A DNA stretch of 64,000 nucleotides from Oceanicoccus sagamiensis (lineage in GTDB: Bacteria > Pseudomonadota > Gammaproteobacteria > Pseudomonadales > Dasaniaceae): contig NZ_CP019343.1 of the NCBI RefSeq assembly GCF_002117105.1, positions 3,038,001 through 3,102,000 on the forward strand, written 5' to 3'. Below are positions 1-64,000 of this stretch, one piece after another. Made by a program: the position numbers and the translations under genes. Under the pieces are notes generated by a model, which searched no databases, was not told where the DNA came from, and saw nothing but the letters and a program-made list of their open reading frames with translations. How positions within the stretch are numbered: position 1 is the stretch's first letter; each line of letters begins with the position of its first letter.

Positions 1-6
1 ACTGTT

Positions 7-528
7 ATGGCTATTAAATCCCTTAAGCAGCTCGCTGCTATAACGACGCTGGTTTTATCGCCTTTATCCCATGGCGCCTATATTAATGGAGCTGTGTTGT
101 TTTCCAGTTTTGACTGGAGCAAAAGCGCAGGCAGTGTTGCACTGAATAATGAGCAAATCGTCGCCTCGATGCAGGACCTGAATGGTGAAACCGGATTAAA
201 TTTTGATGGCTTTAGTTATTCCCCCTTTGCGCCGTCAGCGATCAGTTGGCAAAGTGATCACTTTATTTTTAAAATGACTTCCCTAACCGTGATTAACGAA
301 ACCCGCACCACGCTTAATGCAGAGGGTGCTGGCCTGCTGATTGCACTGGATAACAGTTGGTACGATACCTATGCCAGTTGGTCTTTTTCCGGTGGCAGTA
401 TTAACTGGAGCTATGCAGCGATAGCGCTAGGTGAAGGGCCGCGGCCATCCGCCGTGCCCATTCCTGCCGCAGGCTGGTTATTTGGCGTCGCTTTGCTTGG
501 CTTGCGAGGCATTAAGCGCAGAGCTTAA
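7..528 (+). CDS. VPLPA-CTERM sorting domain exported protein
   Basis: A 173-residue exported protein. The first ~23 residues form a signal peptide (Lys-containing N-terminus, hydrophobic core, then SHGA). The body is rich in Ser, Trp and aromatic residues with no domain I recognise. Residues 150-159 read VPIPAAGWLF, followed by a short hydrophobic stretch and a basic end (KRRA). This is the tripartite VPLPA/PEP-CTERM signal recognised by exosortase, which sorts proteins to the outer surface or exopolysaccharide matrix. No exosortase gene lies in the window, so processing would depend on one elsewhere. Only six bases precede the ATG, so the ribosome-binding site cannot be assessed and the frame stays open to the window edge, but the signal peptide looks complete from this Met. 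Confidence 0.8.
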   Translation: MAIKSLKQLAAITTLVLSPLSHGAYINGAVLFSSFDWSKSAGSVALNNEQIVASMQDLNGETGLNFDGFSYSPFAPSAISWQSDHFIFKMTSLTVINETRTTLNAEGAGLLIALDNSWYDTYASWSFSGGSINWSYAAIALGEGPRPSAVPIPAAGWLFGVALLGLRGIKRRA

Positions 529-617
529 TCGTATGGCGAGTGTCTAGTGGATTAGCTGGCCATCCGCTTTCTGCCTGCCAGACCCGGTAGGGCCGCCACT
601 ATGCAAGGCCACCAAGC

Positions 618-1031
618 CTATGGGGAGTGATGTTGCACCGGTTCAATATGCATAGTAGTGGTACCCGCCTGGAAGGAGTCACCAAAATCACCATCAGACC
701 ACTCTGGGCCTGACAAGGTGCCACAGACCGTTCCCAAAACTATATGACCCGAGCACAAGGGTTGGCCACCTGGTGCAGCAGCAATAAACTGACCGGAAAT
801 AACAGAGTCAGCGATATTCCATCCCTGGTAAATGCCTTCTTCTCTGACTGCCAGCAGCGTTTCAGCGTAACTCAAGTCGAAGCTGTCCAGTCGTTTGTAT
901 TCCCTTCCAATAACGGTATCGCTGATAGAGTCTGTGCTGTCGTCGCTAAGCAAATCCCCGTGGCTAACAATGGTACTATTGGCGCATAATGAAAGTGTTA
1001 GGGCGGCCAGAACCAGAATGGGTTTGAACAT
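618..1031 (-). CDS. Exported protein related to PEP-CTERM family, apparently truncated
   Basis: About 137 residues from the ATG at 1031. A longer frame exists from 1070, but only this start opens with a signal peptide (MFKPILVLAALTLSLCANS). The mature part has a pattern seen in many PEP-CTERM proteins: YKRLD, LSYAETL and GIYQGWNIAD at about residues 45-80. The annotated frame stops at TAG (618-620) without a sorting signal. In the same frame the next 21 codons (555-617) encode a hydrophobic stretch ending LPGLAGRKRMAS before TAA at 552. That resembles the end of a VPLPA/PEP-CTERM tail, so the gene may be a pseudogene that lost its anchor through a nonsense change. Convergent with the gene ending at 528. 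Function unknown. Confidence 0.55.
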   Translation of the reverse strand: MFKPILVLAALTLSLCANSTIVSHGDLLSDDSTDSISDTVIGREYKRLDSFDLSYAETLLAVREEGIYQGWNIADSVISGQFIAAAPGGQPLCSGHIVLGTVCGTLSGPEWSDGDFGDSFQAGTTTMHIEPVQHHSP

Positions 1032-1421
1032 GATAGAGGATCCGCATGGAGCGAGTTTATTATTAGTCATTCTGCCTAAGTGGTGTCGCTTGGCGATGGC
1101 AGATTGATACAGTGCAGTATAGAGCAGTGCGATAAATCTTCTCTTAAACCGAAAATAATGGCAGAAAACGTGGTTACTTTTATAGGCTTGAGTTTAGTAT
1201 CTGGCTGGTTTAAGCGATAGGTTTCACTGTTAAAAGACGGCTTATCAAGGTTGGCCAGGAAGGTTTTGTTAAATCAATGATTGGCTCGTTTTTTCTAAAC
1301 CAAGTCCAAATTGACTGGATGTTTAGAAGAGTTTAGAAGAGTTTTGGAAGGAGCCCAGTAACTGCCAAGTTTATTAGTCAGTCACTGGGTTCAGGCTTGG
1401 ATAAGGCGAGAAGATAAAGAC
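1032..1421. other. Intergenic region with an imperfect hairpin
   Basis: No supported gene. It holds a short direct repeat (GTTTAGAAGA twice, 1321-1340) and an imperfect inverted repeat, CCCAGTAACTG (1354-1364) with CAGTCACTGGG (1379-1389): 11 pairs with one mismatch around a 14-base loop. The hairpin lies just downstream of the minus-strand hydrolase gene and may help end its transcript, although no T-run follows it on that strand. The right part of the gap should hold the promoter of the minus-strand gene starting at 1031, but I see no convincing -35/-10 pair. Confidence 0.4.
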
Positions 1422-2990
1422 CTAGGGCACAATAACAATATTGTTGTTATAAGCGGTTCTAACAATACTGGTCAGGTTCTGGCCAGTGCTGCCGATCTCC
1501 GAGTTAACAAACACCACCAGTTCCATATCGTCAGGCATCATAAAAACAAAGCACTGTTCGGTACGGGCAATAGAGGGGAAGTTAAGGTTATCTGTCCATA
1601 AGCCCGCCTTATAAAAAGTACGGCCCGCATCTGTACTGGCGCCAAATACCGGGCTATTTAAACCCCAGGACTCGTTCAGTAATTTTGCGGTGCTAAAATT
1701 ATCCAGTATTTGTCCAGCGCGCAGGGCTCTGACCACATCCAAAATTTCAGTAATGGTCATATGCCAACCCATACCACCGGCGCGGTTAGTAAAGTCACCG
1801 GTATTCCAGCCAGAGCCGTTAGCGTTAAAGGTATAAGCGCGGGCCGTGGTGGCGTTTTTACTTAAGGTTGGGAAGGCACCCACCGGATTAAAGACATGCT
1901 GTTGCATATAATCGTTATAAAATTCGGCGGTGCTGGCATCCCACATATTGTCATTCATTAAGTCAGAGCCAAGGTTGGCCGCAGGGCTAATATAGCCACC
2001 AATGGTTGAGATCAAAATTCTGATTAAACCAAAGTTCATATTTTCATAAACCATGGCATCGACATCGCCAATAGCGCTGGCGGCAACCGGTGATTCAACG
2101 GTGGACTTCATTGTTGCCCAGTCGCTGGCGGAGCCGCCGGTAACAAAGCCTGAGGCATGGTTCATTAGGTCTTCAAAGGTAATATTTTCTACATTGGCAC
2201 CTGGGTCCCAGTAGTCTGGCAGGTAGTCAATAATTGCAGTGTCAGGGGAAATACCTTCTTCATCTAATAAGTGGATTAAACCAATAGCACTCATTAATTT
2301 GGAAATACTGGCCACATGCATTCTGCGGTCGGTATTCCAGCCTTCTGCGGGCGAGTCGCCAACATTGGGGTTGCGGCTCCAGTTCCACTGCAAGATACCC
2401 ACGGTCTGGCCATTGCGGCGCATTTTCATGGCATAGCCGTTAACGCTGGATTTCAGGGTGTCGTGCAGCTCTTCTCTGAAGCTGGGGATATCCAAATAAT
2501 TAGGATTGTCCGGGCTGGGTACCCAGCCTAATGGGGGCTCTGGAAAAGGACCGGGTGGTGGTGGGGGAACCGGCTGTACCTTGCTGGGCCCCTGACCTGT
2601 CATAGTGTACTGCTTGATATCAAAGCCTCTGGCATTTTTGAGTTCTTCCAGGGCCGAAGGGTCTAACAGATAGTCATTGCGGTGATTATGTATTTCAGGG
2701 CGGGTGCCACCGAGGCTATCCCGGCCCACTTTATCCGCTGCTTTGGCATTGAATTTTAAGTCTTTAATGGTGACCAGACCACTGGCAATACCGGGGACCA
2801 TGTTGGGGTCTTTGAGTGCTTTACGAACACCATCGACTTTTAGTAGTGCATTAAAGCACTCACTGTTTGTCGTTTCCAGCGGGGCACCGCTGGCGGGGTC
2901 CATACATTCAACGGGAATCAGTTCAGTGCCGCGATCAGGTACTTCGCTGCTGTCCTGGGCTTGGGCCGGGTTGATCAGGGGCAGTATCAA
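1422..2990 (-). CDS. Serine hydrolase, beta-lactamase (class C/PBP-like) family; signal peptide out of frame
   Basis: A 522-residue serine hydrolase of the class C beta-lactamase/D-peptidase fold, probably periplasmic. Catalytic motifs are visible: SISK at residues 228-231 (nucleophile Ser, general base Lys) followed by LMSAIGL, and YEN at 315-317 in a Y-x-N-x-N-F-G-L context. A proline-rich linker (about 139-153) separates a ~130-residue N-terminal region with no recognised domain from the hydrolase domain. The only in-frame start is TTG at 2990, which begins inside a signal-peptide core (ILPLINPAQAQ). An ATG at 3023-3025 with GGAG seven bases upstream begins MRLLPPP in another frame and hits TAA. 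One extra C in the C6 run (3005-3010) would join it to the hydrolase as a full signal peptide. Substrate unknown. Confidence 0.8.
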   Translation of the reverse strand: MILPLINPAQAQDSSEVPDRGTELIPVECMDPASGAPLETTNSECFNALLKVDGVRKALKDPNMVPGIASGLVTIKDLKFNAKAADKVGRDSLGGTRPEIHNHRNDYLLDPSALEELKNARGFDIKQYTMTGQGPSKVQPVPPPPPGPFPEPPLGWVPSPDNPNYLDIPSFREELHDTLKSSVNGYAMKMRRNGQTVGILQWNWSRNPNVGDSPAEGWNTDRRMHVASISKLMSAIGLIHLLDEEGISPDTAIIDYLPDYWDPGANVENITFEDLMNHASGFVTGGSASDWATMKSTVESPVAASAIGDVDAMVYENMNFGLIRILISTIGGYISPAANLGSDLMNDNMWDASTAEFYNDYMQQHVFNPVGAFPTLSKNATTARAYTFNANGSGWNTGDFTNRAGGMGWHMTITEILDVVRALRAGQILDNFSTAKLLNESWGLNSPVFGASTDAGRTFYKAGLWTDNLNFPSIARTEQCFVFMMPDDMELVVFVNSEIGSTGQNLTSIVRTAYNNNIVIVP

Positions 2991-3101
2991 CAGGGCGTAT
3001 TTTAGGGGGGTGGTAGTAACCTCATTAGCTTTCTCCGTAAGTGCTGCAACATAAATATATATAGGTATGGCTTATGTCGAAGGGGGTTTAAAAAAGGTTC
3101 A

Positions 3102-3332
3102 TTATTTTTGTTGGGGGCCTAGCTGTTGTTGAAGTTGCTGCCATCCTTTGGCCAGCGGGGCAGGTTTTAGCACTTCGCCTTTCACGGCCTGATATATTTT
3201 TTCCTGCCACAGCCGTTCAGCATTGAGTTCGGTGTTATTGGCTAACGCCTGCTCAAATATCAGTCGCTGTTTTTTTGGCAGCTTATTGCTTAAATAGAGA
3301 AGCATCTGCTCGTCCCAATCGCTATCGATCAT
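3102..3332 (-). CDS. Small hypothetical protein, weakly anti-sigma-like
   Basis: 76 residues from ATG 3332. This start is preferred over an upstream in-frame Met at 3506 because AGGA sits seven bases before it and the composition changes sharply there. The N-terminal half (DWDEQMLLYLSNKLPKKQRL, then a helix with Phe-Glu-Gln-Ala) resembles the helical opening of short anti-sigma/zf-HC2 proteins, but all the zinc-ligand cysteines are missing, so this is only a resemblance. It is Gln- and Lys-rich, with no signal peptide or membrane segment, and so is probably cytoplasmic. It is divergent from the gene at 3470, with 137 bases between them. I cannot assign a function. Confidence 0.5.
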   Translation of the reverse strand: MIDSDWDEQMLLYLSNKLPKKQRLIFEQALANNTELNAERLWQEKIYQAVKGEVLKPAPLAKGWQQLQQQLGPQQK

Positions 3333-3469
3333 AAATAATCCTGTATGCGGTATAGTCTTGTGTCGTAGCCTGCGGGCAAAAGGTTCACGGTATTTTTTGC
3401 GCAGTGGACTGAACCGGGCAGGGCTTTGTTTCGACAGAGTGTCAAAGCATCTAACAGGATAGTTTCGCG

Positions 3470-4069
3470 ATGAAAAGTCTCTGGCAAAATAGCAGCACCC
3501 TTTCAAGTCACTTGCAGCAACCCGCTATGGAGTCTCCAGATCTGGAGGTGTTGGCTGCCAGGGTTCCCGGCAATGGCCATATTTTGCGTGATAATAGCAG
3601 TGGCCTTGAGTGGTTAAATGTGCAAGCCACTCTGGGCTTGAGTTATGAGCAAGTGATTCACCAGAGTCAAAAGGGGGCGGCCTTGCACGGCTGGTGGTAT
3701 GCCTCATTAACTGAAGCACAAATTCTGCTCAGCCGTTTTGGTTTTGATGTTATTGACGGTGTTTACCAGCAGGGGGTGGATGAACTGCAACAGGCGGTGG
3801 AGTGGATGAATGCACATCTGGGTGAAACCATTGCCTTTAGCCGGGCTTTCCCGGCAATAGCCTACCGGGGTTCGGTACTAATGACCGGCAGTCACAACGC
3901 CAATCAGCAGCGGCTAACACTGCCGGTGTTTTATCAGCAGGATAGTGATAACCATAACATTGATATTGAGACGGGGATTGGTGTGGGTGATAGTGCGGTG
4001 CCGCCCTATATCTCCAGTTTGCTGGTACGTCATCGGTCGGTTAAAAATACGACGGGCTTTTGGCAGTAA
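3470..4069 (+). CDS. Hypothetical protein with a PEP-CTERM-associated 'SGLEWL' segment
   Basis: 199 residues, starting at ATG 3470 with AGGA ten bases upstream; an internal Met at 3527 is an alternative. Residues ~43-60 read SGLEWLNVQATLGLSYEQV. This pattern (a 'GLEWLD...LSY.D' core) is common in the exported PEP-CTERM protein family and is also echoed in the gene at 618-1031. Unlike those proteins it has neither a signal peptide nor a C-terminal sorting tail, so it is either cytoplasmic or a displaced/truncated family member. The second half is unremarkable. Downstream lies a nested-palindrome repeat. Function unknown. Confidence 0.55.
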   Translation: MKSLWQNSSTLSSHLQQPAMESPDLEVLAARVPGNGHILRDNSSGLEWLNVQATLGLSYEQVIHQSQKGAALHGWWYASLTEAQILLSRFGFDVIDGVYQQGVDELQQAVEWMNAHLGETIAFSRAFPAIAYRGSVLMTGSHNANQQRLTLPVFYQQDSDNHNIDIETGIGVGDSAVPPYISSLLVRHRSVKNTTGFWQ

Positions 4070-4121
4070 AAAATTGCGAAGAGAAAAAGGCTGGCCTGGT
4101 GCCATTGCTGACCCACACGTT

Positions 4122-4263
4122 TTTTCAAGTGTTGAAACCACCATCGTAGGGTGGATTGCAATCCACCAAGCCCAGCCATGAGCATTTATATACCGGTGGA
4201 TTATAATCCACCCTACGGGTAACTCTTACCCAGTGCCGTTTTTTTTCAGTCTATAAAAAATAT
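4122..4263. repeat. Nested-palindrome dispersed repeat, copy 1 (REP/REPIN-like)
   Basis: The core is 4146-4216: GTAGGGTGGATTGC then AATCCACC, an 18-base spacer region containing AAGCCCAGCCATGAGCAT, then GGTGGATTATAATCCACC then CTAC. Each arm is itself a near-perfect palindrome (GGTGGATT/AATCCACC), and the two arms are inverted relative to each other. Similarity to the second copy at 42983-43054 extends into both flanks (TTGAAACCA...ATC on the left, ACCCAGTGC on the right), so the mobile or amplified unit is roughly 140 bases. It lies between the + gene ending at 4069 and the - gene ending at 4307. Confidence 0.85.
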
Positions 4264-4294
4264 CAAACAGCAGCGGCCAAAATGGCCCGCTGCT
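4255..4294 (-). terminator. Rho-independent terminator of the porin gene
   Basis: On the minus strand, AGCAGCGGGCC pairs with GGCCGCTGCT around an ATTTT loop (4269-4294, one bulged G), followed by a T-rich tract (4255-4268). It lies 12 bases after the porin stop codon. Confidence 0.75.
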
Positions 4295-4306
4295 TAAACC
4301 TCGTAT

Positions 4307-5530
4307 TTACTTCAGCCCCAGCTTTAAATTATTACTATCAAAACTGACCTTAAGGGAAAACTGAATCCGAATATCATCACCGGATTCACCGCTAATATCT
4401 TCACGTTCACCCCAGGCAATTTCACCGCCAATCAGCACATTATCCTGCGGGTAATGCAGCAAATTAACTTGAGCGATTTGGCCTTTTTCATACTCGTTAT
4501 CAGCCTGGCCTTCAGTGGTATCAATTTCATTAAAGGAATAACCAATAGAGGTTGACCACTGCTTGCTCCAGTAGTGATCGTAATAGGCCACTACACCGAT
4601 CATCTCTACCGCTTCAACACCGGTGGTGGTGATATCCGCAGAATCTGGCGCAATATCAACGCCGCCATCATTCATATAGTTACCGATACCTTCACCGTAA
4701 ACCACTTGCAGTTTTAAGCGGTCATTCTCTAACATTTTGATAGAGGTACTGGCATTAATACCCCAACCAAACTCTTCATCCGTGTCATTAGTATCGGTGC
4801 GCTCATAACCTAACTTGCGGGCGATACCGGCCAGTTGCCAGTGGCCCCAGTCGGTATTGTCGCGGTAGCGCACGGTCAGATCGGGAATATCGTTGTACTT
4901 GTCAACAATCTCATCGATGGTGGAGCCGCAGTCGGAGACCGGATTGTTGATATCGCAGGAAGAGTCATCGCGAAAACGCCCAACGGTAATGGAGGTGTCC
5001 GGGTCTTCAATAGCAATGGAAAATTCATCTTCACCCGCATCAAAGGTATAACGGGCCTGCTTATTACGGTAGAACACCATGCCCGTTGGACCCCAGTAAT
5101 CAATTGTATTAGGGAAAATATCGATATCCATAAAATTGGACCAGGTCTGGCCTGCACCAATTTCTTTCCAGGTTACCCAGGCATGACGTAAGCGTGGTGT
5201 GGTTTGGCCAGCATCACCGCTGACACCAAACAGTTCGTACTCAAATAACATGGTGACATCTTCACCGTAATTGGCACTAATACCCAAGCGGCTTTGACGC
5301 ACGCCAAAAATAAACTCGCCGTCATCCCCGTAGGCGCCATCGGTGGTGGGAATGGTAGAGACACGCAGAGTATCGTTCCAGTCTGGGTCCACCCGTTTAA
5401 AATCATAAATCATATCGGCCTGTACAAAGCCATAGACCTTTAAGTTTAAGGCGTCTGCCTCAGCGGTTGCCCCTAATGACAGGCAGGATAAAGCTGCGCC
5501 TGTAAGATAATGTTTCCAGTTATTATTCAT
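4307..5530 (-). CDS. DcaP-like trimeric outer-membrane porin
   Basis: 407 residues. A signal peptide (about 1-25, ending TAEA) is followed by LKVYGFVQADMIYDF, the typical first beta-strand of DcaP family porins, and FGVRQSRLGI, then many alternating-residue strands rich in Tyr, Trp and Gly. DcaP porins let dicarboxylates and some peptides or beta-lactams through the outer membrane. The ATG overlaps the glutaminase stop codon by one base (TAATG), so the two are translationally coupled and belong to one transcript. A terminator follows. This pairing suggests uptake of glutamine-rich peptides or export of glutamate, which is inference. Family assignment is firm; the substrate is not. Confidence 0.88.
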   Translation of the reverse strand: MNNNWKHYLTGAALSCLSLGATAEADALNLKVYGFVQADMIYDFKRVDPDWNDTLRVSTIPTTDGAYGDDGEFIFGVRQSRLGISANYGEDVTMLFEYELFGVSGDAGQTTPRLRHAWVTWKEIGAGQTWSNFMDIDIFPNTIDYWGPTGMVFYRNKQARYTFDAGEDEFSIAIEDPDTSITVGRFRDDSSCDINNPVSDCGSTIDEIVDKYNDIPDLTVRYRDNTDWGHWQLAGIARKLGYERTDTNDTDEEFGWGINASTSIKMLENDRLKLQVVYGEGIGNYMNDGGVDIAPDSADITTTGVEAVEMIGVVAYYDHYWSKQWSTSIGYSFNEIDTTEGQADNEYEKGQIAQVNLLHYPQDNVLIGGEIAWGEREDISGESGDDIRIQFSLKVSFDSNNLKLGLK

Positions 5531-6555
5531 TATTTAACGCCCTCAAAAATATTCAGGTGTAGTTCTTTGGAAATATAGTTAATCGCTTTCATGGCACGAA
5601 TGCTATTGCCCGCTTTATTCAGTCGTGGTGAGAAAGCGGCAATGGCCATTTCACCAGGCACTACGGCGACAATACCGCCGCCAACACCGGTTTTAGCGGG
5701 TAGGCCTGCGGTATAAGACCAAATACCTGATTCGTCATAAAAACCCGCGGTTAACATGACTGCCAGTAATTTAGAGACATGCTCAGCGTCCAGCACACGT
5801 TTACCGGTTTTTGGATTCACGCCGTGGTTGGCCAGGGTGGCACCCATCATCGCCAGTTGCTCAGTGTTAACACCCAGCGAACACATTTTGGTATAAACCC
5901 TGAGGGCTTCTTCGGGTTCACTATAAAGACGTCCATAGTTAAACAGCAGATTAGCAATCCCCCGGTTAGACCAGCTGGTTTCATACTCGGAGGTATAGAC
6001 TTTATCTAACAGTGTTAGCTCAGCACCGGCAAAGTCATTAATATTGCTTCGAACTTTGTCCCAGCGTTGCGCTTCATCTTTAGCGTCTACCATGCTAACG
6101 CTGGCAATCGCACCAGCATTAACCAGTGGATTGACTGAACGGGCTGGCATAATTTCCAGAGCGAGTTTGGAATTAAAGGGCAGGCCGGTTGGCTCTACTC
6201 CAATCTTTTCTTGCAGAGCCTCAGCCCCTTGTTCCTGCATCACCAGCGCCGCATTAAAGGGTTTGGAAACAGATTGTATGGAAAAGCTATAGTCGGTATC
6301 TCCCGCTTGATAGACTTTGCCATCTCGGGTAATGATTACAATACCAAACAGGTCTGAAGGAACTTCGGTCAGGATCGGGATATAGTCCGCATTGGCTCCT
6401 TCTTTAACTCCTTTGAACTTGGCGTGGGCCTTGGTCACAATATCGGCCAGTACATCCGGGCTGGGTTTGGCATGGGAGGGTAGTGCAACTAATAAAAACG
6501 CCACAAGCAGCAGGCGAATCATAGGGTTTAGGTGACGCGATAAGCGGTGATGCAT
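5530..6555 (-). CDS. glsA: Glutaminase A, periplasmic (EC 3.5.1.2)
   Basis: 341 residues, converting L-glutamine to L-glutamate and ammonia. The family signature is clear: YIPILTEVPSDLFGI, then SIQSVSKPF with the catalytic Ser-x-x-Lys, NSKLALEI, NPLVNAGAIA and KTGVGGGI near the C-terminus. Length matches GlsA plus a signal peptide (a basic start, LLLVAFLLVALPSHA, about residues 12-30), so this version acts in the periplasm rather than the cytoplasm, where E. coli GlsA enzymes act. AGGAG sits seven bases before the ATG. First gene of a two-gene operon with the DcaP-type porin, whose ATG overlaps this stop. Confidence 0.93.
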   Translation of the reverse strand: MHHRLSRHLNPMIRLLLVAFLLVALPSHAKPSPDVLADIVTKAHAKFKGVKEGANADYIPILTEVPSDLFGIVIITRDGKVYQAGDTDYSFSIQSVSKPFNAALVMQEQGAEALQEKIGVEPTGLPFNSKLALEIMPARSVNPLVNAGAIASVSMVDAKDEAQRWDKVRSNINDFAGAELTLLDKVYTSEYETSWSNRGIANLLFNYGRLYSEPEEALRVYTKMCSLGVNTEQLAMMGATLANHGVNPKTGKRVLDAEHVSKLLAVMLTAGFYDESGIWSYTAGLPAKTGVGGGIVAVVPGEMAIAAFSPRLNKAGNSIRAMKAINYISKELHLNIFEGVK

Positions 6556-6875
6556 ATTCTGACTCCTTTAAGAAAAACGCAGTAAAAACAGACTTTTGGA
6601 TTATTCTCAACTCAGCATAGCAGTCTTTTTACATCGTGCAGATAAATAACAGGATGTATCCGTGTTCGTGTTTTGGGGAGTTATGGGGGACCAGTGTCGC
6701 AGTTTTTGCATTAGGGTTTTGTATCTATAGCGTCAATGAGTGGATTGAAGGCTGAGCAATAAAGAGTGGTTAACGCGATAAAAAGCACGACTCTTATTCG
6801 GTTTCTTCATTAACCTGCGTGATCTATCGCAGTCAAACCGATAAAAGGTTGGTGCTGATGAAAAACTGTCAGGTA
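6556..6875. other. Intergenic region upstream of glsA
   Basis: 320 bases between the end of the CmcJ-like gene and the glsA start. No open frame has a ribosome-binding site. It must carry the glsA-porin promoter (minus strand). No strong terminator hairpin or palindromic operator stands out. Only the glsA Shine-Dalgarno sequence (AGGAG at about 6563-6567, minus) is clear. Confidence 0.5.
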
Positions 6876-7679
6876 TTAGAAAAAAACCAGTAACCGCGAT
6901 TCAATACTTTCCCGGGGCGGAGCATCTTCAGGGGCTTGCGGATTATTAAATGCAGTATGTACACAGCGTCTAGCCCTGCCGTCCGTGGCAGAATCAAATG
7001 TTTTAATTAATAACACTTCATTACGGGCTAGAGCTGGAAAAAAATACCAGCGGTGTTCGGGATTAAAAATGACCAGTTCTAACTCACCTATCCGCTCCGC
7101 GGCTCGTCGCTCGCTGGCAACCAGATCATAAGGGGATAGGGTGCGGGCATCGCTAAGTGCCATGGGGCTATGATAGGCGGGTGCTTTAATGGCGCGCCAT
7201 ACATTAATAATGGCATAGCGATGTTGTAAATAAAGATCTGCCTCTGCTGTGTCAACCAGTTCACGCAAGCGCCGCTCGGCGGAGGCATCGGTATAGTCAT
7301 TATGAATAACTGAAGCGGCTTCACGGGTATTGCGCTGTTCGCGAATGTCCGGCGAGTCTGAACGTAGGGTATGGTCAAATACGATCGCATCACGACCGCC
7401 TACCGCAGCGAGAACCAGATCGCGCAATTCCTGTTCATAGAGTGATTGTTGCCCAGCTAGCTGATAAAAGTCGCTAACCGCCGTAGTATGGTTGCGGCGT
7501 TCAAAACCATAACTGTCTAGTGTCGGTGCTGGCGAGAGTTGTCTGGCATCGGCTATCTCCATATCGCAATCGTCAAATTCGGCACCAATCCGCATCTGCG
7601 CATCAGCGCCGCCTGCCGAAGCGTGGTAAATCGGTTTCTCATCCGTGGGTACCAGATAGCGAAGTGTTGCCGTGACCAT
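6876..7679 (-). CDS. CmcJ/NvfI-family oxidoreductase (non-haem-iron hydroxylase-like)
   Basis: 267 residues. The order of motifs matches the CmcJ/NvfI/AsqJ-related hydroxylase family: VIHNDYT (His126, Asp128), INVWRAI at 158-164, SPMALSDART, NPEHRWYFFP (206-215), LLIKTFDS, CVHTAF (His241) and a C-terminal PRESIESRLLVFF. Family members are annotated as hydroxylases in cephamycin and fungal meroterpenoid pathways, but most bacterial homologues are uncharacterised. The histidines are plausible metal ligands, which is inference. No signal peptide, so cytoplasmic. It follows the metallo-hydrolase gene by 22 bases on the same strand and so is probably cotranscribed. Substrate unknown. Confidence 0.75.
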   Translation of the reverse strand: MVTATLRYLVPTDEKPIYHASAGGADAQMRIGAEFDDCDMEIADARQLSPAPTLDSYGFERRNHTTAVSDFYQLAGQQSLYEQELRDLVLAAVGGRDAIVFDHTLRSDSPDIREQRNTREAASVIHNDYTDASAERRLRELVDTAEADLYLQHRYAIINVWRAIKAPAYHSPMALSDARTLSPYDLVASERRAAERIGELELVIFNPEHRWYFFPALARNEVLLIKTFDSATDGRARRCVHTAFNNPQAPEDAPPRESIESRLLVFF

Positions 7680-7701
7680 CGTCTAATTCTCTCTTATCAC
7701 T

Positions 7702-8589
7702 CTATTGGGCCAATAAGGCTTTTTCGCCAGTGTATATCATTTTAAACGCTTTTTTGCCGGGCATAAATTTACTACCCCATTGTGCTTCCAGGTCGTCCAG
7801 TGGCTTTTCCGCCAATAGTTGTTCGAGTTCCTTGCCGCTGGCAATGGCTTTGTTTACCCGTTCCTGAATGGTCAGGCATAGGGCTTTAAAAGCTTTGACT
7901 TCATCGATAGTGGATAAATTACCATGGCCGGGAATAATTTTGGTCTGGGTATTAGCCAGCGCAATCAAGGCTTCGTTGGCCGCGATCACGCCAGCCAGGG
8001 AGCCACCGGCATGGTAATCGACAATGGGATAAGCCCCTTGTAAAAATACATCACCGGCATGAATGACATTAGCCTTGGGGAAATGAATAATGACATCGCC
8101 ATCGGTATGGGCATGTTGCAGGTGTTTGATATGAATATCCTGCTCATTAATATAAAAATGCATTTCTTCGGCAAAGGTCACTACCGGCCAGGCACTGGGG
8201 TCGGCGGGTGGGTTCTTTTTACCAAACAGAGCGCTGATACTTTCTTTGGTCATCCGGGTGCGGGCATTATTATGGGAAACAATAAGAGCTCCCAGTTCTT
8301 TCATGGCTGGATTGCCACCGGTATGGTCGGCGTGAAAATGGGTGTTAAGCACAAAGCGAATGGGCTGGTCGGTTAATTCCTGAATTTTGGCAATCACTTT
8401 CTTGGATGAAAAAGGAAGTTGATCATCAATTACAAAAGGTTGTGAGCCGGTTGAGACGGCAATATTGCCACCAATACCCTGAATCATATAAATCCCATCG
8501 CTAACTTGTTTGGAGGTCAGTTTCTGGGCAAAGCACAGTGGTGATATAATTACTAACAAGAGCGCTAAAGCGCGAGTAGATAGAGTCAT
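7702..8589 (-). CDS. Exported metallo-beta-lactamase-fold hydrolase
   Basis: 295 residues with a signal peptide (to about Ala21) and the complete MBL metal site: HFHADH at 84-89, His161 (AHTDGD), Asp180 (HAGD) and His222 (PGHG). It resembles the SoxH/quinoprotein-relay type of periplasmic MBL proteins and class B beta-lactamases in fold. Nothing in the sequence proves lactamase activity, and many such proteins act on thioesters, lactones or are redox-linked. It heads a probable two-gene operon with the CmcJ-like oxygenase and is divergent from the sigma factor gene across 271 AT-rich bases. Confidence 0.85.
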   Translation of the reverse strand: MTLSTRALALLLVIISPLCFAQKLTSKQVSDGIYMIQGIGGNIAVSTGSQPFVIDDQLPFSSKKVIAKIQELTDQPIRFVLNTHFHADHTGGNPAMKELGALIVSHNNARTRMTKESISALFGKKNPPADPSAWPVVTFAEEMHFYINEQDIHIKHLQHAHTDGDVIIHFPKANVIHAGDVFLQGAYPIVDYHAGGSLAGVIAANEALIALANTQTKIIPGHGNLSTIDEVKAFKALCLTIQERVNKAIASGKELEQLLAEKPLDDLEAQWGSKFMPGKKAFKMIYTGEKALLAQ

Positions 8590-8860
8590 AACAAATACCT
8601 TGCTGTCGTTATTATTTATTGCTGCGTACTATAATACACTTTAACCTGAATTAACCTTTCTTTCTTAATGTCTTGTTTTTCCCCTCTTCGATCAATAGCT
8701 TTAATAAAGGGCATTAATAAATAGCTCTAATCAATAGTAAAAATAGTTTGCTAATTTTTGACGAGCTAATGTCGAAGTTTAGACGGTGAAATAGCTATCT
8801 TCGCTGCAACGAACTGGGGTATCAATACACTAAATAGCTAAAGCGACCTATAGGTGATTT

Positions 8861-10273
8861 ATGTGGATTGATATTGATGACTTACTAACACCGACGGTGG
8901 GTATACCGGAGCATTTTCGGCCTGTTAAAGAAGAAGAGGCCCCTCCGGCGTCATTGCTGTTTAATGATGACAAAGATAAACCCGGCGATGGTTTGGCGCT
9001 TATCCATAAAAGCCTTAAGTCCTCCACCCAGCTTAGCGAAAGTGACGAAAAAAAATATTTTTCTCGGCTTGGTGATGTCGTGCAGCAGTTAGTATGGGTG
9101 TTATTTCATGATCCACCCAGTCGTCAGTTGTTGTCTGCCTATCTGCTGTCCATTGCCTCAGGTAAAACACCGTTGGACCAAGGTTTGCCAACCATTGATC
9201 ACCGTTTATTGATGACCGATATCAAACACCTTGGCGATGTTTTCGGTAACGCAGACATTATTGCGGAGCAGGCCCGTCGTCTCAACAGTGTTAAGCCGGA
9301 TAGGGTTGATGATTTATTGGCAACTGAGTTTGAACATATCGATTGGCCCCACCCGTTAATTCTTGCCATTGCCCAGCTACCCTTTGCAATTGATCAAGCT
9401 GGGCAGTGCTCAGCGTATTTAAAAGCGTTTTCCAGTTACCTGGCCGTGATTGACGGGGTCGGCGCTATCCAGTCAGAAGATACGGAGCTTAGAGAGCGTT
9501 TATTAGTGTTGGTCAAACAGTACTATCAATGCAGAAACTATTTGGTGCATCATAATTTACGGCTAGTCTATCATGTGGCCAAAAAACATAGTCACTCTGC
9601 CAATGAAATACCGGATATTTTTCAGGAGGGGGTGTTTGGCCTGGTTCGAGCAATAGAAAAATATCGCCACCAGTCCGGTTATCGTTTTTCGACCTACGCC
9701 TATAACTGGATCGATGCTAAGGCACGTTTGGCGCCGGTGCGGCATAAAGGTTTTATGCGCTTACCCACATCGGCTATAGCTGATTTAACTGTCTTGCGTC
9801 GCACGGCAACGGATTTACAAAGCCAGGGGGTGCTGGTTAATCCCGTGACGGTGGCAGCCCGCTCTGATTTATCTGAGTCTCGGGTAAAAACGTTGCTGGC
9901 ATTAAATAATTTTTCCTTATCGATTGATCAGCCTTTATTAGACCGAGAGCAGGGTATGACTTTATCCGGGGTGATTGCGGATGAGAATCAGGAGGTTATG
10001 CAAGATGTGTGGGAATATCAGCTTAAGACCGTGGTTGATCAATTATTAACAACCTTAACCGACCGGGAAGCTTTTATTTTAATTCATCGCTTTGGCTTAA
10101 AGGGGGTGCCCAGTCAATCACTGGAAATTATCAGCAGCAATGTGGGCTTAAGCCGGGAGCGAGTCCGGCAAATTGAGAAAAAAATACTGGCGGAGTTAAG
10201 AACTCTGGTCGAAACCCAGCGTGGGGATTTAAAAGAAAGCCTGAATGCCAGTTTGCGCTCTACCCAGAATTAA
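8861..10273 (+). CDS. Divergent sigma-70 family RNA polymerase sigma factor
   Basis: 470 residues. The C-terminal half is a recognisable group 1/2-like sigma-70: region 2 at about 226-292 ([37 protein letters not shown]), region 3 at about 300-365, and region 4 at about 390-450 with the helix-turn-helix [17 protein letters not shown]. The N-terminal ~220 residues match no sigma domain I recognise. Region 2.4 is unusual: the conserved WWIRQAI becomes NWIDAKA (282-288), losing the first tryptophan of the melting dyad and the Gln and Thr that read the -10 element in RpoD. It should therefore read a different -10 sequence. Its last 45 bases overlap the end of the convergent glutaryl-CoA dehydrogenase gene. 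Confidence 0.85.
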
Positions 10274-11415
10274 TGCATGGACATCGGCAGTGCCTTCATA
10301 GGTATTGACGACTTCCAGATTGACCATATGGCGCATCACCGGATATTCGTCAGAAATACCATTGCCGCCATGCATATCTCTGGCTTCTCTGGCTATCTCT
10401 AAGGCCTTTTGGCAGTTATTGCGTTTCAACAATGACACGGTTTCAATCCCTAACTGGCCCTGATCTTTTAGCTGGGTTGCGCGCCAGCTGCCCAATAGCC
10501 CCAGCGTAATATCCGTTTGCATAATCGCCAGCTTTTTTTGAATTAATTGATTGGCCGCCAGTGGCCGGTCAAATTGGGTGCGCTCCAAGGTGTAGTCCCG
10601 GGCCGCATACCAGCAAGCTTCAGCAGCTCCCAGTGCGCCCCAGGAAATACCCAGCCGCGCGCTATTCAGGCAACCAAAAGGCCCCTTTAAACCTTGCACA
10701 TTGGGGAGCCAATTTTCATCGGGTACAAACACGTCCTCCATCACTATTTCGCCGGTAATAGATGTGCGCAAGGCCAGCTTGCCTTCAATTTTGGGGCTGA
10801 TAAACCAGCCATACCTTTATCGAGAATAAAGCCACGGATAATACCGTCTTCGGTTTTTCCCCAAACCACAAATACGTCGGCAATCGGTGAGTTGGTAATC
10901 CACATTTTTGTGCCGTTAAGGCGATAGCCACCTTCAACTTTTTTGGCTCGGGTCATCATATTGCCAGGGTCGGAGCCATGGTCAGGTTCGGTTAAACCAA
11001 AACAGCCTACCCACTCACCGCTAGCCAGTTTGGGTAAATACTTTTCTTTTTGCGCTTCACTACCGTAATGATAAATCGGGTGCATCACTAATGAGCTTTG
11101 CACACTCAGCATGGAGCGGTAACCGGAGTCAATTCGTTCTACTTCACGGGCAATAAGGCCATAGGCAATATAGCTAACCCCGGGGCAGCCATAACCTTCC
11201 AGTGCTGCGCCGAGTAAACCCAACTTACCCATCTCCCGGAAGATTTCACGGTCTGTGCCTTCATGGCGAAAAGCATCGCGCACACGGGGCAGTAATTTTT
11301 CTTGGCTATAGTGTTTAGCGGTATCCCGCACCATACGTTCTTCTTCGGTCAATAAATCATCCATTAAGAAGGGGTCTTGCCAATTGAACGGGGCGTTAGA
11401 CGGTGTTGTCGACAT
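10229..11415 (-). pseudogene. gcdH: Glutaryl-CoA dehydrogenase, interrupted by one frameshift
   Basis: Two adjacent frames (11415-10744 and 10771-10229) together make one full-length glutaryl-CoA dehydrogenase of about 395 residues, the FAD enzyme that oxidises and decarboxylates glutaryl-CoA to crotonyl-CoA in lysine, tryptophan and aromatic breakdown. Family motifs run unbroken across the join: [47 protein letters not shown], then [29 protein letters not shown], and the catalytic Glu in [20 protein letters not shown] (GAA at 10295-10297). The break is near 10789-10796, where one A is missing from the minus-strand A4 run: expected [12 protein letters not shown], encoded [10 protein letters not shown]. 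Start is ATG 11415, with GGAAG five bases upstream. Real inactivation or a sequencing slip are both possible. Confidence 0.88.
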
Positions 11416-11459
11416 GGAGGCTTCCAATAGCGAGAGAGTTGTGCGGTCAGTATAAAGCC

Positions 11460-11936
11460 TTACTCGATACTGACAATAGTGAAGCGTTGTTGTTGCTGGT
11501 TTAACTGCAATAGCACTTCGTCATCAAGGGTTTGGCCCATTAAAGCTTGGCCCAGGGGAGTGGCGGGGGTAATCAGCGAAATAATGTCCCCGTTACGATT
11601 GAGGCTTAAACCTCCGGCGGCTGGGCCAAGCAGTAAGTGTCGCTGCTGTCCCTGGTCATCCTCAATGCACACCAGTGCGCCCAGTTGAATGCTGGACTGC
11701 GCGCTAAACTGCGGCCGTTTAAATTGTTGGTAAAGAGCAATAGCCTGCTGTAGCTCGGCAATACGCATCGATTGCCCATGGGCAAGGTAGGCGGCTTCTA
11801 CCGCCAGAGTATCGTATTTATTATCGGCAATATTCTCGCTATGGGTGGCGCTGGCATGGGCCTGCTGGCTGGCATTGGCTGCAGTAGAGAGTTCCTGTTC
11901 CAGCTGTTCTATAATGGCGCGAACCAGATAATGCAT
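11460..11936 (-). CDS. Short GreA/GreB-family transcription factor-like protein
   Basis: About 158 residues from ATG 11936; a TTG at 11972 would add 12 residues. The N-terminal half is a long Ala/Gln-rich helix with the family pattern [19 protein letters not shown]. The C-terminal half is the FKBP-like GreA/GreB domain, ending [20 protein letters not shown]. Full GreA/GreB rescue backtracked RNA polymerase by inserting a coiled coil into its secondary channel. This short form is common in gammaproteobacteria, and its helix lacks an obvious acidic tip pair, so it may bind polymerase without stimulating cleavage (inference). It is divergent from the exonuclease gene at 12030. Confidence 0.75.
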
Positions 11937-12029
11937 AAAAGGCTTAATCAGTGTTTGGGTTAATTCAATCAAGAATCATACTCGATACGCTATAGCTTTA
12001 CAGCTTTGACTAATTAGCGAGATAGTAAT

Positions 12030-12653
12030 ATGGCGCAAGCCGATACGATTGTAGTGTTAGATTTTGAGACCACCGGTTTATCCCCGGATAATGGCGACCG
12101 TGCTATTGAGATAGGCGCGGTAAAGCTGGAAAGAGGCGAGGTGGTTGATCGCTTCCAGGCCCTGATGAATCCGGGGCGCAGCGTCACCGCCTTTATTGAG
12201 GACTACACCGGTATCAGCAATACGATGTTGGCTGAGGCAGATTCCTGCGCAGAGGTGATGGACCGCTTTGCAGATTTTATTCAGGACTATAATCTGGTGG
12301 CCCACAATGCCTCCTTTGATCAGCGTTTTCTGGATGCAGAGTTAAGCAGGATTTCACGTTCTTACAATGGCCAGTTTAGTTGCTCTTTACTAGCTGCCCG
12401 CCGGGTTTTCCAACAGGCCCCCAACCATAAATTGGGCACCCTGGTTAACTACACCAATATCCCCTCCAGTGGTGACTTTCACCGGGCGCTGTATGATTCT
12501 GAAATGACCGTAAAGGTATGGCTAAAAATACTGGAAGCGATAGAGCAGCAATATGGCCTGAGTGATATTCCCTTTTCACTGTTGCAAAAACTCAATAAAA
12601 CCCCTAAAAAATCCATTCATCAATGGTTGCTGCGTCAGGGCGAAAGTGCCTGA
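12030..12653 (+). CDS. DnaQ-family 3'-5' exonuclease (DEDDh)
   Basis: 207 residues with a full DEDDh exonuclease site: Asp11 and Glu13 (VVLDFETTGL), His92 and Asp97 (VAHNASFDQRF), and His151 with Asp156 (FHRALYDSE). This is the proofreading fold of the DNA polymerase III epsilon subunit and related stand-alone exonucleases. It lacks the C-terminal tail by which DnaQ binds the polymerase alpha subunit, so a separate repair or RNA-trimming role is likely. It ends eight bases before the convergent MFS gene. Confidence 0.87.
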   Translation: MAQADTIVVLDFETTGLSPDNGDRAIEIGAVKLERGEVVDRFQALMNPGRSVTAFIEDYTGISNTMLAEADSCAEVMDRFADFIQDYNLVAHNASFDQRFLDAELSRISRSYNGQFSCSLLAARRVFQQAPNHKLGTLVNYTNIPSSGDFHRALYDSEMTVKVWLKILEAIEQQYGLSDIPFSLLQKLNKTPKKSIHQWLLRQGESA

Positions 12654-12661
12654 TCAACTTT

Positions 12662-13840
12662 TCAAACCTTTCTGGAATAATAAAAAGCTACCGCACTACA
12701 GCAACACATCACCACTGCCATGGGCAGGGCGGTTTCAGGTTTTACCGCACTTAATAACAAGCCGGCAAAGCCGCCTGCACCATAGTTTAAAATACCCATT
12801 AAGGCCGTCGCCGTACCCGCAATGGGTTTAAAGTGGCTAAGTGCCCCCATGGTCGAGTTAGAACCCACCAAGCCCATCATACCCACCGCAATAGCGTTTA
12901 ATGGCACCATTAGCCACAGTGATGAGCTGCTCAGTGCTAATAATACCAAGCCGATAACCGCAACAAACTGTATTGCCGCCCCCCACTTAAGAATCGTAAA
13001 AGGCTGCATATGATTTAGCATAAACGCATTGCAGCGATTGGCGGCAATCATCACCACAATATTACAGCCAAATAATATCGAATAGAGTTCGGGGCTGACC
13101 TCAAAATAACTCATATAGACAAAGGGCGAGCCGGTAATAAAAGTCAGCATCAACGAGAAAGAACCCGCCTGTAAAAAAATAAAGCGCCGACCCTCAATAT
13201 GGCTGAGTACTTTTTTATAACCGCGGAGAGCCTGCCCCCATTGCAATGCTTGCTTATGTTCAGTTTGGGTTTCGGGCACATTGAGGGAAAAAATCAGGCA
13301 AACGATGAGCGCATAAGCAGCAAGGAAAATAAAAATCGCACTCCAGTGAAAGGCACTTAATAAACTGGCGCCAATCAGCGGCGCTACCAACGGTGCTGCC
13401 ATGGTGATTAAAGCCACCAGCGCAAAAACCTTGGCCGCTTTAACGCCATCGTAGTGATCGCGAATAATCGCAGCAGGCACTACGGCAACAGCACCACCGC
13501 CCAGCGCCTGCACAAAACGCCATGCGCCCAGTTCCATGGCGTTAGTACTTTGGGTAATCGCCAGAGACGCTACAGCAAAGAGCATAAGGCCAAGCGCAGC
13601 GACTATTTTTCTCCCGCGTTGGTCGGCAATGGGCCCGGCAATAAATTGGCCAATAACAAAGCCCAGTAAATAGGTGCTTAAGCTGCTTTGCACATAGGCC
13701 ACCGGCTCACCAAAAGCCTTGGCAATCGTGGGTATAGCGGGCAGGTAACAATCCAGCGCAAAGGGCGCCAGTGCTACCAGTAAGGCCAGCCATAGGGCTA
13801 ACAATTTGGGCGGGTTTAACGAGGTTGCGGTTGCGGGCAT
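12662..13840 (-). CDS. Bcr/CflA-family multidrug efflux MFS transporter
   Basis: 392 residues with about 12 hydrophobic segments. The start LAPFALDCYLPAIPTIAKAF is typical of the Bcr/CflA drug-resistance family (bicyclomycin, chloramphenicol, sulfonamide exporters), and GPIADQRGRK after TM2 is MFS motif A. QALGGGAVAVVPAAIIRD matches the TM4 region of the same family. Works as a proton-drug antiporter in the inner membrane. Substrate cannot be read from sequence. Convergent with the exonuclease and divergent from the giant adhesin gene. Confidence 0.87.
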   Translation of the reverse strand: MPATATSLNPPKLLALWLALLVALAPFALDCYLPAIPTIAKAFGEPVAYVQSSLSTYLLGFVIGQFIAGPIADQRGRKIVAALGLMLFAVASLAITQSTNAMELGAWRFVQALGGGAVAVVPAAIIRDHYDGVKAAKVFALVALITMAAPLVAPLIGASLLSAFHWSAIFIFLAAYALIVCLIFSLNVPETQTEHKQALQWGQALRGYKKVLSHIEGRRFIFLQAGSFSLMLTFITGSPFVYMSYFEVSPELYSILFGCNIVVMIAANRCNAFMLNHMQPFTILKWGAAIQFVAVIGLVLLALSSSSLWLMVPLNAIAVGMMGLVGSNSTMGALSHFKPIAGTATALMGILNYGAGGFAGLLLSAVKPETALPMAVVMCCCSAVAFYYSRKV

Positions 13841-14162
13841 GGATAAGGGCTACAAGGTGAGTCGTTAGGCCAAGGCTGGGCTAAGCGAGTTATTAAACCA
13901 GTTTACCTTTTAAAAGGCCAATAAGCCTGCCCCTGAATCAATGATAGCGATAAAAAAAGGTAATTATTCAAAGGCTTAACAGCGTTGCAACGCTTAGGTA
14001 GCCGGTGTAAGGTGGCAAAAAAGGGTGTTAAGCAAAACCCCGGATAATTATACAGCCTGGTTTTATTGCTCTGTCTCTATAAAGTGGCAGGGCCATACGT
14101 TGTATTAGTGCGTATAGGGGTTAGGGGAGAACGTCGTCCAACCCTTTTTATCAGGAGCCCTA
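13841..14162. promoter_or_regulatory. Divergent control region between efflux gene and giant adhesin
   Basis: 322 bases without a gene. An interrupted inverted repeat, ATACG (14095-14099) with CGTAT (14111-14115), lies about 50 bases before the adhesin start and is a possible operator. CAGGAG (14152-14157), five bases before ATG 14163, is the ribosome-binding site. I see no unambiguous -35/-10 pair. Given LapA-like adhesins elsewhere, control by c-di-GMP-responsive activators is plausible but not shown here. Confidence 0.4.
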
Positions 14163-17100
14163 ATGCAGCAAATTCTTTATATCGAAATAGCTGGCCAAAT
14201 CTGGAAGCTATTTGAAGATGGCCGTTTGCAACTACTCGCCGTCGGTGAAACCGTACCAGAAGGTGTTGAAGTGGTGACTATGCCCACGGAAGGTACTGAG
14301 GATAATACGGCTGAGCCCGGCACTGACGATAACCCCGAAACACTATTAACCGGCGCCCAATCTTCCGGTTCCTCTCTCAATAGTTCCACCCCAAGTAGCA
14401 CCAACAATTCAGCGGGCGGCAGTGTTGCCGCGGGTATCTTTGGCAGTATCAGTCGAGATGGCGAGGAAGTGTTAGCGCAGTCAGGCTTTCAAACCTTTGG
14501 CGCGGCACCGGTGTCTGTGCCTGACAGTCCTATTGAGGCGGGTGGTCCTGCCATCCTCAGTGATAAAGCCGCGATTACTATACAGATTAATGATGATGAC
14601 AATCTTGAAGATAATTATGTCAACCGGTTTGAAAATGATGCGGTAGGTTTCTTTGGTACAACGGTCGATATCGATGACGACGATATTGTAGAGCTGGTAT
14701 TGGTTGATAGTGAAGGGCGTGTCTTTAATCTGGAAACCACTGTACTGGCCGATGGCTGGCTATTACCCGACCAGGACCTGAGTGCAGTGGCAGAGGGGCC
14801 CTTTACCGTAACCGCTACGGTGCGAGATTTTTACGGTAACTTTGTGACGGCCAGTGCCGAGAGTATTAAAGATACCTTGGCGGAGGGTGTTGATATTAAC
14901 GCTGAGGCCGGTGCCGACAATCTGATCGATATCTTTGAAGCCCCCGCGGTAAATATCAGCGGTCAATTTGAACAGGTTCAGGCCGGTGCTGCGGTAACCG
15001 TGCAAGTCACTGATGTGGCAGGTAGCAGCCTCAGTTTTGAAACCCTGTTGCAGGCTGACGGTAGCTGGCAAGTTGTTGAAGACTTAAGCCAATTAACAGA
15101 AGGCATATTACTGGTTCGCGCAGATACCATTGATCTGGCGGGCAACCCCGCGCAGATAGCATTTGATCTTGAATTATCCCTAAGCCCTACCATTAGCCTG
15201 CTGAATATTGATAAAGACGGCCAGTTTGACGACGATATTTATAATCAGTTTGAATCGGTTGACCAGCGCTATTTTGGTGAACTGTTTAATGTGGATGATG
15301 GCCAAACCGTTACCCTAAGTATTAGTGATAGCCAGGGTACTGTTATTACCGCCACCACCTTATCCAGCAATCATCAGTGGAGTATTGATGGTGTTGATAC
15401 CTCCTCTCTGGTGGATGGCGCTTTAGCCATTAGCGTTGCAGTCACCAACTTTGCTGGTGATATGGCCAATGCAGCCATTGCCCGAGGTATTGATCAGACC
15501 GCAGAAATTAGCGCAGAATTTGTCGACCCCAATAACGATGCAGTGCTTAATGCGTTAGAGGCCATGGCGGCTACCTTGCAAGGTAGCTCGGTGGATATTG
15601 AAAACGGTCAGCCGGTTTTTATTAATGTGGGCGATAGTGGTGGTGCTTCAATTGACGCCGTAGGCCAAATTGGTTTGGATGGCCTCTGGATAGCCAATAA
15701 TATCAACCTGACTTCAGCGACGGGCTCGCTATTATTTTTAACCTTAAGTGCTACTGATGCTGCCGGTAATCCCGCTACGGCTACCGCGAGTATTGCCTAT
15801 GACCCTCTCGCGGTGGTCGATGATATTGCCTTTGACAATGTGGATGGCGATCAGGATCAATTGTTCAACGCGGTAGAAATCGCAGACGGTATTTTGCTGG
15901 AAGGCACTACGCAAGATATAGAACCCAATCAAACCCTGCGTATCACCATTACCGATAGCCAGGGTGCCGCTGAAGTGTTCAGTGCCACCGTGCAGGTGGA
16001 TGGCCGCTGGGTGGTCGATGGCCCCATGGATCTCAGCAGGCTGGCCGATGGCGATTTGCAAGTGGATGCACTGGGCAGTGATATTGCCGGCAATATAGAC
16101 CTTGGTACAGCGATTATTCATAAAGATACCGTAGCCGCTGTCACTGTTGCCTTTGATGGTGATGGCGCATTATCCGCTACAGAAATTATCGCTGTCACCA
16201 TTAGTGGAACGACTACTGATATTGAAGCCGGTCAGCTTGTCTCGGTCACGGTTTCCGGTAGCGGCGCAGCAGATATTCATTTTACGGCCACCGTGCAAGC
16301 CGATGGCAGTTTTAGTAGCGCTAATGAAAGCCCTGCCAGTTATGATCTCAGCGGCTTTGATGACGGCAGCCTAAACGTTGCTGTTAGCACCGAAGATATT
16401 GCTGGCAACCCTGCCACGGCGAATAACAGTGCCGCTAAGGATACGGTCGTTAACCTGGATATTGACACCGGTGTGAATGGTTTATCAGTGACCAATATTA
16501 GAGGCGGCCTACTGACTCGTTATGCGGGTAGCAGTGATGCCGAACAGGGGCAGGAAATTTCTCTAACCATCAGCGATGGTATTAACAGCTTTGTGACTAC
16601 CGCAGAGGCCGACGCCAGTGGTAATTGGCAAACAGCTCTTATCAGCCCGGTGGGTCTGGACGTTACGCAGCCCTGGACAGTGGTAGCTTCGGTTACTGAT
16701 CTGGCGGGTAATACGGCAACCGATGATACGCCTTCGCTGTCATTTCCTGAGCTGCTTATCTTATCCGAAGGGGCGCTATCTGTCGGCAGCCTGGTGGATA
16801 CCGGTGAGAGTCGATTAAAGATTGAGATCGGCGGTGACCCTGCACTGAACCCTTCCCCCTTTAGCTTTAGTGATGCCAGTCGGCAGACGGCGCTGGCTGG
16901 GCTGCGCTCTCAGGGGCAGGGAGTTAGAGTTGAGCTAAGCAGTGATGGCCTGATGCTACAGCTTATCCGCGATGATAATGCCGTGGTGTTAGACGCCAGC
17001 ATCGATAACGCTAGCCAGATAGCTACTATCACCTTACGAGAATCTATCGAGCAGGATGTCGGCAAGGATATATTGGTCAGTAAGATTTTAATTAAGGCCC

Positions 17101-20100
17101 TACAAAATGATGTGGCCGCAGACCCCGACCCTGAATTGGTTGAGTCCCCCTTGTTTTTGGTCGTTCGCGATAATGCCAGTGAGTTTTTAGTCGATGATAA
17201 TTATCGTGTTGTTGAAGATACCGTACTGACCGGCAATGTCTTTGACAACGATAATCTCGGTGAAGGTCCCCTGACCCTGGTGGCGGTGGATTGGAATGGG
17301 ACTATTTATCCGGTGACCTTCGATACCCCGGCAGAATTAGTCGATCTGGTTAAAGGTACTTTGCTTATCGATAGTGAGGGTCAATGGAGCTTTAGCGCTA
17401 ACCGCAATCAGGACCATACGGGCACAGACCCCAGTTTTGAATTTGACTATATTGCCCGAGATGCCGACCGGGATATTGATGCGGCCCATGTGGTGATTGA
17501 TATTAGCGACGGTGCAGCAGGTACGGTTGGGCCTGAAGACGTGGTGACGGCAGAGCAGGATTATACTGACCTGGGTACCCCCAAGGTAGATAATTTTGTC
17601 ATCCTGGCAGGCTCCGACAATATGGATATCACCAGCTTTGCCTTTAAGGATGAAACCATCAACCTGCTGGATAATCTGGGTTTAAGTAGTGACGGTCTGT
17701 TGCTGAGTTATGTACTGTCCAATAGCAATAAAACCTTAACCGCCAGCACCGGCAGTGGCACTATCTTTGTGCTTAATCTGTCGGCTGTATTGGATGCCAA
17801 TAATCAAGATCTTGATGCCATTGCCACGATTGTTTGGTCCGCTTCACTGGACCATAAAGACAGTGACGGTGATGTTTTAGAATTACAATTTATTTTTACG
17901 GCCAATGATAACGATGGTACTGCCATTGCGCCGGCCTCAGCCTCACTCACACTGTTCGATGGTAGTGACCCACAGTTGACGGTACAGACTGCGGCAGAGC
18001 TGTTTGAAGCCGACCTTGCTCCGGGGCCACAAACCACCGACACCGGTGTGCTTAATATCGATATTGGCTCGGATATTATTGCCGATGTGGTGTTTAGTGA
18101 TATTACAGAGCAGCCAGAGCTGACCAGTAACGGCGAGACCTTAATCTATGTGTTAGAAGATGACTACACCTTGGTGGGCTATGTGTTAAATACACTGCCC
18201 GGCAACGAAGTTGTGCGCGTCGTGCTGGATAATTTGGCGGTGGATAATAACGATAGCAGCCTCAACTATACCGTGACCCTGTCGCAGGCATTGGATCAGC
18301 CCAATATAAACGGCAGTGATGATGCGGTACTGGCGCTGCCGTTTAAAGTGAGCATCAGTGATTCGGAAGGTGATCGCAGCGATGCCACACTGGATATTAC
18401 GGTTGCAGACCGTAGCAGCCCAGTGACCAATAATATCACCTTGGCCGTATCTGAGTTGCCCAGACTAACGACTATATCCCCCCGGGATATCGATGAAGAT
18501 ATTGTCAGCATTACCGCAGCTCAGGATCAACTGGTAGCGATAGCTTTTGATATTGCCGATGGCGAGCGGGTTCAGGATAGCAGCGGTAATAATCTCAGTA
18601 GTAATAATGCCCCGATCTTTTGGCGTGATAATGGTGACGGTACGCTGGATGCAGTGTTAAATAATGGCGGTATTATATTTACCGTAACCACACCTGATAG
18701 CCTGGCGGTTGAGCCGGGCGATAGCCAGGATATTCCCGTTACCCTGCAAATGTTTGGCAGTATCGACCATACCATTGCCGTGACCGACGTTGCAGAAATT
18801 ATAGTGCCTTTGCAGCTGATTGATTCCGATGGCAGCTTTTCCACCGCGCAATTAAGCCTTGAAATGGTGGATGGCGGGCTGCCCTTTATTGAAACACCTG
18901 CCTCCCTTGCGGTTGATGAGGCGCTACTGTTAAACAGCTCAGATAGCGATACCGTTACGATTTTTGGCTTGCAGGGCAGTGACCCTTTTAATGTAATCAA
19001 CGTGGCACTGAATACCGCAGGCTTAACCACCAGTGATGATCGGGCGATTAGTTTAAGTCAGTTAGATACCAATAACTGGGTGGGTAAAGCGGGCGCAGAT
19101 ACCGTGTTTCAGTTAACCATTGAGTTTAGTGGTGAAACCCGCTTTGAATTATTTGATGCGATCAAGCACCCCGCACCCAGCGGTGTTGATGCTGACCAGA
19201 ATATTAAGGCGTTGGATTTTTCCGTCTCGCTGGACGATGCCGATGGTGATAGCTCTAACACCGTTAGCCTGCAAGTCGATATTACTGATGATTGGCTAAC
19301 CGCACCGGTTTATGATGCCGCTCAAAAACTGACGATCAGCGAAGGGCAGGAAGTCACTGGCAATGTTTTGAGTGATGACAATGTTCTGACGACAGGTAGC
19401 TTTGGCGCTGATGGCGGTGAAATTGAAGAAGTGCGTTATAACGGTGACAGTTACCGCTTTGATGATGACGGTATGGGGGCGGTAGTTGCCGACCCGATAG
19501 TGATTAGCTTAACGGAACTGGGTAACGACTATGGCACACTGACACTGGCTCGGGATGGCAGTTACAGTATTCAGGCCAATGATGTCTTTAATCTGGTCGG
19601 TCTGGCTTACCCGGATAATTTTGTGTTCGATATGATCGACCTGGATGGAGACCGTATTACCGATATCCAGTTTGATTTTAGCGTGGCCGATGCCGACGGC
19701 TCGATCTCCGTAAAACCCAAAAATACGCTGGAAGATACTGCGCTGGTATTAAGCGTTAAAGGTAATCCCGGTGATATTGATAATAGTGAAGCCGTTACCC
19801 AATTCCGGTTTGAGAAAGCCTCCCTGCAAGGGGGCACACTAACGCTGACCGGCGGCAATAGCTTAACGGAAGATGCCAGCTATTATTATCTCGATGCTCT
19901 GCGGCCAACCGGTTCGGGTATCCCCGGTGAAGTAGAACCGGATGGTGATTTAATCTTTACCCCGGCGCTCAATAGCTCCAATCAAACGGCCAGTGTCAAA
20001 CTGAAAGTGATGATGACCATCACTGAATTGTTTGGCACTAACGAAGTGAATAGTAATTTTAATATTAAAGTCGAGTCCGTCGCTGATACACCGGTATGGG

Positions 20101-23100
20101 ATGCCGGAGGTAATTATACGGTGACCATCGATGAAGATAGTGCGGACAATGTTGTTTTACCTCCTGAGGCCAGTCTGGTTGATACCGATAGTTCTGAGCA
20201 ACTAACGTATAAATTTATTAGCATTGATTTTGACCTGACAATAAGTAGCGGTGACACGGTATACAAAGCCGGTGACCTGATTGGCCCGGCAGAATTTGCC
20301 AGCATTACCGTGGCTACGGACCCCAATGTGTCCGGCGAATTTAATTTTGTGGTTCAGGCTATCAGCACCGAATCGGAAAATGGCGATACCGCCACCGCCG
20401 AGCAAACCTTTACGGTTGAAGTCGCGGGGGTTGCCGATACACCCACTTTGACGGTTCGCGATATTCGCGGCACAGAAGATGTGGCGATTGATTTGGATAC
20501 CGTGCTAAGTGGCAGTCTAAGCGATTTGGATGGCTCTGAATCACTCTGGTATGAACTGAGTTTGCCCACGGGGTGGTCGGTTACCGGCCCTAATGTAATA
20601 GATCTGGGTGGGGGTGTGTACCGCGCCAGTGCCGAGGATATCGAAACTGGCGGCACCATCTTTATGCAGCCGAAAGAAGACCTTAGCAAAGTTACTGAAG
20701 TGCCGACGATTTCAGTGCGGTCCGTAGCGATAGAAAATACCGAGGATGGCGTTACACCATCGCTGGATGAATCATTTAGCCCGGTAAAAACCTTTACCGT
20801 TAAATTAACCGGGGTTGCCGATGCCCCGGCTATTGACCCTGGCCCCAATGGCAGTTGGAGCTACAATCCGGGCAGCGGCATTATTAGCGCTACCACCACG
20901 TTTGCTGAAGATAGCCGTATCGCGCTGGACTTTGCCATTAGCACACAAGACGATGATGGCTCAGAAGATATAAGCCTGCATTTATCCGGTATCCCGGAAG
21001 GGGCTGTATTAACCAATGGTGCAGGGGATGAGGTGTTTTTACCGGTGTTTGATGCCAGTAATAGCAGCAATCCGGTGTATACCGTCACGCTGGCGCAAAT
21101 GGCTGACCTCTATATCCAACCGCCGCAGGATTATAGCGGTACTATTGCATTGGCTTTAGAACAAATTAATACCGAACCCGATGGCGATAGCGCTGCCTTT
21201 GATTTAACCGTTCAGTTTGTGGTGGCCCCGGTTATTGATACCGCGGGCAATCAGCTGCTGGAGGCCAGTGGTGTTGAAGATAAGATTCGCGCCATCAACC
21301 TGCTGCCAGCACTCGGTGATATTGATAGCAGTGAAACCTTAGAAGAATTAACGTTGGTACCCGGCTTTCAAGGCACCTTATACCTCGATGGCACTGTCTT
21401 AACTGTGCCGGTTTCTGGTCTGGATTTAAGCACGGTGGCGGGTGGCGATTTGCCGGGCCTGTTAAGCAGTGGCCGTCTTGCCTATCAAGCGCCGGAAGAT
21501 CAGCACGGCAATTTTAGCATTGACTTTAGTTACCGGGTTGCCGATAGCAATGGCGGTGCCAGTGCTATTGTAGAGCAAAGCTTTAGCGGTAGTTTAGTGA
21601 TTGATGTTAGAGCCCAGGTTGAACAAAACCAGCCAAGCACCGCCGATGATACTCGATTGGAAACAGCCGGCGGTGTGTTGACCTCTAACGGTGAAGATTT
21701 GGACCTGACCGGGCAGGTAAACTTTTTTGAAGAAGATCTGGATGGCTCGGAAACCCTGGACTATATCCTGCTAAAAATGCCAGCGGCCAATGGCTGGGCA
21801 GTTAACTTCCCCGGTGCCGTTCACGATGGCCAGGGTAATTGGCTGCTGCCAGCTCCCGCCACCTCCAATGGCGTAAAAGAACAGGCGCTGGATATTTTGG
21901 CCGGGGTCAGCATCACCGCATTAAGTGCTACCGCTGGCCCAGTTATTATCGGTGTTGAAGCGCGGGTACTGGATGGCGGCGGTGATGATGCCGATATGAT
22001 CTTTGCCCAGCTACTGGTTGAATTTACGGCAGGTTCCGGCCGCACTTCGATTGCCCATACGCCGGATAATATTGTGATTGATATTGTCGATGGCCAGGAA
22101 AATAGCAATGCCACCATGGCAGAACATATCAATGATGGCTTGCCGGGTAACGGCGTCGTCAGTGATAGTGATAGTGCTGACCCTGCTTTTATGGACAATA
22201 TTAGCTTTAGGGTCGATGCTGGCGATATTCCGTTTGGCGCTGGCCTGGCCGGTGATGGTATGCGCATTCTCTATGGCAATGATGGTACCTCCATTGTGGC
22301 CTATATCTTTGAAGAACCCGCGCTGCAAAATCTACGTTTGATCGGCTTGCAAGAAGATTTTGCCGGCGACTTTGATATCCCCTTTGATGTGATTGCCACC
22401 GACCCCAGTGGTGACACCATTGTCGATGTGCAAACCTTTACCTTTAATATTGAGCCGGTGGTCGATGAACTGAGCAATACCAGCGATATTATCGACGGCC
22501 GTGAAGATCGTCTGGTTAGCCTGGCCTTTAATGCCGAAGCTTTATTAGGCGATAGTGATACCGACGGTGATCGCGGGGTAGAAACCCTGCAAACGATTAC
22601 CTATTCAAATCTACAGGGCGGTGTATTATTCGATCCCTTTAATTTACTGACCTTTAACGGCGGCGATAGCTATACCTTATCGGACCCCAGTCGAGTTGAT
22701 GATATTTATTATCGCCCGCCCCAACATAAGGACGGTGAGTTCACCATAGATATCGATTTTGAAATACTCGATACCACCACCGGCAACAGTGTGGTGTCTA
22801 ATATCGATACCACCACAAAAAGCGCCAGCCTGACGTTTGATATTGCCCCAATTACCGATCGCGCCAGTCTTTCGGTGCCGGAGTTTATTCGCGGCGATGA
22901 AGATAGCCAGATTGACTTGTCCGGCCTCAGTGCCGACTTGATTGACCAGGACGGTTCCGAAACCCTAAGCCTGCAAATTACCGGCGTGCCGCAAGGGGCA
23001 GTGCTGTATGCCAACGGTGTGCAATTACCCAATAATGGTACCGATGGTGGCACAGTGGTGGGCGGTGATTTAAATGGCGTAGCAACCTATAGCTGGTCAG

Positions 23101-24446
23101 TAGAACAGTCACAGTTGGACGACATAACGTTATTACCGCCGCAGGATTTTTCCGGTGATATTGCATTGCAATTAGTGGCCATTAGCAATGAAAAGGGCAC
23201 CACAGATTTTGTGACGACCACAGCGTCCTTTACTGTAGCGGTGGACCCCATTGCCGATGGCGTGCAGCTAACCAATACCGTGGCTACCGAGAGTACGCTG
23301 GAAGGCAGCCCCTTAACGATTGCTTTAGGGGCTGAAGTATTGGAGTCGGTGAATAATAACGAAGTGATCGAAGTCTCGGTGACTGCATTAGACAGCTCCG
23401 ATAATAGTGCGCTGGTAAAACTCGATCGGATTATCGCCGATGGAACACGGGGGCGATTTAAAGATAATGGTGATGGCACGTTTACCGCTAAGGTCGTCAC
23501 GACGGTGGCAAGCTTGGCAGACTTTTCATTGCTGACCGGCGAGCAGGCCTGGGGCTTATTAAATTTACAAGTCGATATCAGTAGTGTCGATACCAATACG
23601 GTATTGGGTAGTGTCGTCACGGATACCTCGGTGGCCAACTCTTATACGATGGCGATTACCATTGAGCCGGAACCGGACCCCGCTAAACTGGAACGTGACT
23701 TCGACGGCCTTATTAGCAGCAATGGTATTAATATTCCGATGGGGCTGACTATTGCCACCATCAACCCCGCTGATGGAGAAATTAACCAATTGCAAATTGA
23801 TGGTCTGCCCAGTGATTTCTCCTTTAATCACGGAGCGCGTCAGGGCTCTGTTTGGTTAGTGGACGAAGCCGATATTAGCGATCTGGAATTAATCACCGAT
23901 AACCCTTCAGGCACTGATCCTGTGGGCGACTTTAATTTGGTGCTTAAAACCATCGCCACACTGGGCGACACCACCATTGAAAGTGTCGAGCAATCTATGC
24001 AGGTTAAAATACAAGCCGCAGGTGCTAACACGCTTATTGGCACCGTGGGGGATGACAGCTACCGAGGTGGTACGCAGGCAGATACCTTTACCTGGAGTGA
24101 TGGCGATGAGGGTAGCTTGTTATTTGTAAACCGCGATACGGTGCATGACTTTAATCGCGGCAGTGGCAGTTACGATAATATGGAAGGCGATACACTTAAC
24201 CTGGCCGGTTTATTGACGGGGATGAATATTATTACCGGTGCTGATGCCGATGCGGTGATCGATGTGGATGATAGTTCTGGCAGCACGGTATTTACTCTTC
24301 GGGTTGATGGCGCACTGTTTAGAAACCAGGAAATCACCCTGGAGAATGTCGACAAAAACGACCTCTTTGGTGTGGGTGGTTCGGTGGTCAGTGAGGATGT
24401 TTTTCTGCAAAAGTTAATTAACGATACAACCTTAATTACGCAATAA
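14163..24446 (+). CDS. Giant LapA-like type I-secreted surface adhesin
   Basis: A 3427-residue, highly acidic repeat protein with no Sec signal peptide. Residues 1-40 (ILYIEIAGQIWKLF..., VGETVPEGVEVVT) look like the LapA retention module that lodges in the TolC pore. Residues 88-91 are VAAG, a di-alanine motif of the kind cut by LapG proteases, followed by SRDGEEVLAQSGFQT. About 130-865 holds seven Ig-like repeats of ~105 residues, most carrying 'D.DGD..N..E', 'GTT.DIE.GQ' and 'DIAGNPA'. Residues ~870-1720 resemble T1SS-143/DUF5801 repeats (LDHKDSDGDVL). Then come at least six cadherin-like units with 'D.DGSE.L'. The C-terminus has one degenerate RTX motif (GDDSYRGGTQADTF) and a type I secretion target. 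The next four genes encode its exporter and an OmpA-like partner. Calcium-binding is inferred from the many acidic loops. Confidence 0.9.
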   Translation: MQQILYIEIAGQIWKLFEDGRLQLLAVGETVPEGVEVVTMPTEGTEDNTAEPGTDDNPETLLTGAQSSGSSLNSSTPSSTNNSAGGSVAAGIFGSISRDGEEVLAQSGFQTFGAAPVSVPDSPIEAGGPAILSDKAAITIQINDDDNLEDNYVNRFENDAVGFFGTTVDIDDDDIVELVLVDSEGRVFNLETTVLADGWLLPDQDLSAVAEGPFTVTATVRDFYGNFVTASAESIKDTLAEGVDINAEAGADNLIDIFEAPAVNISGQFEQVQAGAAVTVQVTDVAGSSLSFETLLQADGSWQVVEDLSQLTEGILLVRADTIDLAGNPAQIAFDLELSLSPTISLLNIDKDGQFDDDIYNQFESVDQRYFGELFNVDDGQTVTLSISDSQGTVITATTLSSNHQWSIDGVDTSSLVDGALAISVAVTNFAGDMANAAIARGIDQTAEISAEFVDPNNDAVLNALEAMAATLQGSSVDIENGQPVFINVGDSGGASIDAVGQIGLDGLWIANNINLTSATGSLLFLTLSATDAAGNPATATASIAYDPLAVVDDIAFDNVDGDQDQLFNAVEIADGILLEGTTQDIEPNQTLRITITDSQGAAEVFSATVQVDGRWVVDGPMDLSRLADGDLQVDALGSDIAGNIDLGTAIIHKDTVAAVTVAFDGDGALSATEIIAVTISGTTTDIEAGQLVSVTVSGSGAADIHFTATVQADGSFSSANESPASYDLSGFDDGSLNVAVSTEDIAGNPATANNSAAKDTVVNLDIDTGVNGLSVTNIRGGLLTRYAGSSDAEQGQEISLTISDGINSFVTTAEADASGNWQTALISPVGLDVTQPWTVVASVTDLAGNTATDDTPSLSFPELLILSEGALSVGSLVDTGESRLKIEIGGDPALNPSPFSFSDASRQTALAGLRSQGQGVRVELSSDGLMLQLIRDDNAVVLDASIDNASQIATITLRESIEQDVGKDILVSKILIKALQNDVAADPDPELVESPLFLVVRDNASEFLVDDNYRVVEDTVLTGNVFDNDNLGEGPLTLVAVDWNGTIYPVTFDTPAELVDLVKGTLLIDSEGQWSFSANRNQDHTGTDPSFEFDYIARDADRDIDAAHVVIDISDGAAGTVGPEDVVTAEQDYTDLGTPKVDNFVILAGSDNMDITSFAFKDETINLLDNLGLSSDGLLLSYVLSNSNKTLTASTGSGTIFVLNLSAVLDANNQDLDAIATIVWSASLDHKDSDGDVLELQFIFTANDNDGTAIAPASASLTLFDGSDPQLTVQTAAELFEADLAPGPQTTDTGVLNIDIGSDIIADVVFSDITEQPELTSNGETLIYVLEDDYTLVGYVLNTLPGNEVVRVVLDNLAVDNNDSSLNYTVTLSQALDQPNINGSDDAVLALPFKVSISDSEGDRSDATLDITVADRSSPVTNNITLAVSELPRLTTISPRDIDEDIVSITAAQDQLVAIAFDIADGERVQDSSGNNLSSNNAPIFWRDNGDGTLDAVLNNGGIIFTVTTPDSLAVEPGDSQDIPVTLQMFGSIDHTIAVTDVAEIIVPLQLIDSDGSFSTAQLSLEMVDGGLPFIETPASLAVDEALLLNSSDSDTVTIFGLQGSDPFNVINVALNTAGLTTSDDRAISLSQLDTNNWVGKAGADTVFQLTIEFSGETRFELFDAIKHPAPSGVDADQNIKALDFSVSLDDADGDSSNTVSLQVDITDDWLTAPVYDAAQKLTISEGQEVTGNVLSDDNVLTTGSFGADGGEIEEVRYNGDSYRFDDDGMGAVVADPIVISLTELGNDYGTLTLARDGSYSIQANDVFNLVGLAYPDNFVFDMIDLDGDRITDIQFDFSVADADGSISVKPKNTLEDTALVLSVKGNPGDIDNSEAVTQFRFEKASLQGGTLTLTGGNSLTEDASYYYLDALRPTGSGIPGEVEPDGDLIFTPALNSSNQTASVKLKVMMTITELFGTNEVNSNFNIKVESVADTPVWDAGGNYTVTIDEDSADNVVLPPEASLVDTDSSEQLTYKFISIDFDLTISSGDTVYKAGDLIGPAEFASITVATDPNVSGEFNFVVQAISTESENGDTATAEQTFTVEVAGVADTPTLTVRDIRGTEDVAIDLDTVLSGSLSDLDGSESLWYELSLPTGWSVTGPNVIDLGGGVYRASAEDIETGGTIFMQPKEDLSKVTEVPTISVRSVAIENTEDGVTPSLDESFSPVKTFTVKLTGVADAPAIDPGPNGSWSYNPGSGIISATTTFAEDSRIALDFAISTQDDDGSEDISLHLSGIPEGAVLTNGAGDEVFLPVFDASNSSNPVYTVTLAQMADLYIQPPQDYSGTIALALEQINTEPDGDSAAFDLTVQFVVAPVIDTAGNQLLEASGVEDKIRAINLLPALGDIDSSETLEELTLVPGFQGTLYLDGTVLTVPVSGLDLSTVAGGDLPGLLSSGRLAYQAPEDQHGNFSIDFSYRVADSNGGASAIVEQSFSGSLVIDVRAQVEQNQPSTADDTRLETAGGVLTSNGEDLDLTGQVNFFEEDLDGSETLDYILLKMPAANGWAVNFPGAVHDGQGNWLLPAPATSNGVKEQALDILAGVSITALSATAGPVIIGVEARVLDGGGDDADMIFAQLLVEFTAGSGRTSIAHTPDNIVIDIVDGQENSNATMAEHINDGLPGNGVVSDSDSADPAFMDNISFRVDAGDIPFGAGLAGDGMRILYGNDGTSIVAYIFEEPALQNLRLIGLQEDFAGDFDIPFDVIATDPSGDTIVDVQTFTFNIEPVVDELSNTSDIIDGREDRLVSLAFNAEALLGDSDTDGDRGVETLQTITYSNLQGGVLFDPFNLLTFNGGDSYTLSDPSRVDDIYYRPPQHKDGEFTIDIDFEILDTTTGNSVVSNIDTTTKSASLTFDIAPITDRASLSVPEFIRGDEDSQIDLSGLSADLIDQDGSETLSLQITGVPQGAVLYANGVQLPNNGTDGGTVVGGDLNGVATYSWSVEQSQLDDITLLPPQDFSGDIALQLVAISNEKGTTDFVTTTASFTVAVDPIADGVQLTNTVATESTLEGSPLTIALGAEVLESVNNNEVIEVSVTALDSSDNSALVKLDRIIADGTRGRFKDNGDGTFTAKVVTTVASLADFSLLTGEQAWGLLNLQVDISSVDTNTVLGSVVTDTSVANSYTMAITIEPEPDPAKLERDFDGLISSNGINIPMGLTIATINPADGEINQLQIDGLPSDFSFNHGARQGSVWLVDEADISDLELITDNPSGTDPVGDFNLVLKTIATLGDTTIESVEQSMQVKIQAAGANTLIGTVGDDSYRGGTQADTFTWSDGDEGSLLFVNRDTVHDFNRGSGSYDNMEGDTLNLAGLLTGMNIITGADADAVIDVDDSSGSTVFTLRVDGALFRNQEITLENVDKNDLFGVGGSVVSEDVFLQKLINDTTLITQ

Positions 24447-24465
24447 AACGGAGTGATAACACTGG

Positions 24466-26637
24466 ATGGATAAAGTGCTAACCGACAACGACCCATGGCT
24501 GGAGAGTCTGGTTTGGCTTTGTGAGCATTACCAGTTGCGGCGACACCCGCAACAGTTGCTGGCTGGCCTGCCCTTAGAGGGTGGGCAGTTATGTGCCAAT
24601 ACCTTTACTCGGGCTGCTAGCCAGGCGGGTTTTGATATTAGTCGCCGCCCTTTGGCTGAAGCCAATAGCGCCGTACTGCCGTTATTAGCCAGCAATCAGC
24701 AGGGCCAGCCTTTGCTGATTACCGGTTTAACCGCCGATACCGCCACCATCTTATTAGCTGCCGATAATATGGCAGAAAAAACCCTGCCACGCACACAACT
24801 GGAACAGCAATTACAGGGCGCTGAACTTTGGTGGCTGGCACCACAGCGGGTCACTGATGCACGGGCAGAATTACTGGCGGCCTCATCGCCGCGGCATTGG
24901 TTGCTGCAAGCCATCGTGGAAGTTAAACCCTGGTACCGGGATTTATTACTAGCCTCATTAGTGATTAATATCCTGGCGTTAATCGTCCCGCTATTTACCA
25001 TGAATGTGTATGACCGGGTAGTGCCTAATCAGGCCTTCCATACCCTATGGGTATTATCAGCAGCAGTGGCTGTCGCGATTGTGTTTGATTGGCTATTACG
25101 CAAAGCCCGTTCTCGCTTAACCGATTTAGCCGGGCGAGAAATTGATGTCAAAATTTCTTCCATGCTGTATGCCAAAGTGCTGGGTATGACGCTGGAGAGT
25201 CGCCCGGCTTCCGCGGGTGCCTTTGCCAAGCAGGTGCAGGAGTTTGATAGCGTGCGTGAGTTTTTAACCTCGGCAACATTAAATACCGCGATTGATCTTC
25301 CCTTTAGTTTACTGTTTTTATTGCTGATCTTTTGGTTGGGCGGGCCGATGGTGCTAATACCGATTGCGGCGGTTGTGGTATTGATAGCTTTGTCCTTTTA
25401 CCTGAAAGAAAAAATCAAAGAAACCATCGAAGAAAGTGGCCGACTTTCAACCCAGCGTCAGGCGATATTAATCGAGCAGGTACAGCTATTAGCCGATACC
25501 AAGCAGAATAATGCGGAAGGTCAATCCCAGCGCCGTTGGGAGCAAACCGTAGCGGCCTTATCCGATTGGCAAAACCAAAGCCGTGAATACAGCAATACCC
25601 TTTCCTATACGGTGATGAATGTTCAGCACCTGGTGACGGTAGGCTTAATTCTAACGGGGGTCTATCGCATTAGCGAAGGTCTGTTATCCATGGGCGGCCT
25701 AATTGCGATTGTGATGTTGTCGGGGCGCGCGGCCAGTGCGATTAATCAACTCTCTATTTTATTAATGCGTTACGAACAAACCCGCAGTGCCATTGCCGGT
25801 TTAGAAACCGTGATGCAAACACCGCAGGAGCAACACCCTCAGCAAGCCACCGAGACCAAGCAATTTGATGGCGCTATCAAGCTAAGCCATGTGTGTTTTC
25901 ATTATCCGGAAAAAGAACTGGCGGTATTGGATGATATTAACCTGGCCATCAACGCCGGTGAGCGGGTTGGTATTATCGGCCCGGCTGGTGCGGGTAAATC
26001 GACCTTAATGGCGTTGTTAGCTCATCAGTTGCGGCCGGGCTCGGGGCGCATTGAATACTCCGGTATTGAAGCCAGTCAGTGGCCGGTAAGTGCCTTGCGT
26101 GATCAATGCGGTTGGGTAGGGCAGCAGCCCTTATTAATGTTTGGCAGCATCCTCGACAATATCAGTTTTGGTTTATCGACCTTAAATACCCAGCAACTGA
26201 GCCACGCCATTGAAGCCTCAGGCATCAATCGCTTTGTTGATCGTTTAGAAAATGGTTTGGAAACACCGGTCGGTGAATTAGGCATGGCTCTCTCTGGTGG
26301 TCAGCGTCAGGCAGTGGCTTTAGCCCGTGCCTTAGTGCGGCAACCCGCTTTATTATTACTGGATGAGCCGACCAGCGCTATGGATACAGCGTTGGAACAA
26401 CAGGTGCTGGCTGGCCTTAGGCAGCAGCCCGCTTCAACCGGCATGATTATCGCCAGCCATCGCCCGGCGCTATTACAGCTTTGCGACCGCCTGATTGTGC
26501 TTGAAGGGGGGCGCATTATTGACGATGGCCCAACCGCTCAGATATTAACTCGGCAGGCGGCACCCAAGCCCCGCACTCGCCGCGTGCAATCCGTAAAAAT
26601 TGCTCCCCGTCCCGATAAGGGAGGGCAGCATGAGTAG
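24466..26637 (+). CDS. Type I secretion ABC transporter, LapB-like permease-ATPase
   Basis: 723 residues. Domains in order: a C39-peptidase-like domain (1-125) without the catalytic cysteine arrangement, as in other adhesin/RTX exporters that dock rather than cut their substrate; six transmembrane helices (about 155-440); and an ATPase with Walker A GPAGAGKST (505-513), signature LSGGQRQ (609-615) and Walker B LLLLDEP (629-635). It powers adhesin export through the inner membrane with the HlyD and TolC proteins encoded next. It begins 20 bases after the adhesin stop and ends with an ATGAGTAG overlap into the adaptor gene. Confidence 0.93.
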   Translation: MDKVLTDNDPWLESLVWLCEHYQLRRHPQQLLAGLPLEGGQLCANTFTRAASQAGFDISRRPLAEANSAVLPLLASNQQGQPLLITGLTADTATILLAADNMAEKTLPRTQLEQQLQGAELWWLAPQRVTDARAELLAASSPRHWLLQAIVEVKPWYRDLLLASLVINILALIVPLFTMNVYDRVVPNQAFHTLWVLSAAVAVAIVFDWLLRKARSRLTDLAGREIDVKISSMLYAKVLGMTLESRPASAGAFAKQVQEFDSVREFLTSATLNTAIDLPFSLLFLLLIFWLGGPMVLIPIAAVVVLIALSFYLKEKIKETIEESGRLSTQRQAILIEQVQLLADTKQNNAEGQSQRRWEQTVAALSDWQNQSREYSNTLSYTVMNVQHLVTVGLILTGVYRISEGLLSMGGLIAIVMLSGRAASAINQLSILLMRYEQTRSAIAGLETVMQTPQEQHPQQATETKQFDGAIKLSHVCFHYPEKELAVLDDINLAINAGERVGIIGPAGAGKSTLMALLAHQLRPGSGRIEYSGIEASQWPVSALRDQCGWVGQQPLLMFGSILDNISFGLSTLNTQQLSHAIEASGINRFVDRLENGLETPVGELGMALSGGQRQAVALARALVRQPALLLLDEPTSAMDTALEQQVLAGLRQQPASTGMIIASHRPALLQLCDRLIVLEGGRIIDDGPTAQILTRQAAPKPRTRRVQSVKIAPRPDKGGQHE

Positions 26638-27949
26638 CCGTTTATATTGGCAGCAAATGCAGCAGGCTTACCGCGCCCGCAGCATCGTTTGGTTGGTATC
26701 TGCCTTGCTATTATTTACCTTGCTATGGGCATTTTTTGCCAAACTGGACGAAGTCGTCGTGGGGGAAGGTAAAGTGGTGCCTGCTCAGGCGGTACAAAAA
26801 ATTCAAAGCCTTGAAGGCGGTATTTTAAAACAGCTATTTGTTAGTGAGGGGCAATTGGTTGAGGCTGGTGACCCTTTGGCAAAACTGGATGACACCCGTT
26901 TTCGTTCTGCCTATCAAGAGGCACAGCAACAAAATTCATCATTAAATGCCAGACGCCTGCGCCTAATCGCAGAGCTTGCCAGTATTGTGATTGATAAGGA
27001 GGCCACCGACTGGCGTCAACGTATACGCATTATTGAACAGCCCTTAGTTGATCAATCAGTCAGCCCGGTTATTTTAGCCAATGCCAGTGCCAGCTACCGT
27101 GAACGTATTGAACAATTACAGGCGCAGTTAGAACAGTCCCGGCAAAATATCGAACAGCAGGTGCAGGCACTGGATGAAGTACGCGGTGATACCCGAACGC
27201 TGGCCCATAATCTTGAGCTGGTAACGGAAGAAGTTGAGTTAACCCGTGACGTGGTGGCCAGCGGCGCTGTTGCCAAGGTGGAATTATTAAAATTACAAAG
27301 AGAACTTTCCAGCCTTAAAGGTGAGTTGGCTGCCTCCCGTATTAGTGAACAGCGATTGATCGCGGCCCGTGACCAGGCGGTGGCGGAATACCGTAATACC
27401 GCGCGGGATTTTCGCAGCAAGGCACAGGTAGAATTGGTGGATACTGACAATCAGCTAGCGCAATTATTTGAGCGCAGCACACAACTAAAAGACCAGCTAA
27501 GCCGTACTCAATTAATCTCACCGGTGCGCGGCAATGTCAAAAATATGGTTACTCGCTCAGTGGGCGGTGTGATTAAACCCGGTGAAGCCATGATGGAAGT
27601 GGTGCCGCTGGATGACCAATTGTTGGTAGAGACTCGTATTGCACCACAGGATATTGCCTTTGTGCATAAAGGCTTGCCGGCTACCGTCAAACTCACCGCC
27701 TATGATTTTGTGATCTATGGGGGGGTTAAAGGGGAGGTGGTCTATGTTAGTGCCGATGCTCAACAAGATCAGGAAGGTGTGACCTATTACGAGGCGCATA
27801 TTCAAACTCAGCAACAGGCATTACAGGCCATGCCCATGATTCCCGGCATGCAGGCCAGCGTCGATGTATTAACTGGGCAAAAGACCGTATTAAACTATTG
27901 GTTAAAACCTTTGTTAAGAGCGCGCGCTAATGCCATGCGTGAGCCATAA
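26630..27949 (+). CDS. HlyD-family type I secretion adaptor, LapC-like
   Basis: About 439 residues. Start is ATG 26630, preceded by GGGAGGG and overlapping the ABC gene stop by eight bases; a TTG at 26600 is open but has no such site. One transmembrane helix (about 19-36) is followed by a lipoyl half-motif (EGGILKQLFVSEGQLVEAGD), a long coiled coil (about 95-290) and the second lipoyl/beta-barrel part (ISPVRGNVKNM, GGVIKPGEAMMEVVP). It bridges the ABC exporter and TolC across the periplasm. Confidence 0.93.
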   Translation: MSSRLYWQQMQQAYRARSIVWLVSALLLFTLLWAFFAKLDEVVVGEGKVVPAQAVQKIQSLEGGILKQLFVSEGQLVEAGDPLAKLDDTRFRSAYQEAQQQNSSLNARRLRLIAELASIVIDKEATDWRQRIRIIEQPLVDQSVSPVILANASASYRERIEQLQAQLEQSRQNIEQQVQALDEVRGDTRTLAHNLELVTEEVELTRDVVASGAVAKVELLKLQRELSSLKGELAASRISEQRLIAARDQAVAEYRNTARDFRSKAQVELVDTDNQLAQLFERSTQLKDQLSRTQLISPVRGNVKNMVTRSVGGVIKPGEAMMEVVPLDDQLLVETRIAPQDIAFVHKGLPATVKLTAYDFVIYGGVKGEVVYVSADAQQDQEGVTYYEAHIQTQQQALQAMPMIPGMQASVDVLTGQKTVLNYWLKPLLRARANAMREP

Positions 27950-28001
27950 TAGAAAGCATAATAAATAGCTTCGTTATATAACGGAGACATCTGGAGGAAC
28001 A

Positions 28002-29342
28002 ATGCACCGACTAGTGATATTGGCTACAGCGGCCATATTATCTACATCAGCCCAGGCTGCTACTTTGGAGCAGGCAGTCGCCAGCGGGATTGATAATAGC
28101 CCTGAAGTACAACAGCAATATGCGCGTTATCAATCCACCTTGAGCTTGCAGGAAAGTGCACGGGGTGATTATTTACCCCAGGTGCGTTTAACCGCAGGCT
28201 ACGGTCGTGAGGAAACTGACTATAGCAGTGGCCAGAAAATCGATGAGGAACTGGATCGCCAGGAAGTGGGTATCACGGTTTCGCAATTATTATTTGATGG
28301 TTTTCGGGCGCAGGCGGAAGTAGGGCGTCTGGGTGAAGAAGCCAACTCCGAACGCTATACCCTGATGAGCCGTGCAGAAAATACCGCGCTGGAAATTTGC
28401 CGTATCTACCTGAATTTATTAAAGGCGGAAGAAACCGTCAAATTGGCGAAGAAAAATGTTCAGGACCATATCGAAGCGCTGGAAGATATTCGCCAGCGGG
28501 TGAGCAAAGGTTTATCCAGCCAGTCGGATTTGGCCCAGGTCAGTGCGCGTTTGGCCAGTGCCCGCGCATCGATGATGGCGGCCGATAATAATCTCTATGA
28601 TTTGCGGGCTGAATATATTCGTCAGGTGGGGGTGGAACCGGTTGACCTGATCGACCCGGTTGAAGATGCCAATCTAACGGTGGACAGTTTAGATATGGCC
28701 TTAAAGCAAGCACGGGAAAATCACCCTGAATTGATGGTGGCGCGGGCGGATATGGCAGCGGCGCAGGAAGAGCGCCGGGTTTCTCAGCACCGTTTTTATC
28801 CCAAGTTTTCGCTGGAGTTAGCGGCTAACGATAATGAAGATATTGGCGGCTTTGAAGGACCGGATGAAGACGCCCGCCTGATGTTAAAAATGGAATACGA
28901 TCTTTATAATGGCGGCCGCGATAAAAACCGCGCCCGCGCCTCCGGTTGGCGCTATAACGAAGCGATGGCTATTTATAAACGCAGCTATCTCGATATAGAG
29001 CAGGGCACCCGGCTAGCCTGGAATGCCCGTCGCTTTCTGGCTCAGCAAGTGTCTATCTATCAAGATAATGTAGATGCCTCTACCGCCGCGTATCAAGGCT
29101 ATGTGCAGCAGTTTCGTTTGGGTCGCCGTACTTTATTAGATGTGCTCGACTCTCAGGTGGAATTATTTTTAGCGCGCAGAAATTATATTAATGCCAAGTA
29201 TGACCATAAGCTGGCCAGCTACCGTTTAAATAATGCCGCAGGTTCACTGATTTATTCTATGCGGGTTGATTACCCCAATCAGTGGCAGGCTGAAGACCCC
29301 GAGTGGTCAGATACACCCATCGATGAGGAGGTATTGAAATGA
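28002..29342 (+). CDS. TolC-family outer-membrane channel, LapE-like
   Basis: 446 residues with a signal peptide (to about Ala19). The TolC pattern is clear: LEQAVASGIDNSPEV, paired long helices, VSQLLFDGFRAQAEV in the first repeat, YDLYNGGRDKNRARASG in the second, and YVQQFRLGRRTLLDVLDSQVE near the end. It forms the outer-membrane exit for the adhesin and, by analogy with LapE, the pore in which a retained adhesin would be held. GGAGG lies just upstream of its ATG. Its stop overlaps the next gene (ATGA). Confidence 0.92.
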   Translation: MHRLVILATAAILSTSAQAATLEQAVASGIDNSPEVQQQYARYQSTLSLQESARGDYLPQVRLTAGYGREETDYSSGQKIDEELDRQEVGITVSQLLFDGFRAQAEVGRLGEEANSERYTLMSRAENTALEICRIYLNLLKAEETVKLAKKNVQDHIEALEDIRQRVSKGLSSQSDLAQVSARLASARASMMAADNNLYDLRAEYIRQVGVEPVDLIDPVEDANLTVDSLDMALKQARENHPELMVARADMAAAQEERRVSQHRFYPKFSLELAANDNEDIGGFEGPDEDARLMLKMEYDLYNGGRDKNRARASGWRYNEAMAIYKRSYLDIEQGTRLAWNARRFLAQQVSIYQDNVDASTAAYQGYVQQFRLGRRTLLDVLDSQVELFLARRNYINAKYDHKLASYRLNNAAGSLIYSMRVDYPNQWQAEDPEWSDTPIDEEVLK

Positions 29343-29938
29343 AGTACTTTCTATTCAGTGTTATCGCTCTACTAGTCAGCGCCTGTGTGGATATTCCTGA
29401 CCGCGAAGTGCAACGCCCCAGCTATGATGATATCCGTGATACGGATCGCGATGGGGTGATTAACCAGCGCGATCATTGCGCCGCAACACCGCCAGGGGCG
29501 GTGATTGATAACGAGGGTTGCTCGCAATGGCATCGCGGTACCGAAAAAGAAATTTTTACCATCGATTTTGATTTTGACAGTTCAGAACTTCGCGCCGATC
29601 AGCAGTCGGTGATTGACCATTTAGTGGGCGTGTTAGAACAGTATCCCGATGTCACCGTGGAGCTTATAGGCGATACCAGCCCTGAGGGTAGTCGCGAATA
29701 TAATCAGGCCTTGGCTCAGCGCCGGGTGGCAGCGATCGAAGCCAACCTTAAGTTAAACGGTGTTAGTGATGAGCGCATTAACCCACATATCTATTCCGAC
29801 AGAGATAGCGTGGTTGAAAAAGAAATTCACAGCAGGCAGCGCCGTACCAAGGCTGTCTTGCATCATCCGGGTAAGCGTATTACTGATCGCTCATGGTCCA
29901 TTTATGGCGCCGAGCAACAAACACAGGGAGCAAAATAA
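29339..29938 (+). CDS. OmpA-family lipoprotein of the adhesin secretion operon
   Basis: 199 residues. Lipobox LVSAC (Cys16), then a short acidic TSP3-like segment (DTDRDGVINQRDHC, CAATPPGAVIDNEGC), then an OmpA/MotB peptidoglycan-binding domain (about 70-185) with FDFDSSEL, LIGDTSPEGSREYNQALAQ and RRVAAIEANL. The usual final NRRV-type motif is altered to QRRTKAV. Similar OmpA-like proteins often accompany large type I-secreted adhesins and may anchor the TolC complex to the cell wall (inference). It overlaps TolC by four bases and the next gene by one (TAATG). Confidence 0.87.
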   Translation: MKYFLFSVIALLVSACVDIPDREVQRPSYDDIRDTDRDGVINQRDHCAATPPGAVIDNEGCSQWHRGTEKEIFTIDFDFDSSELRADQQSVIDHLVGVLEQYPDVTVELIGDTSPEGSREYNQALAQRRVAAIEANLKLNGVSDERINPHIYSDRDSVVEKEIHSRQRRTKAVLHHPGKRITDRSWSIYGAEQQTQGAK

Positions 29939-30525
29939 TGAGATATTTAGCTCTGGTATTTATAGTCTCGTTACTGGCAGCCTGTAGCAGTCAGGAGGAA
30001 AAACAAGTCACCAGCATACCGGCTATTCGCATTGCCGTGGATGCACAGTTAGCTAATCAACTGGTCAATTTTCCCAATGTGGAGTGGGTGGTTGTTGAAG
30101 ATATTGCCGACCCTTTATTGGATGGCCGTGCCGCTTTGGCTATTTCCCAACAAAAACTGAGCGATGATGTGATGGGGCGTTTTCAGGCTCGCCATGGTGA
30201 GCGCCCGGCGGTCAGTATTTTTACTGCGCCGCTGCCAGATAATCAAAACTCACAGGACGTTTATAGCCGCGGCGAACAGCTGATTAAAAATCCCTGGTAC
30301 CTCTATCATTTAACCAACCCCACTCAGCAGTTGGCGGCTTTGCCAGAGTCACAGCAGGAGCAAGGTGTTAGCTTGATTCGGCAACAGTTGGCTTGGCTTT
30401 TTAGTGATCAGGCCCAGCAGCAATTGGCTGACCGGGGTTTATTATCGTTGCCTGAGCCACTGCGGCAGCGTGCCAGAGTAGCACTGGGTTTGGAAGCTGC
30501 CGCTTATCAAGGTGGCTATCGCTGA
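29938..30525 (+). CDS. Lipoprotein of unknown function in the adhesin operon
   Basis: 196 residues from ATG 29938, which has GGGAG eight bases upstream and overlaps the OmpA-like stop. An upstream Met at 29893 lies inside that gene and is not used. Lipobox LLAAC (Cys16) follows a short hydrophobic segment. The mature part (IRIAVDAQLANQLV, WVVVEDIADPLLDGRAALAI, RGEQLIKNPWYLYHL) looks like a small alpha/beta domain, and the last third (LADRGLLSLPEPLRQRARVAL) slightly resembles the end of PstS-type phosphate-binding proteins. That is a weak resemblance only. Position suggests a structural or control part of the exporter. Confidence 0.7.
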   Translation: MRYLALVFIVSLLAACSSQEEKQVTSIPAIRIAVDAQLANQLVNFPNVEWVVVEDIADPLLDGRAALAISQQKLSDDVMGRFQARHGERPAVSIFTAPLPDNQNSQDVYSRGEQLIKNPWYLYHLTNPTQQLAALPESQQEQGVSLIRQQLAWLFSDQAQQQLADRGLLSLPEPLRQRARVALGLEAAAYQGGYR

Positions 30526-30603
30526 TAAGGGTGATCTGACTGAATTAGCCCTGCGTAAATTAACTAAGAGAGCCCATTAAAACGCAAGCTTAGGCATATC
30601 GCA

Positions 30604-31557
30604 GTGAGTAGTCAGCAAAACCTTCAGCAAGCCTCCTACAGTATTGGTGTAGTCTCCAGGCTCACCGGCATTTCAGCCCATTGTTTAAGAATGTGGGAGC
30701 GCCGTCATGGCCTTGGCCCCTCCAGTCGAACGGCAGGAGGACAGCGGGAATATAGCAAGGTAGACCTGGACCACTTATCGTTGATTAAACAATTGCTTGA
30801 TCAGGGTATGCGGATCAAGGATATTGCAGCCTTGCCGCAAAAGACCTTAAGCCTTATGGCCACGCAGTCGGCCAATGAAGATACTGAGTTAAACCAGCCT
30901 TTTGATACTGTTGTTATCGGTAGAGCTTTTAGTGCCTTGTTTAAAAAACACCGCAATCGATACCCGCGTCTGTCTATTGAGTTTCCCTCGGTTTCGGCTG
31001 AGCAGTGGATCAATACATTCACTGAACCATTCGCAGCAAAAATAGTTATACTGCAAGCCGATACCGTCAATCAACAAACCCTGGTGAAACTCAAGCACTA
31101 TAAACAACAAGGGTGCAGTATTTTTTTACACCACCCGGCGCTAAGTGATGCTATTAAAGAACAATTAGGCAGAGAGGGGATTGCTTGTATTGATTCCCCC
31201 ATTAATCTGGAGCTGATTGATCGCTTAACCGCCAGAGCCCAAAAAGAGCAGACCTATATCTCCGGTTTATTCGATAGTAGCCGTGAATTTAATTTACCCT
31301 TACCGGCGTCTATTCCTCACTATTTTTCTGATCAGGCGTTAACCGAAGCTGCCGGTATAAATAGTGCTATTACTTGCCAATGTCCCTCGCATCTATCGGA
31401 ACTCATTCGCTCACTCAATGCTTTTGAGCAATATAGTCAGCAGTGCGGCGCAGAAAACTGGAAGCAAGCTTCAGTGCATGCCTGTATTTATGCCTACACG
31501 GCGCAAGCCCGTGGTTTACTCGAACAAGCACTATTGGCAGCGATTGACGAACACTAG
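30604..31557 (+). CDS. MerR-type transcriptional regulator (MlrA/LitR-like layout)
   Basis: 317 residues from GTG 30604. The N-terminal 75 residues form a MerR winged helix (YSIGVVSRLTGISAHCLRMW, ERRHGL, GGQREYSKVDL, LIKQLLDQGMRIKDIAAL). The remaining ~240 residues have the layout of B12-binding MerR regulators but lack the D-x-H-x-x-G cobalamin motif, so a ligand of that kind is not supported. MlrA, a biofilm regulator of the same type, is a reasonable comparison. It sits 78 bases after the adhesin operon on the same strand, so control of that operon is a natural guess. Confidence 0.8.
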   Translation: MSSQQNLQQASYSIGVVSRLTGISAHCLRMWERRHGLGPSSRTAGGQREYSKVDLDHLSLIKQLLDQGMRIKDIAALPQKTLSLMATQSANEDTELNQPFDTVVIGRAFSALFKKHRNRYPRLSIEFPSVSAEQWINTFTEPFAAKIVILQADTVNQQTLVKLKHYKQQGCSIFLHHPALSDAIKEQLGREGIACIDSPINLELIDRLTARAQKEQTYISGLFDSSREFNLPLPASIPHYFSDQALTEAAGINSAITCQCPSHLSELIRSLNAFEQYSQQCGAENWKQASVHACIYAYTAQARGLLEQALLAAIDEH

Positions 31558-31669
31558 TTAGACACTAGTTAGACAGAACTGAAAACACCACATCTAATCA
31601 AAACTACCCTCCGTACCTTTGTTACCTATGCGACTTAATGTCTAAACAGTAATTATTGAGGGTAGAAAA

Positions 31670-32608
31670 ATGCGGGTATTGGTAAAAGGTTTACTGGCTT
31701 TTAGTTTAATGTTTTTTCTGGTGGCTTGTGATGATGACGACGATGATAATGATCGCAGCAGTATGTCTATTGTCGATGTGGCTGCCGAAGCGGGGAGTTT
31801 TACTACTCTGGTGACAGCGCTGCAAGCGACGGGTTTAGATAGTACGCTAGCGGACCCCGAAGGCAATTTTACGGTGTTTGCACCCAGCGATGCAGCCTTT
31901 GAAAAATTAGGTGAAGAAACCATTAATAACCTGCTGGCAGATACAGATACCTTAGCGGATATCTTGCTCTACCATGTGATTGTAGGGGCCACCATTGATT
32001 CAACCGCTGCTATTGAAAGCGCAGGTACAACGGTTGAGATGGCCAACGGCGATAATGTTGCTCTGTCACTTAGCGGCTCTGATTTACTGGTCAATTTCTC
32101 TACCGTAACCGGTCTGGATATTATGGCCGATAACGGCATTATCCATGTGATCGATACCGTGCTGATACCACCCACGGAGAGTGAAGAACCGGTGCTTAAT
32201 ATTGCAGAAACCGCTACTGCGAATGGTAACTTTACCACCTTGTTAACAGCTTTGGCGGTGGCGGGCCTTGACTCTGCTCTTGCCGATGAGTCAGCAACTT
32301 ATACCGTATTTGCCCCCACCGATGCGGCTTTTGCTGCACTGCCTGATGGCACCATTGCAGCCCTGTTAGCGGATATCGATGCTTTGACCGCTGTACTGGC
32401 ACGCCATGTTATCAGTGGTGCGGCCGTGGATTCAGTCACCGCACTCTCGCTGAACAATACTGAGGTGGAAACCTTATTGGGTGAGAATGTTAGCCTGCAA
32501 ATTATCGATGGGGCGCTAATGGTTAATAACGCCAAAATCGAGATCTTTGATATTGTGACTACCAACGGCATTATTCATGTGATTGATGCGGTAATCTCTG
32601 AGTCATAA
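31670..32608 (+). CDS. Lipoprotein with two fasciclin (FAS1) domains
   Basis: 312 residues. Lipobox LVAC (Cys20) is followed directly by six Asp residues. Two FAS1 domains follow (about 35-165 and 176-310), each with FTTL(V/L)TAL, TVFAP(S/T)DAAF, the YH/RH motif (LLYHVIVG, LARHVISG) and NGIIHVID. FAS1 domains mediate weak adhesion to other proteins or matrix. Asp right after the lipidated Cys is an inner-membrane retention signal in E. coli, so it may face the periplasm from the inner membrane, though rules differ between species. A terminator follows at once. Confidence 0.9.
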   Translation: MRVLVKGLLAFSLMFFLVACDDDDDDNDRSSMSIVDVAAEAGSFTTLVTALQATGLDSTLADPEGNFTVFAPSDAAFEKLGEETINNLLADTDTLADILLYHVIVGATIDSTAAIESAGTTVEMANGDNVALSLSGSDLLVNFSTVTGLDIMADNGIIHVIDTVLIPPTESEEPVLNIAETATANGNFTTLLTALAVAGLDSALADESATYTVFAPTDAAFAALPDGTIAALLADIDALTAVLARHVISGAAVDSVTALSLNNTEVETLLGENVSLQIIDGALMVNNAKIEIFDIVTTNGIIHVIDAVISES

Positions 32609-32633
32609 CTCTGAGTCATAATAAAAGTTTGTT

Positions 32634-32662
32634 AAAAAACACCCGCTTGCGGGTGTTTTTTT
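32634..32662. terminator. Bidirectional rho-independent terminator
   Basis: ACACCCGC and GCGGGTGT pair around a four-base TT-containing loop, with an A-run on the left and a T-run on the right (32634-32662). It can serve both the fasciclin gene (+) and the permease (-), whose stop codon lies at its edge. Confidence 0.9.
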
Positions 32663-33863
32663 ATGGGTTTAGAAAAGAACTCATTTGGAAAACTAATAGC
32701 CCCAAACAAAGCAAAGCCGCAAGCAGAGGATAGCCAGGTAATTGGCTAATCTGCTGAACAGTCTGTGAATGGGCATTCGGATAATTATTTTTATGCATCT
32801 TCCATAGGGCCAGATTAATTAAAGAAAAAATAATCAAAATAATAAAGCTGGTGAATTTTGCCAAAGCCGTTAAGGGAAATAGTAATGCTGCCACTAAAAT
32901 TAGCGCTGCCATCAGCAAGGTGGCAACAATCGGGGTATGAGTAAAGGGTGATACAGAATGCAAATAAGCAGGGCCGCCATAACGTTTGGACATGCCATAA
33001 CAGACCCGGGAGGCCATAATAATTTGAATCAATACTCCATTGATAATCGCCAGTACACTAATGACCGCAACGACTTTGGCGGCCATGGCACTTTTACTGC
33101 TCAACAGTTCCGCTAGCGGCGCTTCACTTTGCGCCAATTTGTCTAGCGGCAGCGATAACGTGGCGACCAGGGCAATCAGTACATATAAACTGGTTGATAA
33201 AACGACCACCCAAAAGATGGCCTTTGGCATAGTGACTTCAGGCTGTTTAACCTCTTCGACCACATTGACCATATCTTCAAAGCCAATAAATGCATAGAAG
33301 GCTAAAAACGCGCCGGCAAACACACCGGCCAATTCTGTAGCAGACCCCGGGATAAATAATTTGGATGCTTGTTCAGGAAGTTGTTGCAGGCTGTCGCCAC
33401 AAAAAAATAACACCAGCAACAAGCCCGCTATTTCAATCATAGTGACTAAGGCTGCCATGGCTAATGATTCTGCAATACCCCAGACAGCCAAGGCAGTCAG
33501 TAATATCAGGGCTGCGACCATAGCCAGGGTTTCATTAATGGGAACCAGCAAAACAAAGTAACCTACAAAACCGCGGGTCAGGGTAGCGGCAGAGACAATG
33601 CCGGTCAAAATAATTAATAGCCCAACGGCTAAGGTGAGCCACTGTTGGTGAAAGCCGTTTTCAATATAAATCGCTTCGCCAGCACTTTGAGGAAATAAGA
33701 CTGCCAGCTTGCTATAACTCATTGCGGTTAGCCAGGCGATAACCCCTGCCACAATAAAAGCCAGCGGTGCCAGCAAGCCAGCGCTGCCTGCCACCTTGCC
33801 AACCAGCACATAAATACCGGCGCCTAAAATAGTCCCCAGTCCGTAAAAAATTAATAGCGGCAA
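32661..33863 (-). CDS. APC-family amino-acid permease
   Basis: 400 residues from TTG 33863, about 12 hydrophobic segments. GLGTILGAGIYVLVGKVAG is the substrate-binding TM1 of the amino acid-polyamine-organocation family, and FAGAFLAFYAFIGFEDMVNV with EEVKQPEVTMPKAI is the TM6 region. The start is uncertain. The frame is open upstream to 33942 and encodes TNAEPLARRINLPLLIF, the usual cytoplasmic lead-in of this family, but contains no ATG, GTG or TTG there. A CTG at 33917 overlapping the cytochrome stop is a candidate. Substrate unknown. Expressed behind the cytochrome c gene or coupled to it. Confidence 0.85.
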   Translation of the reverse strand: MPLLIFYGLGTILGAGIYVLVGKVAGSAGLLAPLAFIVAGVIAWLTAMSYSKLAVLFPQSAGEAIYIENGFHQQWLTLAVGLLIILTGIVSAATLTRGFVGYFVLLVPINETLAMVAALILLTALAVWGIAESLAMAALVTMIEIAGLLLVLFFCGDSLQQLPEQASKLFIPGSATELAGVFAGAFLAFYAFIGFEDMVNVVEEVKQPEVTMPKAIFWVVVLSTSLYVLIALVATLSLPLDKLAQSEAPLAELLSSKSAMAAKVVAVISVLAIINGVLIQIIMASRVCYGMSKRYGGPAYLHSVSPFTHTPIVATLLMAALILVAALLFPLTALAKFTSFIILIIFSLINLALWKMHKNNYPNAHSQTVQQISQLPGYPLLAALLCLGLLVFQMSSFLNP

Positions 33864-33913
33864 ATTAATACGCCGCGCCAGAGGTTCGGCGTTAGTAGAG
33901 GTCGGCTTAGTGA

Positions 33914-34363
33914 TCAGTAATACATCCCATAGTTGGTGGGCTCATAAGGTATCAGCTGATAATTGGTTTCAAGAAAGGTTACCAGATCAACCAGTTGGGC
34001 CACGGTCATGGTGTCGTTAAAACTTGGCATGGGGGATTGGCCGGGCTGGGTAGCCACCTCTTTGCTATAGCTTCTGGCAATTTTATGAGAGGGGTTGATG
34101 ACTGAGGTAACCAGTTCGCCGTAGGTTTTGATGCGGGACACTTTGCCTCCCAATGGCACGGGCTTTTCCAGTGTCTGGGTGCTGTTATTTTCTATGCCTT
34201 TGATAGTGTGGCAGGACATACAGCCCAAAGTGGTGAAAACCTCTTCGCCCTTGGCAATATCGCCCTTGGGCAGGCTAAAACCTCTGGGTGAGTCTGGTCC
34301 AGTTTCGCAGGCCGTGAGTAACAGGCCGGTGATTAACAGGGCTAAAAGGCGGGCAATAAACAT
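33914..34363 (-). CDS. c-type cytochrome lipoprotein
   Basis: 149 residues from ATG 34363, chosen because AGGAG lies eight bases upstream; an upstream Met at 34387 would only add eight residues before the signal. Lipobox LLTAC (Cys19) anchors it to a membrane. One haem site, CMSCH (48-52), and a likely Met ligand at 112 (QSPMPSF) give a single-haem class I cytochrome c. It is divergent from a secreted beta-propeller gene 235 bases away and precedes an amino-acid permease. Probably a periplasmic electron carrier; partner unknown. Confidence 0.88.
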   Translation of the reverse strand: MFIARLLALLITGLLLTACETGPDSPRGFSLPKGDIAKGEEVFTTLGCMSCHTIKGIENNSTQTLEKPVPLGGKVSRIKTYGELVTSVINPSHKIARSYSKEVATQPGQSPMPSFNDTMTVAQLVDLVTFLETNYQLIPYEPTNYGMYY

Positions 34364-34464
34364 GGCAAACTCCTTTGTATCCATCAAATGATGAGTTAAT
34401 CCCCAACTTAGGGGGGAGCGCTAAGTAGATTGTGAAGATGATACTAACGACTTTAATACTTATC

Positions 34465-34485
34465 AGCTTTGATATCTATCAAGCT
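34465..34485. promoter_or_regulatory. Palindrome in the cytochrome/propeller divergent region
   Basis: TGATA and TATCA arms around TC, flanked by AGCTT on both sides (34465-34485, near-perfect dyad). It lies between two divergent genes, so it may be an operator serving either or both. The regulator is unknown. Confidence 0.4.
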
Positions 34486-34597
34486 TTGTGCGTGTATATG
34501 AAATAGGGGGGTGACGATAATGGGTGTTTTGGATATAGTTTTTTAGCAGGGCCTGCTATAGCATTCTGTGTCACTTTAAACCGGTTTGGAGTTAGTT

Positions 34598-35842
34598 GTG
34601 ATTGCTATCATCTGTCGTCAAAATATTATCCCGAAAATAGCCATTCTGGCCCTCTGGGGGCTGGTATCCGCAGTGTGTCTGGCTGAAGACAGGGCTGAGC
34701 CGCGGGAGGTAGTGGTGGTGGGTAATAACTGGGATGGCACCGCTAATATTTTCTATACCGAGGGCTTTGAGCCTGTTAAGCAGATCAATGTGGTGCCTGA
34801 CCTCAAACAGCGCATGCAAGAGGTGGCTGATTCCAGTCTGGTTGATCGTCTGTCTTTTTATATGATCCGAACCTTTATTGGCGAGGGCAATGACCAGTTG
34901 GTGGACGATATGTTTACCTCCCATGATGGCCGTGTGTTGTACGCCTCCCGCCCCAGTTTTGCGGATGTGGTGGCGATAGATATGAATACCGAAGAGATTA
35001 TCTGGCGTACCCCGATTGCTGGCGTGCGCTCGGATCATGCGGCCATCTCTCCCGATGGCAGCGTGTTTTTAGTGTCTGCTTCGACAGCGCGAAAAGTTCA
35101 AGCGATTGATACCGCCACCGGCAAAATTATCGGTGAATTTGAGTCCGGCGATCAGCCCCATGAAAATACTTATTCCAGAGATGGCAAGCTGATTTATCAC
35201 GCGAGTATCGGCAAGGTCTATGTGCCCACCACAAGTGCCTGGTTGGATTGGATTAAAGGCGACCGTTGGCTACAGGTGGTTGATGCGCAAACTATGGAAG
35301 TAATTAAGCGTATTGATATCGGTGAGAAGTTGGAAGAAGCGGGCATGCCCTGGATTGATAAAGCGGTGCGCCCGATGGTGATCGCTCCCGGTGGGCGGTT
35401 TATTTATTTGCAGGTGTCTTTTTTTCACGGTTTTTTTGAGTACGACCTTGAGTTGGATAAGATTACCCGCAAACTGGACTTGCCCGTGCCTGAAGATATT
35501 CAGCAATTAAGTTATTGGGATTACCAGCTTAATTCTGCCCACCATGGTATCGCCATGAGCGGTGATGGCAGCAAACTTTGTATCGCTGCAACGATGTCAG
35601 GCTATGTGGCGATTGTGGATAGAGAGACTTTTGAGTACCAGACCATTACCTTGTCGGAGCAGTCTCTGGGCTCCAAACCCTATTGGGCTACTGAAAGTGA
35701 AGATGGCAAATTCTGTTATGTGTCTGTCAGTGAGCAAGACCGGATGTCAGTGATCTCTTTTGAAACTGGTAAAGAGGTGGAAAGTATACCCGTTGGGGAT
35801 CATCCCCAGCGGATAAGAACAGGCAAGTATTTGCCGCTGTGA
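34598..35842 (+). CDS. YncE-family exported beta-propeller protein
   Basis: 414 residues from GTG 34598, with GGAG six bases upstream; a TTG at 34586 is the alternative. A signal peptide (to about Ala30, [13 protein letters not shown]) precedes repeated propeller blades: [80 protein letters not shown] and [20 protein letters not shown]. These are YVTN/YncE-type or cytochrome d1-like blades of the kind often found near quinoprotein and cytochrome c genes. No haem or PQQ ligands are evident. The exact role is unknown; the divergent cytochrome c may be a partner. Confidence 0.78.
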
Positions 35843-35858
35843 AACTATAAGAAAACAT

Positions 35859-35881
35859 CGCCAATATAGCTTATATTGGCG
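35859..35881. terminator. Hairpin between convergent genes
   Basis: CGCCAATATA pairs perfectly with TATATTGGCG around GCT (35859-35881). It lies between the + propeller and - sortase-substrate genes. There is only a weak T-tract on either strand, so it may be a terminator or an mRNA 3'-end stabiliser. Confidence 0.55.
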
Positions 35882-35893
35882 ACGTTAAAGGAT

Positions 35894-36454
35894 TTACTGG
35901 CGACGGCGACGATAAGCCAGTGCACCGGCAACACTCACAAACAGACCACCCATAATACCAATCAGTGGTAACTCACTGGCAGTGGCTGGCATTGCTAATG
36001 TTTCAATTGCATAGCTTTCTTCTTCTTCAATCTGGTGAATTTCCCAGCGGTCGCCGGGCAGATAAATATTCAGGTTTTGCCCTTTGCTTAATTCATTGAT
36101 GCGGTAGCTTTTGCCCTGAATTTTAGCGCGGAACTCAGGCTTTACCCTGATTGAGTAACGCTCACTCTTGCTGCCGTCCTCATGCACAAACTTAAAGTTA
36201 ACATTGCGGCCACTGACTCTGGTTAGCTCAAGTTCAACCAGTGCATATTTGGTCCCTTTGCTTTCCACAACGTCCAAACAGGATTTTGTAATGTCGGGAT
36301 ACTTTTCAATCATTTCAGGCGCAAAATCAATATCCTCACAGGACAGGCCAGCCACTTCCTCCATATTGTGGGCAGCGGCCATAGCTGCTGAATGAAATAA
36401 AAATCCTGAAAGTAGCATTAGCGTAATGCCAAAGGTCTTTTTAAATTGTGTCAT
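35894..36454 (-). CDS. Sortase substrate with LPxTG-like anchor
   Basis: 186 residues. A signal peptide (to about Ala28) precedes a mature domain I cannot assign (two Cys at 39 and 59, basic/acidic mix). The C-terminus is a cell-wall-sorting signal: MPATAS (155-160) and LPLIG (162-166), a hydrophobic helix (about 164-180) and YRRRRQ. This matches the LPATAS-type anchors of proteobacterial sortase substrates, with Met in place of Leu. GGAG lies eight bases before the ATG. It is 14 bases downstream of the sortase gene in the same operon and is almost certainly its substrate. What it does on the surface is unknown. Confidence 0.82.
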   Translation of the reverse strand: MTQFKKTFGITLMLLSGFLFHSAAMAAAHNMEEVAGLSCEDIDFAPEMIEKYPDITKSCLDVVESKGTKYALVELELTRVSGRNVNFKFVHEDGSKSERYSIRVKPEFRAKIQGKSYRINELSKGQNLNIYLPGDRWEIHQIEEEESYAIETLAMPATASELPLIGIMGGLFVSVAGALAYRRRRQ

Positions 36455-36468
36455 GTCATTATCTCCAG

Positions 36469-37098
36469 TTAATTGACAAGTTCACCGTCAAGAGATGCCT
36501 TGACGATATAGCGTTGCGGGGCATGCCCGACAAAATAAAAGGGGTAGCAAGTCACCAGTGTGATACTGGTGTCATCGGTATCTCTAAGCACGTCGACATT
36601 GTCGGGCTCGGTAATAAATGTTTGATCGATCCGATAGCGAGAAATACCGCTATAGGTTTTTAAGTGAATATAGTCACCGGCTTTGACATCTTTTAAGGCG
36701 CGAAAGTAACCGTCTCTATGCCCGGCGATACCAAAGTTTCCTGCTTCGTCGGGTAGGGCAGTGCCAGCAATGCGCGCTACACCACGGTCCATATTTAAAT
36801 CGCTGGCGCCATTATAAATAGGTACATCCAGTTTAATATTGGGGATGGATAGAACAGCCAGTACCTCGGAGGCTTGTTGCTTAAGGCTGGCATGATAGGC
36901 GTCAACCCGCGAGGGTGCCCAGTCTTTAAAGCTGGGTTGAGAGCCTGCGGCTGAGCTTTCAAAAGAGTCGATATCTTGTTGGCGTTGAATTTCACTGCAG
37001 CCAGTTTGCCCAAAGAAAATAAGCAACAAGGTTATACCGAGTAACCAGCTAAAGGCTTCGGTTACAGCAAGTACTTTCAGATTCCAGTACCTTGTCAT
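36469..37098 (-). CDS. Class D-like sortase of a Gram-negative bacterium
   Basis: 209 residues with one N-terminal membrane helix (about 12-30) and the sortase domain (about 80-205). The catalytic triad is complete: His127 (IAGHRDGYFRAL), Cys184 (TLVTCYPFYFVG) and Arg196 (APQRYIV). The TLVTCYPF and DEAGNFGIAGH patterns fit the class D family that includes proteobacterial enzymes. Sortases cut an LPxTG-like motif and join the substrate to an amine acceptor. In Gram-negatives the acceptor is poorly known. It heads an operon with its probable substrate; GGA lies about nine bases upstream of the start. Confidence 0.9.
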   Translation of the reverse strand: MTRYWNLKVLAVTEAFSWLLGITLLLIFFGQTGCSEIQRQQDIDSFESSAAGSQPSFKDWAPSRVDAYHASLKQQASEVLAVLSIPNIKLDVPIYNGASDLNMDRGVARIAGTALPDEAGNFGIAGHRDGYFRALKDVKAGDYIHLKTYSGISRYRIDQTFITEPDNVDVLRDTDDTSITLVTCYPFYFVGHAPQRYIVKASLDGELVN

Positions 37099-37423
37099 TA
37101 GCGTTCCTGTTATTTATTCTCGTTGCAGGAGGATAGGGATAAGTGGTTTTAGGTGTTTTTGTTTTATTTATTTTGATATTTAAAAGATATTTTTAACTTT
37201 ACATTCTTATATAGCCTTGTCAATTATCATGCGCTTTTTTAACTATATTGGCTAAATAGTTTGGTACTAATTTCGAATTGCTATTACAAGAAATGGCTTT
37301 ATAACAGGTTTTCTTAGGTTGATGCTTTTGACTGAGCTGTAAATTAATTTTCTCTTCGCTACTGTCTAAAGCCAGTCCGGTGAGTTTGGCGGCAGAGAAT
37401 GTGTGTAGCTAATATCGTCAGCC
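37099..37423. other. AT-rich intergenic region
   Basis: 325 bases between the sortase start and the end of the solute-binding gene. No gene is supported. It contains the candidate sortase promoter and several A/T-runs. No clear terminator was seen for the pqi operon that ends at 37424. Confidence 0.5.
37196..37223 (-). promoter_or_regulatory. Candidate sigma-70 promoter for the sortase operon
   Basis: Reading the minus strand, TTGACA (37218-37223) is followed after 16 bases by TAAAGT (37196-37201), about 100 bases before the sortase start in AT-rich DNA. The -35 is a perfect match, the -10 only partial. Confidence 0.4.
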
Positions 37424-38305
37424 TTAATGACAGCGGATAATCCCCGGTAAATTCGTTGGCCGACTAAGGTTATGCTGTTCTTTACGCCAGTCCTCTAAGC
37501 CATAGCGGCGCAGGATAAAGTCTAATGCCCCGGTTTTTCTTAGCTCCAATAGCCGATGGTTTTGTATCTTGCAGATCTCTTGCCAGTGTTTGGAGTGCGG
37601 TGATAAAGCCAGCCACATAGCATAGGGATCTTCCAGTTGGCCCGCTTCCCGGGTTTTGGCCAGGTTATGGATGGTGCTGGTAAATTTAATCACTTCACTA
37701 TTATCCAGTACCGCGTCAATCTCATGATTAAATAATTTTTGCAGATTGCGCAGGGTGGTATTGACACTGTTTTCTGTGCCAATGGCCTGAAGTTGCTCAG
37801 TGTTTTGATATTTCTCTTTATAGGTTTTAAGGCTTTTATATTCATAGCCTTTCACCACACCTAGCCTAACGGCCGCTAAAGATTCCGGTTGTTTAAAAAA
37901 CCACTGACTATCTTCCCGGGTCACAAAGATATCAGTACCCACACCGATTTCCTGGCTGGGATAAATCAGTTGCGGCGCATCCAATGGCAGGGTGCCGATA
38001 ATACCATCCAGTTCGCCACGGCTTGCCCTGACAATAGACTCCATATAGGTCATCATTTCTATTTTAATATGATAAGCGGAGTCGCGAAAAATACTGTCCA
38101 ATAAATCGATCATATAGCCACGTCTTGCCAATTTGTCATGGGCAGGGTCGCAAATATAGGGGCACCAGTTAGCGGTACCAAAAATCAGGGTGGTTTTTTT
38201 TGTTGGGGGTGTTTCGCTTTGCCCGAGGGCATGGCTTGAAATAATAATGAGAAGCGCTATCCATAGACCTAAAGTCTTAATGCCTTTGAGTAGTTGGCTT
38301 CTCAT
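37424..38305 (-). CDS. Periplasmic solute-binding protein (family 3-like)
   Basis: 293 residues. A signal peptide (to about Gly28) precedes a two-lobe amino-acid-binding fold: LIFGTANWCPYICDP at the start, GYMIDLLDSIF, GELDGIIGT, SQEIGVGTDIFV, LGVVKGYEYKS and HEIDAVLDNSEV. No permease or ATPase gene accompanies it, so it may act as a sensor or orphan binding protein. Two cysteines in NWCPYICDP are unusual and could form a disulfide. It lies 17 bases after pqiC on the same strand and may be cotranscribed. Ligand unknown. Confidence 0.78.
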   Translation of the reverse strand: MRSQLLKGIKTLGLWIALLIIISSHALGQSETPPTKKTTLIFGTANWCPYICDPAHDKLARRGYMIDLLDSIFRDSAYHIKIEMMTYMESIVRASRGELDGIIGTLPLDAPQLIYPSQEIGVGTDIFVTREDSQWFFKQPESLAAVRLGVVKGYEYKSLKTYKEKYQNTEQLQAIGTENSVNTTLRNLQKLFNHEIDAVLDNSEVIKFTSTIHNLAKTREAGQLEDPYAMWLALSPHSKHWQEICKIQNHRLLELRKTGALDFILRRYGLEDWRKEQHNLSRPTNLPGIIRCH

Positions 38306-38322
38306 TGTCTATAACGGTCGGC

Positions 38323-38886
38323 TTATAGGGTTTCGGCAACGGCTTTAGCCAGTGCTTGTAATAACTGCTTCTCTGTGGCGACCAGGGCGTCATAGCCATC
38401 CGCTTGCAGGGCTTGCTTTTGGGCAAACTGGTAGGCGGCTTTAGTGCGTTTGCCGTCGTTTGAGGTGGTCACTGCCCATGAGGCAACCAGTAGTGCCTGA
38501 CCATCGTGGGTGCCATGCATCTGGTCTATCTGAATACTAAATTCGGCGGCTGGCTGGCTAAGGCCATTACGCGTGGTGTAAATATCCTTGCCGGTGGCAG
38601 CGCTAATTTCATCGGCCATAAATTTATGCAGGCTATGGCGCAGGGGTTCTGCCCATAGGTGCAGTTCCGCGGTATTGATTTGCCCCTCAGCGGTTTCCAA
38701 GACCAGGCCGGCTTCATTCAGATAAGTGGCAACAGCTACATGGGTTAATAGCAGGCCATCTTCGCTCATCTGGCGGTTGCTGTTTTCCGGTATATCAGAC
38801 CGTAACAGATAGTGGTTGTATTTTATGGCTTCGCCAGCACAGGCGCTTAATAGCAAGGCGCCAACAATTAATAGTGAAAGTCTCAT
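38323..38886 (-). CDS. pqiC: PqiC-like outer-membrane lipoprotein
   Basis: 187 residues with lipobox LLSAC (Cys16). The body (YLLRSDIPENS, LLLTHVAVATYLNEAGLVLE, EISAATGKDIYTT, FSIQIDQMHGTHDGQALLVASW) is the ABC-transport auxiliary/DUF330 domain. In E. coli PqiC sits on the inner face of the outer membrane and closes the far end of the PqiB tunnel for lipid transfer. It overlaps the pqiB stop by four bases. Confidence 0.87.
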   Translation of the reverse strand: MRLSLLIVGALLLSACAGEAIKYNHYLLRSDIPENSNRQMSEDGLLLTHVAVATYLNEAGLVLETAEGQINTAELHLWAEPLRHSLHKFMADEISAATGKDIYTTRNGLSQPAAEFSIQIDQMHGTHDGQALLVASWAVTTSNDGKRTKAAYQFAQKQALQADGYDALVATEKQLLQALAKAVAETL

Positions 38887-40475
38887 GGGCGTTTAGCCTC
38901 CGGAGTAGGATCGGTAACTTCAGGGGTTGGTAGCAGGGTGGCGCTTTCGGATAGAGACTCAGATAAGTCACTTAAGCTTTGTAGGGTTTTATTCAGCTCA
39001 TAGAGCGCACTATTGAGCTCCTGATAGGCCTGTGAGCCTGGCGCCAAACCTTCAAGGGTTGCGTTAAGCTGTTTGGGGATCGATTGCATACTGTCTGATG
39101 CCAGTATTTTATCCAGTGATGCCAGGGTTTGGTCTAGCTTGCCGAGTGCACCATTGGCATTGTCGATAGTATCTTCAAGGGGTAACGCATTCACTTTTTC
39201 AAGCAGCTGAGCAATACCTTGCTGGATTTTTTCCAGGCCACCCGAAATAGTAGGCAGGGTGGTAAAGTTGGCAAATGAACCTAGTTTAGCCGGTTTTTCA
39301 TTGGGGTAATAATCCATATTCACATAAAGGCTGCCGGTGAGCAGGTTGCCTGATTGCAAGGTGGCTCTAAGGCCTTTACCCACGCCTGTAGTCACTGCGT
39401 GCTGCATTAATTTAAGTCCTTCCTCGTTGTCACCAAGCTCAAATCTGGCGGGTTCTAAATAGATTAATACCGGGATCGGTGAGCCTGTGCCTTCGGTATT
39501 AATTTCGATCATTTCTTTAATCATTAAGCGTTCGACTCTACCGATTTTGATACCCCGGTACTCTACCGGTGCGCCGGGTAGCAAGCCGCTAATGGTTTGG
39601 TTGAACTGGACGACAAAGTAGCCGCCATATTGATAATCAGGCACCAGTGTTTCATCGTAGTTATCGTATATTTTAAAAATTGCGCCAGCTTTAACCGGTT
39701 TGCCGGGCGGTGCATCGGGTGGTTCGCCAAAGGTAATACCACCGGAGATAATGGTATCCAGCGCTTCGGCATTCACACTAAAACCTTCTGCTGAAGCTTT
39801 TAAAGAGACACCGCTGACATTCCAAAATCGTACCGAGCTATTAATCAACTTATGAAACGGGGCGTCGATAAAAACGTCATAGCGAATGGTTTGTGTGGCG
39901 TCGTTAAAGACCATGCTTTCAACCCGGCCTACCTTGTAGCCTTTATAAAGTACCGAGTCTCCGGCATTAATTGAACTGACTCTTTCGCTCTCCAGGGTTA
40001 ATCGAATACCCGGAGCTTGTAGGTCTGTTAATGGCGGCAGCTCAAGGCCAGTAAATTCTCTTTTACCTGCTTTGCCATCACCTGGCCCCATTTTAATAAA
40101 TGCTCCGGAAAGTATGGTGCCCAGACCACTGACACCACCGGCACCAATACGCGCTCGTTCCACCCAAAACTGGGTGTCCTCCCGCAGTAAATCCTGATGT
40201 TCTTTTTCCAGTTTTACTGTGACGACTACGCCAGAGGCATCGGGGTTTAAGGTCACCGCTTCGACTTGCCCGATATCTACACTCAGTAGCTTCACCTTGG
40301 TTTTTCCCGCTACCAGATCATCGGCACTCTCAAAACTGATTTTGATTTCCGGGCCTTCACTCATAATGGTTTGCACCACCATAAACGCCCCTAGCAGCAG
40401 TGCCACAATAGGGAGAATCCAGATACTGGAAAGATGTTTTTTACCGCTGGATACTTTGGGTTGCATATCACTCAT
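38883..40475 (-). CDS. pqiB: PqiB-like MCE intermembrane transport protein
   Basis: 530 residues. One N-terminal helix (about 14-35), three MCE domains (about 42-135, 155-250 and 282-400; each begins with a form of F..A..L..G..V...G...G.V), and a C-terminal helical region (about 410-510) that forms the tunnel needle. PqiB carries lipids between inner and outer membranes and is linked to membrane stress and paraquat response. It overlaps the upstream PqiA-like gene by eight bases and pqiC by four. Confidence 0.92.
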   Translation of the reverse strand: MSDMQPKVSSGKKHLSSIWILPIVALLLGAFMVVQTIMSEGPEIKISFESADDLVAGKTKVKLLSVDIGQVEAVTLNPDASGVVVTVKLEKEHQDLLREDTQFWVERARIGAGGVSGLGTILSGAFIKMGPGDGKAGKREFTGLELPPLTDLQAPGIRLTLESERVSSINAGDSVLYKGYKVGRVESMVFNDATQTIRYDVFIDAPFHKLINSSVRFWNVSGVSLKASAEGFSVNAEALDTIISGGITFGEPPDAPPGKPVKAGAIFKIYDNYDETLVPDYQYGGYFVVQFNQTISGLLPGAPVEYRGIKIGRVERLMIKEMIEINTEGTGSPIPVLIYLEPARFELGDNEEGLKLMQHAVTTGVGKGLRATLQSGNLLTGSLYVNMDYYPNEKPAKLGSFANFTTLPTISGGLEKIQQGIAQLLEKVNALPLEDTIDNANGALGKLDQTLASLDKILASDSMQSIPKQLNATLEGLAPGSQAYQELNSALYELNKTLQSLSDLSESLSESATLLPTPEVTDPTPEAKRP

Positions 40476-41082
40476 TGTTTTCTTCCGTTTGATCCCACAT
40501 CAATCTTGGGTCGAAGCTTTCCGCTGCAACCATTGTCACTATAACTACACCGGCAAAGGCCAGGGCGGCGGTCCCGGGTCTTATGGCCATTAAGCCCCCC
40601 AGATTGACCAGTGCCACCAGTATTGCCACAACAAATACATCGATCATTGACCATTTGCCGACAAATTCTGCCATCCGAAACATTGCGGTGTTTTGCTGGT
40701 TAGAGGTTTTGGCCTGTTTTTCCACACACCAGCATAAATAAAATAAGGCAAAGAGTTTGCTCAGTGGCACCATCACACTGGCAATAAAAATAATCGCCGC
40801 AATTGGTGCGGAGCCCAGTTCGATCAGAAGTACTACGCCGCCAAGAATGGTACTGGGTTCGGCACTGCCCAGTTGGTCGGTGATCATAATGGGTAGTACA
40901 TTGGCGGGAATATACAGTATCGATGCGGTGATTAATAAAGCCAGTGTGCGCTGAATGCTGGCTGTTTTTCTAAGGTGCATGGTAGAGCCGCAGCGTGGGC
41001 AGTGGTGTTCTGTTGCCGGAGCCAGTTTGTAGCACAGGTGGCAGGAGGCTAAATCTTTAGAGGCTGCAGTAATAGCGGTCAT
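40468..41082 (-). CDS. pqiA: PqiA domain protein, second half
   Basis: 204 residues. An N-terminal zinc-ribbon-like part (CHLCYKLAP and CPRCGSTMH) is followed by four transmembrane helices, the repeat unit of PqiA. E. coli PqiA has two such units in one chain. Here the second unit is a separate gene, overlapping its partner by four bases and pqiB by eight. It forms the inner-membrane base of the Pqi lipid path. Confidence 0.88.
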   Translation of the reverse strand: MTAITAASKDLASCHLCYKLAPATEHHCPRCGSTMHLRKTASIQRTLALLITASILYIPANVLPIMITDQLGSAEPSTILGGVVLLIELGSAPIAAIIFIASVMVPLSKLFALFYLCWCVEKQAKTSNQQNTAMFRMAEFVGKWSMIDVFVVAILVALVNLGGLMAIRPGTAALAFAGVVIVTMVAAESFDPRLMWDQTEENNE

Positions 41083-41732
41083 GATGAAGGCTCCGCCGTT
41101 AAGTGCTCAATAGCATTCCAGCATTGCACCCGGTCAAGGTTGGAGAGGGCGAGGGTAAAGCAGATAGTAAAACCCGCATAAGCCCAGAATGAAATACCCA
41201 GTACTACTGTGGCCATCGAGGCGATTTTAACCAGGCTGACAATAACACCAATTAAAAATACTTCAGCCATGGCCCAATGCTGCAGAGTAAAAACCATGCG
41301 GCCGGTTTTCACCAGCATGGGATTAGGGGTGTTGTTGTAAAGCGGAATACAGATGGCCAGCAACAGCAGCAAAATAACCAGTGGGATAACCAGAATAAAG
41401 GCGGCCACCAGTATCGACAATTCCGTCATACCGTAGTCATAGAGTCGCAGGGCGGTTTGCGGCAAGGTCATCACACTTTCCAGCCCTGAGGCTTTAAAGG
41501 ATAAAAACGGAAAGCTGCAGGCCAGGGCTAATAGCACCAGCGCCGATAAGCTATAAGACAGCGAGCGGGCAATGCCGTCATCTTTGTACTGGCAGAGAAA
41601 GTGATCACAGCGGGCGCAGTTAGCGGTTTCGCCGTGTTTAAGGTGACTGGTATCCGCTAACAAATCGCAGGATGGGCAAGCTACGAGAAAAGACTGTTTG
41701 TTAACGCTGTCGTTATTATTAGTCTGCTTCAA
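41079..41732 (-). CDS. pqiA: PqiA domain protein, first half
   Basis: 217 residues. Cysteine pairs CPSCDLLADT and CARCDHFLC, then four transmembrane helices with the PqiA pattern (FPFLSFKASGLESV). First gene of the pqi operon. Split PqiA genes are common outside enterics. Together with the next gene it matches one complete PqiA. Divergent from the zinc alcohol dehydrogenase gene, with 156 bases between. Confidence 0.88.
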   Translation of the reverse strand: MKQTNNNDSVNKQSFLVACPSCDLLADTSHLKHGETANCARCDHFLCQYKDDGIARSLSYSLSALVLLALACSFPFLSFKASGLESVMTLPQTALRLYDYGMTELSILVAAFILVIPLVILLLLLAICIPLYNNTPNPMLVKTGRMVFTLQHWAMAEVFLIGVIVSLVKIASMATVVLGISFWAYAGFTICFTLALSNLDRVQCWNAIEHLTAEPSS

Positions 41733-41888
41733 TGGTAGACCTTATAAGTATATAAGCCTTTGAATACTAGAGCTTATTCTTAACAAATACCAGAGTTTAA
41801 ACAACTTATCTGGCCATGATAATACAATGCACGCTATGCTCATACGCAATGGTATGGATTATTGGTTTACAGCTGTGGAGAACAACAA

Positions 41889-42908
41889 ATGACAACAATG
41901 ACAGCGGCGGTGGTACAGGCAGCGGGTGAGGCATTTATTTTGGAGCAGCGGCCCATCCCGCAGCCCGGCGAAAACCAGTTGCGGATTAAGGTGCAGGCCT
42001 GCGGTGTTTGCTTTAGCGATAATGTGATCAAGCAAGGCACGATGCCGGGCTTGGCTTTGCCTCGAGTACCGGGCCATGAAGTGGCTGGTATTGTGGATGC
42101 GGTCGGCCCGGGTGTTCAGGGCTGGGCTTTGGGCGATCGTGTGGGGGTGGGCTGGCATGGTGGCCATTGCTTTCACTGTGACCCCTGCCGTGAAGGAGAT
42201 TTTGTGACCTGTGAAAATAAACAGATTTGCGGGGTGCATTACGACGGTGGTTATCAGGAATATATGTTGGCTCCCGCTGAGGCGTTGGCTCGTATTCCCA
42301 ATGATTTAACCGATGTTGAAGCGGCGCCACTGCTCTGTGCCGGTGTTACCACTTATGATGCCCTGCGTAATAGTGCTGCTCAGGCGGGGGATTTAGTGGC
42401 GGTTCAGGGGATTGGTGGCCTGGGGCATCTGGCTTTGCAGTACGCCGCCAAATTGGGCTTTAAGGTGGTGGCTATTTCCAATGGTGAATCCAAGCGTGAG
42501 CTGGCCATGAGCCTTGGGGCCAGTGATTATATTGATAGCTCCGCTGAAGATGCTGGTGCCGCACTACAGCAACGGGGCGGTGCCAAGGTGGTGGTAGTCA
42601 CAGCTCCCCATGCTGATGCGGTAACCACTCTGGCTGACGGTTTGGGTCGCAATGGCCAGCTTATGCTGGTCGCTATCCTGCACGACCCCATTGTGATCAA
42701 TTCGCGTCTGCTTATACGTAAGCGAGCGTCTATTCAGGGTTGGCCCTGTGGTTCGGCGATTGATTTTGAGTCAACAATGAAATTTAGTGCCGAACAGGCG
42801 GTCAAGGCTCATATTGAACGTTATGCCTTATCAGACATTAATCAGGCCTGGGAGCAGATGATCAGTAATAAGGCCCGTTTCCGCGTTGTTATCGATATGA
42901 CGCTATAG
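41889..42908 (+). CDS. Zinc-dependent alcohol dehydrogenase
   Basis: 339 residues from ATG 41889, with GTGGAG eight bases upstream; a start at 41862 is less likely. MDR-type alcohol dehydrogenase with catalytic zinc ligands Cys41 (CGVCFSD), His63-Glu64 (GHEVAG), structural zinc cysteines 94, 97, 100 and 108, and NAD(P)-binding GIGGLGHLALQYA. It oxidises a primary or secondary alcohol (or reduces the aldehyde). The NYA-type specificity residues are not clear, so the substrate is unknown. Followed by a repeat element, not by another gene of a pathway. Confidence 0.88.
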   Translation: MTTMTAAVVQAAGEAFILEQRPIPQPGENQLRIKVQACGVCFSDNVIKQGTMPGLALPRVPGHEVAGIVDAVGPGVQGWALGDRVGVGWHGGHCFHCDPCREGDFVTCENKQICGVHYDGGYQEYMLAPAEALARIPNDLTDVEAAPLLCAGVTTYDALRNSAAQAGDLVAVQGIGGLGHLALQYAAKLGFKVVAISNGESKRELAMSLGASDYIDSSAEDAGAALQQRGGAKVVVVTAPHADAVTTLADGLGRNGQLMLVAILHDPIVINSRLLIRKRASIQGWPCGSAIDFESTMKFSAEQAVKAHIERYALSDINQAWEQMISNKARFRVVIDMTL

Positions 42909-43370
42909 TTCTTGCAGGTGGGTTGTCCTGCACCTCACTGCCTAAGATCACGCATTCTTTCATGTTTGTTGAAACCAGTATCGTAGGGTGGATTACAATC
43001 CACCAAGCCCAGCCATGAGCATCCATACTATAGGTGGATTATAATCCACCCTACGCTAACCCCCTACCCAGTGCAGTTCGTTCCCAGACTATCAAGCACT
43101 ATCCTGAAGTAGTCTGCCTTAATGCCCTGAGTGCATGTGTTAGATAAGAACAATGCATTTCAGTTATTCTTTGGTTTTACCTATTATTCTTTCCAAGCAA
43201 GGCAATCACCTAACAGCGGAGCAACAAAGCGCTGAACCGAGAGAGCCAACCTTATTCGATTTACCATCGAGGTCTCCTGCCCATCCCCTAGGGCAACTCT
43301 GGCAGCATGCTTCCCCTGGCATGTTGCCTTTTTTTTAACTGCTAAAAACAGCCAATATCGGGAGCACGCT
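42909..43370. other. Intergenic region holding the second repeat copy
   Basis: 462 bases between the alcohol dehydrogenase and a small membrane-protein gene. The left part is the second nested-palindrome repeat. The rest has two overlapping open frames (43153-43338 + and 43184-43477 -) without ribosome-binding sites or sensible composition, and I do not accept either. The right end (about 43355-43370) holds GGGAG, the ribosome-binding site for the small gene. Confidence 0.5.
42958..43105. repeat. Nested-palindrome dispersed repeat, copy 2 (REP/REPIN-like)
   Basis: The core is 42983-43054: GTAGGGTGGATTAC then AATCCACC, the spacer with AAGCCCAGCCATGAGCAT shared with copy 1, then GGTGGATTATAATCCACC then CTAC. 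The two copies differ only at a few positions in the arms and in the right part of the spacer. Flanks TTGAAACCA (left) and ACCCAGTGC (right) also match copy 1. It sits downstream of an alcohol dehydrogenase gene, outside coding sequence. Confidence 0.85.
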
Positions 43371-43559
43371 ATGACACTTTTCAACAAACTGCTGATCAAT
43401 CTGGTCATGGTTGTGCTGATGATTATATTGCTGCCGCTGGTGATGCTTGGACTTGTGTTTACGGTGCTAAAGATCACGGCCTATCGCCAAGGCTGGGTGT
43501 CGAAGCCGCTCCATATTCGTGAGCGGCCAAGGTTTGAGAAGGTGATCAATCCAAGGTAA
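43371..43559 (+). CDS. Small predicted membrane protein
   Basis: 62 residues. GGGAG lies about seven bases before the ATG. One long hydrophobic stretch (about 8-36: INLVMVVLMIILLPLVMLGL) is followed by a basic tail (KITAYRQGW, HIRERPRFEK), as expected for a single-pass inner-membrane protein with the tail in the cytoplasm. I do not recognise it, and the gene could be spurious. Its ribosome-binding site and lack of overlap support it. Confidence 0.45.
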   Translation: MTLFNKLLINLVMVVLMIILLPLVMLGLVFTVLKITAYRQGWVSKPLHIRERPRFEKVINPR

Positions 43560-43655
43560 GTCCGTTGCCATCCCCTCGGTAAGCCTTTACATTACTGCCC
43601 ATCGATAGCGTTGGGCTGCCTCTCCGGCCGCGCTGAACTTGTATGCGGTTAATCT

Positions 43656-44279
43656 ATGTCAGTCACCCTCTATTATATTCATGACCCTATGTGCTCCTGG
43701 TGTTGGGGGTTCCGGCCTACTTGGGATGCGCTAAAGCAAGCCCTGCCTGGAGAGGTCTCTCTGGTTAATGTTGCTGGAGGTCTGGCTCGGGACAGTGATC
43801 AAATGATGCCCGTGGAGATGCAGCAAACCATAGAGGGTTACTGGCATACCATTCAGGCGCAATTAGGTACGGCGTTTAACTTTGATTTTTGGCGCTTAAA
43901 TACGCCGCGCCGGTCAACCTATATGGCCTGCCGGGCGGCTATTGTGGCGGCTCAGCATGGTCTGGAAGATGCCATGATTAATGCTATTCAGCAGGCTTAC
44001 TACTTACAGGCGGTAAATCCCTCTGATATTCAGGTATTGGTAGACCTGGCAGCAGGCTTGGGAGTAAATGCGGAACAATTTCACGTGGATTTGCTTTCGG
44101 CCGCCACCGAGGCTGAGTTAACACGTCAAATGGCATTGGCGCGCCGTTTACCAATTGATGGTTTTCCCTCTTTGGTCTTGGAGATAGACCAGCAGGTCTT
44201 AAGTATTCAGCGAGATTATTTATCGATGGAGGTGATGCTGGCGCAAATTCATGACGCTATTAAACAATATGGGCGCTAG
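43656..44279 (+). CDS. DsbA-family (FrnE-like) thioredoxin-fold protein
   Basis: 207 residues without a signal peptide, so cytoplasmic. The active site CSWC (13-16) follows YYIHDPM, and GFPSLVLEI has the cis-Pro loop of the thioredoxin fold. The large helical insertion matches the FrnE/2-hydroxychromene isomerase side of the DsbA superfamily, proposed as cytosolic disulfide or stress-response enzymes. The SWCWGF signature is typical of this subgroup. Substrate unknown. Confidence 0.85.
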   Translation: MSVTLYYIHDPMCSWCWGFRPTWDALKQALPGEVSLVNVAGGLARDSDQMMPVEMQQTIEGYWHTIQAQLGTAFNFDFWRLNTPRRSTYMACRAAIVAAQHGLEDAMINAIQQAYYLQAVNPSDIQVLVDLAAGLGVNAEQFHVDLLSAATEAELTRQMALARRLPIDGFPSLVLEIDQQVLSIQRDYLSMEVMLAQIHDAIKQYGR

Positions 44280-44487
44280 TGATAAGTCGGTCAGTATAAA
44301 ATTGCGTTTAGTTATTGATAGCTGGGTCAAATTTTTTCAGTGAAGGTTTTTTTCTTTGTTGTAATTATAAATTCTTATGTTAGTCTCAATAGTTAGGGCC
44401 TATAGCCTTAAGTAGTAAATACAGCGTTAACACTATAAATACAATGTCCACCAATAATTAACTATCATACTCATAAGGGGTATATCT

Positions 44488-44970
44488 ATGAAACGGATCG
44501 TAGCGGGAATAGTTTTATCAAGTGCATCAGTTATGTCTTTTGCCGGCACTGCCGGTGGTGAAGGCTGTGGCTGGGGACAAATGTTGTTTGATGGCCAGAG
44601 CGGCACTGCCACTCACGTACTGGCACTGACGACCAACTCCAGTACCGGTAATAACACCTTTGGTGTCACTTCGGGCACTAATGGCTGTAATGCTTCAGGC
44701 ACTATCAGCTACGGTGGTAAAGAAATGGTCAATGTTGGTCTCTTTATGGATGAGTTCAGCAGCGATGTTGCACAAGGTGACGGTGAAGTACTTTCAGCTG
44801 TAGCCGTGTCTTTGGGTGTTGCTCCTGAAGATCGTGAGCATTTCAAAGCGTCTATGCATGAGAATTTTGCTACATTATTCCCCAGTGAAAATGTAACAAC
44901 GGAAGACGTGCTAGCGGCCATTTGGTCTGTTATGCAAAATGATGAAACTTTAGCGGTCTACGTATCTTAA
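44488..44970 (+). CDS. DUF3015 family exported protein
   Basis: 160 residues. A signal peptide (to about Ala19) precedes GCGWGQMLF, VLALTTNSSTGNNTFG, TSGTNGCNASG and a C-terminal helical half, the full DUF3015 pattern. Members are small periplasmic proteins of Gram-negatives with unknown function. A strong terminator follows directly. Adjacent to a DUF4105 gene. Confidence 0.88.
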   Translation: MKRIVAGIVLSSASVMSFAGTAGGEGCGWGQMLFDGQSGTATHVLALTTNSSTGNNTFGVTSGTNGCNASGTISYGGKEMVNVGLFMDEFSSDVAQGDGEVLSAVAVSLGVAPEDREHFKASMHENFATLFPSENVTTEDVLAAIWSVMQNDETLAVYVS

Positions 44971-45000
44971 GATACCTGAACGTTTGAATGTTTAGTCATT

Positions 45001-45030
45001 AAAAGCCCCCTCCCGTGTGAGGGGGCTTTT
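45001..45030 (+). terminator. Rho-independent terminator
   Basis: AAAAGCCCCCTC pairs perfectly with GAGGGGGCTTTT around CCGTGT (45001-45030). It ends the DUF3015 transcript and sits only 24 bases before the next gene start. Confidence 0.92.
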
Positions 45031-45054
45031 GTATCTGCCTATTAATAATAATTG

Positions 45055-46902
45055 ATGTCAGTTTTTCTATTGAAACTACTTAGCTTACTACTTATCTTTT
45101 TTAGCGCATCAGTGCATGCCTCATTATTGCCATGGCTGCAACAAGCCGAGCGCGACCAGTTGGCACAGCAGCGTGAATGGTTAAACCTGCTGCACTATAA
45201 ATCTCTGGCCGAGCCTGAAAGCTTTGTTGATGATGATAAATTTTTTCTGGCTGCTAATGGTTATGTTGACCCTGCAGCGGAATTACAGGCAACCATCACC
45301 GCCTTTTACCAGCAGCCAGTAACCCAGTGTCGTTTTGTCGCACGACGACAATTTCTCTTGGAACAATTGCCGGGTATCGATTTCCCGATTCAAGCCTGTG
45401 CAGAGTATCAAGCCTGGCGAGATAAAGTGAATGCCCATAGCGTGGTATTGGTCTTTGCTTCCAGTTATTTAAATAGCCCTTCATCCATGTATGGCCATAC
45501 TTTTTTGCGGTTTGACCCAGTCGATGTGGAAAGCGGCTCTACGCTATTATCTTATGCCCTGAATTTTGGGGCCAATGCCGATGTTAACGACAATAGCCTG
45601 TTATACGCCTATAAAGGCTTATTTGGCGGTTATGAGGGTATGTTTGCAGCGGGTAGTTATATTGAAAAGGTGAAGGAATATTCCCGCCTGGAAAGTCGTG
45701 ATCTTTGGGAGTATCGCTTAAACCTTGAAGGAGAAGAAATTGATCGCTTAATGGCCCATATCTGGGAATTAAACCTGATTAATTTTGATTATTACTTTTT
45801 TGATGAAAACTGTTCTTTCCGTTTGCTGGAATTAATGGAAGTGGCCAGACCCTCTGTGGAGTTAACCGAGACCTTTCCGGTGGTGGCTATTCCCATTGAT
45901 ACCGTGCGTATAGCCGAAGACAATCAGTTGATTGACAGTGTGGTTTATCGGCCTTCCCGGCAAGTTTTATTGGCTGAAGATTTAAGTGAATTTTCTGAAG
46001 CGCAAAAAGCCATGGTGTTACGGTTAATGGCAGATCCCGCTTATGCAGACACTGAGGCGTTTTTAGCTCTGGAGCCTGCCAGACAGCGAGCTTTAATTGA
46101 CAGTAGTTACCGTTTATTACGCTATGACAACGATAAAAGCAGCCGTGACAGTAAGGTAGCGGCCAACAGTTTCCAATTATTAAAACGCTTAACCCGCTAC
46201 GATAAAGCCTCTCCTGACAATACCTTGGAAGAGCGGCCTGTAGACCCTTTAGATGCCCATGACACCATGCTGGTTTCACCGGTAGTGGGTTATGAAGAAG
46301 ATGCACCCTATGTTGATTTGGTTTGGCGATATACCTACCACGACCTGTTGGATAACTCACCGGGCTATCCCAGGGATACCTCGCTGAATATGGCGCAGCT
46401 AGTCCTGCGTGCCAAAAAGGATGAGTCGCTTCAGTTGCAGCGCTTCGATATTTTGGAAATTAATTCACTGGCCCCTCGCAATGAGTTTTTTAAGCCCATG
46501 GCCTGGCGTGTTAATGCCGGTTGGGAACGCCAGTGGACGGAAGCTAAAGATCAGTTAGTGCCCCAGGTTAACGGCGGCTTGGGGGCAAGTTATCGCGGCC
46601 CCCTGGATGGCCGGCTATTTGCCATGGTTCGCGGTCGAGTCGAATATAACGAAGGTTTTGATAATAACCTCGATGCTGCGCCGGGTATTGGCGTGGGGTA
46701 TTTGTTGCAAGGTGAACGGGCTAACACCTTGATCGAAGCAGAGCATTATGAGTTTATCCAAAACTTAAGCCGGTCAACGTTCTCGGTAAACTATCAATGG
46801 ATGCTATCTAAGGATTCAGCCATAAGAATAGGTTTTAAGCGGAATCTGTTTGAGGGAGAGGGTATCAATGAAACCAGTATTGGCTACCGCGCCTACTTTT
46901 AA
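45055..46902 (+). CDS. DUF4105 domain exported protein
   Basis: 615 residues from ATG 45055; the in-frame TTG just before it is disregarded. A signal peptide (to about Ala23) precedes a DUF4105 domain (about 130-300) with SPSSMYGHTFLRF, LLSYALNFGAN, YKGLFGGYEGMF, SRDLWEYRLNL and FFDENCSFRLLELME. The His, Asn and Cys pattern resembles NlpC/P60-like cysteine peptidases, which is a known suggestion for the family but not proven here. The last ~150 residues alternate like a beta-barrel or beta-sandwich and end with Phe, so outer-membrane location is possible. No ribosome-binding site is visible. Followed after 12 bases by a lipoprotein hydrolase. Confidence 0.8.
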   Translation: MSVFLLKLLSLLLIFFSASVHASLLPWLQQAERDQLAQQREWLNLLHYKSLAEPESFVDDDKFFLAANGYVDPAAELQATITAFYQQPVTQCRFVARRQFLLEQLPGIDFPIQACAEYQAWRDKVNAHSVVLVFASSYLNSPSSMYGHTFLRFDPVDVESGSTLLSYALNFGANADVNDNSLLYAYKGLFGGYEGMFAAGSYIEKVKEYSRLESRDLWEYRLNLEGEEIDRLMAHIWELNLINFDYYFFDENCSFRLLELMEVARPSVELTETFPVVAIPIDTVRIAEDNQLIDSVVYRPSRQVLLAEDLSEFSEAQKAMVLRLMADPAYADTEAFLALEPARQRALIDSSYRLLRYDNDKSSRDSKVAANSFQLLKRLTRYDKASPDNTLEERPVDPLDAHDTMLVSPVVGYEEDAPYVDLVWRYTYHDLLDNSPGYPRDTSLNMAQLVLRAKKDESLQLQRFDILEINSLAPRNEFFKPMAWRVNAGWERQWTEAKDQLVPQVNGGLGASYRGPLDGRLFAMVRGRVEYNEGFDNNLDAAPGIGVGYLLQGERANTLIEAEHYEFIQNLSRSTFSVNYQWMLSKDSAIRIGFKRNLFEGEGINETSIGYRAYF

Positions 46903-46914
46903 CGGTTGCTCGCT

Positions 46915-47754
46915 ATGAGGCTATTTTCACGGTTAGTACTGTTAGGTTGCGTGCTCTCGCTAACAGCCTGTAGCGGTTTGCTTTTTTTCCCCAGCAAGCA
47001 GTGGGTGCGTACCCCGGCCGATATTAACCTCGCCTATGAAGATATCGAATTAGTCACCGCGGATAATATTAAGCTCAGTGCCTGGTGGTTAAAGACGGAT
47101 CAGCCCGTGAAAGGCACGGTATTGTTTTTACATGGCAATGCCGAAAATATCAGTACTCATATTGCCAGTGTGCACTGGCTGCCTGAGCGTGGTTATCAGG
47201 TCTTAATGCTGGATTACCGGGGTTATGGCCGCTCAGAAGGGACGCCTTCATTGCCTGCTGTGTTTATGGATATTGAAGCGGGTTTTAACTGGCTGAAAAA
47301 TAGCGAGGACGTCGCGGGCAAGCCGGTTTTTCTGTTGGCACAAAGCCTGGGTGCTGCTATGGGCGGCTTTAGTGTGGGGGATAACCCCGAGTTCAGAAAT
47401 ATGCTGAATGCGGTGGTATTGGATGCAGGTTTTGGCAGCTATAGTGAGATCGCTAAAGAGGTGGCTTCCCGCAGTTGGCTTACCTGGCCATTTCAATACC
47501 CTGTAGCCTGGTCTATGCCGGATGAATATAACCTGGATGCAGTGATTCACCAGATTAGCCCTACGCCGTTATTAATTATCCACGGTACACAGGATGCGGT
47601 TATTCCTTTTGCGGAAGGGGAGCGGCTATTTGGTTTGGCGGTAAAGCCAAAATCTTTTCTGCGTTATGATGGCCCACATATAGGGACTTTTTATGATGTG
47701 GGTAACAGGGATTTATTGCTGCAGTTTTTTAACAACTCAACAACCGCGCAATAA
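46915..47754 (+). CDS. Alpha/beta hydrolase lipoprotein
   Basis: 279 residues from ATG 46915. Lipobox LTAC (Cys19). Alpha/beta hydrolase core with oxyanion segment LFLHGNAENI, nucleophile Ser144 (AQSLGA in place of the strict GxSxG), Asp227 (GTQDAVIP) and His255 (DGPHIGT). It belongs to the BEM46/ABHD13-like group. Probably a membrane-anchored esterase of unknown substrate. It follows the DUF4105 gene by 12 bases and is likely cotranscribed. Confidence 0.85.
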   Translation: MRLFSRLVLLGCVLSLTACSGLLFFPSKQWVRTPADINLAYEDIELVTADNIKLSAWWLKTDQPVKGTVLFLHGNAENISTHIASVHWLPERGYQVLMLDYRGYGRSEGTPSLPAVFMDIEAGFNWLKNSEDVAGKPVFLLAQSLGAAMGGFSVGDNPEFRNMLNAVVLDAGFGSYSEIAKEVASRSWLTWPFQYPVAWSMPDEYNLDAVIHQISPTPLLIIHGTQDAVIPFAEGERLFGLAVKPKSFLRYDGPHIGTFYDVGNRDLLLQFFNNSTTAQ

Positions 47755-47775
47755 CTCATTACCCAGCCCCATCTC

Positions 47776-47805
47776 CTGTCATTCCCGCGAAGGCGGGAAT
47801 GACAG
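47776..47805. repeat. Palindromic 'GTCATTCCCGC' element between convergent genes
   Basis: CTGTCATTCCCGC and GCGGGAATGACAG are perfect inverted repeats around GAAG (47776-47805). Palindromes with this core are widely scattered in proteobacterial genomes as REP-like elements. Here it lies between two convergent genes and may also act as their terminator. Confidence 0.7.
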
Positions 47806-47816
47806 CATAACAGGCC

Positions 47817-49274
47817 TTATAAGAAAACCTTAGGCGTATACATACCATGGAAGCCCTGCGGCATATGGAAGTCCAGCTTGATCGTTGCCATAGGCTCACT
47901 AAAGTTCTGGCTGTCGATAAGCACCACTTCAGTTTTATTGGTATTGCCGTTATAGACATAAACCATTACATAAAACTCATCTTCAGACGTCGAGCCGGGT
48001 TTGGCAACCATTAACGGTTCGCCATTAAAGCGGTAAGAGCCAAAGTCATGGGTTTCTACTTTGCCGGTTAAGCGGTCAATTTTCTGCACAGCACCAAAGT
48101 ACGTTCTGGGGCCTTCACCCGTATAAGCGGTGGCGACGGCATAACGGTTTTCTGTAGTGGTGCGGCGCCAATCCCATTGTGGGAATTCACCTTCAAGGGC
48201 ATCGTTAATATACTCTGATTGAACCTGACGACTTTTCAGGTTAACAATAAAGCGTTTATAGCGTGCAGCACCGGCCCTGAAGTTGACATCATCAGAGAAG
48301 ATATTCATTGGCTCGGTAGGGTTTTCAGGTGTTGGGTAGGCACCGTCTTTGGTTTCCATCATATCAAAATGGATTTCACCGTTTTTCTCGTAGGCATTGC
48401 CAAAGTGCAAGCAGGAGACGGGGTCAATTTCAATACTATCGACACGCTGTAAGGTGTGAAGATCAATAATAATAATTTTGTTGGCCAGACTCTTATCAAA
48501 CTTCATTAAGTCTGCCATAGACTCGTTTTTCAACATGGTCATAAACAGATTGCCATGGAGGGAAACCGAAGATTGAACAAAAACAGCGTAGTTTTCTGTT
48601 AGTGCAAAGTCGTGTAGCAGGGGTATAAAGTCTAACTCAAAAACTTGCCGTTGTACCATCTGCCCCTTGGGGTCGATTTTGTAAAGTTCAAAGCCGGGTT
48701 TGAGTCCTTTTAAGCTGACATCAAAACAAATACCGAAATTATAGTAGTAGCCGGTTTTGGGATTGATTTTACCGTGGGCGCTAAAAACATTGGCTTTACC
48801 CAGGCTGTCGTCATACGTGTATTCGCCAACCGTATCCAGCGAAGCGGGGTCAACCTGATAGGGGCGGCCACCTTCGTTTAAGGCCAGAAATTTATCATTG
48901 TGTAGAATGAGCCCAGTATTGGCCGGGTTGGCTGGTGGGGCAAAGCGTTTAAAGAAGTTACCCTTGGGTGCGCCACCAAAACCGCGATACAGCATTTTAC
49001 CTGCGGCTGTTTCATCGACATACTTGGGCGTGCGAATAAATTTATTAGCAAAGTGAACCTTGCCATCAACAAAGGTGGTTCTGCCAACCATACCGTCGCC
49101 ATCAAACCAATTAAGAAATTCCTCATCACCAATTTTTAAACGGCCCGGGCCGTTACGAAAAAAGGTGCCGGTTAAATCTTCAGGAACTTTACCTTCAATA
49201 TCCTCGACCCAATAATCGAATTCCTGTTCCTGTGCTTCAAAATTTCCTTTGATGGTGGCTTGTGCTGTGCTCAT
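47817..49274 (-). CDS. Carotenoid oxygenase (RPE65/lignostilbene dioxygenase family)
   Basis: 485 residues. The four iron-binding histidines of the family are present: His167 (FSAHGK), His221 (LLHDFAL), His290 (CLHFGN) and His476 (QGFHGMY). FFRNGPGRL and WFDGDGMVG are the family openings. Enzymes of this family cleave a C=C bond of carotenoids, stilbenes or lignin-derived phenols with O2. No carotenoid biosynthesis gene is present in the window, so a stilbene or aromatic substrate is equally possible. Cotranscribed probably with yghU, 76 bases upstream. Confidence 0.9.
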   Translation of the reverse strand: MSTAQATIKGNFEAQEQEFDYWVEDIEGKVPEDLTGTFFRNGPGRLKIGDEEFLNWFDGDGMVGRTTFVDGKVHFANKFIRTPKYVDETAAGKMLYRGFGGAPKGNFFKRFAPPANPANTGLILHNDKFLALNEGGRPYQVDPASLDTVGEYTYDDSLGKANVFSAHGKINPKTGYYYNFGICFDVSLKGLKPGFELYKIDPKGQMVQRQVFELDFIPLLHDFALTENYAVFVQSSVSLHGNLFMTMLKNESMADLMKFDKSLANKIIIIDLHTLQRVDSIEIDPVSCLHFGNAYEKNGEIHFDMMETKDGAYPTPENPTEPMNIFSDDVNFRAGAARYKRFIVNLKSRQVQSEYINDALEGEFPQWDWRRTTTENRYAVATAYTGEGPRTYFGAVQKIDRLTGKVETHDFGSYRFNGEPLMVAKPGSTSEDEFYVMVYVYNGNTNKTEVVLIDSQNFSEPMATIKLDFHMPQGFHGMYTPKVFL

Positions 49275-49350
49275 GGTTTGTCTCTGCTTTATTAGTATGA
49301 TTCAGGTGTTTCAGCACTTTACCACCTCATTGTGTGGTTTTCGAGCCTGA

Positions 49351-50196
49351 TTAATCCAGATCGCTGGCGTTATGGCGCTCTGCCACTTGTTCATCCTCTT
49401 CTCCCCATACGCGGTTTACTTTTCGCCCTCGCTTTACTGCTGGCCGATTATGTATTTCTTCGGTCCAGCGTTGCACATGCTTATAGCTCTGCACGTCAAG
49501 GAACTCGCCCGCTTCATACAATTTACCCATTACCAAACCACCGTACCAGGGGTAGATGGCAATATCGGCCACGGTATATTCGTCACCACAAAGAAAGCGT
49601 CGATTCGCCAAATTTTGATCTAGAACATCTAATTGGCGTTTAACTTCCATGGTGAAGCGATCAATCGGGTATTGCCATTTTTCCGGGGCATACGCATAGA
49701 AGTGACCAAAACCTCCGCCGAGATAAGGGACGCTGCCCATCTGCCAGAAAAGCCAGGAAAGACATTCGGCTTTAGCGGAGAGATCGGTGGGTAAGAAGGC
49801 ATTAAATTTTTCTGCCAGATATAAAAGAATTGCGCCAGATTCAAATAAGCGAGTGGGCGGTGTGGTGCTATGATCAAATAGCGCTGGAATTTTAGAATTG
49901 GGGTTGGCGCTAACAAAACCGGAACTAAATTGATCGCCCTCCATAATATTGACCAGCCAGGCATCGTACTCAGCTTCGCTATGCCCCAGTGCCAACAGTT
50001 CTTCCAGCATAATGGTGACTTTTACGCCATTGGGGGTGGCTAATGAATAGAGTTGTAGTGGATGCTTGCCAACTTGCAGCGCTTTTTCATGGGTGGCGCC
50101 ACTCACCGGACGATTAATATTGGCAAACTTACCGCCTTCGGCATCAGCATCCCATTGCCATACGGTCGGTGGTGTATAGGTCGGAGGGTTACTCAT
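49351..50196 (-). CDS. yghU: YghU-like glutathione transferase (disulfide-bond oxidoreductase)
   Basis: 281 residues. N-terminal extension (TVWQWDADAEGGKFANINRP) followed by the nu-class GST fold: HPLQLYSLATPNGVKVTIMLEELLALG, NPNSKIPALFD, LFESGAILLYLAEKF and VADIAIYPWYGGL. YghU reduces organic peroxides and small disulfides with two bound glutathiones and lacks classical transferase activity. Upstream neighbour of the carotenoid oxygenase gene, so it may handle reactive products of that enzyme (inference). Confidence 0.9.
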   Translation of the reverse strand: MSNPPTYTPPTVWQWDADAEGGKFANINRPVSGATHEKALQVGKHPLQLYSLATPNGVKVTIMLEELLALGHSEAEYDAWLVNIMEGDQFSSGFVSANPNSKIPALFDHSTTPPTRLFESGAILLYLAEKFNAFLPTDLSAKAECLSWLFWQMGSVPYLGGGFGHFYAYAPEKWQYPIDRFTMEVKRQLDVLDQNLANRRFLCGDEYTVADIAIYPWYGGLVMGKLYEAGEFLDVQSYKHVQRWTEEIHNRPAVKRGRKVNRVWGEEDEQVAERHNASDLD

Positions 50197-50265
50197 AGGG
50201 AGATTCCATTTAGGGTTTCAATAGAGGGTTTGGGGTAGTGCTGTGTAGCCTAAAGCTTGCTGATA

Positions 50266-50907
50266 TTATTCGCTATTATTAATCAAAGCTAATAAATAAT
50301 TAAGTCGGTCTTCAGCGACGGTCATTTCCAGTAGATGTTGTTTTAGACTGGCATCCATTCCTAAGAGTCCATTAATTGCAAAGCTAAATTCCGTCGCAGA
50401 AATGGTATTCCAATATTCGCCATTAAGAATATCCTGAGCATCCGGAGATTCCTGAGTGACAACCAGTAATTGCGCTAATAGGTCTTTTTTTAATTGCTCT
50501 AGTGAGGCGTGATCCTCAACTGGGCTATCTTGCACGGGGGTGCATTGCCAAATACCGAAGGGCAGGGTTTGCACTTCCTGTTGTAACTCCAGCCGTTGCG
50601 CCATATCCACCATAATAGCCATTCTACCGTCTTCCAGTTCTTCCAGTATTTCTACCTTGCCCGCGCTAAATACGGTGCATGGTTTATAGGTGGACTGGTT
50701 ACTGTTAAGGGTGTCTTCCAGCGTTTGTTGTTTTTTATTGCTATGGAGGATTTTTTCAGTATGGCAAACCCCCATTAGCATATCGTTATCGAGGCAGTGC
50801 TTCACCATCTTCCGATAGCGGGGCTCAAATACATGCAAGGGGCAGGGCACCCCAGGGAAATTAACCGCATTGGGGATGGGGAATAAAGCGACTGTTATCG
50901 TGTTCAT
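50266..50907 (-). CDS. Lon N-terminal (substrate-binding) domain protein
   Basis: 213 residues from the Met of MNTITVALFPIP (50907); an adjacent Met at 50913 is equally possible. LFPIPNAVNFPGVPCPLHVFEPRYRKMV is the Lon N-terminal domain, without the ATPase or protease domains of Lon. Such stand-alone proteins may bind substrates or act as adaptors. Function unproven. No operon partner. Confidence 0.87.
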   Translation of the reverse strand: MNTITVALFPIPNAVNFPGVPCPLHVFEPRYRKMVKHCLDNDMLMGVCHTEKILHSNKKQQTLEDTLNSNQSTYKPCTVFSAGKVEILEELEDGRMAIMVDMAQRLELQQEVQTLPFGIWQCTPVQDSPVEDHASLEQLKKDLLAQLLVVTQESPDAQDILNGEYWNTISATEFSFAINGLLGMDASLKQHLLEMTVAEDRLNYLLALINNSE

Positions 50908-51059
50908 AGTCATTCCTTACGTTTTAAAACCCAAAGCAGATTAGTCTGTTTTGAACTATAGCACTCTGCTTATAGTAAAAAATTCACTATAGAAATCAGG
51001 GTCTAAAGTGTCTTATGGGCCGTAGTACTGGTAACAGTTTAATAAATTGGAGAGCCATT

Positions 51060-51761
51060 ATGATCACTACTGCTTCAAGCCTAACACAGTTACTGTTACG
51101 ACTAGGATTATTGAGTGCTCTGCTACTGGGAGGTTCCATGGCGCTATCACTTGAGCAGCCGGATTATACGGTGATTTACGAGCAGGGGGATATTGAGTAT
51201 CGCTATTACGATGCCTACCTGGTGGTCGAAACGGTGATTGAGAATGATCAGAAATATAAGTCGGCGGCCAATGAAGGTTTTCGGCGTTTATTTCGCTATA
51301 TCTCTGGCAATAATAAAAAGGGTGACGAAATTGCTATGACTAAGCCGGTGCAACAAGTTAAAACCAGTGAAACCATTGCATTGGATGATATCTCTATAGA
51401 GTCTACTGTTAGGGCGGGTAACTATGCCGTGAGTTTTGTATTGCCAAAAAAATACAATGCGGTGACAGCGCCTCAGCCTCTTGATCCCAGAGTGTCAGTA
51501 GTGATGCTGCCTGCTAAGACGGTTGCAGTTTATCGCTATTCTGGCCGCTGGACAGAAAGTAATTTTAAACGCAGCAGTGCCAAACTTAATCAATCATTAC
51601 AGCAGCAAGCGGTTAATGCGATTGGTGAGGTTAGAAGTGCTTTTTATAATGCCCCCTTTATGCTGCCATTTTTGCGCAGAAATGAGGTGTTGGTAGAGGT
51701 GAGTAATTTGCCCGAAAGCTATACCCAGCAGGGTGGTGATCTGGCTGCTACTTTATATTAA
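51060..51761 (+). CDS. SOUL-family haem-binding protein, exported
   Basis: 233 residues from ATG 51060, with GGAG ten bases upstream; a longer frame from 51015 lacks one. A hydrophobic signal segment (about 8-28) precedes the SOUL domain: YTVIYEQGDIEYRYYDAYLVVE, ANEGFRRLFRYISGNN, MTKPVQQ, YRYSGRWTES and RRNEVLVEV. SOUL proteins bind haem or related tetrapyrroles. It ends by overlapping the convergent uracil-DNA glycosylase gene by four bases. Confidence 0.88.
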   Translation: MITTASSLTQLLLRLGLLSALLLGGSMALSLEQPDYTVIYEQGDIEYRYYDAYLVVETVIENDQKYKSAANEGFRRLFRYISGNNKKGDEIAMTKPVQQVKTSETIALDDISIESTVRAGNYAVSFVLPKKYNAVTAPQPLDPRVSVVMLPAKTVAVYRYSGRWTESNFKRSSAKLNQSLQQQAVNAIGEVRSAFYNAPFMLPFLRRNEVLVEVSNLPESYTQQGGDLAATLY

Positions 51762-52339
51762 GCGTCCAGTATCTGTTTAACCCTTTGTTGGATAGCCGGT
51801 ACTCTATCGGTTTCAAACCAGGGGTTTTTCTTTAGCCAAATATTATTGCGCGGGCTGGGGTGGGGCAGTAGTAATTTCTCCGGCCAGTAATCTTGCCAGT
51901 CTAAAACCTGTTCCGTCAGGTTTTTTTTCGTCTTGCCCAAATGATAGTCCATGGCATATTTGCCGACGACAATAATTAGTTGCAGTTGTTCTAATTGTTC
52001 GAGCAGTGGTTTGCGCCAGGTCTCTGCGCATTCCGGGCGGGGTGGCAGGTCGCCTGATTTGCCTTTGCCGGGATAACAAAAGCCCATAGGGACTATGGCG
52101 AATTGTTCCGGGTTGTAGAAGGTGGCTTTATCAATACCCAGCCATTCCCGTAGGCGGTTGCCGCTGGCATCATCAAAGGGAATGCCTGAAGCGTGGACTT
52201 TAGTTCCCGGTGCTTGTCCCGCTATCAGGATTTTGGCATCGGGGTGAATTTGAAAGACGGGTCTTGGACCCAGTGGTAAATGCTTTTCACAGAGCGTGCA
52301 GTTGCGTGCTTCTGATACCAGAGTCATAAAGTTATTCAT
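51758..52339 (-). CDS. Uracil-DNA glycosylase family protein
   Basis: 193 residues. The UDG fold motifs are visible: AGQAPGTKVHASGIPFDD (active-site loop 1), FYNPEQFAIVPMGFCYPG, and LLPHPSPRN (His-Pro-Ser-Pro loop 2). Two cysteines, CTLC near the start (14-17), plus others resemble the iron-sulfur ligands of family 4 and 5 enzymes. It removes uracil or related damaged bases from DNA. The ATG lies four bases after the transporter stop, with GAGGGA as its ribosome-binding site inside that gene, so it belongs to the hipBA transcript. Confidence 0.82.
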   Translation of the reverse strand: MNNFMTLVSEARNCTLCEKHLPLGPRPVFQIHPDAKILIAGQAPGTKVHASGIPFDDASGNRLREWLGIDKATFYNPEQFAIVPMGFCYPGKGKSGDLPPRPECAETWRKPLLEQLEQLQLIIVVGKYAMDYHLGKTKKNLTEQVLDWQDYWPEKLLLPHPSPRNNIWLKKNPWFETDRVPAIQQRVKQILDA

Positions 52340-52343
52340 ACAG

Positions 52344-53894
52344 CTATCCCTCAGCGTGTTTAACTTTGTGATGAAGATTGACTATCCAGCGGCCATACAG
52401 ATAAAACCCCAGTGCAGAGGCAAAGCCAACCGCGCTCATTATATACCACATTAAACCCACGCTATTACCGCTATACAATAGCTCTGTTGCGTCCTGTGTG
52501 GATAGTGCGGTAACTATAAGCATGTTGTCAAAGGCTTCGCCAATGGGGATGTTGGCGACGGCCTGTGCTGTCATTCCGTAGGCCGTGAGAAACTCTCTGG
52601 CTAAGGTGTCTTTTGCGGCCCATTTGTCGTACATCATTGGCGCTGTAGCCGCTTCCAGTGTCCAGCCAAAAAATAAGGGCAGTTGCGAGAAGCCCAGATA
52701 CATGGCTTTTTTATCGGTGGGTGCAAAATTTCCCAGATACTCAGTAAATTTGGGACTTGAAAACATCTCTCCCATACTAAATACAATAATCGCAAATACG
52801 ATCAGCCAGGCGGCATTGGCGCTGGCGATAATCAGTAATGCTGCGGAAGAAAACAATGTACCGAGAGTAATAGAATTGATGGCTTTCAGTTTTGCTGAGA
52901 GGGCTGCAAAGATAAAACAGCTCAGCATAATAAGTCCGGCGTTGAGGTTCATTAAGCCTTCTGGTTTGATCGTTAGCCCTGACTTATCCATGCCCAGTAA
53001 AAACTGTGTGACCGGATTGCTGGTTCCCTCAGTGCCAAACAGGCTGCTAACGATAACCGTGGTATCCACCCAATCGCGGATAAATACCGGCAAGATGTCA
53101 AACAGGGAGTTAAACATATACCAGAATGCAGAAAATAAAATCAGGTAGGCGAGCAATACCGGGTTTTTTAATTCGCTGATGGATTCAATCACTAAGTTGG
53201 ATTGTTTTTTCTCGCCGCGTTGAATTGCGGCTTTTTGTGCCAGGCGTTCTGCTTTGTCGGGCTCTTTATACATCAGCAATAATAATAAATTGCAGCTGAT
53301 AATCACTATGCAGGCAATAAATACCTGTTGCCAGGAAAACTGCCGTAATGAGGCTGCGACAATAGGCCCTAAAAAACCACCGATATTGACGGTTTGGTAA
53401 AAAATGCCCCAGGCCATGGAGGAATTTTGTCGGTTGCTGGCTTTGATCAGTGTGCCCATAATGCCGGGCTTAAAAATACCAGTGCCCAGTGCTAAGAGGA
53501 TAGCGCCAACAAAGAAGCCGTTATAACTGGGAAAGTAGGCCATAACGGCATAGCCAGCCATTTTGACTAACGTAGAAATAAAGATAGTTTCTTTGTAGCC
53601 AATACGGTCAGATAGCCCGCCGGTAAAAACGGGTACCAGTGATTGCACCATGGCCCAGAAGGTTAGGATAATGCCAAAGTCTGTCATCGAAACACCAAGG
53701 CCGCCGGCGGAAACCGGATCATTGGCATAGAGCGAGGCCACAACTTTTACCCCGTAATAGGCAAGCCGCTCTACCATTTCCATCCCTGCCACAATCCAGA
53801 ATACATAGCTGAGTGAGGCGATAGAAGCGAACAGGCCGAGCTGTTTAATATCCTGCGCAGCACTAAGGGTTTGTTGGGTATTTTTATTCAGCAT
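52344..53894 (-). CDS. POT-family proton-dependent oligopeptide transporter
   Basis: 516 residues, about 12-14 hydrophobic segments. Three POT signatures are present: MEMVERLAYYG (ExxERFxYYG), GTGIFKPGIMGT (the GxGGIKP-like loop) and GIFYQTVNIGGFLGP (FYxxINxG). These mark a proton-peptide symporter of the inner membrane rather than a drug MFS. It starts nine bases after the hipA stop, with no Shine-Dalgarno, so its translation may rely on coupling. It lies between a hipBA pair and a uracil-DNA glycosylase gene, an arrangement I do not know. Confidence 0.83.
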   Translation of the reverse strand: MLNKNTQQTLSAAQDIKQLGLFASIASLSYVFWIVAGMEMVERLAYYGVKVVASLYANDPVSAGGLGVSMTDFGIILTFWAMVQSLVPVFTGGLSDRIGYKETIFISTLVKMAGYAVMAYFPSYNGFFVGAILLALGTGIFKPGIMGTLIKASNRQNSSMAWGIFYQTVNIGGFLGPIVAASLRQFSWQQVFIACIVIISCNLLLLLMYKEPDKAERLAQKAAIQRGEKKQSNLVIESISELKNPVLLAYLILFSAFWYMFNSLFDILPVFIRDWVDTTVIVSSLFGTEGTSNPVTQFLLGMDKSGLTIKPEGLMNLNAGLIMLSCFIFAALSAKLKAINSITLGTLFSSAALLIIASANAAWLIVFAIIVFSMGEMFSSPKFTEYLGNFAPTDKKAMYLGFSQLPLFFGWTLEAATAPMMYDKWAAKDTLAREFLTAYGMTAQAVANIPIGEAFDNMLIVTALSTQDATELLYSGNSVGLMWYIMSAVGFASALGFYLYGRWIVNLHHKVKHAEG

Positions 53895-53903
53895 AGGGAG
53901 TAT

Positions 53904-55208
53904 TTATATCGGCGTAATCAGTTTACCAATCATTGATGCTTTTCTTTCATCGACACCTGCTGCATGGCTGTAGCTATGCCATTGTGCGGTTGCTGATCTA
54001 ACATCATCAATTAATCTTTTGGCTGCGCTGCGGTTTAGTCCCTGCCGTTTGGCAATGCTTAGAAAATCTGTATCGTCGATATCTTTGCGTTTGCGGTTAA
54101 CCGTCATTTGGTGGCTATTGGTAAACTCACCCTCAGGGTTAAAGGCGTAAGTCACATCATAGGCGGGGCTCAGTTGCCACTGCCCGGATTTGTCCATTAA
54201 AAATGAAATCTGTTTGCTGTGGTCGTCTCGATTATAGGCCAGCACATTAAAGACCATGCGCAAAAAAAGTTGCTCTTTAGCAGCCATGCCCAGACCAAGC
54301 TCGTTACACATTAAAAACGCTTGTTCATAAGAGGTACTGCCCGGGCTATTAAAATCATGGTGGCCTAGAGCGCAAAGGGATTGCATATGCAGCTTTTGGC
54401 CATCATCGCTACGATCGAAACGCCTGGTCATAAAGTGGGCCCGGCCATGTTCTTCCATTAAGCGGCATTGGGTCATTTCAATCCCCGCCTCTCTGGCCAT
54501 CAGGTGGTAGGCGTATTCGATTCGGCCATAGCCTTTGGGGTCGGCCAATTCTTTGTCTTTATTATGGGTAACGCCATCAAATTTAAGCAGCCAATAACTA
54601 TAGCCATCTCCGGCATCAATTTGCCCTGAGCGAACCTGATTGGTGCTTTCATTCCAGGCGATAATAGCTTTGGCGCGGGCGCCGCCGGCGGAGGTTCCCA
54701 CGGCCAGAATTTTACTTAAGCCTTCCACATTGCTGGCAGTATTGCCGGTTTTTAATTCAAATTGCTGGGCTTCTTTGAGTGTTAGTATAGTGGAAGAAAG
54801 CTCCACTAACTCTTCAATATTTAATGACAGTGCCTCGTTGATGTTCTCATTGATGGTGGGTTGGAATTCCAGTGCCCCCATACCCCGTCTGCCCACATAC
54901 ATCAATCGCTCTACGGCATTAAATGACTGTGGTGTGCGTCCGGTTTCTGCCAGCCATTGGTTAATAACATCGTTGCCAAATTTATCGGGCAGTGAGTCTG
55001 CCAACAGGCCGGGCAGGCCTTTGTAGGTGTCTCTGTTGAGGTTGGGGAAGCTGTACACTTCATTGCTTAGGGGCATCATTGCAGGTGATAGTTCAATACC
55101 CATTTCCCGAAAGCCGCGATCATATTCAAAGGCGGCTACCTCTCTTTCAGGGTCCCAGGCCACAAAGCCGACAGTGGCTCCCCATAGGGTGACTTCACCG
55201 GCGTTCAT
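53904..55208 (-). CDS. hipA: HipA-like serine/threonine kinase toxin
   Basis: 434 residues, the full HipA length. ATP-binding loop VGTSAGGARAKA (170-181), Lys209 (YWLLKFD), catalytic Asp328 in NRDDHSKQ (326-333) and Asp351 in AYDVTYAF. HipA kinases stop growth by phosphorylating a target such as glutamyl-tRNA synthetase and raising ppGpp; the target here is unknown. The catalytic site is intact, so it should be active. It overlaps hipB by four bases (ATGA), as in standard hipBA operons. Confidence 0.92.
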   Translation of the reverse strand: MNAGEVTLWGATVGFVAWDPEREVAAFEYDRGFREMGIELSPAMMPLSNEVYSFPNLNRDTYKGLPGLLADSLPDKFGNDVINQWLAETGRTPQSFNAVERLMYVGRRGMGALEFQPTINENINEALSLNIEELVELSSTILTLKEAQQFELKTGNTASNVEGLSKILAVGTSAGGARAKAIIAWNESTNQVRSGQIDAGDGYSYWLLKFDGVTHNKDKELADPKGYGRIEYAYHLMAREAGIEMTQCRLMEEHGRAHFMTRRFDRSDDGQKLHMQSLCALGHHDFNSPGSTSYEQAFLMCNELGLGMAAKEQLFLRMVFNVLAYNRDDHSKQISFLMDKSGQWQLSPAYDVTYAFNPEGEFTNSHQMTVNRKRKDIDDTDFLSIAKRQGLNRSAAKRLIDDVRSATAQWHSYSHAAGVDERKASMIGKLITPI

Positions 55209-55570
55209 GGCTGATCTTCAGGCCATACGATATTGGCCTTGTTGCTTGCGCTGGTGTTGCTTTGCTTGCTGCGCCTTACCCGGCTTTTGCGTGGCTTATT
55301 GTCCACCGAGTACTTGGCTTTGGTGCTGGCCACTATTTCATAGGGCGAGAATGAAGGTGTGTCCAGTGCTGTGAGCATGTCATCCAGCCGCCCCAGTTGC
55401 CCAATCACTTTGAGCAGGCCGTCGGATTTAACAATTTCTCCGGCCTCTATACGTTGTAGCGTGCGCTCTGATACCCCGGCTTCATAGGCCAGTTCCGACT
55501 GTTTGAGGTTTTTGCCAATTCGCAGCTTGGCGATTTTATTGCCTAGCTCTTTGATATCGTTGTTAATCAT
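55205..55570 (-). CDS. hipB: HipB-like XRE antitoxin/repressor
   Basis: 121 residues. An XRE helix-turn-helix (about 10-65: LGNKIAKLRIGKNLKQSELA, YEAGVSERTLQRIEAG, VKSDGLLKVIGQLG) is followed by a basic tail (SKAKYSVDNKPRKSRVRRSK) that is longer than in E. coli HipB. It neutralises HipA and represses its own operon. No Shine-Dalgarno precedes the ATG, so translation may be leaderless or coupled. Repeated GAC/GTC half-sites lie upstream. Confidence 0.9.
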   Translation of the reverse strand: MINNDIKELGNKIAKLRIGKNLKQSELAYEAGVSERTLQRIEAGEIVKSDGLLKVIGQLGRLDDMLTALDTPSFSPYEIVASTKAKYSVDNKPRKSRVRRSKQSNTSASNKANIVWPEDQP

Positions 55571-55612
55571 AGTGGAGCGCCAATGCTAGCCAGTGGTTCT
55601 GGTGTTGTAATT

Positions 55613-55772
55613 AATAAGCGACATTTAAGTCGATTAAAGAAGTGAATTTATCTTAATATGACATATATGACGGATTATAGAGTAGTCTTTGTTGTCAGGT
55701 AAAGATATTATTTTAAGTCGCCAGTTGAGTCGCTTTATAATTATATTGTGACTTAATATGACTAAAGTGTCG
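55613..55772. promoter_or_regulatory. hipBA operator region with repeated half-sites
   Basis: 217 bases lie between hipB and the PQQ dehydrogenase stop. Recurring short arms appear four times: CGACATTTAAGTCG (55619-55632, imperfect palindrome), CTTAATATGACATATATGACGG (55652-55673, shown as ATGACATATATGACG), TTAAGTCGCCAGTTGAGTC (55713-55731), and GTGACTTAATATGACTAAAG through GTGTCG (55748-55772). The shared core is TTAAG/ATGAC next to GTCG/CGAC. Such an array is what a HipB dimer usually binds. No confident -35/-10 pair was identified. Confidence 0.5.
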
Positions 55773-55787
55773 TTTTTTATGGGATTT

Positions 55788-58007
55788 TTAGTTGGCCATT
55801 GCTTTGGCAAACTCTGTATTGGCGAGGGCGGGGAATAGGTCTGATAGTTTGCTCAGGTAATACCAAAACCAATAGCGCAGCTTATCCCATAGGTTGTCCA
55901 TGGCGATTTCATCATGCAGGTCATGGTTTCTCTGGCGTAAATAGCCGTGGATTTTATCCACCTCTTCGGGGCTTAGGTTGGCATAAAAGCCTACCATCCC
56001 TTTATGGGTAAGCAGGCCAGCCAATACAATAGCCTGGAAATTCTGGTGGGACTCTTCGCTCATATAGCGAAGGTCGGGTACTACGCTGCTGGCATCGGCG
56101 CTAATGCCGTGGCAAAAGCCACAATTATTTTCAAATAGTGTCTCTCCGGCAATAAGGTCTTCCTCACTGAGTGTATGGGCTTCGATGGTCGGTGGAGTAG
56201 CCCGTTGGCTAGTGGTGTTACTATGTTGCTCAGCTGCTGTCGCTTGTAGTTTAAAAACCAGCAGGCGATTCGGATTTTTAGGCTTGGCGGGGTTGCTGGC
56301 ATTAGGGAATTTTACCCCCATGGCCATCATCATACTGCCACCGGAGCCTTGGGCAACGGCAATATATTGCTCGCCATCCAGGCTGTAACTAATGGGGCCA
56401 GCAAGGACCGCACTATCGGCCTGAAAGCTCCAGAGACGTTTGCCATGGTCGGCGTCGTAGGCGTGAAAGCCTCCCAGACCGGTTCCCTGAAATACCAGAC
56501 CACCTGCCGTGGCCAATACGCCACCGTTAACCGGTAGGGGGTGTTTCACTTCCCAGCGCATACGTCTGGCAATAGGGTCCCAGGCGCTTAAGTAACCGCG
56601 CACCAGGGCGTCTTGTGTAGCCTTTGCTTTCATCGGGTCTTTCGGGTCCGAAAAAGCGGTAAAATCGGTGCCGGTATTCCAGCGGTTGGGTTTGAAGGTG
56701 AATTTTTTATCGGCTTGATAAACTCCGGGAGCGTGCTGTTTGGGGATATAGACCAACTGGGTGTCGGGGTTATAGGCCATGGGTTGCCAATTGTGGGCGC
56801 CAAAAGGGGCGGGCCAGAGAACCGACTTTCCTGTTTGCTGGTAATTAGCCACTGGGTTTTCAATTGGTCTGCCGGTGGCCATATCAATATGGCTGGCCCA
56901 GTTCACCTGTGCATAGGCATCGGCGGAGAGTAATTCGCCAGTGCGCCTGTCCAGCACATAGAAAAAGCCATTTTTGGGTGCTTGCATAATGACCTGACGA
57001 GGTTTGCCATCAATGGTTAACTGCGCCAGTATCAAATGCTGGGTAGCGGTGTAATCCCAGTTATCTTTAGGGGTAACCTGGTAGTGCCAGACGTATTCGC
57101 CGCTATTGGGCCGTAGCGCAACAATGGAGTTAAGGTATAAGTTATCACCGCCTCCAGGACTGCGAATATCTCGATTCCAGGGGGAGCCATTGCCGGTACC
57201 GATATAAAGCAGGTCGAGTTCCGGGTCGTAAGCCATGGCATCCCATACTGTACCGCCACCACCGTATTTCCACCATTCACCGTTCCAGCTATCAACAGCA
57301 GCTTCAAGGGCCTGGTTTTCTTGTGGGCTGGCGGGATTGCCGGGGACGGTATAAAAGCGCCATAGTTGCTCACCGCTAACGGCATCGTAAGCGGTGATAT
57401 AACCTCTGGCGCCCAGTTCAGCGCCGCCATTACCGATAATGACTTTGCCATCAATAATACGCGGAGCACCAGTAATGGTGTAATGGCTATTGGGTTCAGT
57501 GGTTTGTACTGACCAGAGCTCTTTCCCCGTGGCTGAATCAATGGCGATTAAGCGGCCATCAAAACTGCCCACATAAACCCGGGTTTGCCCGTCCGATGAC
57601 CAGAGTGCGGCACCTCGGTTGGCGGGGCCGCAACAGCTATTCACTAAGTGGGCTTTATTAACGTTGGGGTCGTAGTGCCAGCGTTGCTTGCCTGTGCGCG
57701 CGTCAATGGCAAAGACATGGCTCCAGGGAGTGGTGACATAGAGTACGCCTTGATGGATCAGCGGGGTGGCTTCCATCACTCTGGCCGTTGGGAAGGTAAA
57801 AGACCAGGCTAGCCCCAGTTGACTGACATTGTCTGTCGTAATTTGCTGTTGCGGGCTAAAGCGTTGCTCTGTGTAATCCCGGCCATAGTTAAGCCACTCA
57901 TCGCCAGGGTTGGACAGGCTGTTGCTATTGACTTGGCTGGCTACTGGTAAGCTTAAGCTTATAGTAAGCCAGCCAGCAATTAGCGCTGTGATCATAGGAT
58001 TATTCAT
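55788..58007 (-). CDS. PQQ-dependent quinohemoprotein alcohol dehydrogenase
   Basis: 739 residues. A signal peptide (to about Ala23) precedes the eight-bladed PQQ domain with the vicinal disulfide Cys125-Cys126 (NSCCGPAN), a common ethanol-type feature, and repeated W-docking blades. A cytochrome c domain follows with CGFCH (629-633) and likely Met671 ligand, making it a type II (soluble) quinohemoprotein dehydrogenase. It oxidises alcohols or aldehydes in the periplasm. After the cytochrome a 40-residue tail (about 695-739, LRYWFWYYLSKLSDLF) is strongly aromatic and unusual for the family. It is the last gene of a GST-SDR-PQQDH operon. Confidence 0.92.
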   Translation of the reverse strand: MNNPMITALIAGWLTISLSLPVASQVNSNSLSNPGDEWLNYGRDYTEQRFSPQQQITTDNVSQLGLAWSFTFPTARVMEATPLIHQGVLYVTTPWSHVFAIDARTGKQRWHYDPNVNKAHLVNSCCGPANRGAALWSSDGQTRVYVGSFDGRLIAIDSATGKELWSVQTTEPNSHYTITGAPRIIDGKVIIGNGGAELGARGYITAYDAVSGEQLWRFYTVPGNPASPQENQALEAAVDSWNGEWWKYGGGGTVWDAMAYDPELDLLYIGTGNGSPWNRDIRSPGGGDNLYLNSIVALRPNSGEYVWHYQVTPKDNWDYTATQHLILAQLTIDGKPRQVIMQAPKNGFFYVLDRRTGELLSADAYAQVNWASHIDMATGRPIENPVANYQQTGKSVLWPAPFGAHNWQPMAYNPDTQLVYIPKQHAPGVYQADKKFTFKPNRWNTGTDFTAFSDPKDPMKAKATQDALVRGYLSAWDPIARRMRWEVKHPLPVNGGVLATAGGLVFQGTGLGGFHAYDADHGKRLWSFQADSAVLAGPISYSLDGEQYIAVAQGSGGSMMMAMGVKFPNASNPAKPKNPNRLLVFKLQATAAEQHSNTTSQRATPPTIEAHTLSEEDLIAGETLFENNCGFCHGISADASSVVPDLRYMSEESHQNFQAIVLAGLLTHKGMVGFYANLSPEEVDKIHGYLRQRNHDLHDEIAMDNLWDKLRYWFWYYLSKLSDLFPALANTEFAKAMAN

Positions 58008-58030
58008 ACAGCCTGCTGCCCTTTAAGAAA

Positions 58031-58795
58031 TTAGATAGTCATACCGCCATCAACAACAATGCACTCACCTGTAGTATAGCTGCTGGCATCTGAGGCTAGA
58101 TATAAAACGGTTCCCGCCATCTCCTGAGGCTCAGCATGGCGCTGTAGGGGGATGGTTTCAATCGCTGTTTGATAAATATCATCGTTAGTAAATAAGGCGC
58201 CGGCAAATTTGGTTTTGGTTAAACCGGGGAGCAGGGCGTTGCAACGGATATTATGGCGCGCACATTCCTTGGCAAAAGACTTTGTCATATTGACAACAGC
58301 CGCTTTGCTGATGGAATAAATACCCTGGAAAACACCGGGTTGTAATGCATTGACCGAGGCGGTATTAACAATACTGCCGCCGCCGTTATCGCGCATTATT
58401 TTCCCTGCTTCCACGCTCATAAAGAAATAACCACGGATATTGACATCGATGGTTTTATTAAATGCGCCGAGGTCGGTATCGAGAATATCACCAAAGTAAG
58501 GGTTGGCCGCGGCATTGTTAACCAGGATATCCAGCTTGCCATGGGTGCTTTTAACGTGGTCAAACAGGGCGGTAATATGCTCCATATCACCGACATGGCA
58601 GGCAAAAGCTTCTGCACTGTTGCCGGCAGCAGTAATTTTATCCGCGACTTCCTGACAGCCGTCGATCTTGCGGCTGGAGACAATGACATGGGCGCCTTGC
58701 TCGGCTAATAGTTTAGCAATTTCTTCGCCAATACCGCGGCTGGCACCGGTAACAATAGCCACCTTACCCGTTAGATTAAAAAGATCAGTACTCAT
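58031..58795 (-). CDS. SDR-family short-chain dehydrogenase/reductase
   Basis: 254 residues. Classical SDR: TGASRGIG (16-23) for cofactor, NNAAANPYFG (93-102), catalytic Ser147, Tyr160 and Lys164 (YSISK), and NALLPGLTKTKFA. The ANPYFG context occurs in glucose/ribitol-type and acyl-chain SDRs; substrate unknown. NAD versus NADP is unclear. It is 21 bases after the GST gene and 23 bases before the PQQ dehydrogenase, one operon. Confidence 0.87.
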   Translation of the reverse strand: MSTDLFNLTGKVAIVTGASRGIGEEIAKLLAEQGAHVIVSSRKIDGCQEVADKITAAGNSAEAFACHVGDMEHITALFDHVKSTHGKLDILVNNAAANPYFGDILDTDLGAFNKTIDVNIRGYFFMSVEAGKIMRDNGGGSIVNTASVNALQPGVFQGIYSISKAAVVNMTKSFAKECARHNIRCNALLPGLTKTKFAGALFTNDDIYQTAIETIPLQRHAEPQEMAGTVLYLASDASSYTTGECIVVDGGMTI

Positions 58796-58816
58796 AGTGT
58801 TTCCTTAAACGATTAA

Positions 58817-59464
58817 TTACTTATTGAAGCCAAACATGGCCGCTTCTGTTTCAAGCAGTGGTGCAATAGCCGGGTGAGCTTTAACGCTGGCAATCAAGGC
58901 ACTAAATAAAGGCCAGCGCTCGGCATCAGGTATATAGCCCGCATAGCTGGCATTGATAAACGGCGATACCAGTGCGATATCTGCCAGCATAATCGTGTCA
59001 CCAAAAATAAAGCCCTGGGCGGGAAGTTGTGATTCTATATAGTCAAGATGAGGTGGCAGTTTAGTGCTGATAATTTTTTCCACCAGTGCTTCATCCGGTT
59101 GCTCTTTAAAAGCCATTGGGCGCATAAAGCGCTGGAAAAAAATACCGGCGGCAAGTCCCGCGACCGTATTGTCCGCCAGATTCTCCAGCCAGCGGGCACG
59201 GGCTTTATCCTGAGGCCTAGTTGGAAACACCTTAATCTCGCCATAGGCATCTTCAAGGTAAGCGCAGATCACGGCTGAGTCAGCGACACTAAAATCGCCA
59301 TCTTGCAGGGCGGGGATTTTTCCCAATGGGCTGATTTTTTCAAATTCAGCATCTTTGCCAAAGGGCATTTGTTGGGTTTGCTCAAACGGCAGTTGTTTGA
59401 TGGCCAGTACAGCCAGTACTTTGCGCACAAAGGGGGAGGCTGAAGCACCGTGTAAAGTAATCAT
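58817..59464 (-). CDS. Glutathione S-transferase family protein
   Basis: 215 residues. N-terminal thioredoxin-like domain with SASPFVRKVLAVLAIKQLPFE, KISPLGKIPALQDGDF and DSAVICAYLED (the GSH-binding Ser), and a helical C-terminal domain (FIFGDTIMLADIALVSPF). A Ser in SASPFV could be the catalytic residue of a beta/zeta-like class. First gene of the operon. Its role may be detoxification of aldehydes or dehalogenation. Confidence 0.87.
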   Translation of the reverse strand: MITLHGASASPFVRKVLAVLAIKQLPFEQTQQMPFGKDAEFEKISPLGKIPALQDGDFSVADSAVICAYLEDAYGEIKVFPTRPQDKARARWLENLADNTVAGLAAGIFFQRFMRPMAFKEQPDEALVEKIISTKLPPHLDYIESQLPAQGFIFGDTIMLADIALVSPFINASYAGYIPDAERWPLFSALIASVKAHPAIAPLLETEAAMFGFNK

Positions 59465-59790
59465 AGTTTTCCTTTTTGCTAAGTGTAAGACCCATATGTC
59501 ATAAAGCGGCTAATATTTAAAAAACTCAGTCTGAGCGTGGGTTGTTTTGTTTTGTCATGATTTATGACATTATATGGCCGTTGCCCTTATTAGACAATTA
59601 AATTGTGTGCTTTGCCAGTGATTTAAAGTGAGGGCATGATACTGTCGCCTAACCGATTCCAAGGTTAAATGGAAGGACTATAGGCGTCATGGCGAAATAA
59701 ATATTTACTGCTAATGTGTGATGATGGAACAAGTATCCATTAGCAAGGGCGATAAGCCCCTGTTTTTTATCTATCTATTGAGGTAAGAGT
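59465..59790. promoter_or_regulatory. Divergent promoter region with a TGTCAT palindrome
   Basis: 326 bases between the GST operon and the acyl-CoA dehydrogenase. TGTCAT (59553-59558) and ATGACA (59564-59569) form a perfect dyad with a five-base spacer, and a third TGTCAT arm lies at 59497-59502. TTCCA...TGGAA (about 59658-59675) is another weak hairpin. A shared regulator for both directions would explain the layout; none is encoded nearby. AGG lies before ATG 59791. Confidence 0.5.
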
Positions 59791-61572
59791 ATGGCCGATT
59801 ATAAAGCTCCATTACGTGATATTCGTTTTGTATTGGATGAACTACTGGATGCTGACCAGCATTATGCCAGCCTGTCCGGTACTGAAGAATTTAACCAGGA
59901 GTTGCGCGATGCCATTTTGGAAGAGGGCGCCAAGTTCTCTGAACAAACACTGGCCCCACTGCGTCAAAGCGGTGACCAGGAAGGCTGTACCTGGAGTGAA
60001 GAGGGTGTAACCACACCTTCCGGTTTTGCCGATGCCTACCAGCAGTTTGTTGAAGGCGGCTGGCCCGGTTTGTCCATGCCAGAACAATTTGGTGGCCAGG
60101 GTTTACCGGCCAGTGTGGATTTAGTGTTATCGGAATTACTGGGCCAGGCCAACCATGCCTGGAGTATGTACCCAGGCTTAAGTGCCGGTTGTCGTGAAAC
60201 CTTAATTGCTCATGGTACTGAACAACAGCAGCAAGACTATTTATTAAAAATGGTTAGTGGTGAATGGACCGGCACCATGTGCCTAACAGAACCACAGGGT
60301 GGTAGTGATTTAAGTTTCTTGCGCACTAAAGCTGAAGACAATGGCGATGGCAGCTATGCCATTACCGGCACCAAAATCTTTATCAGCTCTGGTGAGCATG
60401 ATATGTCAGAAAATATTATTCATGTGGTATTGGCAAGATTGCCAGGTGCTCCAGAAGGTACCAAAGGTATTTCGCTATTTATTGTGCCGAAATTTAACGT
60501 TAATGCCGATGGTTCATTGGGCGAGCGCAACCCGGTTAGCTGTGGTTCACTGGAACACAAAATGGGTATCCACGGTAACGCTACCTGTGTGATGAATTTT
60601 GATGGTGCCAAAGGCTATCTGATCGGCAAGGAAAACGAAGGCCTTAAGTGCATGTTTACCTTTATGAATACCGCCCGTGTAGGTACTGCATTGCAGGGCT
60701 TAAATCATGCGGAGGTTGCTTTGCAAGGCGCCATGGCTTATGCCCTTGATCGCGAAGCCGGACGTTCCTTAACCGGCCCTAAAGCTGCCGACCGTCCAGC
60801 GGATAAGCTGATTGTGCATGCGGATGTACGTCGTATGTTATTAACCATTCGCGCTTTCTCTGAAGGTAACCGCGCCTTTATCCATTATCTGTCACAGCAG
60901 GTGGATAAAGAGCATCGGGGCAGTGAAGAGCAGCAGAAAGAAGGCTCTGCCATTCTTGCTTTCTTAACGCCTATCGCCAAAGGTTTTATGACCGAGGTGG
61001 GTATTGAAGCGGCTAGCCATGGTATTCAGGTTTACGGTGGTCACGGTTATATCAGCGAGTGGGGCATGGAGCAAAATATGCGTGATGCCCGTATCTCTAC
61101 TTTGTATGAAGGAACAACCGGTATTCAATCGCTGGATTTAATTGGCCGTAAAATTATGGCGGATGGCGGCGCTAACTTCGGTAACTTTATAGCGATGATC
61201 TCTAAAGATATCGCTACTATGGATGCTGAGTTTGCTGAGCCTTTACAGGCCATGGTTAAAGAGTGGGCTGAGTTAGCTGGCTTTATCGGTGCACAGGCTG
61301 GTAAGAGTATGGATGAAATTGGCGCAGCTTCTGTCGATTTTCTGATGTATTCCGGCTATGTGGTACTGGCCTGGCTATGGGGTCGTATGGGAACTCTGGC
61401 CAATGCCAAAGGCACTGATGATATTTTTTATAAGGGTAAAGTCGCTACCGCGCGTTTTTACTTTGATAAAATTTTGCCACGTACAGAAAGCCATAAAGCG
61501 ACTATTGAAAAAGGTGCTGATACCTTGATGAGCCTGGACGATAGTGACTTTGAAGCCTTAGCGGCGCTTTAA
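59791..61572 (+). CDS. Acyl-CoA dehydrogenase, long (DmdC/AcdA-like) type
   Basis: 593 residues, longer than short-chain acyl-CoA dehydrogenases by about 200. The layout is an N-terminal helical part (FVLDELLDAD), CLTEPQGGSDLSFLRTKA and GTKIFISSGEHD for FAD and substrate, catalytic Glu440 in STLYEGTTGIQSLDL, and a C-terminal extra domain. This matches the group labelled 3-methylmercaptopropionyl-CoA dehydrogenase DmdC, but its real substrates vary, and no DMSP gene is near. It probably feeds a beta-oxidation-like path from the alcohol/aldehyde oxidation operon opposite. Confidence 0.9.
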   Translation: MADYKAPLRDIRFVLDELLDADQHYASLSGTEEFNQELRDAILEEGAKFSEQTLAPLRQSGDQEGCTWSEEGVTTPSGFADAYQQFVEGGWPGLSMPEQFGGQGLPASVDLVLSELLGQANHAWSMYPGLSAGCRETLIAHGTEQQQQDYLLKMVSGEWTGTMCLTEPQGGSDLSFLRTKAEDNGDGSYAITGTKIFISSGEHDMSENIIHVVLARLPGAPEGTKGISLFIVPKFNVNADGSLGERNPVSCGSLEHKMGIHGNATCVMNFDGAKGYLIGKENEGLKCMFTFMNTARVGTALQGLNHAEVALQGAMAYALDREAGRSLTGPKAADRPADKLIVHADVRRMLLTIRAFSEGNRAFIHYLSQQVDKEHRGSEEQQKEGSAILAFLTPIAKGFMTEVGIEAASHGIQVYGGHGYISEWGMEQNMRDARISTLYEGTTGIQSLDLIGRKIMADGGANFGNFIAMISKDIATMDAEFAEPLQAMVKEWAELAGFIGAQAGKSMDEIGAASVDFLMYSGYVVLAWLWGRMGTLANAKGTDDIFYKGKVATARFYFDKILPRTESHKATIEKGADTLMSLDDSDFEALAAL

Positions 61573-61591
61573 GAAACCGTTAGAGCACTAT

Positions 61592-61632
61592 AAAAAAAAC
61601 CGTTATTAGTTTTAGCTGATAACGGTTTTTTT
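61592..61632. terminator. Bidirectional rho-independent terminator
   Basis: AACCGTTAT (61598-61606) pairs with ATAACGGTT (61619-61627) with an A-run on the left and T-run on the right. It separates the acyl-CoA dehydrogenase from the convergent acylase. Confidence 0.88.
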
Positions 61633-61646
61633 GTGCCTGTAGTTTA

Positions 61647-64000
61647 TTAACGGTTACCGCTAATAATAGCCGTGCCATCAACAGCATCCGCTGCTATATC
61701 GGACCGACAAAAGGGAAAGCTGACCCAGCCCTTCATGGCATATAAAGCGGTTTGATCACCGTAGTGGGGGGACTCGGGGTCCAGCGATTGCGAGTGCGTC
61801 AAAATACCTTCAGCAATAGGACATTCAGATTCATCCCAGGTCACGGTTTGGATATAAGAGTTACCCGCCCGGATATTTCTATAACCTCCCTCGACCAGGC
61901 TGGAGCTTATGGCGCCAAAAACCCCCATAGGACCATGGCCACCATGGATCGGAATATCAATACCATTTCTTGGGTAGACCTGCACTTCACTCCAGGGCGC
62001 GCCGAGTTCAACGCCGGCTTCATCCAGTTTGCTTGCTGCAACACTTAAGGCGTTGATCACCAGAGTTTCAGCTGCCGCTGCACTGGTATCAAAGCCTCTG
62101 GGGGTGTTGAGTGGCTTGGCCGGGTCAAAGTCGGTGGCCCACAATTCATTGCTGGCCAGAGCGCTATCGAAGGGGCCTGATAATTCATCCGCCAAGGCTT
62201 TCCAGAACTCTGTAAAAATTTGTGCGCCTTCGCTATCAACCTCTACTTTGCGATCCCATAAAGCTAATTGATCACAGGCAGCAAATTCACGGGGTTGCTC
62301 GGCACCCGCTAACAGATCCGTTTTTGCCATCACATTGCTACAGATAGTTAGCACATCATCGAGGCTGATTTCTGCGCCGAAAACACGGTTGTCATACATT
62401 AATTGTTGCAAGCTGGCCAAAGTAAAACCGGGGCTGGCATCAAAACCATCGGTGCCGGCAAGGCGTGCCGCCACCATATCGTGGTTAATCTGGGTGCGAA
62501 GGTTTTGTTGTTTACCTTCACCGCCGGCAAAGCCCATTAATGAGGGAAAGCCTTCCAGCTTATTATCGGCATTGCTTAACCAATAACTGTCGTTACTATT
62601 TAGCGCATAATCGGTGGCAAAGTATTTAGGTAGGCTTTCATAACCAAATAAACCGGAGCCTTCCGGTGCGTCGGCATCGACACCCCAGTTACAGTCCTCT
62701 GTGGAACCGTCCAGCACCACAATCGCATCGTTAGTCAGGCTTTTGATCGATGCATTAATGCCTCTAACACAAGTGTCGAGTTTGGCCTGGCTCACATTGG
62801 GGATGGCAGAAACCTCACCATAAAAAATACTGCCATCGCGATCAGCAGCGAGGGTGTGAAATAGTGGGTTGCCAATTAATTTGTAGGCGTCAGTTAGCTG
62901 CTGAATATTTTCAGATTGGCCCACCTTAATCCACATATCAATACCTCGAAGGTTATCAATATTGGCATCTCTAAAGGCATAGATTTTACCGGTGGCCGTT
63001 GGCCAGCCTGCAAATACCGCTTCAAACGCCGGGCTGATTAAACTGGCCGCCGGAGCAAGGCTGGCAATCAGTCCATATTCCCAGTGATAAAAGGTATGCT
63101 CAACTGTATCGACAGTGCCATCTTCCCGAGTAACTCTGACGCTGATAGTCTCTGGTGTAATCGCTTTGGTTTCACCATCAACGATATATTCCAGCGAGTT
63201 GTCCGGGTTTAAGCTTAACTCAAATAGGGTAAAACGGTTGGCAACACTGACGGTGTGGGTCCAGGCGACATCCTGATTAAAACCAATACCGATCATAGGG
63301 AAACCCGCCAAGGCTGCGCCCATCGCATCGTACTCACCGGGGATGGTCAGGTGAACCTGATACCAGGACCCAACACCCTGCCAAGGCTGATGAGGGTTGC
63401 CCAATAACATGCCGGTACCGGTTTGGGTGGCATCACGGCCAAGGGCAATAGCATTACTGCCGGAGCTGGTATCGACTAATGTCGGGGCCGGGGTAGGAGT
63501 AGGGGTAGGTGCGGTACTGGTGATACTGGGGAATGAGGGCATATCGTCCGGCCCTGTGGCGGCCAATAAAGCATCTTTAATAATGCCCTGACCGGTACTG
63601 CCCTGTAATTGAATCAGTCGGAAATATTTCCATAGATCAATGGCGGTTAACTGCCGCACATAATCCTCACCGCGACAGGCTGGATCACTATCTGGGAGGT
63701 TATCGACGCCCACATCTGCCAGATATTGATTAACACCGGCCGCATAACCTTCGACTAACTCAACAATATAGTTGGGTTGTTGGCTGATATAACGCTCTTC
63801 CAGTTGCCCTTCATCGTTATTGTTAATCAAGGCGTAGATCAGGTCGTTATTAATATTGCCTCTGGCTTCCCCCAAAAACTCTGCGGACTGGCCAGAGGCT
63901 TTAATCACCTCTTGCATCAACATACAAAAACGGTCTTCGGCAAAACTGTAACCATGGCCAAAGCCCAGCGATCCCCAATCATAAGCACGGATATGAGGGA
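61647..64000 (-). CDS. Penicillin acylase-family Ntn hydrolase (partial, 5' end outside window)
   Basis: At least 784 residues; the frame is open to the window end. Before the internal Met (63923) it reads YDWGSLGFGHGYSFAEDRF, the family opening, so the true start lies beyond 64000. The nucleophile Ser is in SGSNAIALG (Ser at 63456-63458), as in AHL acylases and aculeacin acylases. It is preceded by a Pro-Thr-rich stretch (TAPTPTPTPAPTL), probably the alpha-beta linker removed on autocleavage. ISGNR is the C-terminus. It hydrolyses an amide bond of an acyl side chain; which substrate is not clear. Usually exported, but the signal peptide is outside the window. Confidence 0.88.
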   Translation of the reverse strand, partial: PHIRAYDWGSLGFGHGYSFAEDRFCMLMQEVIKASGQSAEFLGEARGNINNDLIYALINNNDEGQLEERYISQQPNYIVELVEGYAAGVNQYLADVGVDNLPDSDPACRGEDYVRQLTAIDLWKYFRLIQLQGSTGQGIIKDALLAATGPDDMPSFPSITSTAPTPTPTPAPTLVDTSSGSNAIALGRDATQTGTGMLLGNPHQPWQGVGSWYQVHLTIPGEYDAMGAALAGFPMIGIGFNQDVAWTHTVSVANRFTLFELSLNPDNSLEYIVDGETKAITPETISVRVTREDGTVDTVEHTFYHWEYGLIASLAPAASLISPAFEAVFAGWPTATGKIYAFRDANIDNLRGIDMWIKVGQSENIQQLTDAYKLIGNPLFHTLAADRDGSIFYGEVSAIPNVSQAKLDTCVRGINASIKSLTNDAIVVLDGSTEDCNWGVDADAPEGSGLFGYESLPKYFATDYALNSNDSYWLSNADNKLEGFPSLMGFAGGEGKQQNLRTQINHDMVAARLAGTDGFDASPGFTLASLQQLMYDNRVFGAEISLDDVLTICSNVMAKTDLLAGAEQPREFAACDQLALWDRKVEVDSEGAQIFTEFWKALADELSGPFDSALASNELWATDFDPAKPLNTPRGFDTSAAAAETLVINALSVAASKLDEAGVELGAPWSEVQVYPRNGIDIPIHGGHGPMGVFGAISSSLVEGGYRNIRAGNSYIQTVTWDESECPIAEGILTHSQSLDPESPHYGDQTALYAMKGWVSFPFCRSDIAADAVDGTAIISGNR

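Follow-up and report, generated by a model that had tools for sequence, protein, structure and literature searches.

Dedicated pairs of a sortase and its substrate are already known from Gram-negative bacteria, where they belong to class GN (PMC3237569), and from Gram-positive bacteria, where class D enzymes share an operon with their substrates. In Bacillus anthracis the class D sortase SrtC is linked to sporulation and serves two substrates, BasI and BasH; sortase and substrate lie in one operon and the meso-diaminopimelate (m-Dpm) wall is the likely acceptor (PMC3297441, PMC3208642). SrtC is reported to cut the motif LPNTA between the threonine and the alanine, with the m-Dpm of the wall as the nucleophile (PMC3297441). 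The class D sortase of Clostridium perfringens is found in an operon with one motif-bearing anchor protein and prefers LPQTGS (PMC4498605). Class GN sortases (TIGR03784) are each dedicated to one adjacent target (TIGR03788; PMC3237569), which is a large, VWA-type protein with a PxTAT tail. The role of Gram-negative sortases is described as unknown in a paper on class GN (PMC10581121). GlyGly-CTERM is another tripartite C-terminal signal of Gram-negative bacteria, and in single-target genomes its gene adjoins that of rhombosortase, but this enzyme is an unrelated rhomboid protease and the motif is a different one (PMC3237569).

The window analyzed here, a stretch of 64,000 nucleotides from Oceanicoccus sagamiensis, contains a sortase gene followed by a small substrate gene, both on the minus strand, as are all features of the pair described below. 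The pair resembles that of B. anthracis, which provides the best match among solved structures (2ln7), in its operon-like linkage and in the T-A step of its motif. It differs from the SrtC system in that the host is Gram-negative, the context is not that of a spore, and there is a single substrate of another, OB-like family. The C. perfringens enzyme (4d70) is the second-best solved match, but it, too, is Gram-positive, and the tails considered here are mostly [LM]PxTAS. With class GN the pair shares a Gram-negative host, one adjacent target and a PxTA-like tail; the tail, however, is PxTAS and not PxTAT, and the class GN enzymes are about 30% identical to the window enzyme and form a separate branch of the sortases. 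In the initial annotation the pair had looked like the most distinctive two-gene system of the window. The arrangement is not without precedent: a TIGR03784-type Gram-negative sortase with one adjacent target had already been described (PMC3237569). What is new here, as far as could be found, is the combination, in a diderm, of a class D-like sortase and an OB-like substrate. A search of the open-licence literature, a scope that leaves subscription journals mostly outside, turned up no account of such class D-type pairs from Proteobacteria or Acidobacteria. The preferred reading, to which we assign a probability of about 60%, is that the two genes constitute a periplasmic pathway with one substrate, which would be cleaved after T158 and transferred to the amine of m-Dpm, resulting in a wall-bound barrel.

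The sortase gene (36469-37098) codes for 209 amino acids. Its product belongs to the sortase superfamily, scoring 101.9 bits with PF04203 against a gathering cut-off of 26.6. A membrane-spanning stretch is predicted near the N-terminus, at about residues 9-34 (36997-37074; the hydropathy maximum, 2.08, is at residue 9), and a similar hydrophobic stretch is present in 68 of 80 related sortases. The window enzyme was aligned with those of the 80 related loci. The catalytic His127 (codon 36718-36720) and Arg196 (36511-36513) are identical in 81 of the 81 sequences, and so is Cys184 (36547-36549), the conservation of which is partly built in because the peptide VTCYPFYF was among the six seeds with which these loci were retrieved. 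By these residues the sortase appears to be intact, and the inactive enzyme that the initial annotation had considered finds no support in them. A promoter-like site upstream of the gene (37196-37223) agrees with the consensus at 10 of 12 positions, but it is weak, as five such sites were found and 2.9 are expected by chance.

The conserved residues also bear on the possibility that the sortase is a membrane-release protease. In such a case the enzyme would cut the tail, water would resolve the thioester, and the barrel would be freed into the periplasm. Hydrolysis is indeed a textbook side reaction of sortases. However, not only the His-Cys-Arg triad, with the caveat just given for the cysteine, but also the class D motif region is kept in the 81 sequences, and a plain protease or a protein without a tail would be a simpler route to release. 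This explanation is considered unlikely, and transfer of the substrate to the wall is preferred.

The class of the enzyme was examined with curated models, solved structures and a tree. The best NCBIfam model is NF058671 (SrtD), with 137.1 bits and a cut-off of 140; the class D model NF033746 gives 125.8 bits, under its cut-off of 165. Among six other D-like members that were scanned, two pass NF058671 (L030 and L068, with 141.4 and 141.6 bits) and none passes NF033746. When solved structures were compared with the sortase profile, 2ln7 was first (E = 1.4e-32) and 4d70 second (7.6e-24), followed by class C enzymes. Both leading structures are named sortase D in PMC4498605. Because the scores are under the curated cut-offs, whereas the best solved relatives are of class D, the enzyme is called class D-like and not class D.

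It might be thought that the pair is simply another instance of the described class GN sortase with its target, since the host is Gram-negative, there is one adjacent target and class GN-like enzymes are common in the order. The window sortase, however, scores 82.2 bits with TIGR03784, for which the cut-off is 158.25, whereas three class GN neighbors score 203.0-219.8. A 96-row tree separates seven class GN enzymes from 89 D-like ones, including that of the window, with support of 100/100. Furthermore, the substrate has no match to TIGR03788, VWA or VIT. (The target of a class GN neighbor reaches 483.2 bits with TIGR03788, below the cut-off of 551.65 because its reading frame is cut.) Model score, controls and tree branch all contradict class GN membership, which retains hardly any probability. 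Within the same tree, which was calculated without Gram-positive rows, the window enzyme groups with Halieaceae and related gammaproteobacteria (24 rows, support 100/86).

The substrate gene (35894-36454) begins 14 bases downstream of the sortase gene and codes for 186 amino acids; the coordinates of both genes, as initially annotated, were verified. Residues 1-26, approximately, are a probable signal peptide (36377-36454), recognized by eye, with a hydropathy of 1.63 from residue 8. The C-terminus reads MPATASELPLIGIMGGLFVSVAGALAYRRRRQ and carries all three parts of an LPXTG-type sorting signal. These are the motif MPATAS (residues 155-160; 35975-35992), a hydrophobic helix (residues 162-181; 35912-35971) and the basic tail RRRR (residues 182-185; 35900-35911). 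The helix extends over residues 162-185 in the predicted model, and the best 19-residue hydropathy of the tail, 2.04, belongs to a stretch that begins at residue 162. The anchor had been initially annotated as MPATAS...LPLIG. Motif, helix and arginines are all present, but LPLIG is the start of the helix and the sorting motif is MPATAS, in which a cut between T158 and A159 is predicted from the class D precedent. A terminator-like hairpin of 15 pairs lies 3' of the gene (35854-35886); it is the longest of four such sites in the region scanned, against 1.8 expected.

General anchor models recognize this tail at the margin: TIGR01167 (LPXTG anchor) gives 16.7 bits with a cut-off of 15.9, and Pfam Gram_pos_anchor gives 14.6, under its cut-off of 20. 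Profiles of the family place the substrate well ahead of all other frames. The window was read as 1098 six-frame stretches; a tail profile from which the window tail had been left out gave the substrate frame E = 9.7e-13 and the next best 0.21, and a mature-domain profile that likewise omitted the window row gave the substrate frame 9e-35. The pattern [LM]PxT[AGS][SGT] is present in 69 of 69 tails, 68 from the related loci plus that of the window. The first residue of the motif is L (47 tails) or M (22); the threonine is followed by A (55), G (13) or S (one), and the next residue is S (56), G (12) or T (one). The ratio dN/dS is 0.06-0.20 across six close pairs of substrates (dS is saturated in one), which indicates purifying selection.

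The mature domain had been called unknown in the initial annotation, and neither this protein nor the related substrates that were scanned have a Pfam or NCBIfam family over the cut-off. The AlphaFold2 model of the substrate has a mean pLDDT of 80.9, mostly 88-97 per block over residues 41-140, and includes the C-terminal helix. OB-type folds top the list of structural matches, although the best Z score, 5.1 over 60 residues (aIF5A), is middling. A Foldseek search of solved structures with the models of the window substrate and of an Acidobacteriota substrate gave nothing at E <= 0.001. The mature domain is predicted by modeling to be a small OB-like β-barrel at about residues 61-141 (36032-36274). 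Cys39 (36338-36340) and Cys59 (36278-36280) are invariant in 30 of 30 gammaproteobacterial-type substrates and probably form a disulphide. P156, T158, G169 and R183 are invariant in the same set.

The partner proteins of Acidobacteriota contain two repeats, which match each other with a profile probability of 99.4%. The repeats match the window mature domain, with the tail excluded, at 96-97%, whereas five column-shuffled controls gave 0.2-0.7%. As a direct profile on the window, the first repeat finds the substrate weakly (E = 0.011), yet at the top of all frames. The model of the Acidobacteriota partner is less certain (pLDDT 75.8, pTM 0.37) and shows tandem β domains, the best structural matches of which are domains of the MalK, ModE and EF-P kinds. 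Residues 199-224, between the repeats and the tail, are modeled with low confidence and are proline-rich in the alignment. As a guess, the barrel could be a wall-bound envelope spacer or a ligand-binding protein.

Tandem β domains would also fit a substrate that polymerizes on itself in the manner of a pilin, with the sortase as polymerase, and class C (pilin) sortase models do match the window sortase at 85.9 bits. The class C score is, however, well under its cut-off of 160, a second pilin gene is absent from beside the pair, and the 30 substrates have no invariant lysine in the mature domain, where the richest column is 53% Lys. Pilin-like polymerization was rejected for want of this lysine and is regarded as very improbable; attachment of single barrels to the wall is preferred.

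Related loci were collected by a scan with the six seed peptides, and the best 80 of 178 were kept. They come from Gammaproteobacteria and Acidobacteriota, and from single bins that carry the labels Betaproteobacteria, Rhodospirillaceae, Myxococcaceae and Gemmatimonadales; faulty binning may account for some of these labels. Sortases that are very similar or group together bear different phylum labels at L054 and L062 (Thermoanaerobaculia and Gemmatimonadales) and at L026 and L031 (Acidobacteria and Betaproteobacteria), because of either binning errors or transfer. In 67 of the 80 loci the sortase adjoins, on the same strand, a tail protein recognized by [LM]PxT[AGS][GSTA], a hydrophobic stretch and a basic end; this protein is downstream of the sortase in 61 cases and upstream in six. 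L036 is counted as downstream although it is listed as upstream, its mechanical ORF start preceding the sortase. Thirteen loci are without an adjacent tail; the contigs of L049, L061 and L078 end less than 650 bases past the sortase, and the tail gene of L048 is about 4.9 kb away. One sortase with two tandem tail proteins alongside was observed at L059 (6656-7853). The large recurrent clusters of neighboring genes are long chance reading frames or flanks shared by close, Halieaceae-like loci. Some Acidobacteriota loci contain histidine kinases or response regulators at varying distances. No test supported a part for DUF5666 or for two-component systems.

Sortase and tail were then compared over whole genomes of the order. 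A sortase match at E <= 1e-5 is present in 82 of 390 genomes. The D-like type is found in 16 of them, including the window genome (E <= 3.8e-30, the next match being 7.6e-16), and the further 66 contain lower-scoring, class GN-like matches. All 16 genomes with the D-like type have a matching tail, the 15 others at E <= 0.01; 14 of these have one tail each, and G223 has two tails along with two D-like sortases. The two genes are neighbors in 14 of the 15; the exception is G012, in which about 23 kb of a single contig separates sortase and tail. In G184 the aligned stretch of the sortase match contains a TGA, and the corresponding locus (L099) has an open frame of 227 amino acids through the Cys motif. 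For comparison, 40 genomes that lack the D-like type were chosen, of which 20 have class GN-like matches and the others are the first 20 listed without any sortase match. One of them has a tail, at a borderline E of 0.0098, about 320 bases from a class GN-type sortase. The contrast of 16 out of 16 with one out of 40 indicates that the tail and the D-like sortase travel together, although the tail search of the 15 genomes is partly circular because the source genomes of some profile tails may be among them.

Beyond the order the pairing is looser. Among 24 genomes of chosen loci, 21 have one to three tails and three have none at E <= 0.001. A sortase match at E <= 1e-20, counted by E value whatever the sortase type, is present in 32 of 199 Acidobacteriota genomes; 26 of these have one to four tails (two to four in seven) and six have none, so that one-to-one pairing is not general in this phylum. 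Four sortase matches stand against three tails in G605, and one sortase match against four tails in G609. These two genomes possibly represent a one-to-many version of the system.

The host genome (4.47 Mb, one contig) contains one sortase, one substrate homolog and one tail at E <= 10, as found with a profile of 24 tails that included the tail of the window. The pair is therefore self-contained in this genome, as had been proposed, and the suggested search for other substrates found no further tail at that threshold. LptD is present in the genome, which identifies the host as Gram-negative, and a pqiC gene is located near the pair. LptD was matched as two overlapping pieces in different frames (2035821-2036950 of the contig, minus strand). 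This protein is normally essential, and the split match points to either a frameshift or an error of sequencing. A gene located between the sortase gene and pqiC (37424-38305, minus strand) is weakly like solute-binding family 3 (SBP_bac_3), under the cut-off. It has relatives in three of nine other genomes of the family, with no tie to the sortase pair seen; one relative (L154, in G001) has the class GN sortase of that genome close by. Elsewhere in the window, 31670-32608 (plus strand) codes for a secreted-looking protein with two fasciclin domains. Recent acquisition of the pair as foreign DNA was rejected on composition, the G+C content being 0.463 compared to 0.482 +/- 0.022 in 1.2-kb windows. 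Six of the nine other family genomes have a sortase match, in each case about 30% identical to the window enzyme, and the two checked by model are class GN. In this family the D-like type is found in the window genome alone, where it is the sole sortase type. A swap of sortase systems in the host family is possible.

Gram-negative bacteria make lipid II and m-Dpm peptidoglycan, the wall lying in the periplasm beneath the outer membrane. In the proposed pathway, the signal peptide would direct export of the substrate, and the C-terminal helix and the RRRR stop would keep it in the inner membrane. The sortase would be anchored there too, its active site facing the periplasm, and would cut MPATAS between T158 and A159, forming a thioester on C184 with the assistance of H127 and R196. 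The substrate would then be passed to the side-chain amine of m-Dpm in lipid II or nascent peptidoglycan. The product would be an OB-like barrel bound covalently to the wall by its C-terminus, under the outer membrane. SrtC genes of this kind are reported only from spore-formers (PMC3297441). The bacteria with D-like pairs are not known to be spore-formers, which counts against the explanation. The acceptor m-Dpm is proposed chiefly by analogy with B. anthracis SrtC, the nearest characterized relative, which is reported to use it. The initial annotation had left the acceptor in doubt because of the Gram-negative host; given the m-Dpm wall of such bacteria and a class D sortase that uses m-Dpm with the motif LPNTA (PMC3297441), the doubt was overstated.

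Weak support for a wall acceptor comes from peptidoglycan enzymes beside some sortases that have no adjacent tail. In the Holophagae-type Acidobacteriota, L,D-transpeptidases follow the D-like sortase at L039 and L047, as identified by Pfam, and at L055, as identified by motif. Being near-identical relatives, the three loci amount to a single case. At L080 an S13 carboxypeptidase is beside the sortase. The same cleavage could also serve another acceptor, namely an amine of an outer-membrane protein, a lipid or LPS, and the unrelated type IX system is an example of Gram-negative surface transpeptidation onto acceptors other than peptidoglycan. Across the 80 loci, however, no third gene recurs beside the pair in the manner of the tail protein, and m-Dpm is the reported nucleophile among the closest solved relatives, which are class D (PMC3297441). 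A non-wall acceptor is judged improbable, about as much so as release by hydrolysis, and m-Dpm is retained as the probable acceptor.

Class D-like sortases of diderms were found here in Pseudomonadota and Acidobacteriota. It may be, though this is put forward tentatively and with less than even confidence, that they represent a widespread and apparently undescribed route, distinct from class GN, by which OB-like barrels are tethered to the periplasmic peptidoglycan. Braun's lipoprotein is joined to peptidoglycan by an L,D-transpeptidase, and the proposed route, if true, would be a sortase-made counterpart of that linkage. The substrate family is absent from the Pfam and NCBIfam models that were scanned, and the present alignments could yield a family model. 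The window pair is close to the simplest test case, comprising one enzyme and one small substrate with a motif near that of a Gram-positive enzyme of known acceptor, and the pair also occurs in relatives that can be cultured, among them Parahaliea and Halioglobus. If m-Dpm is the acceptor, diderms would own a sortase route that works from the side of the inner membrane to attach proteins to the wall.
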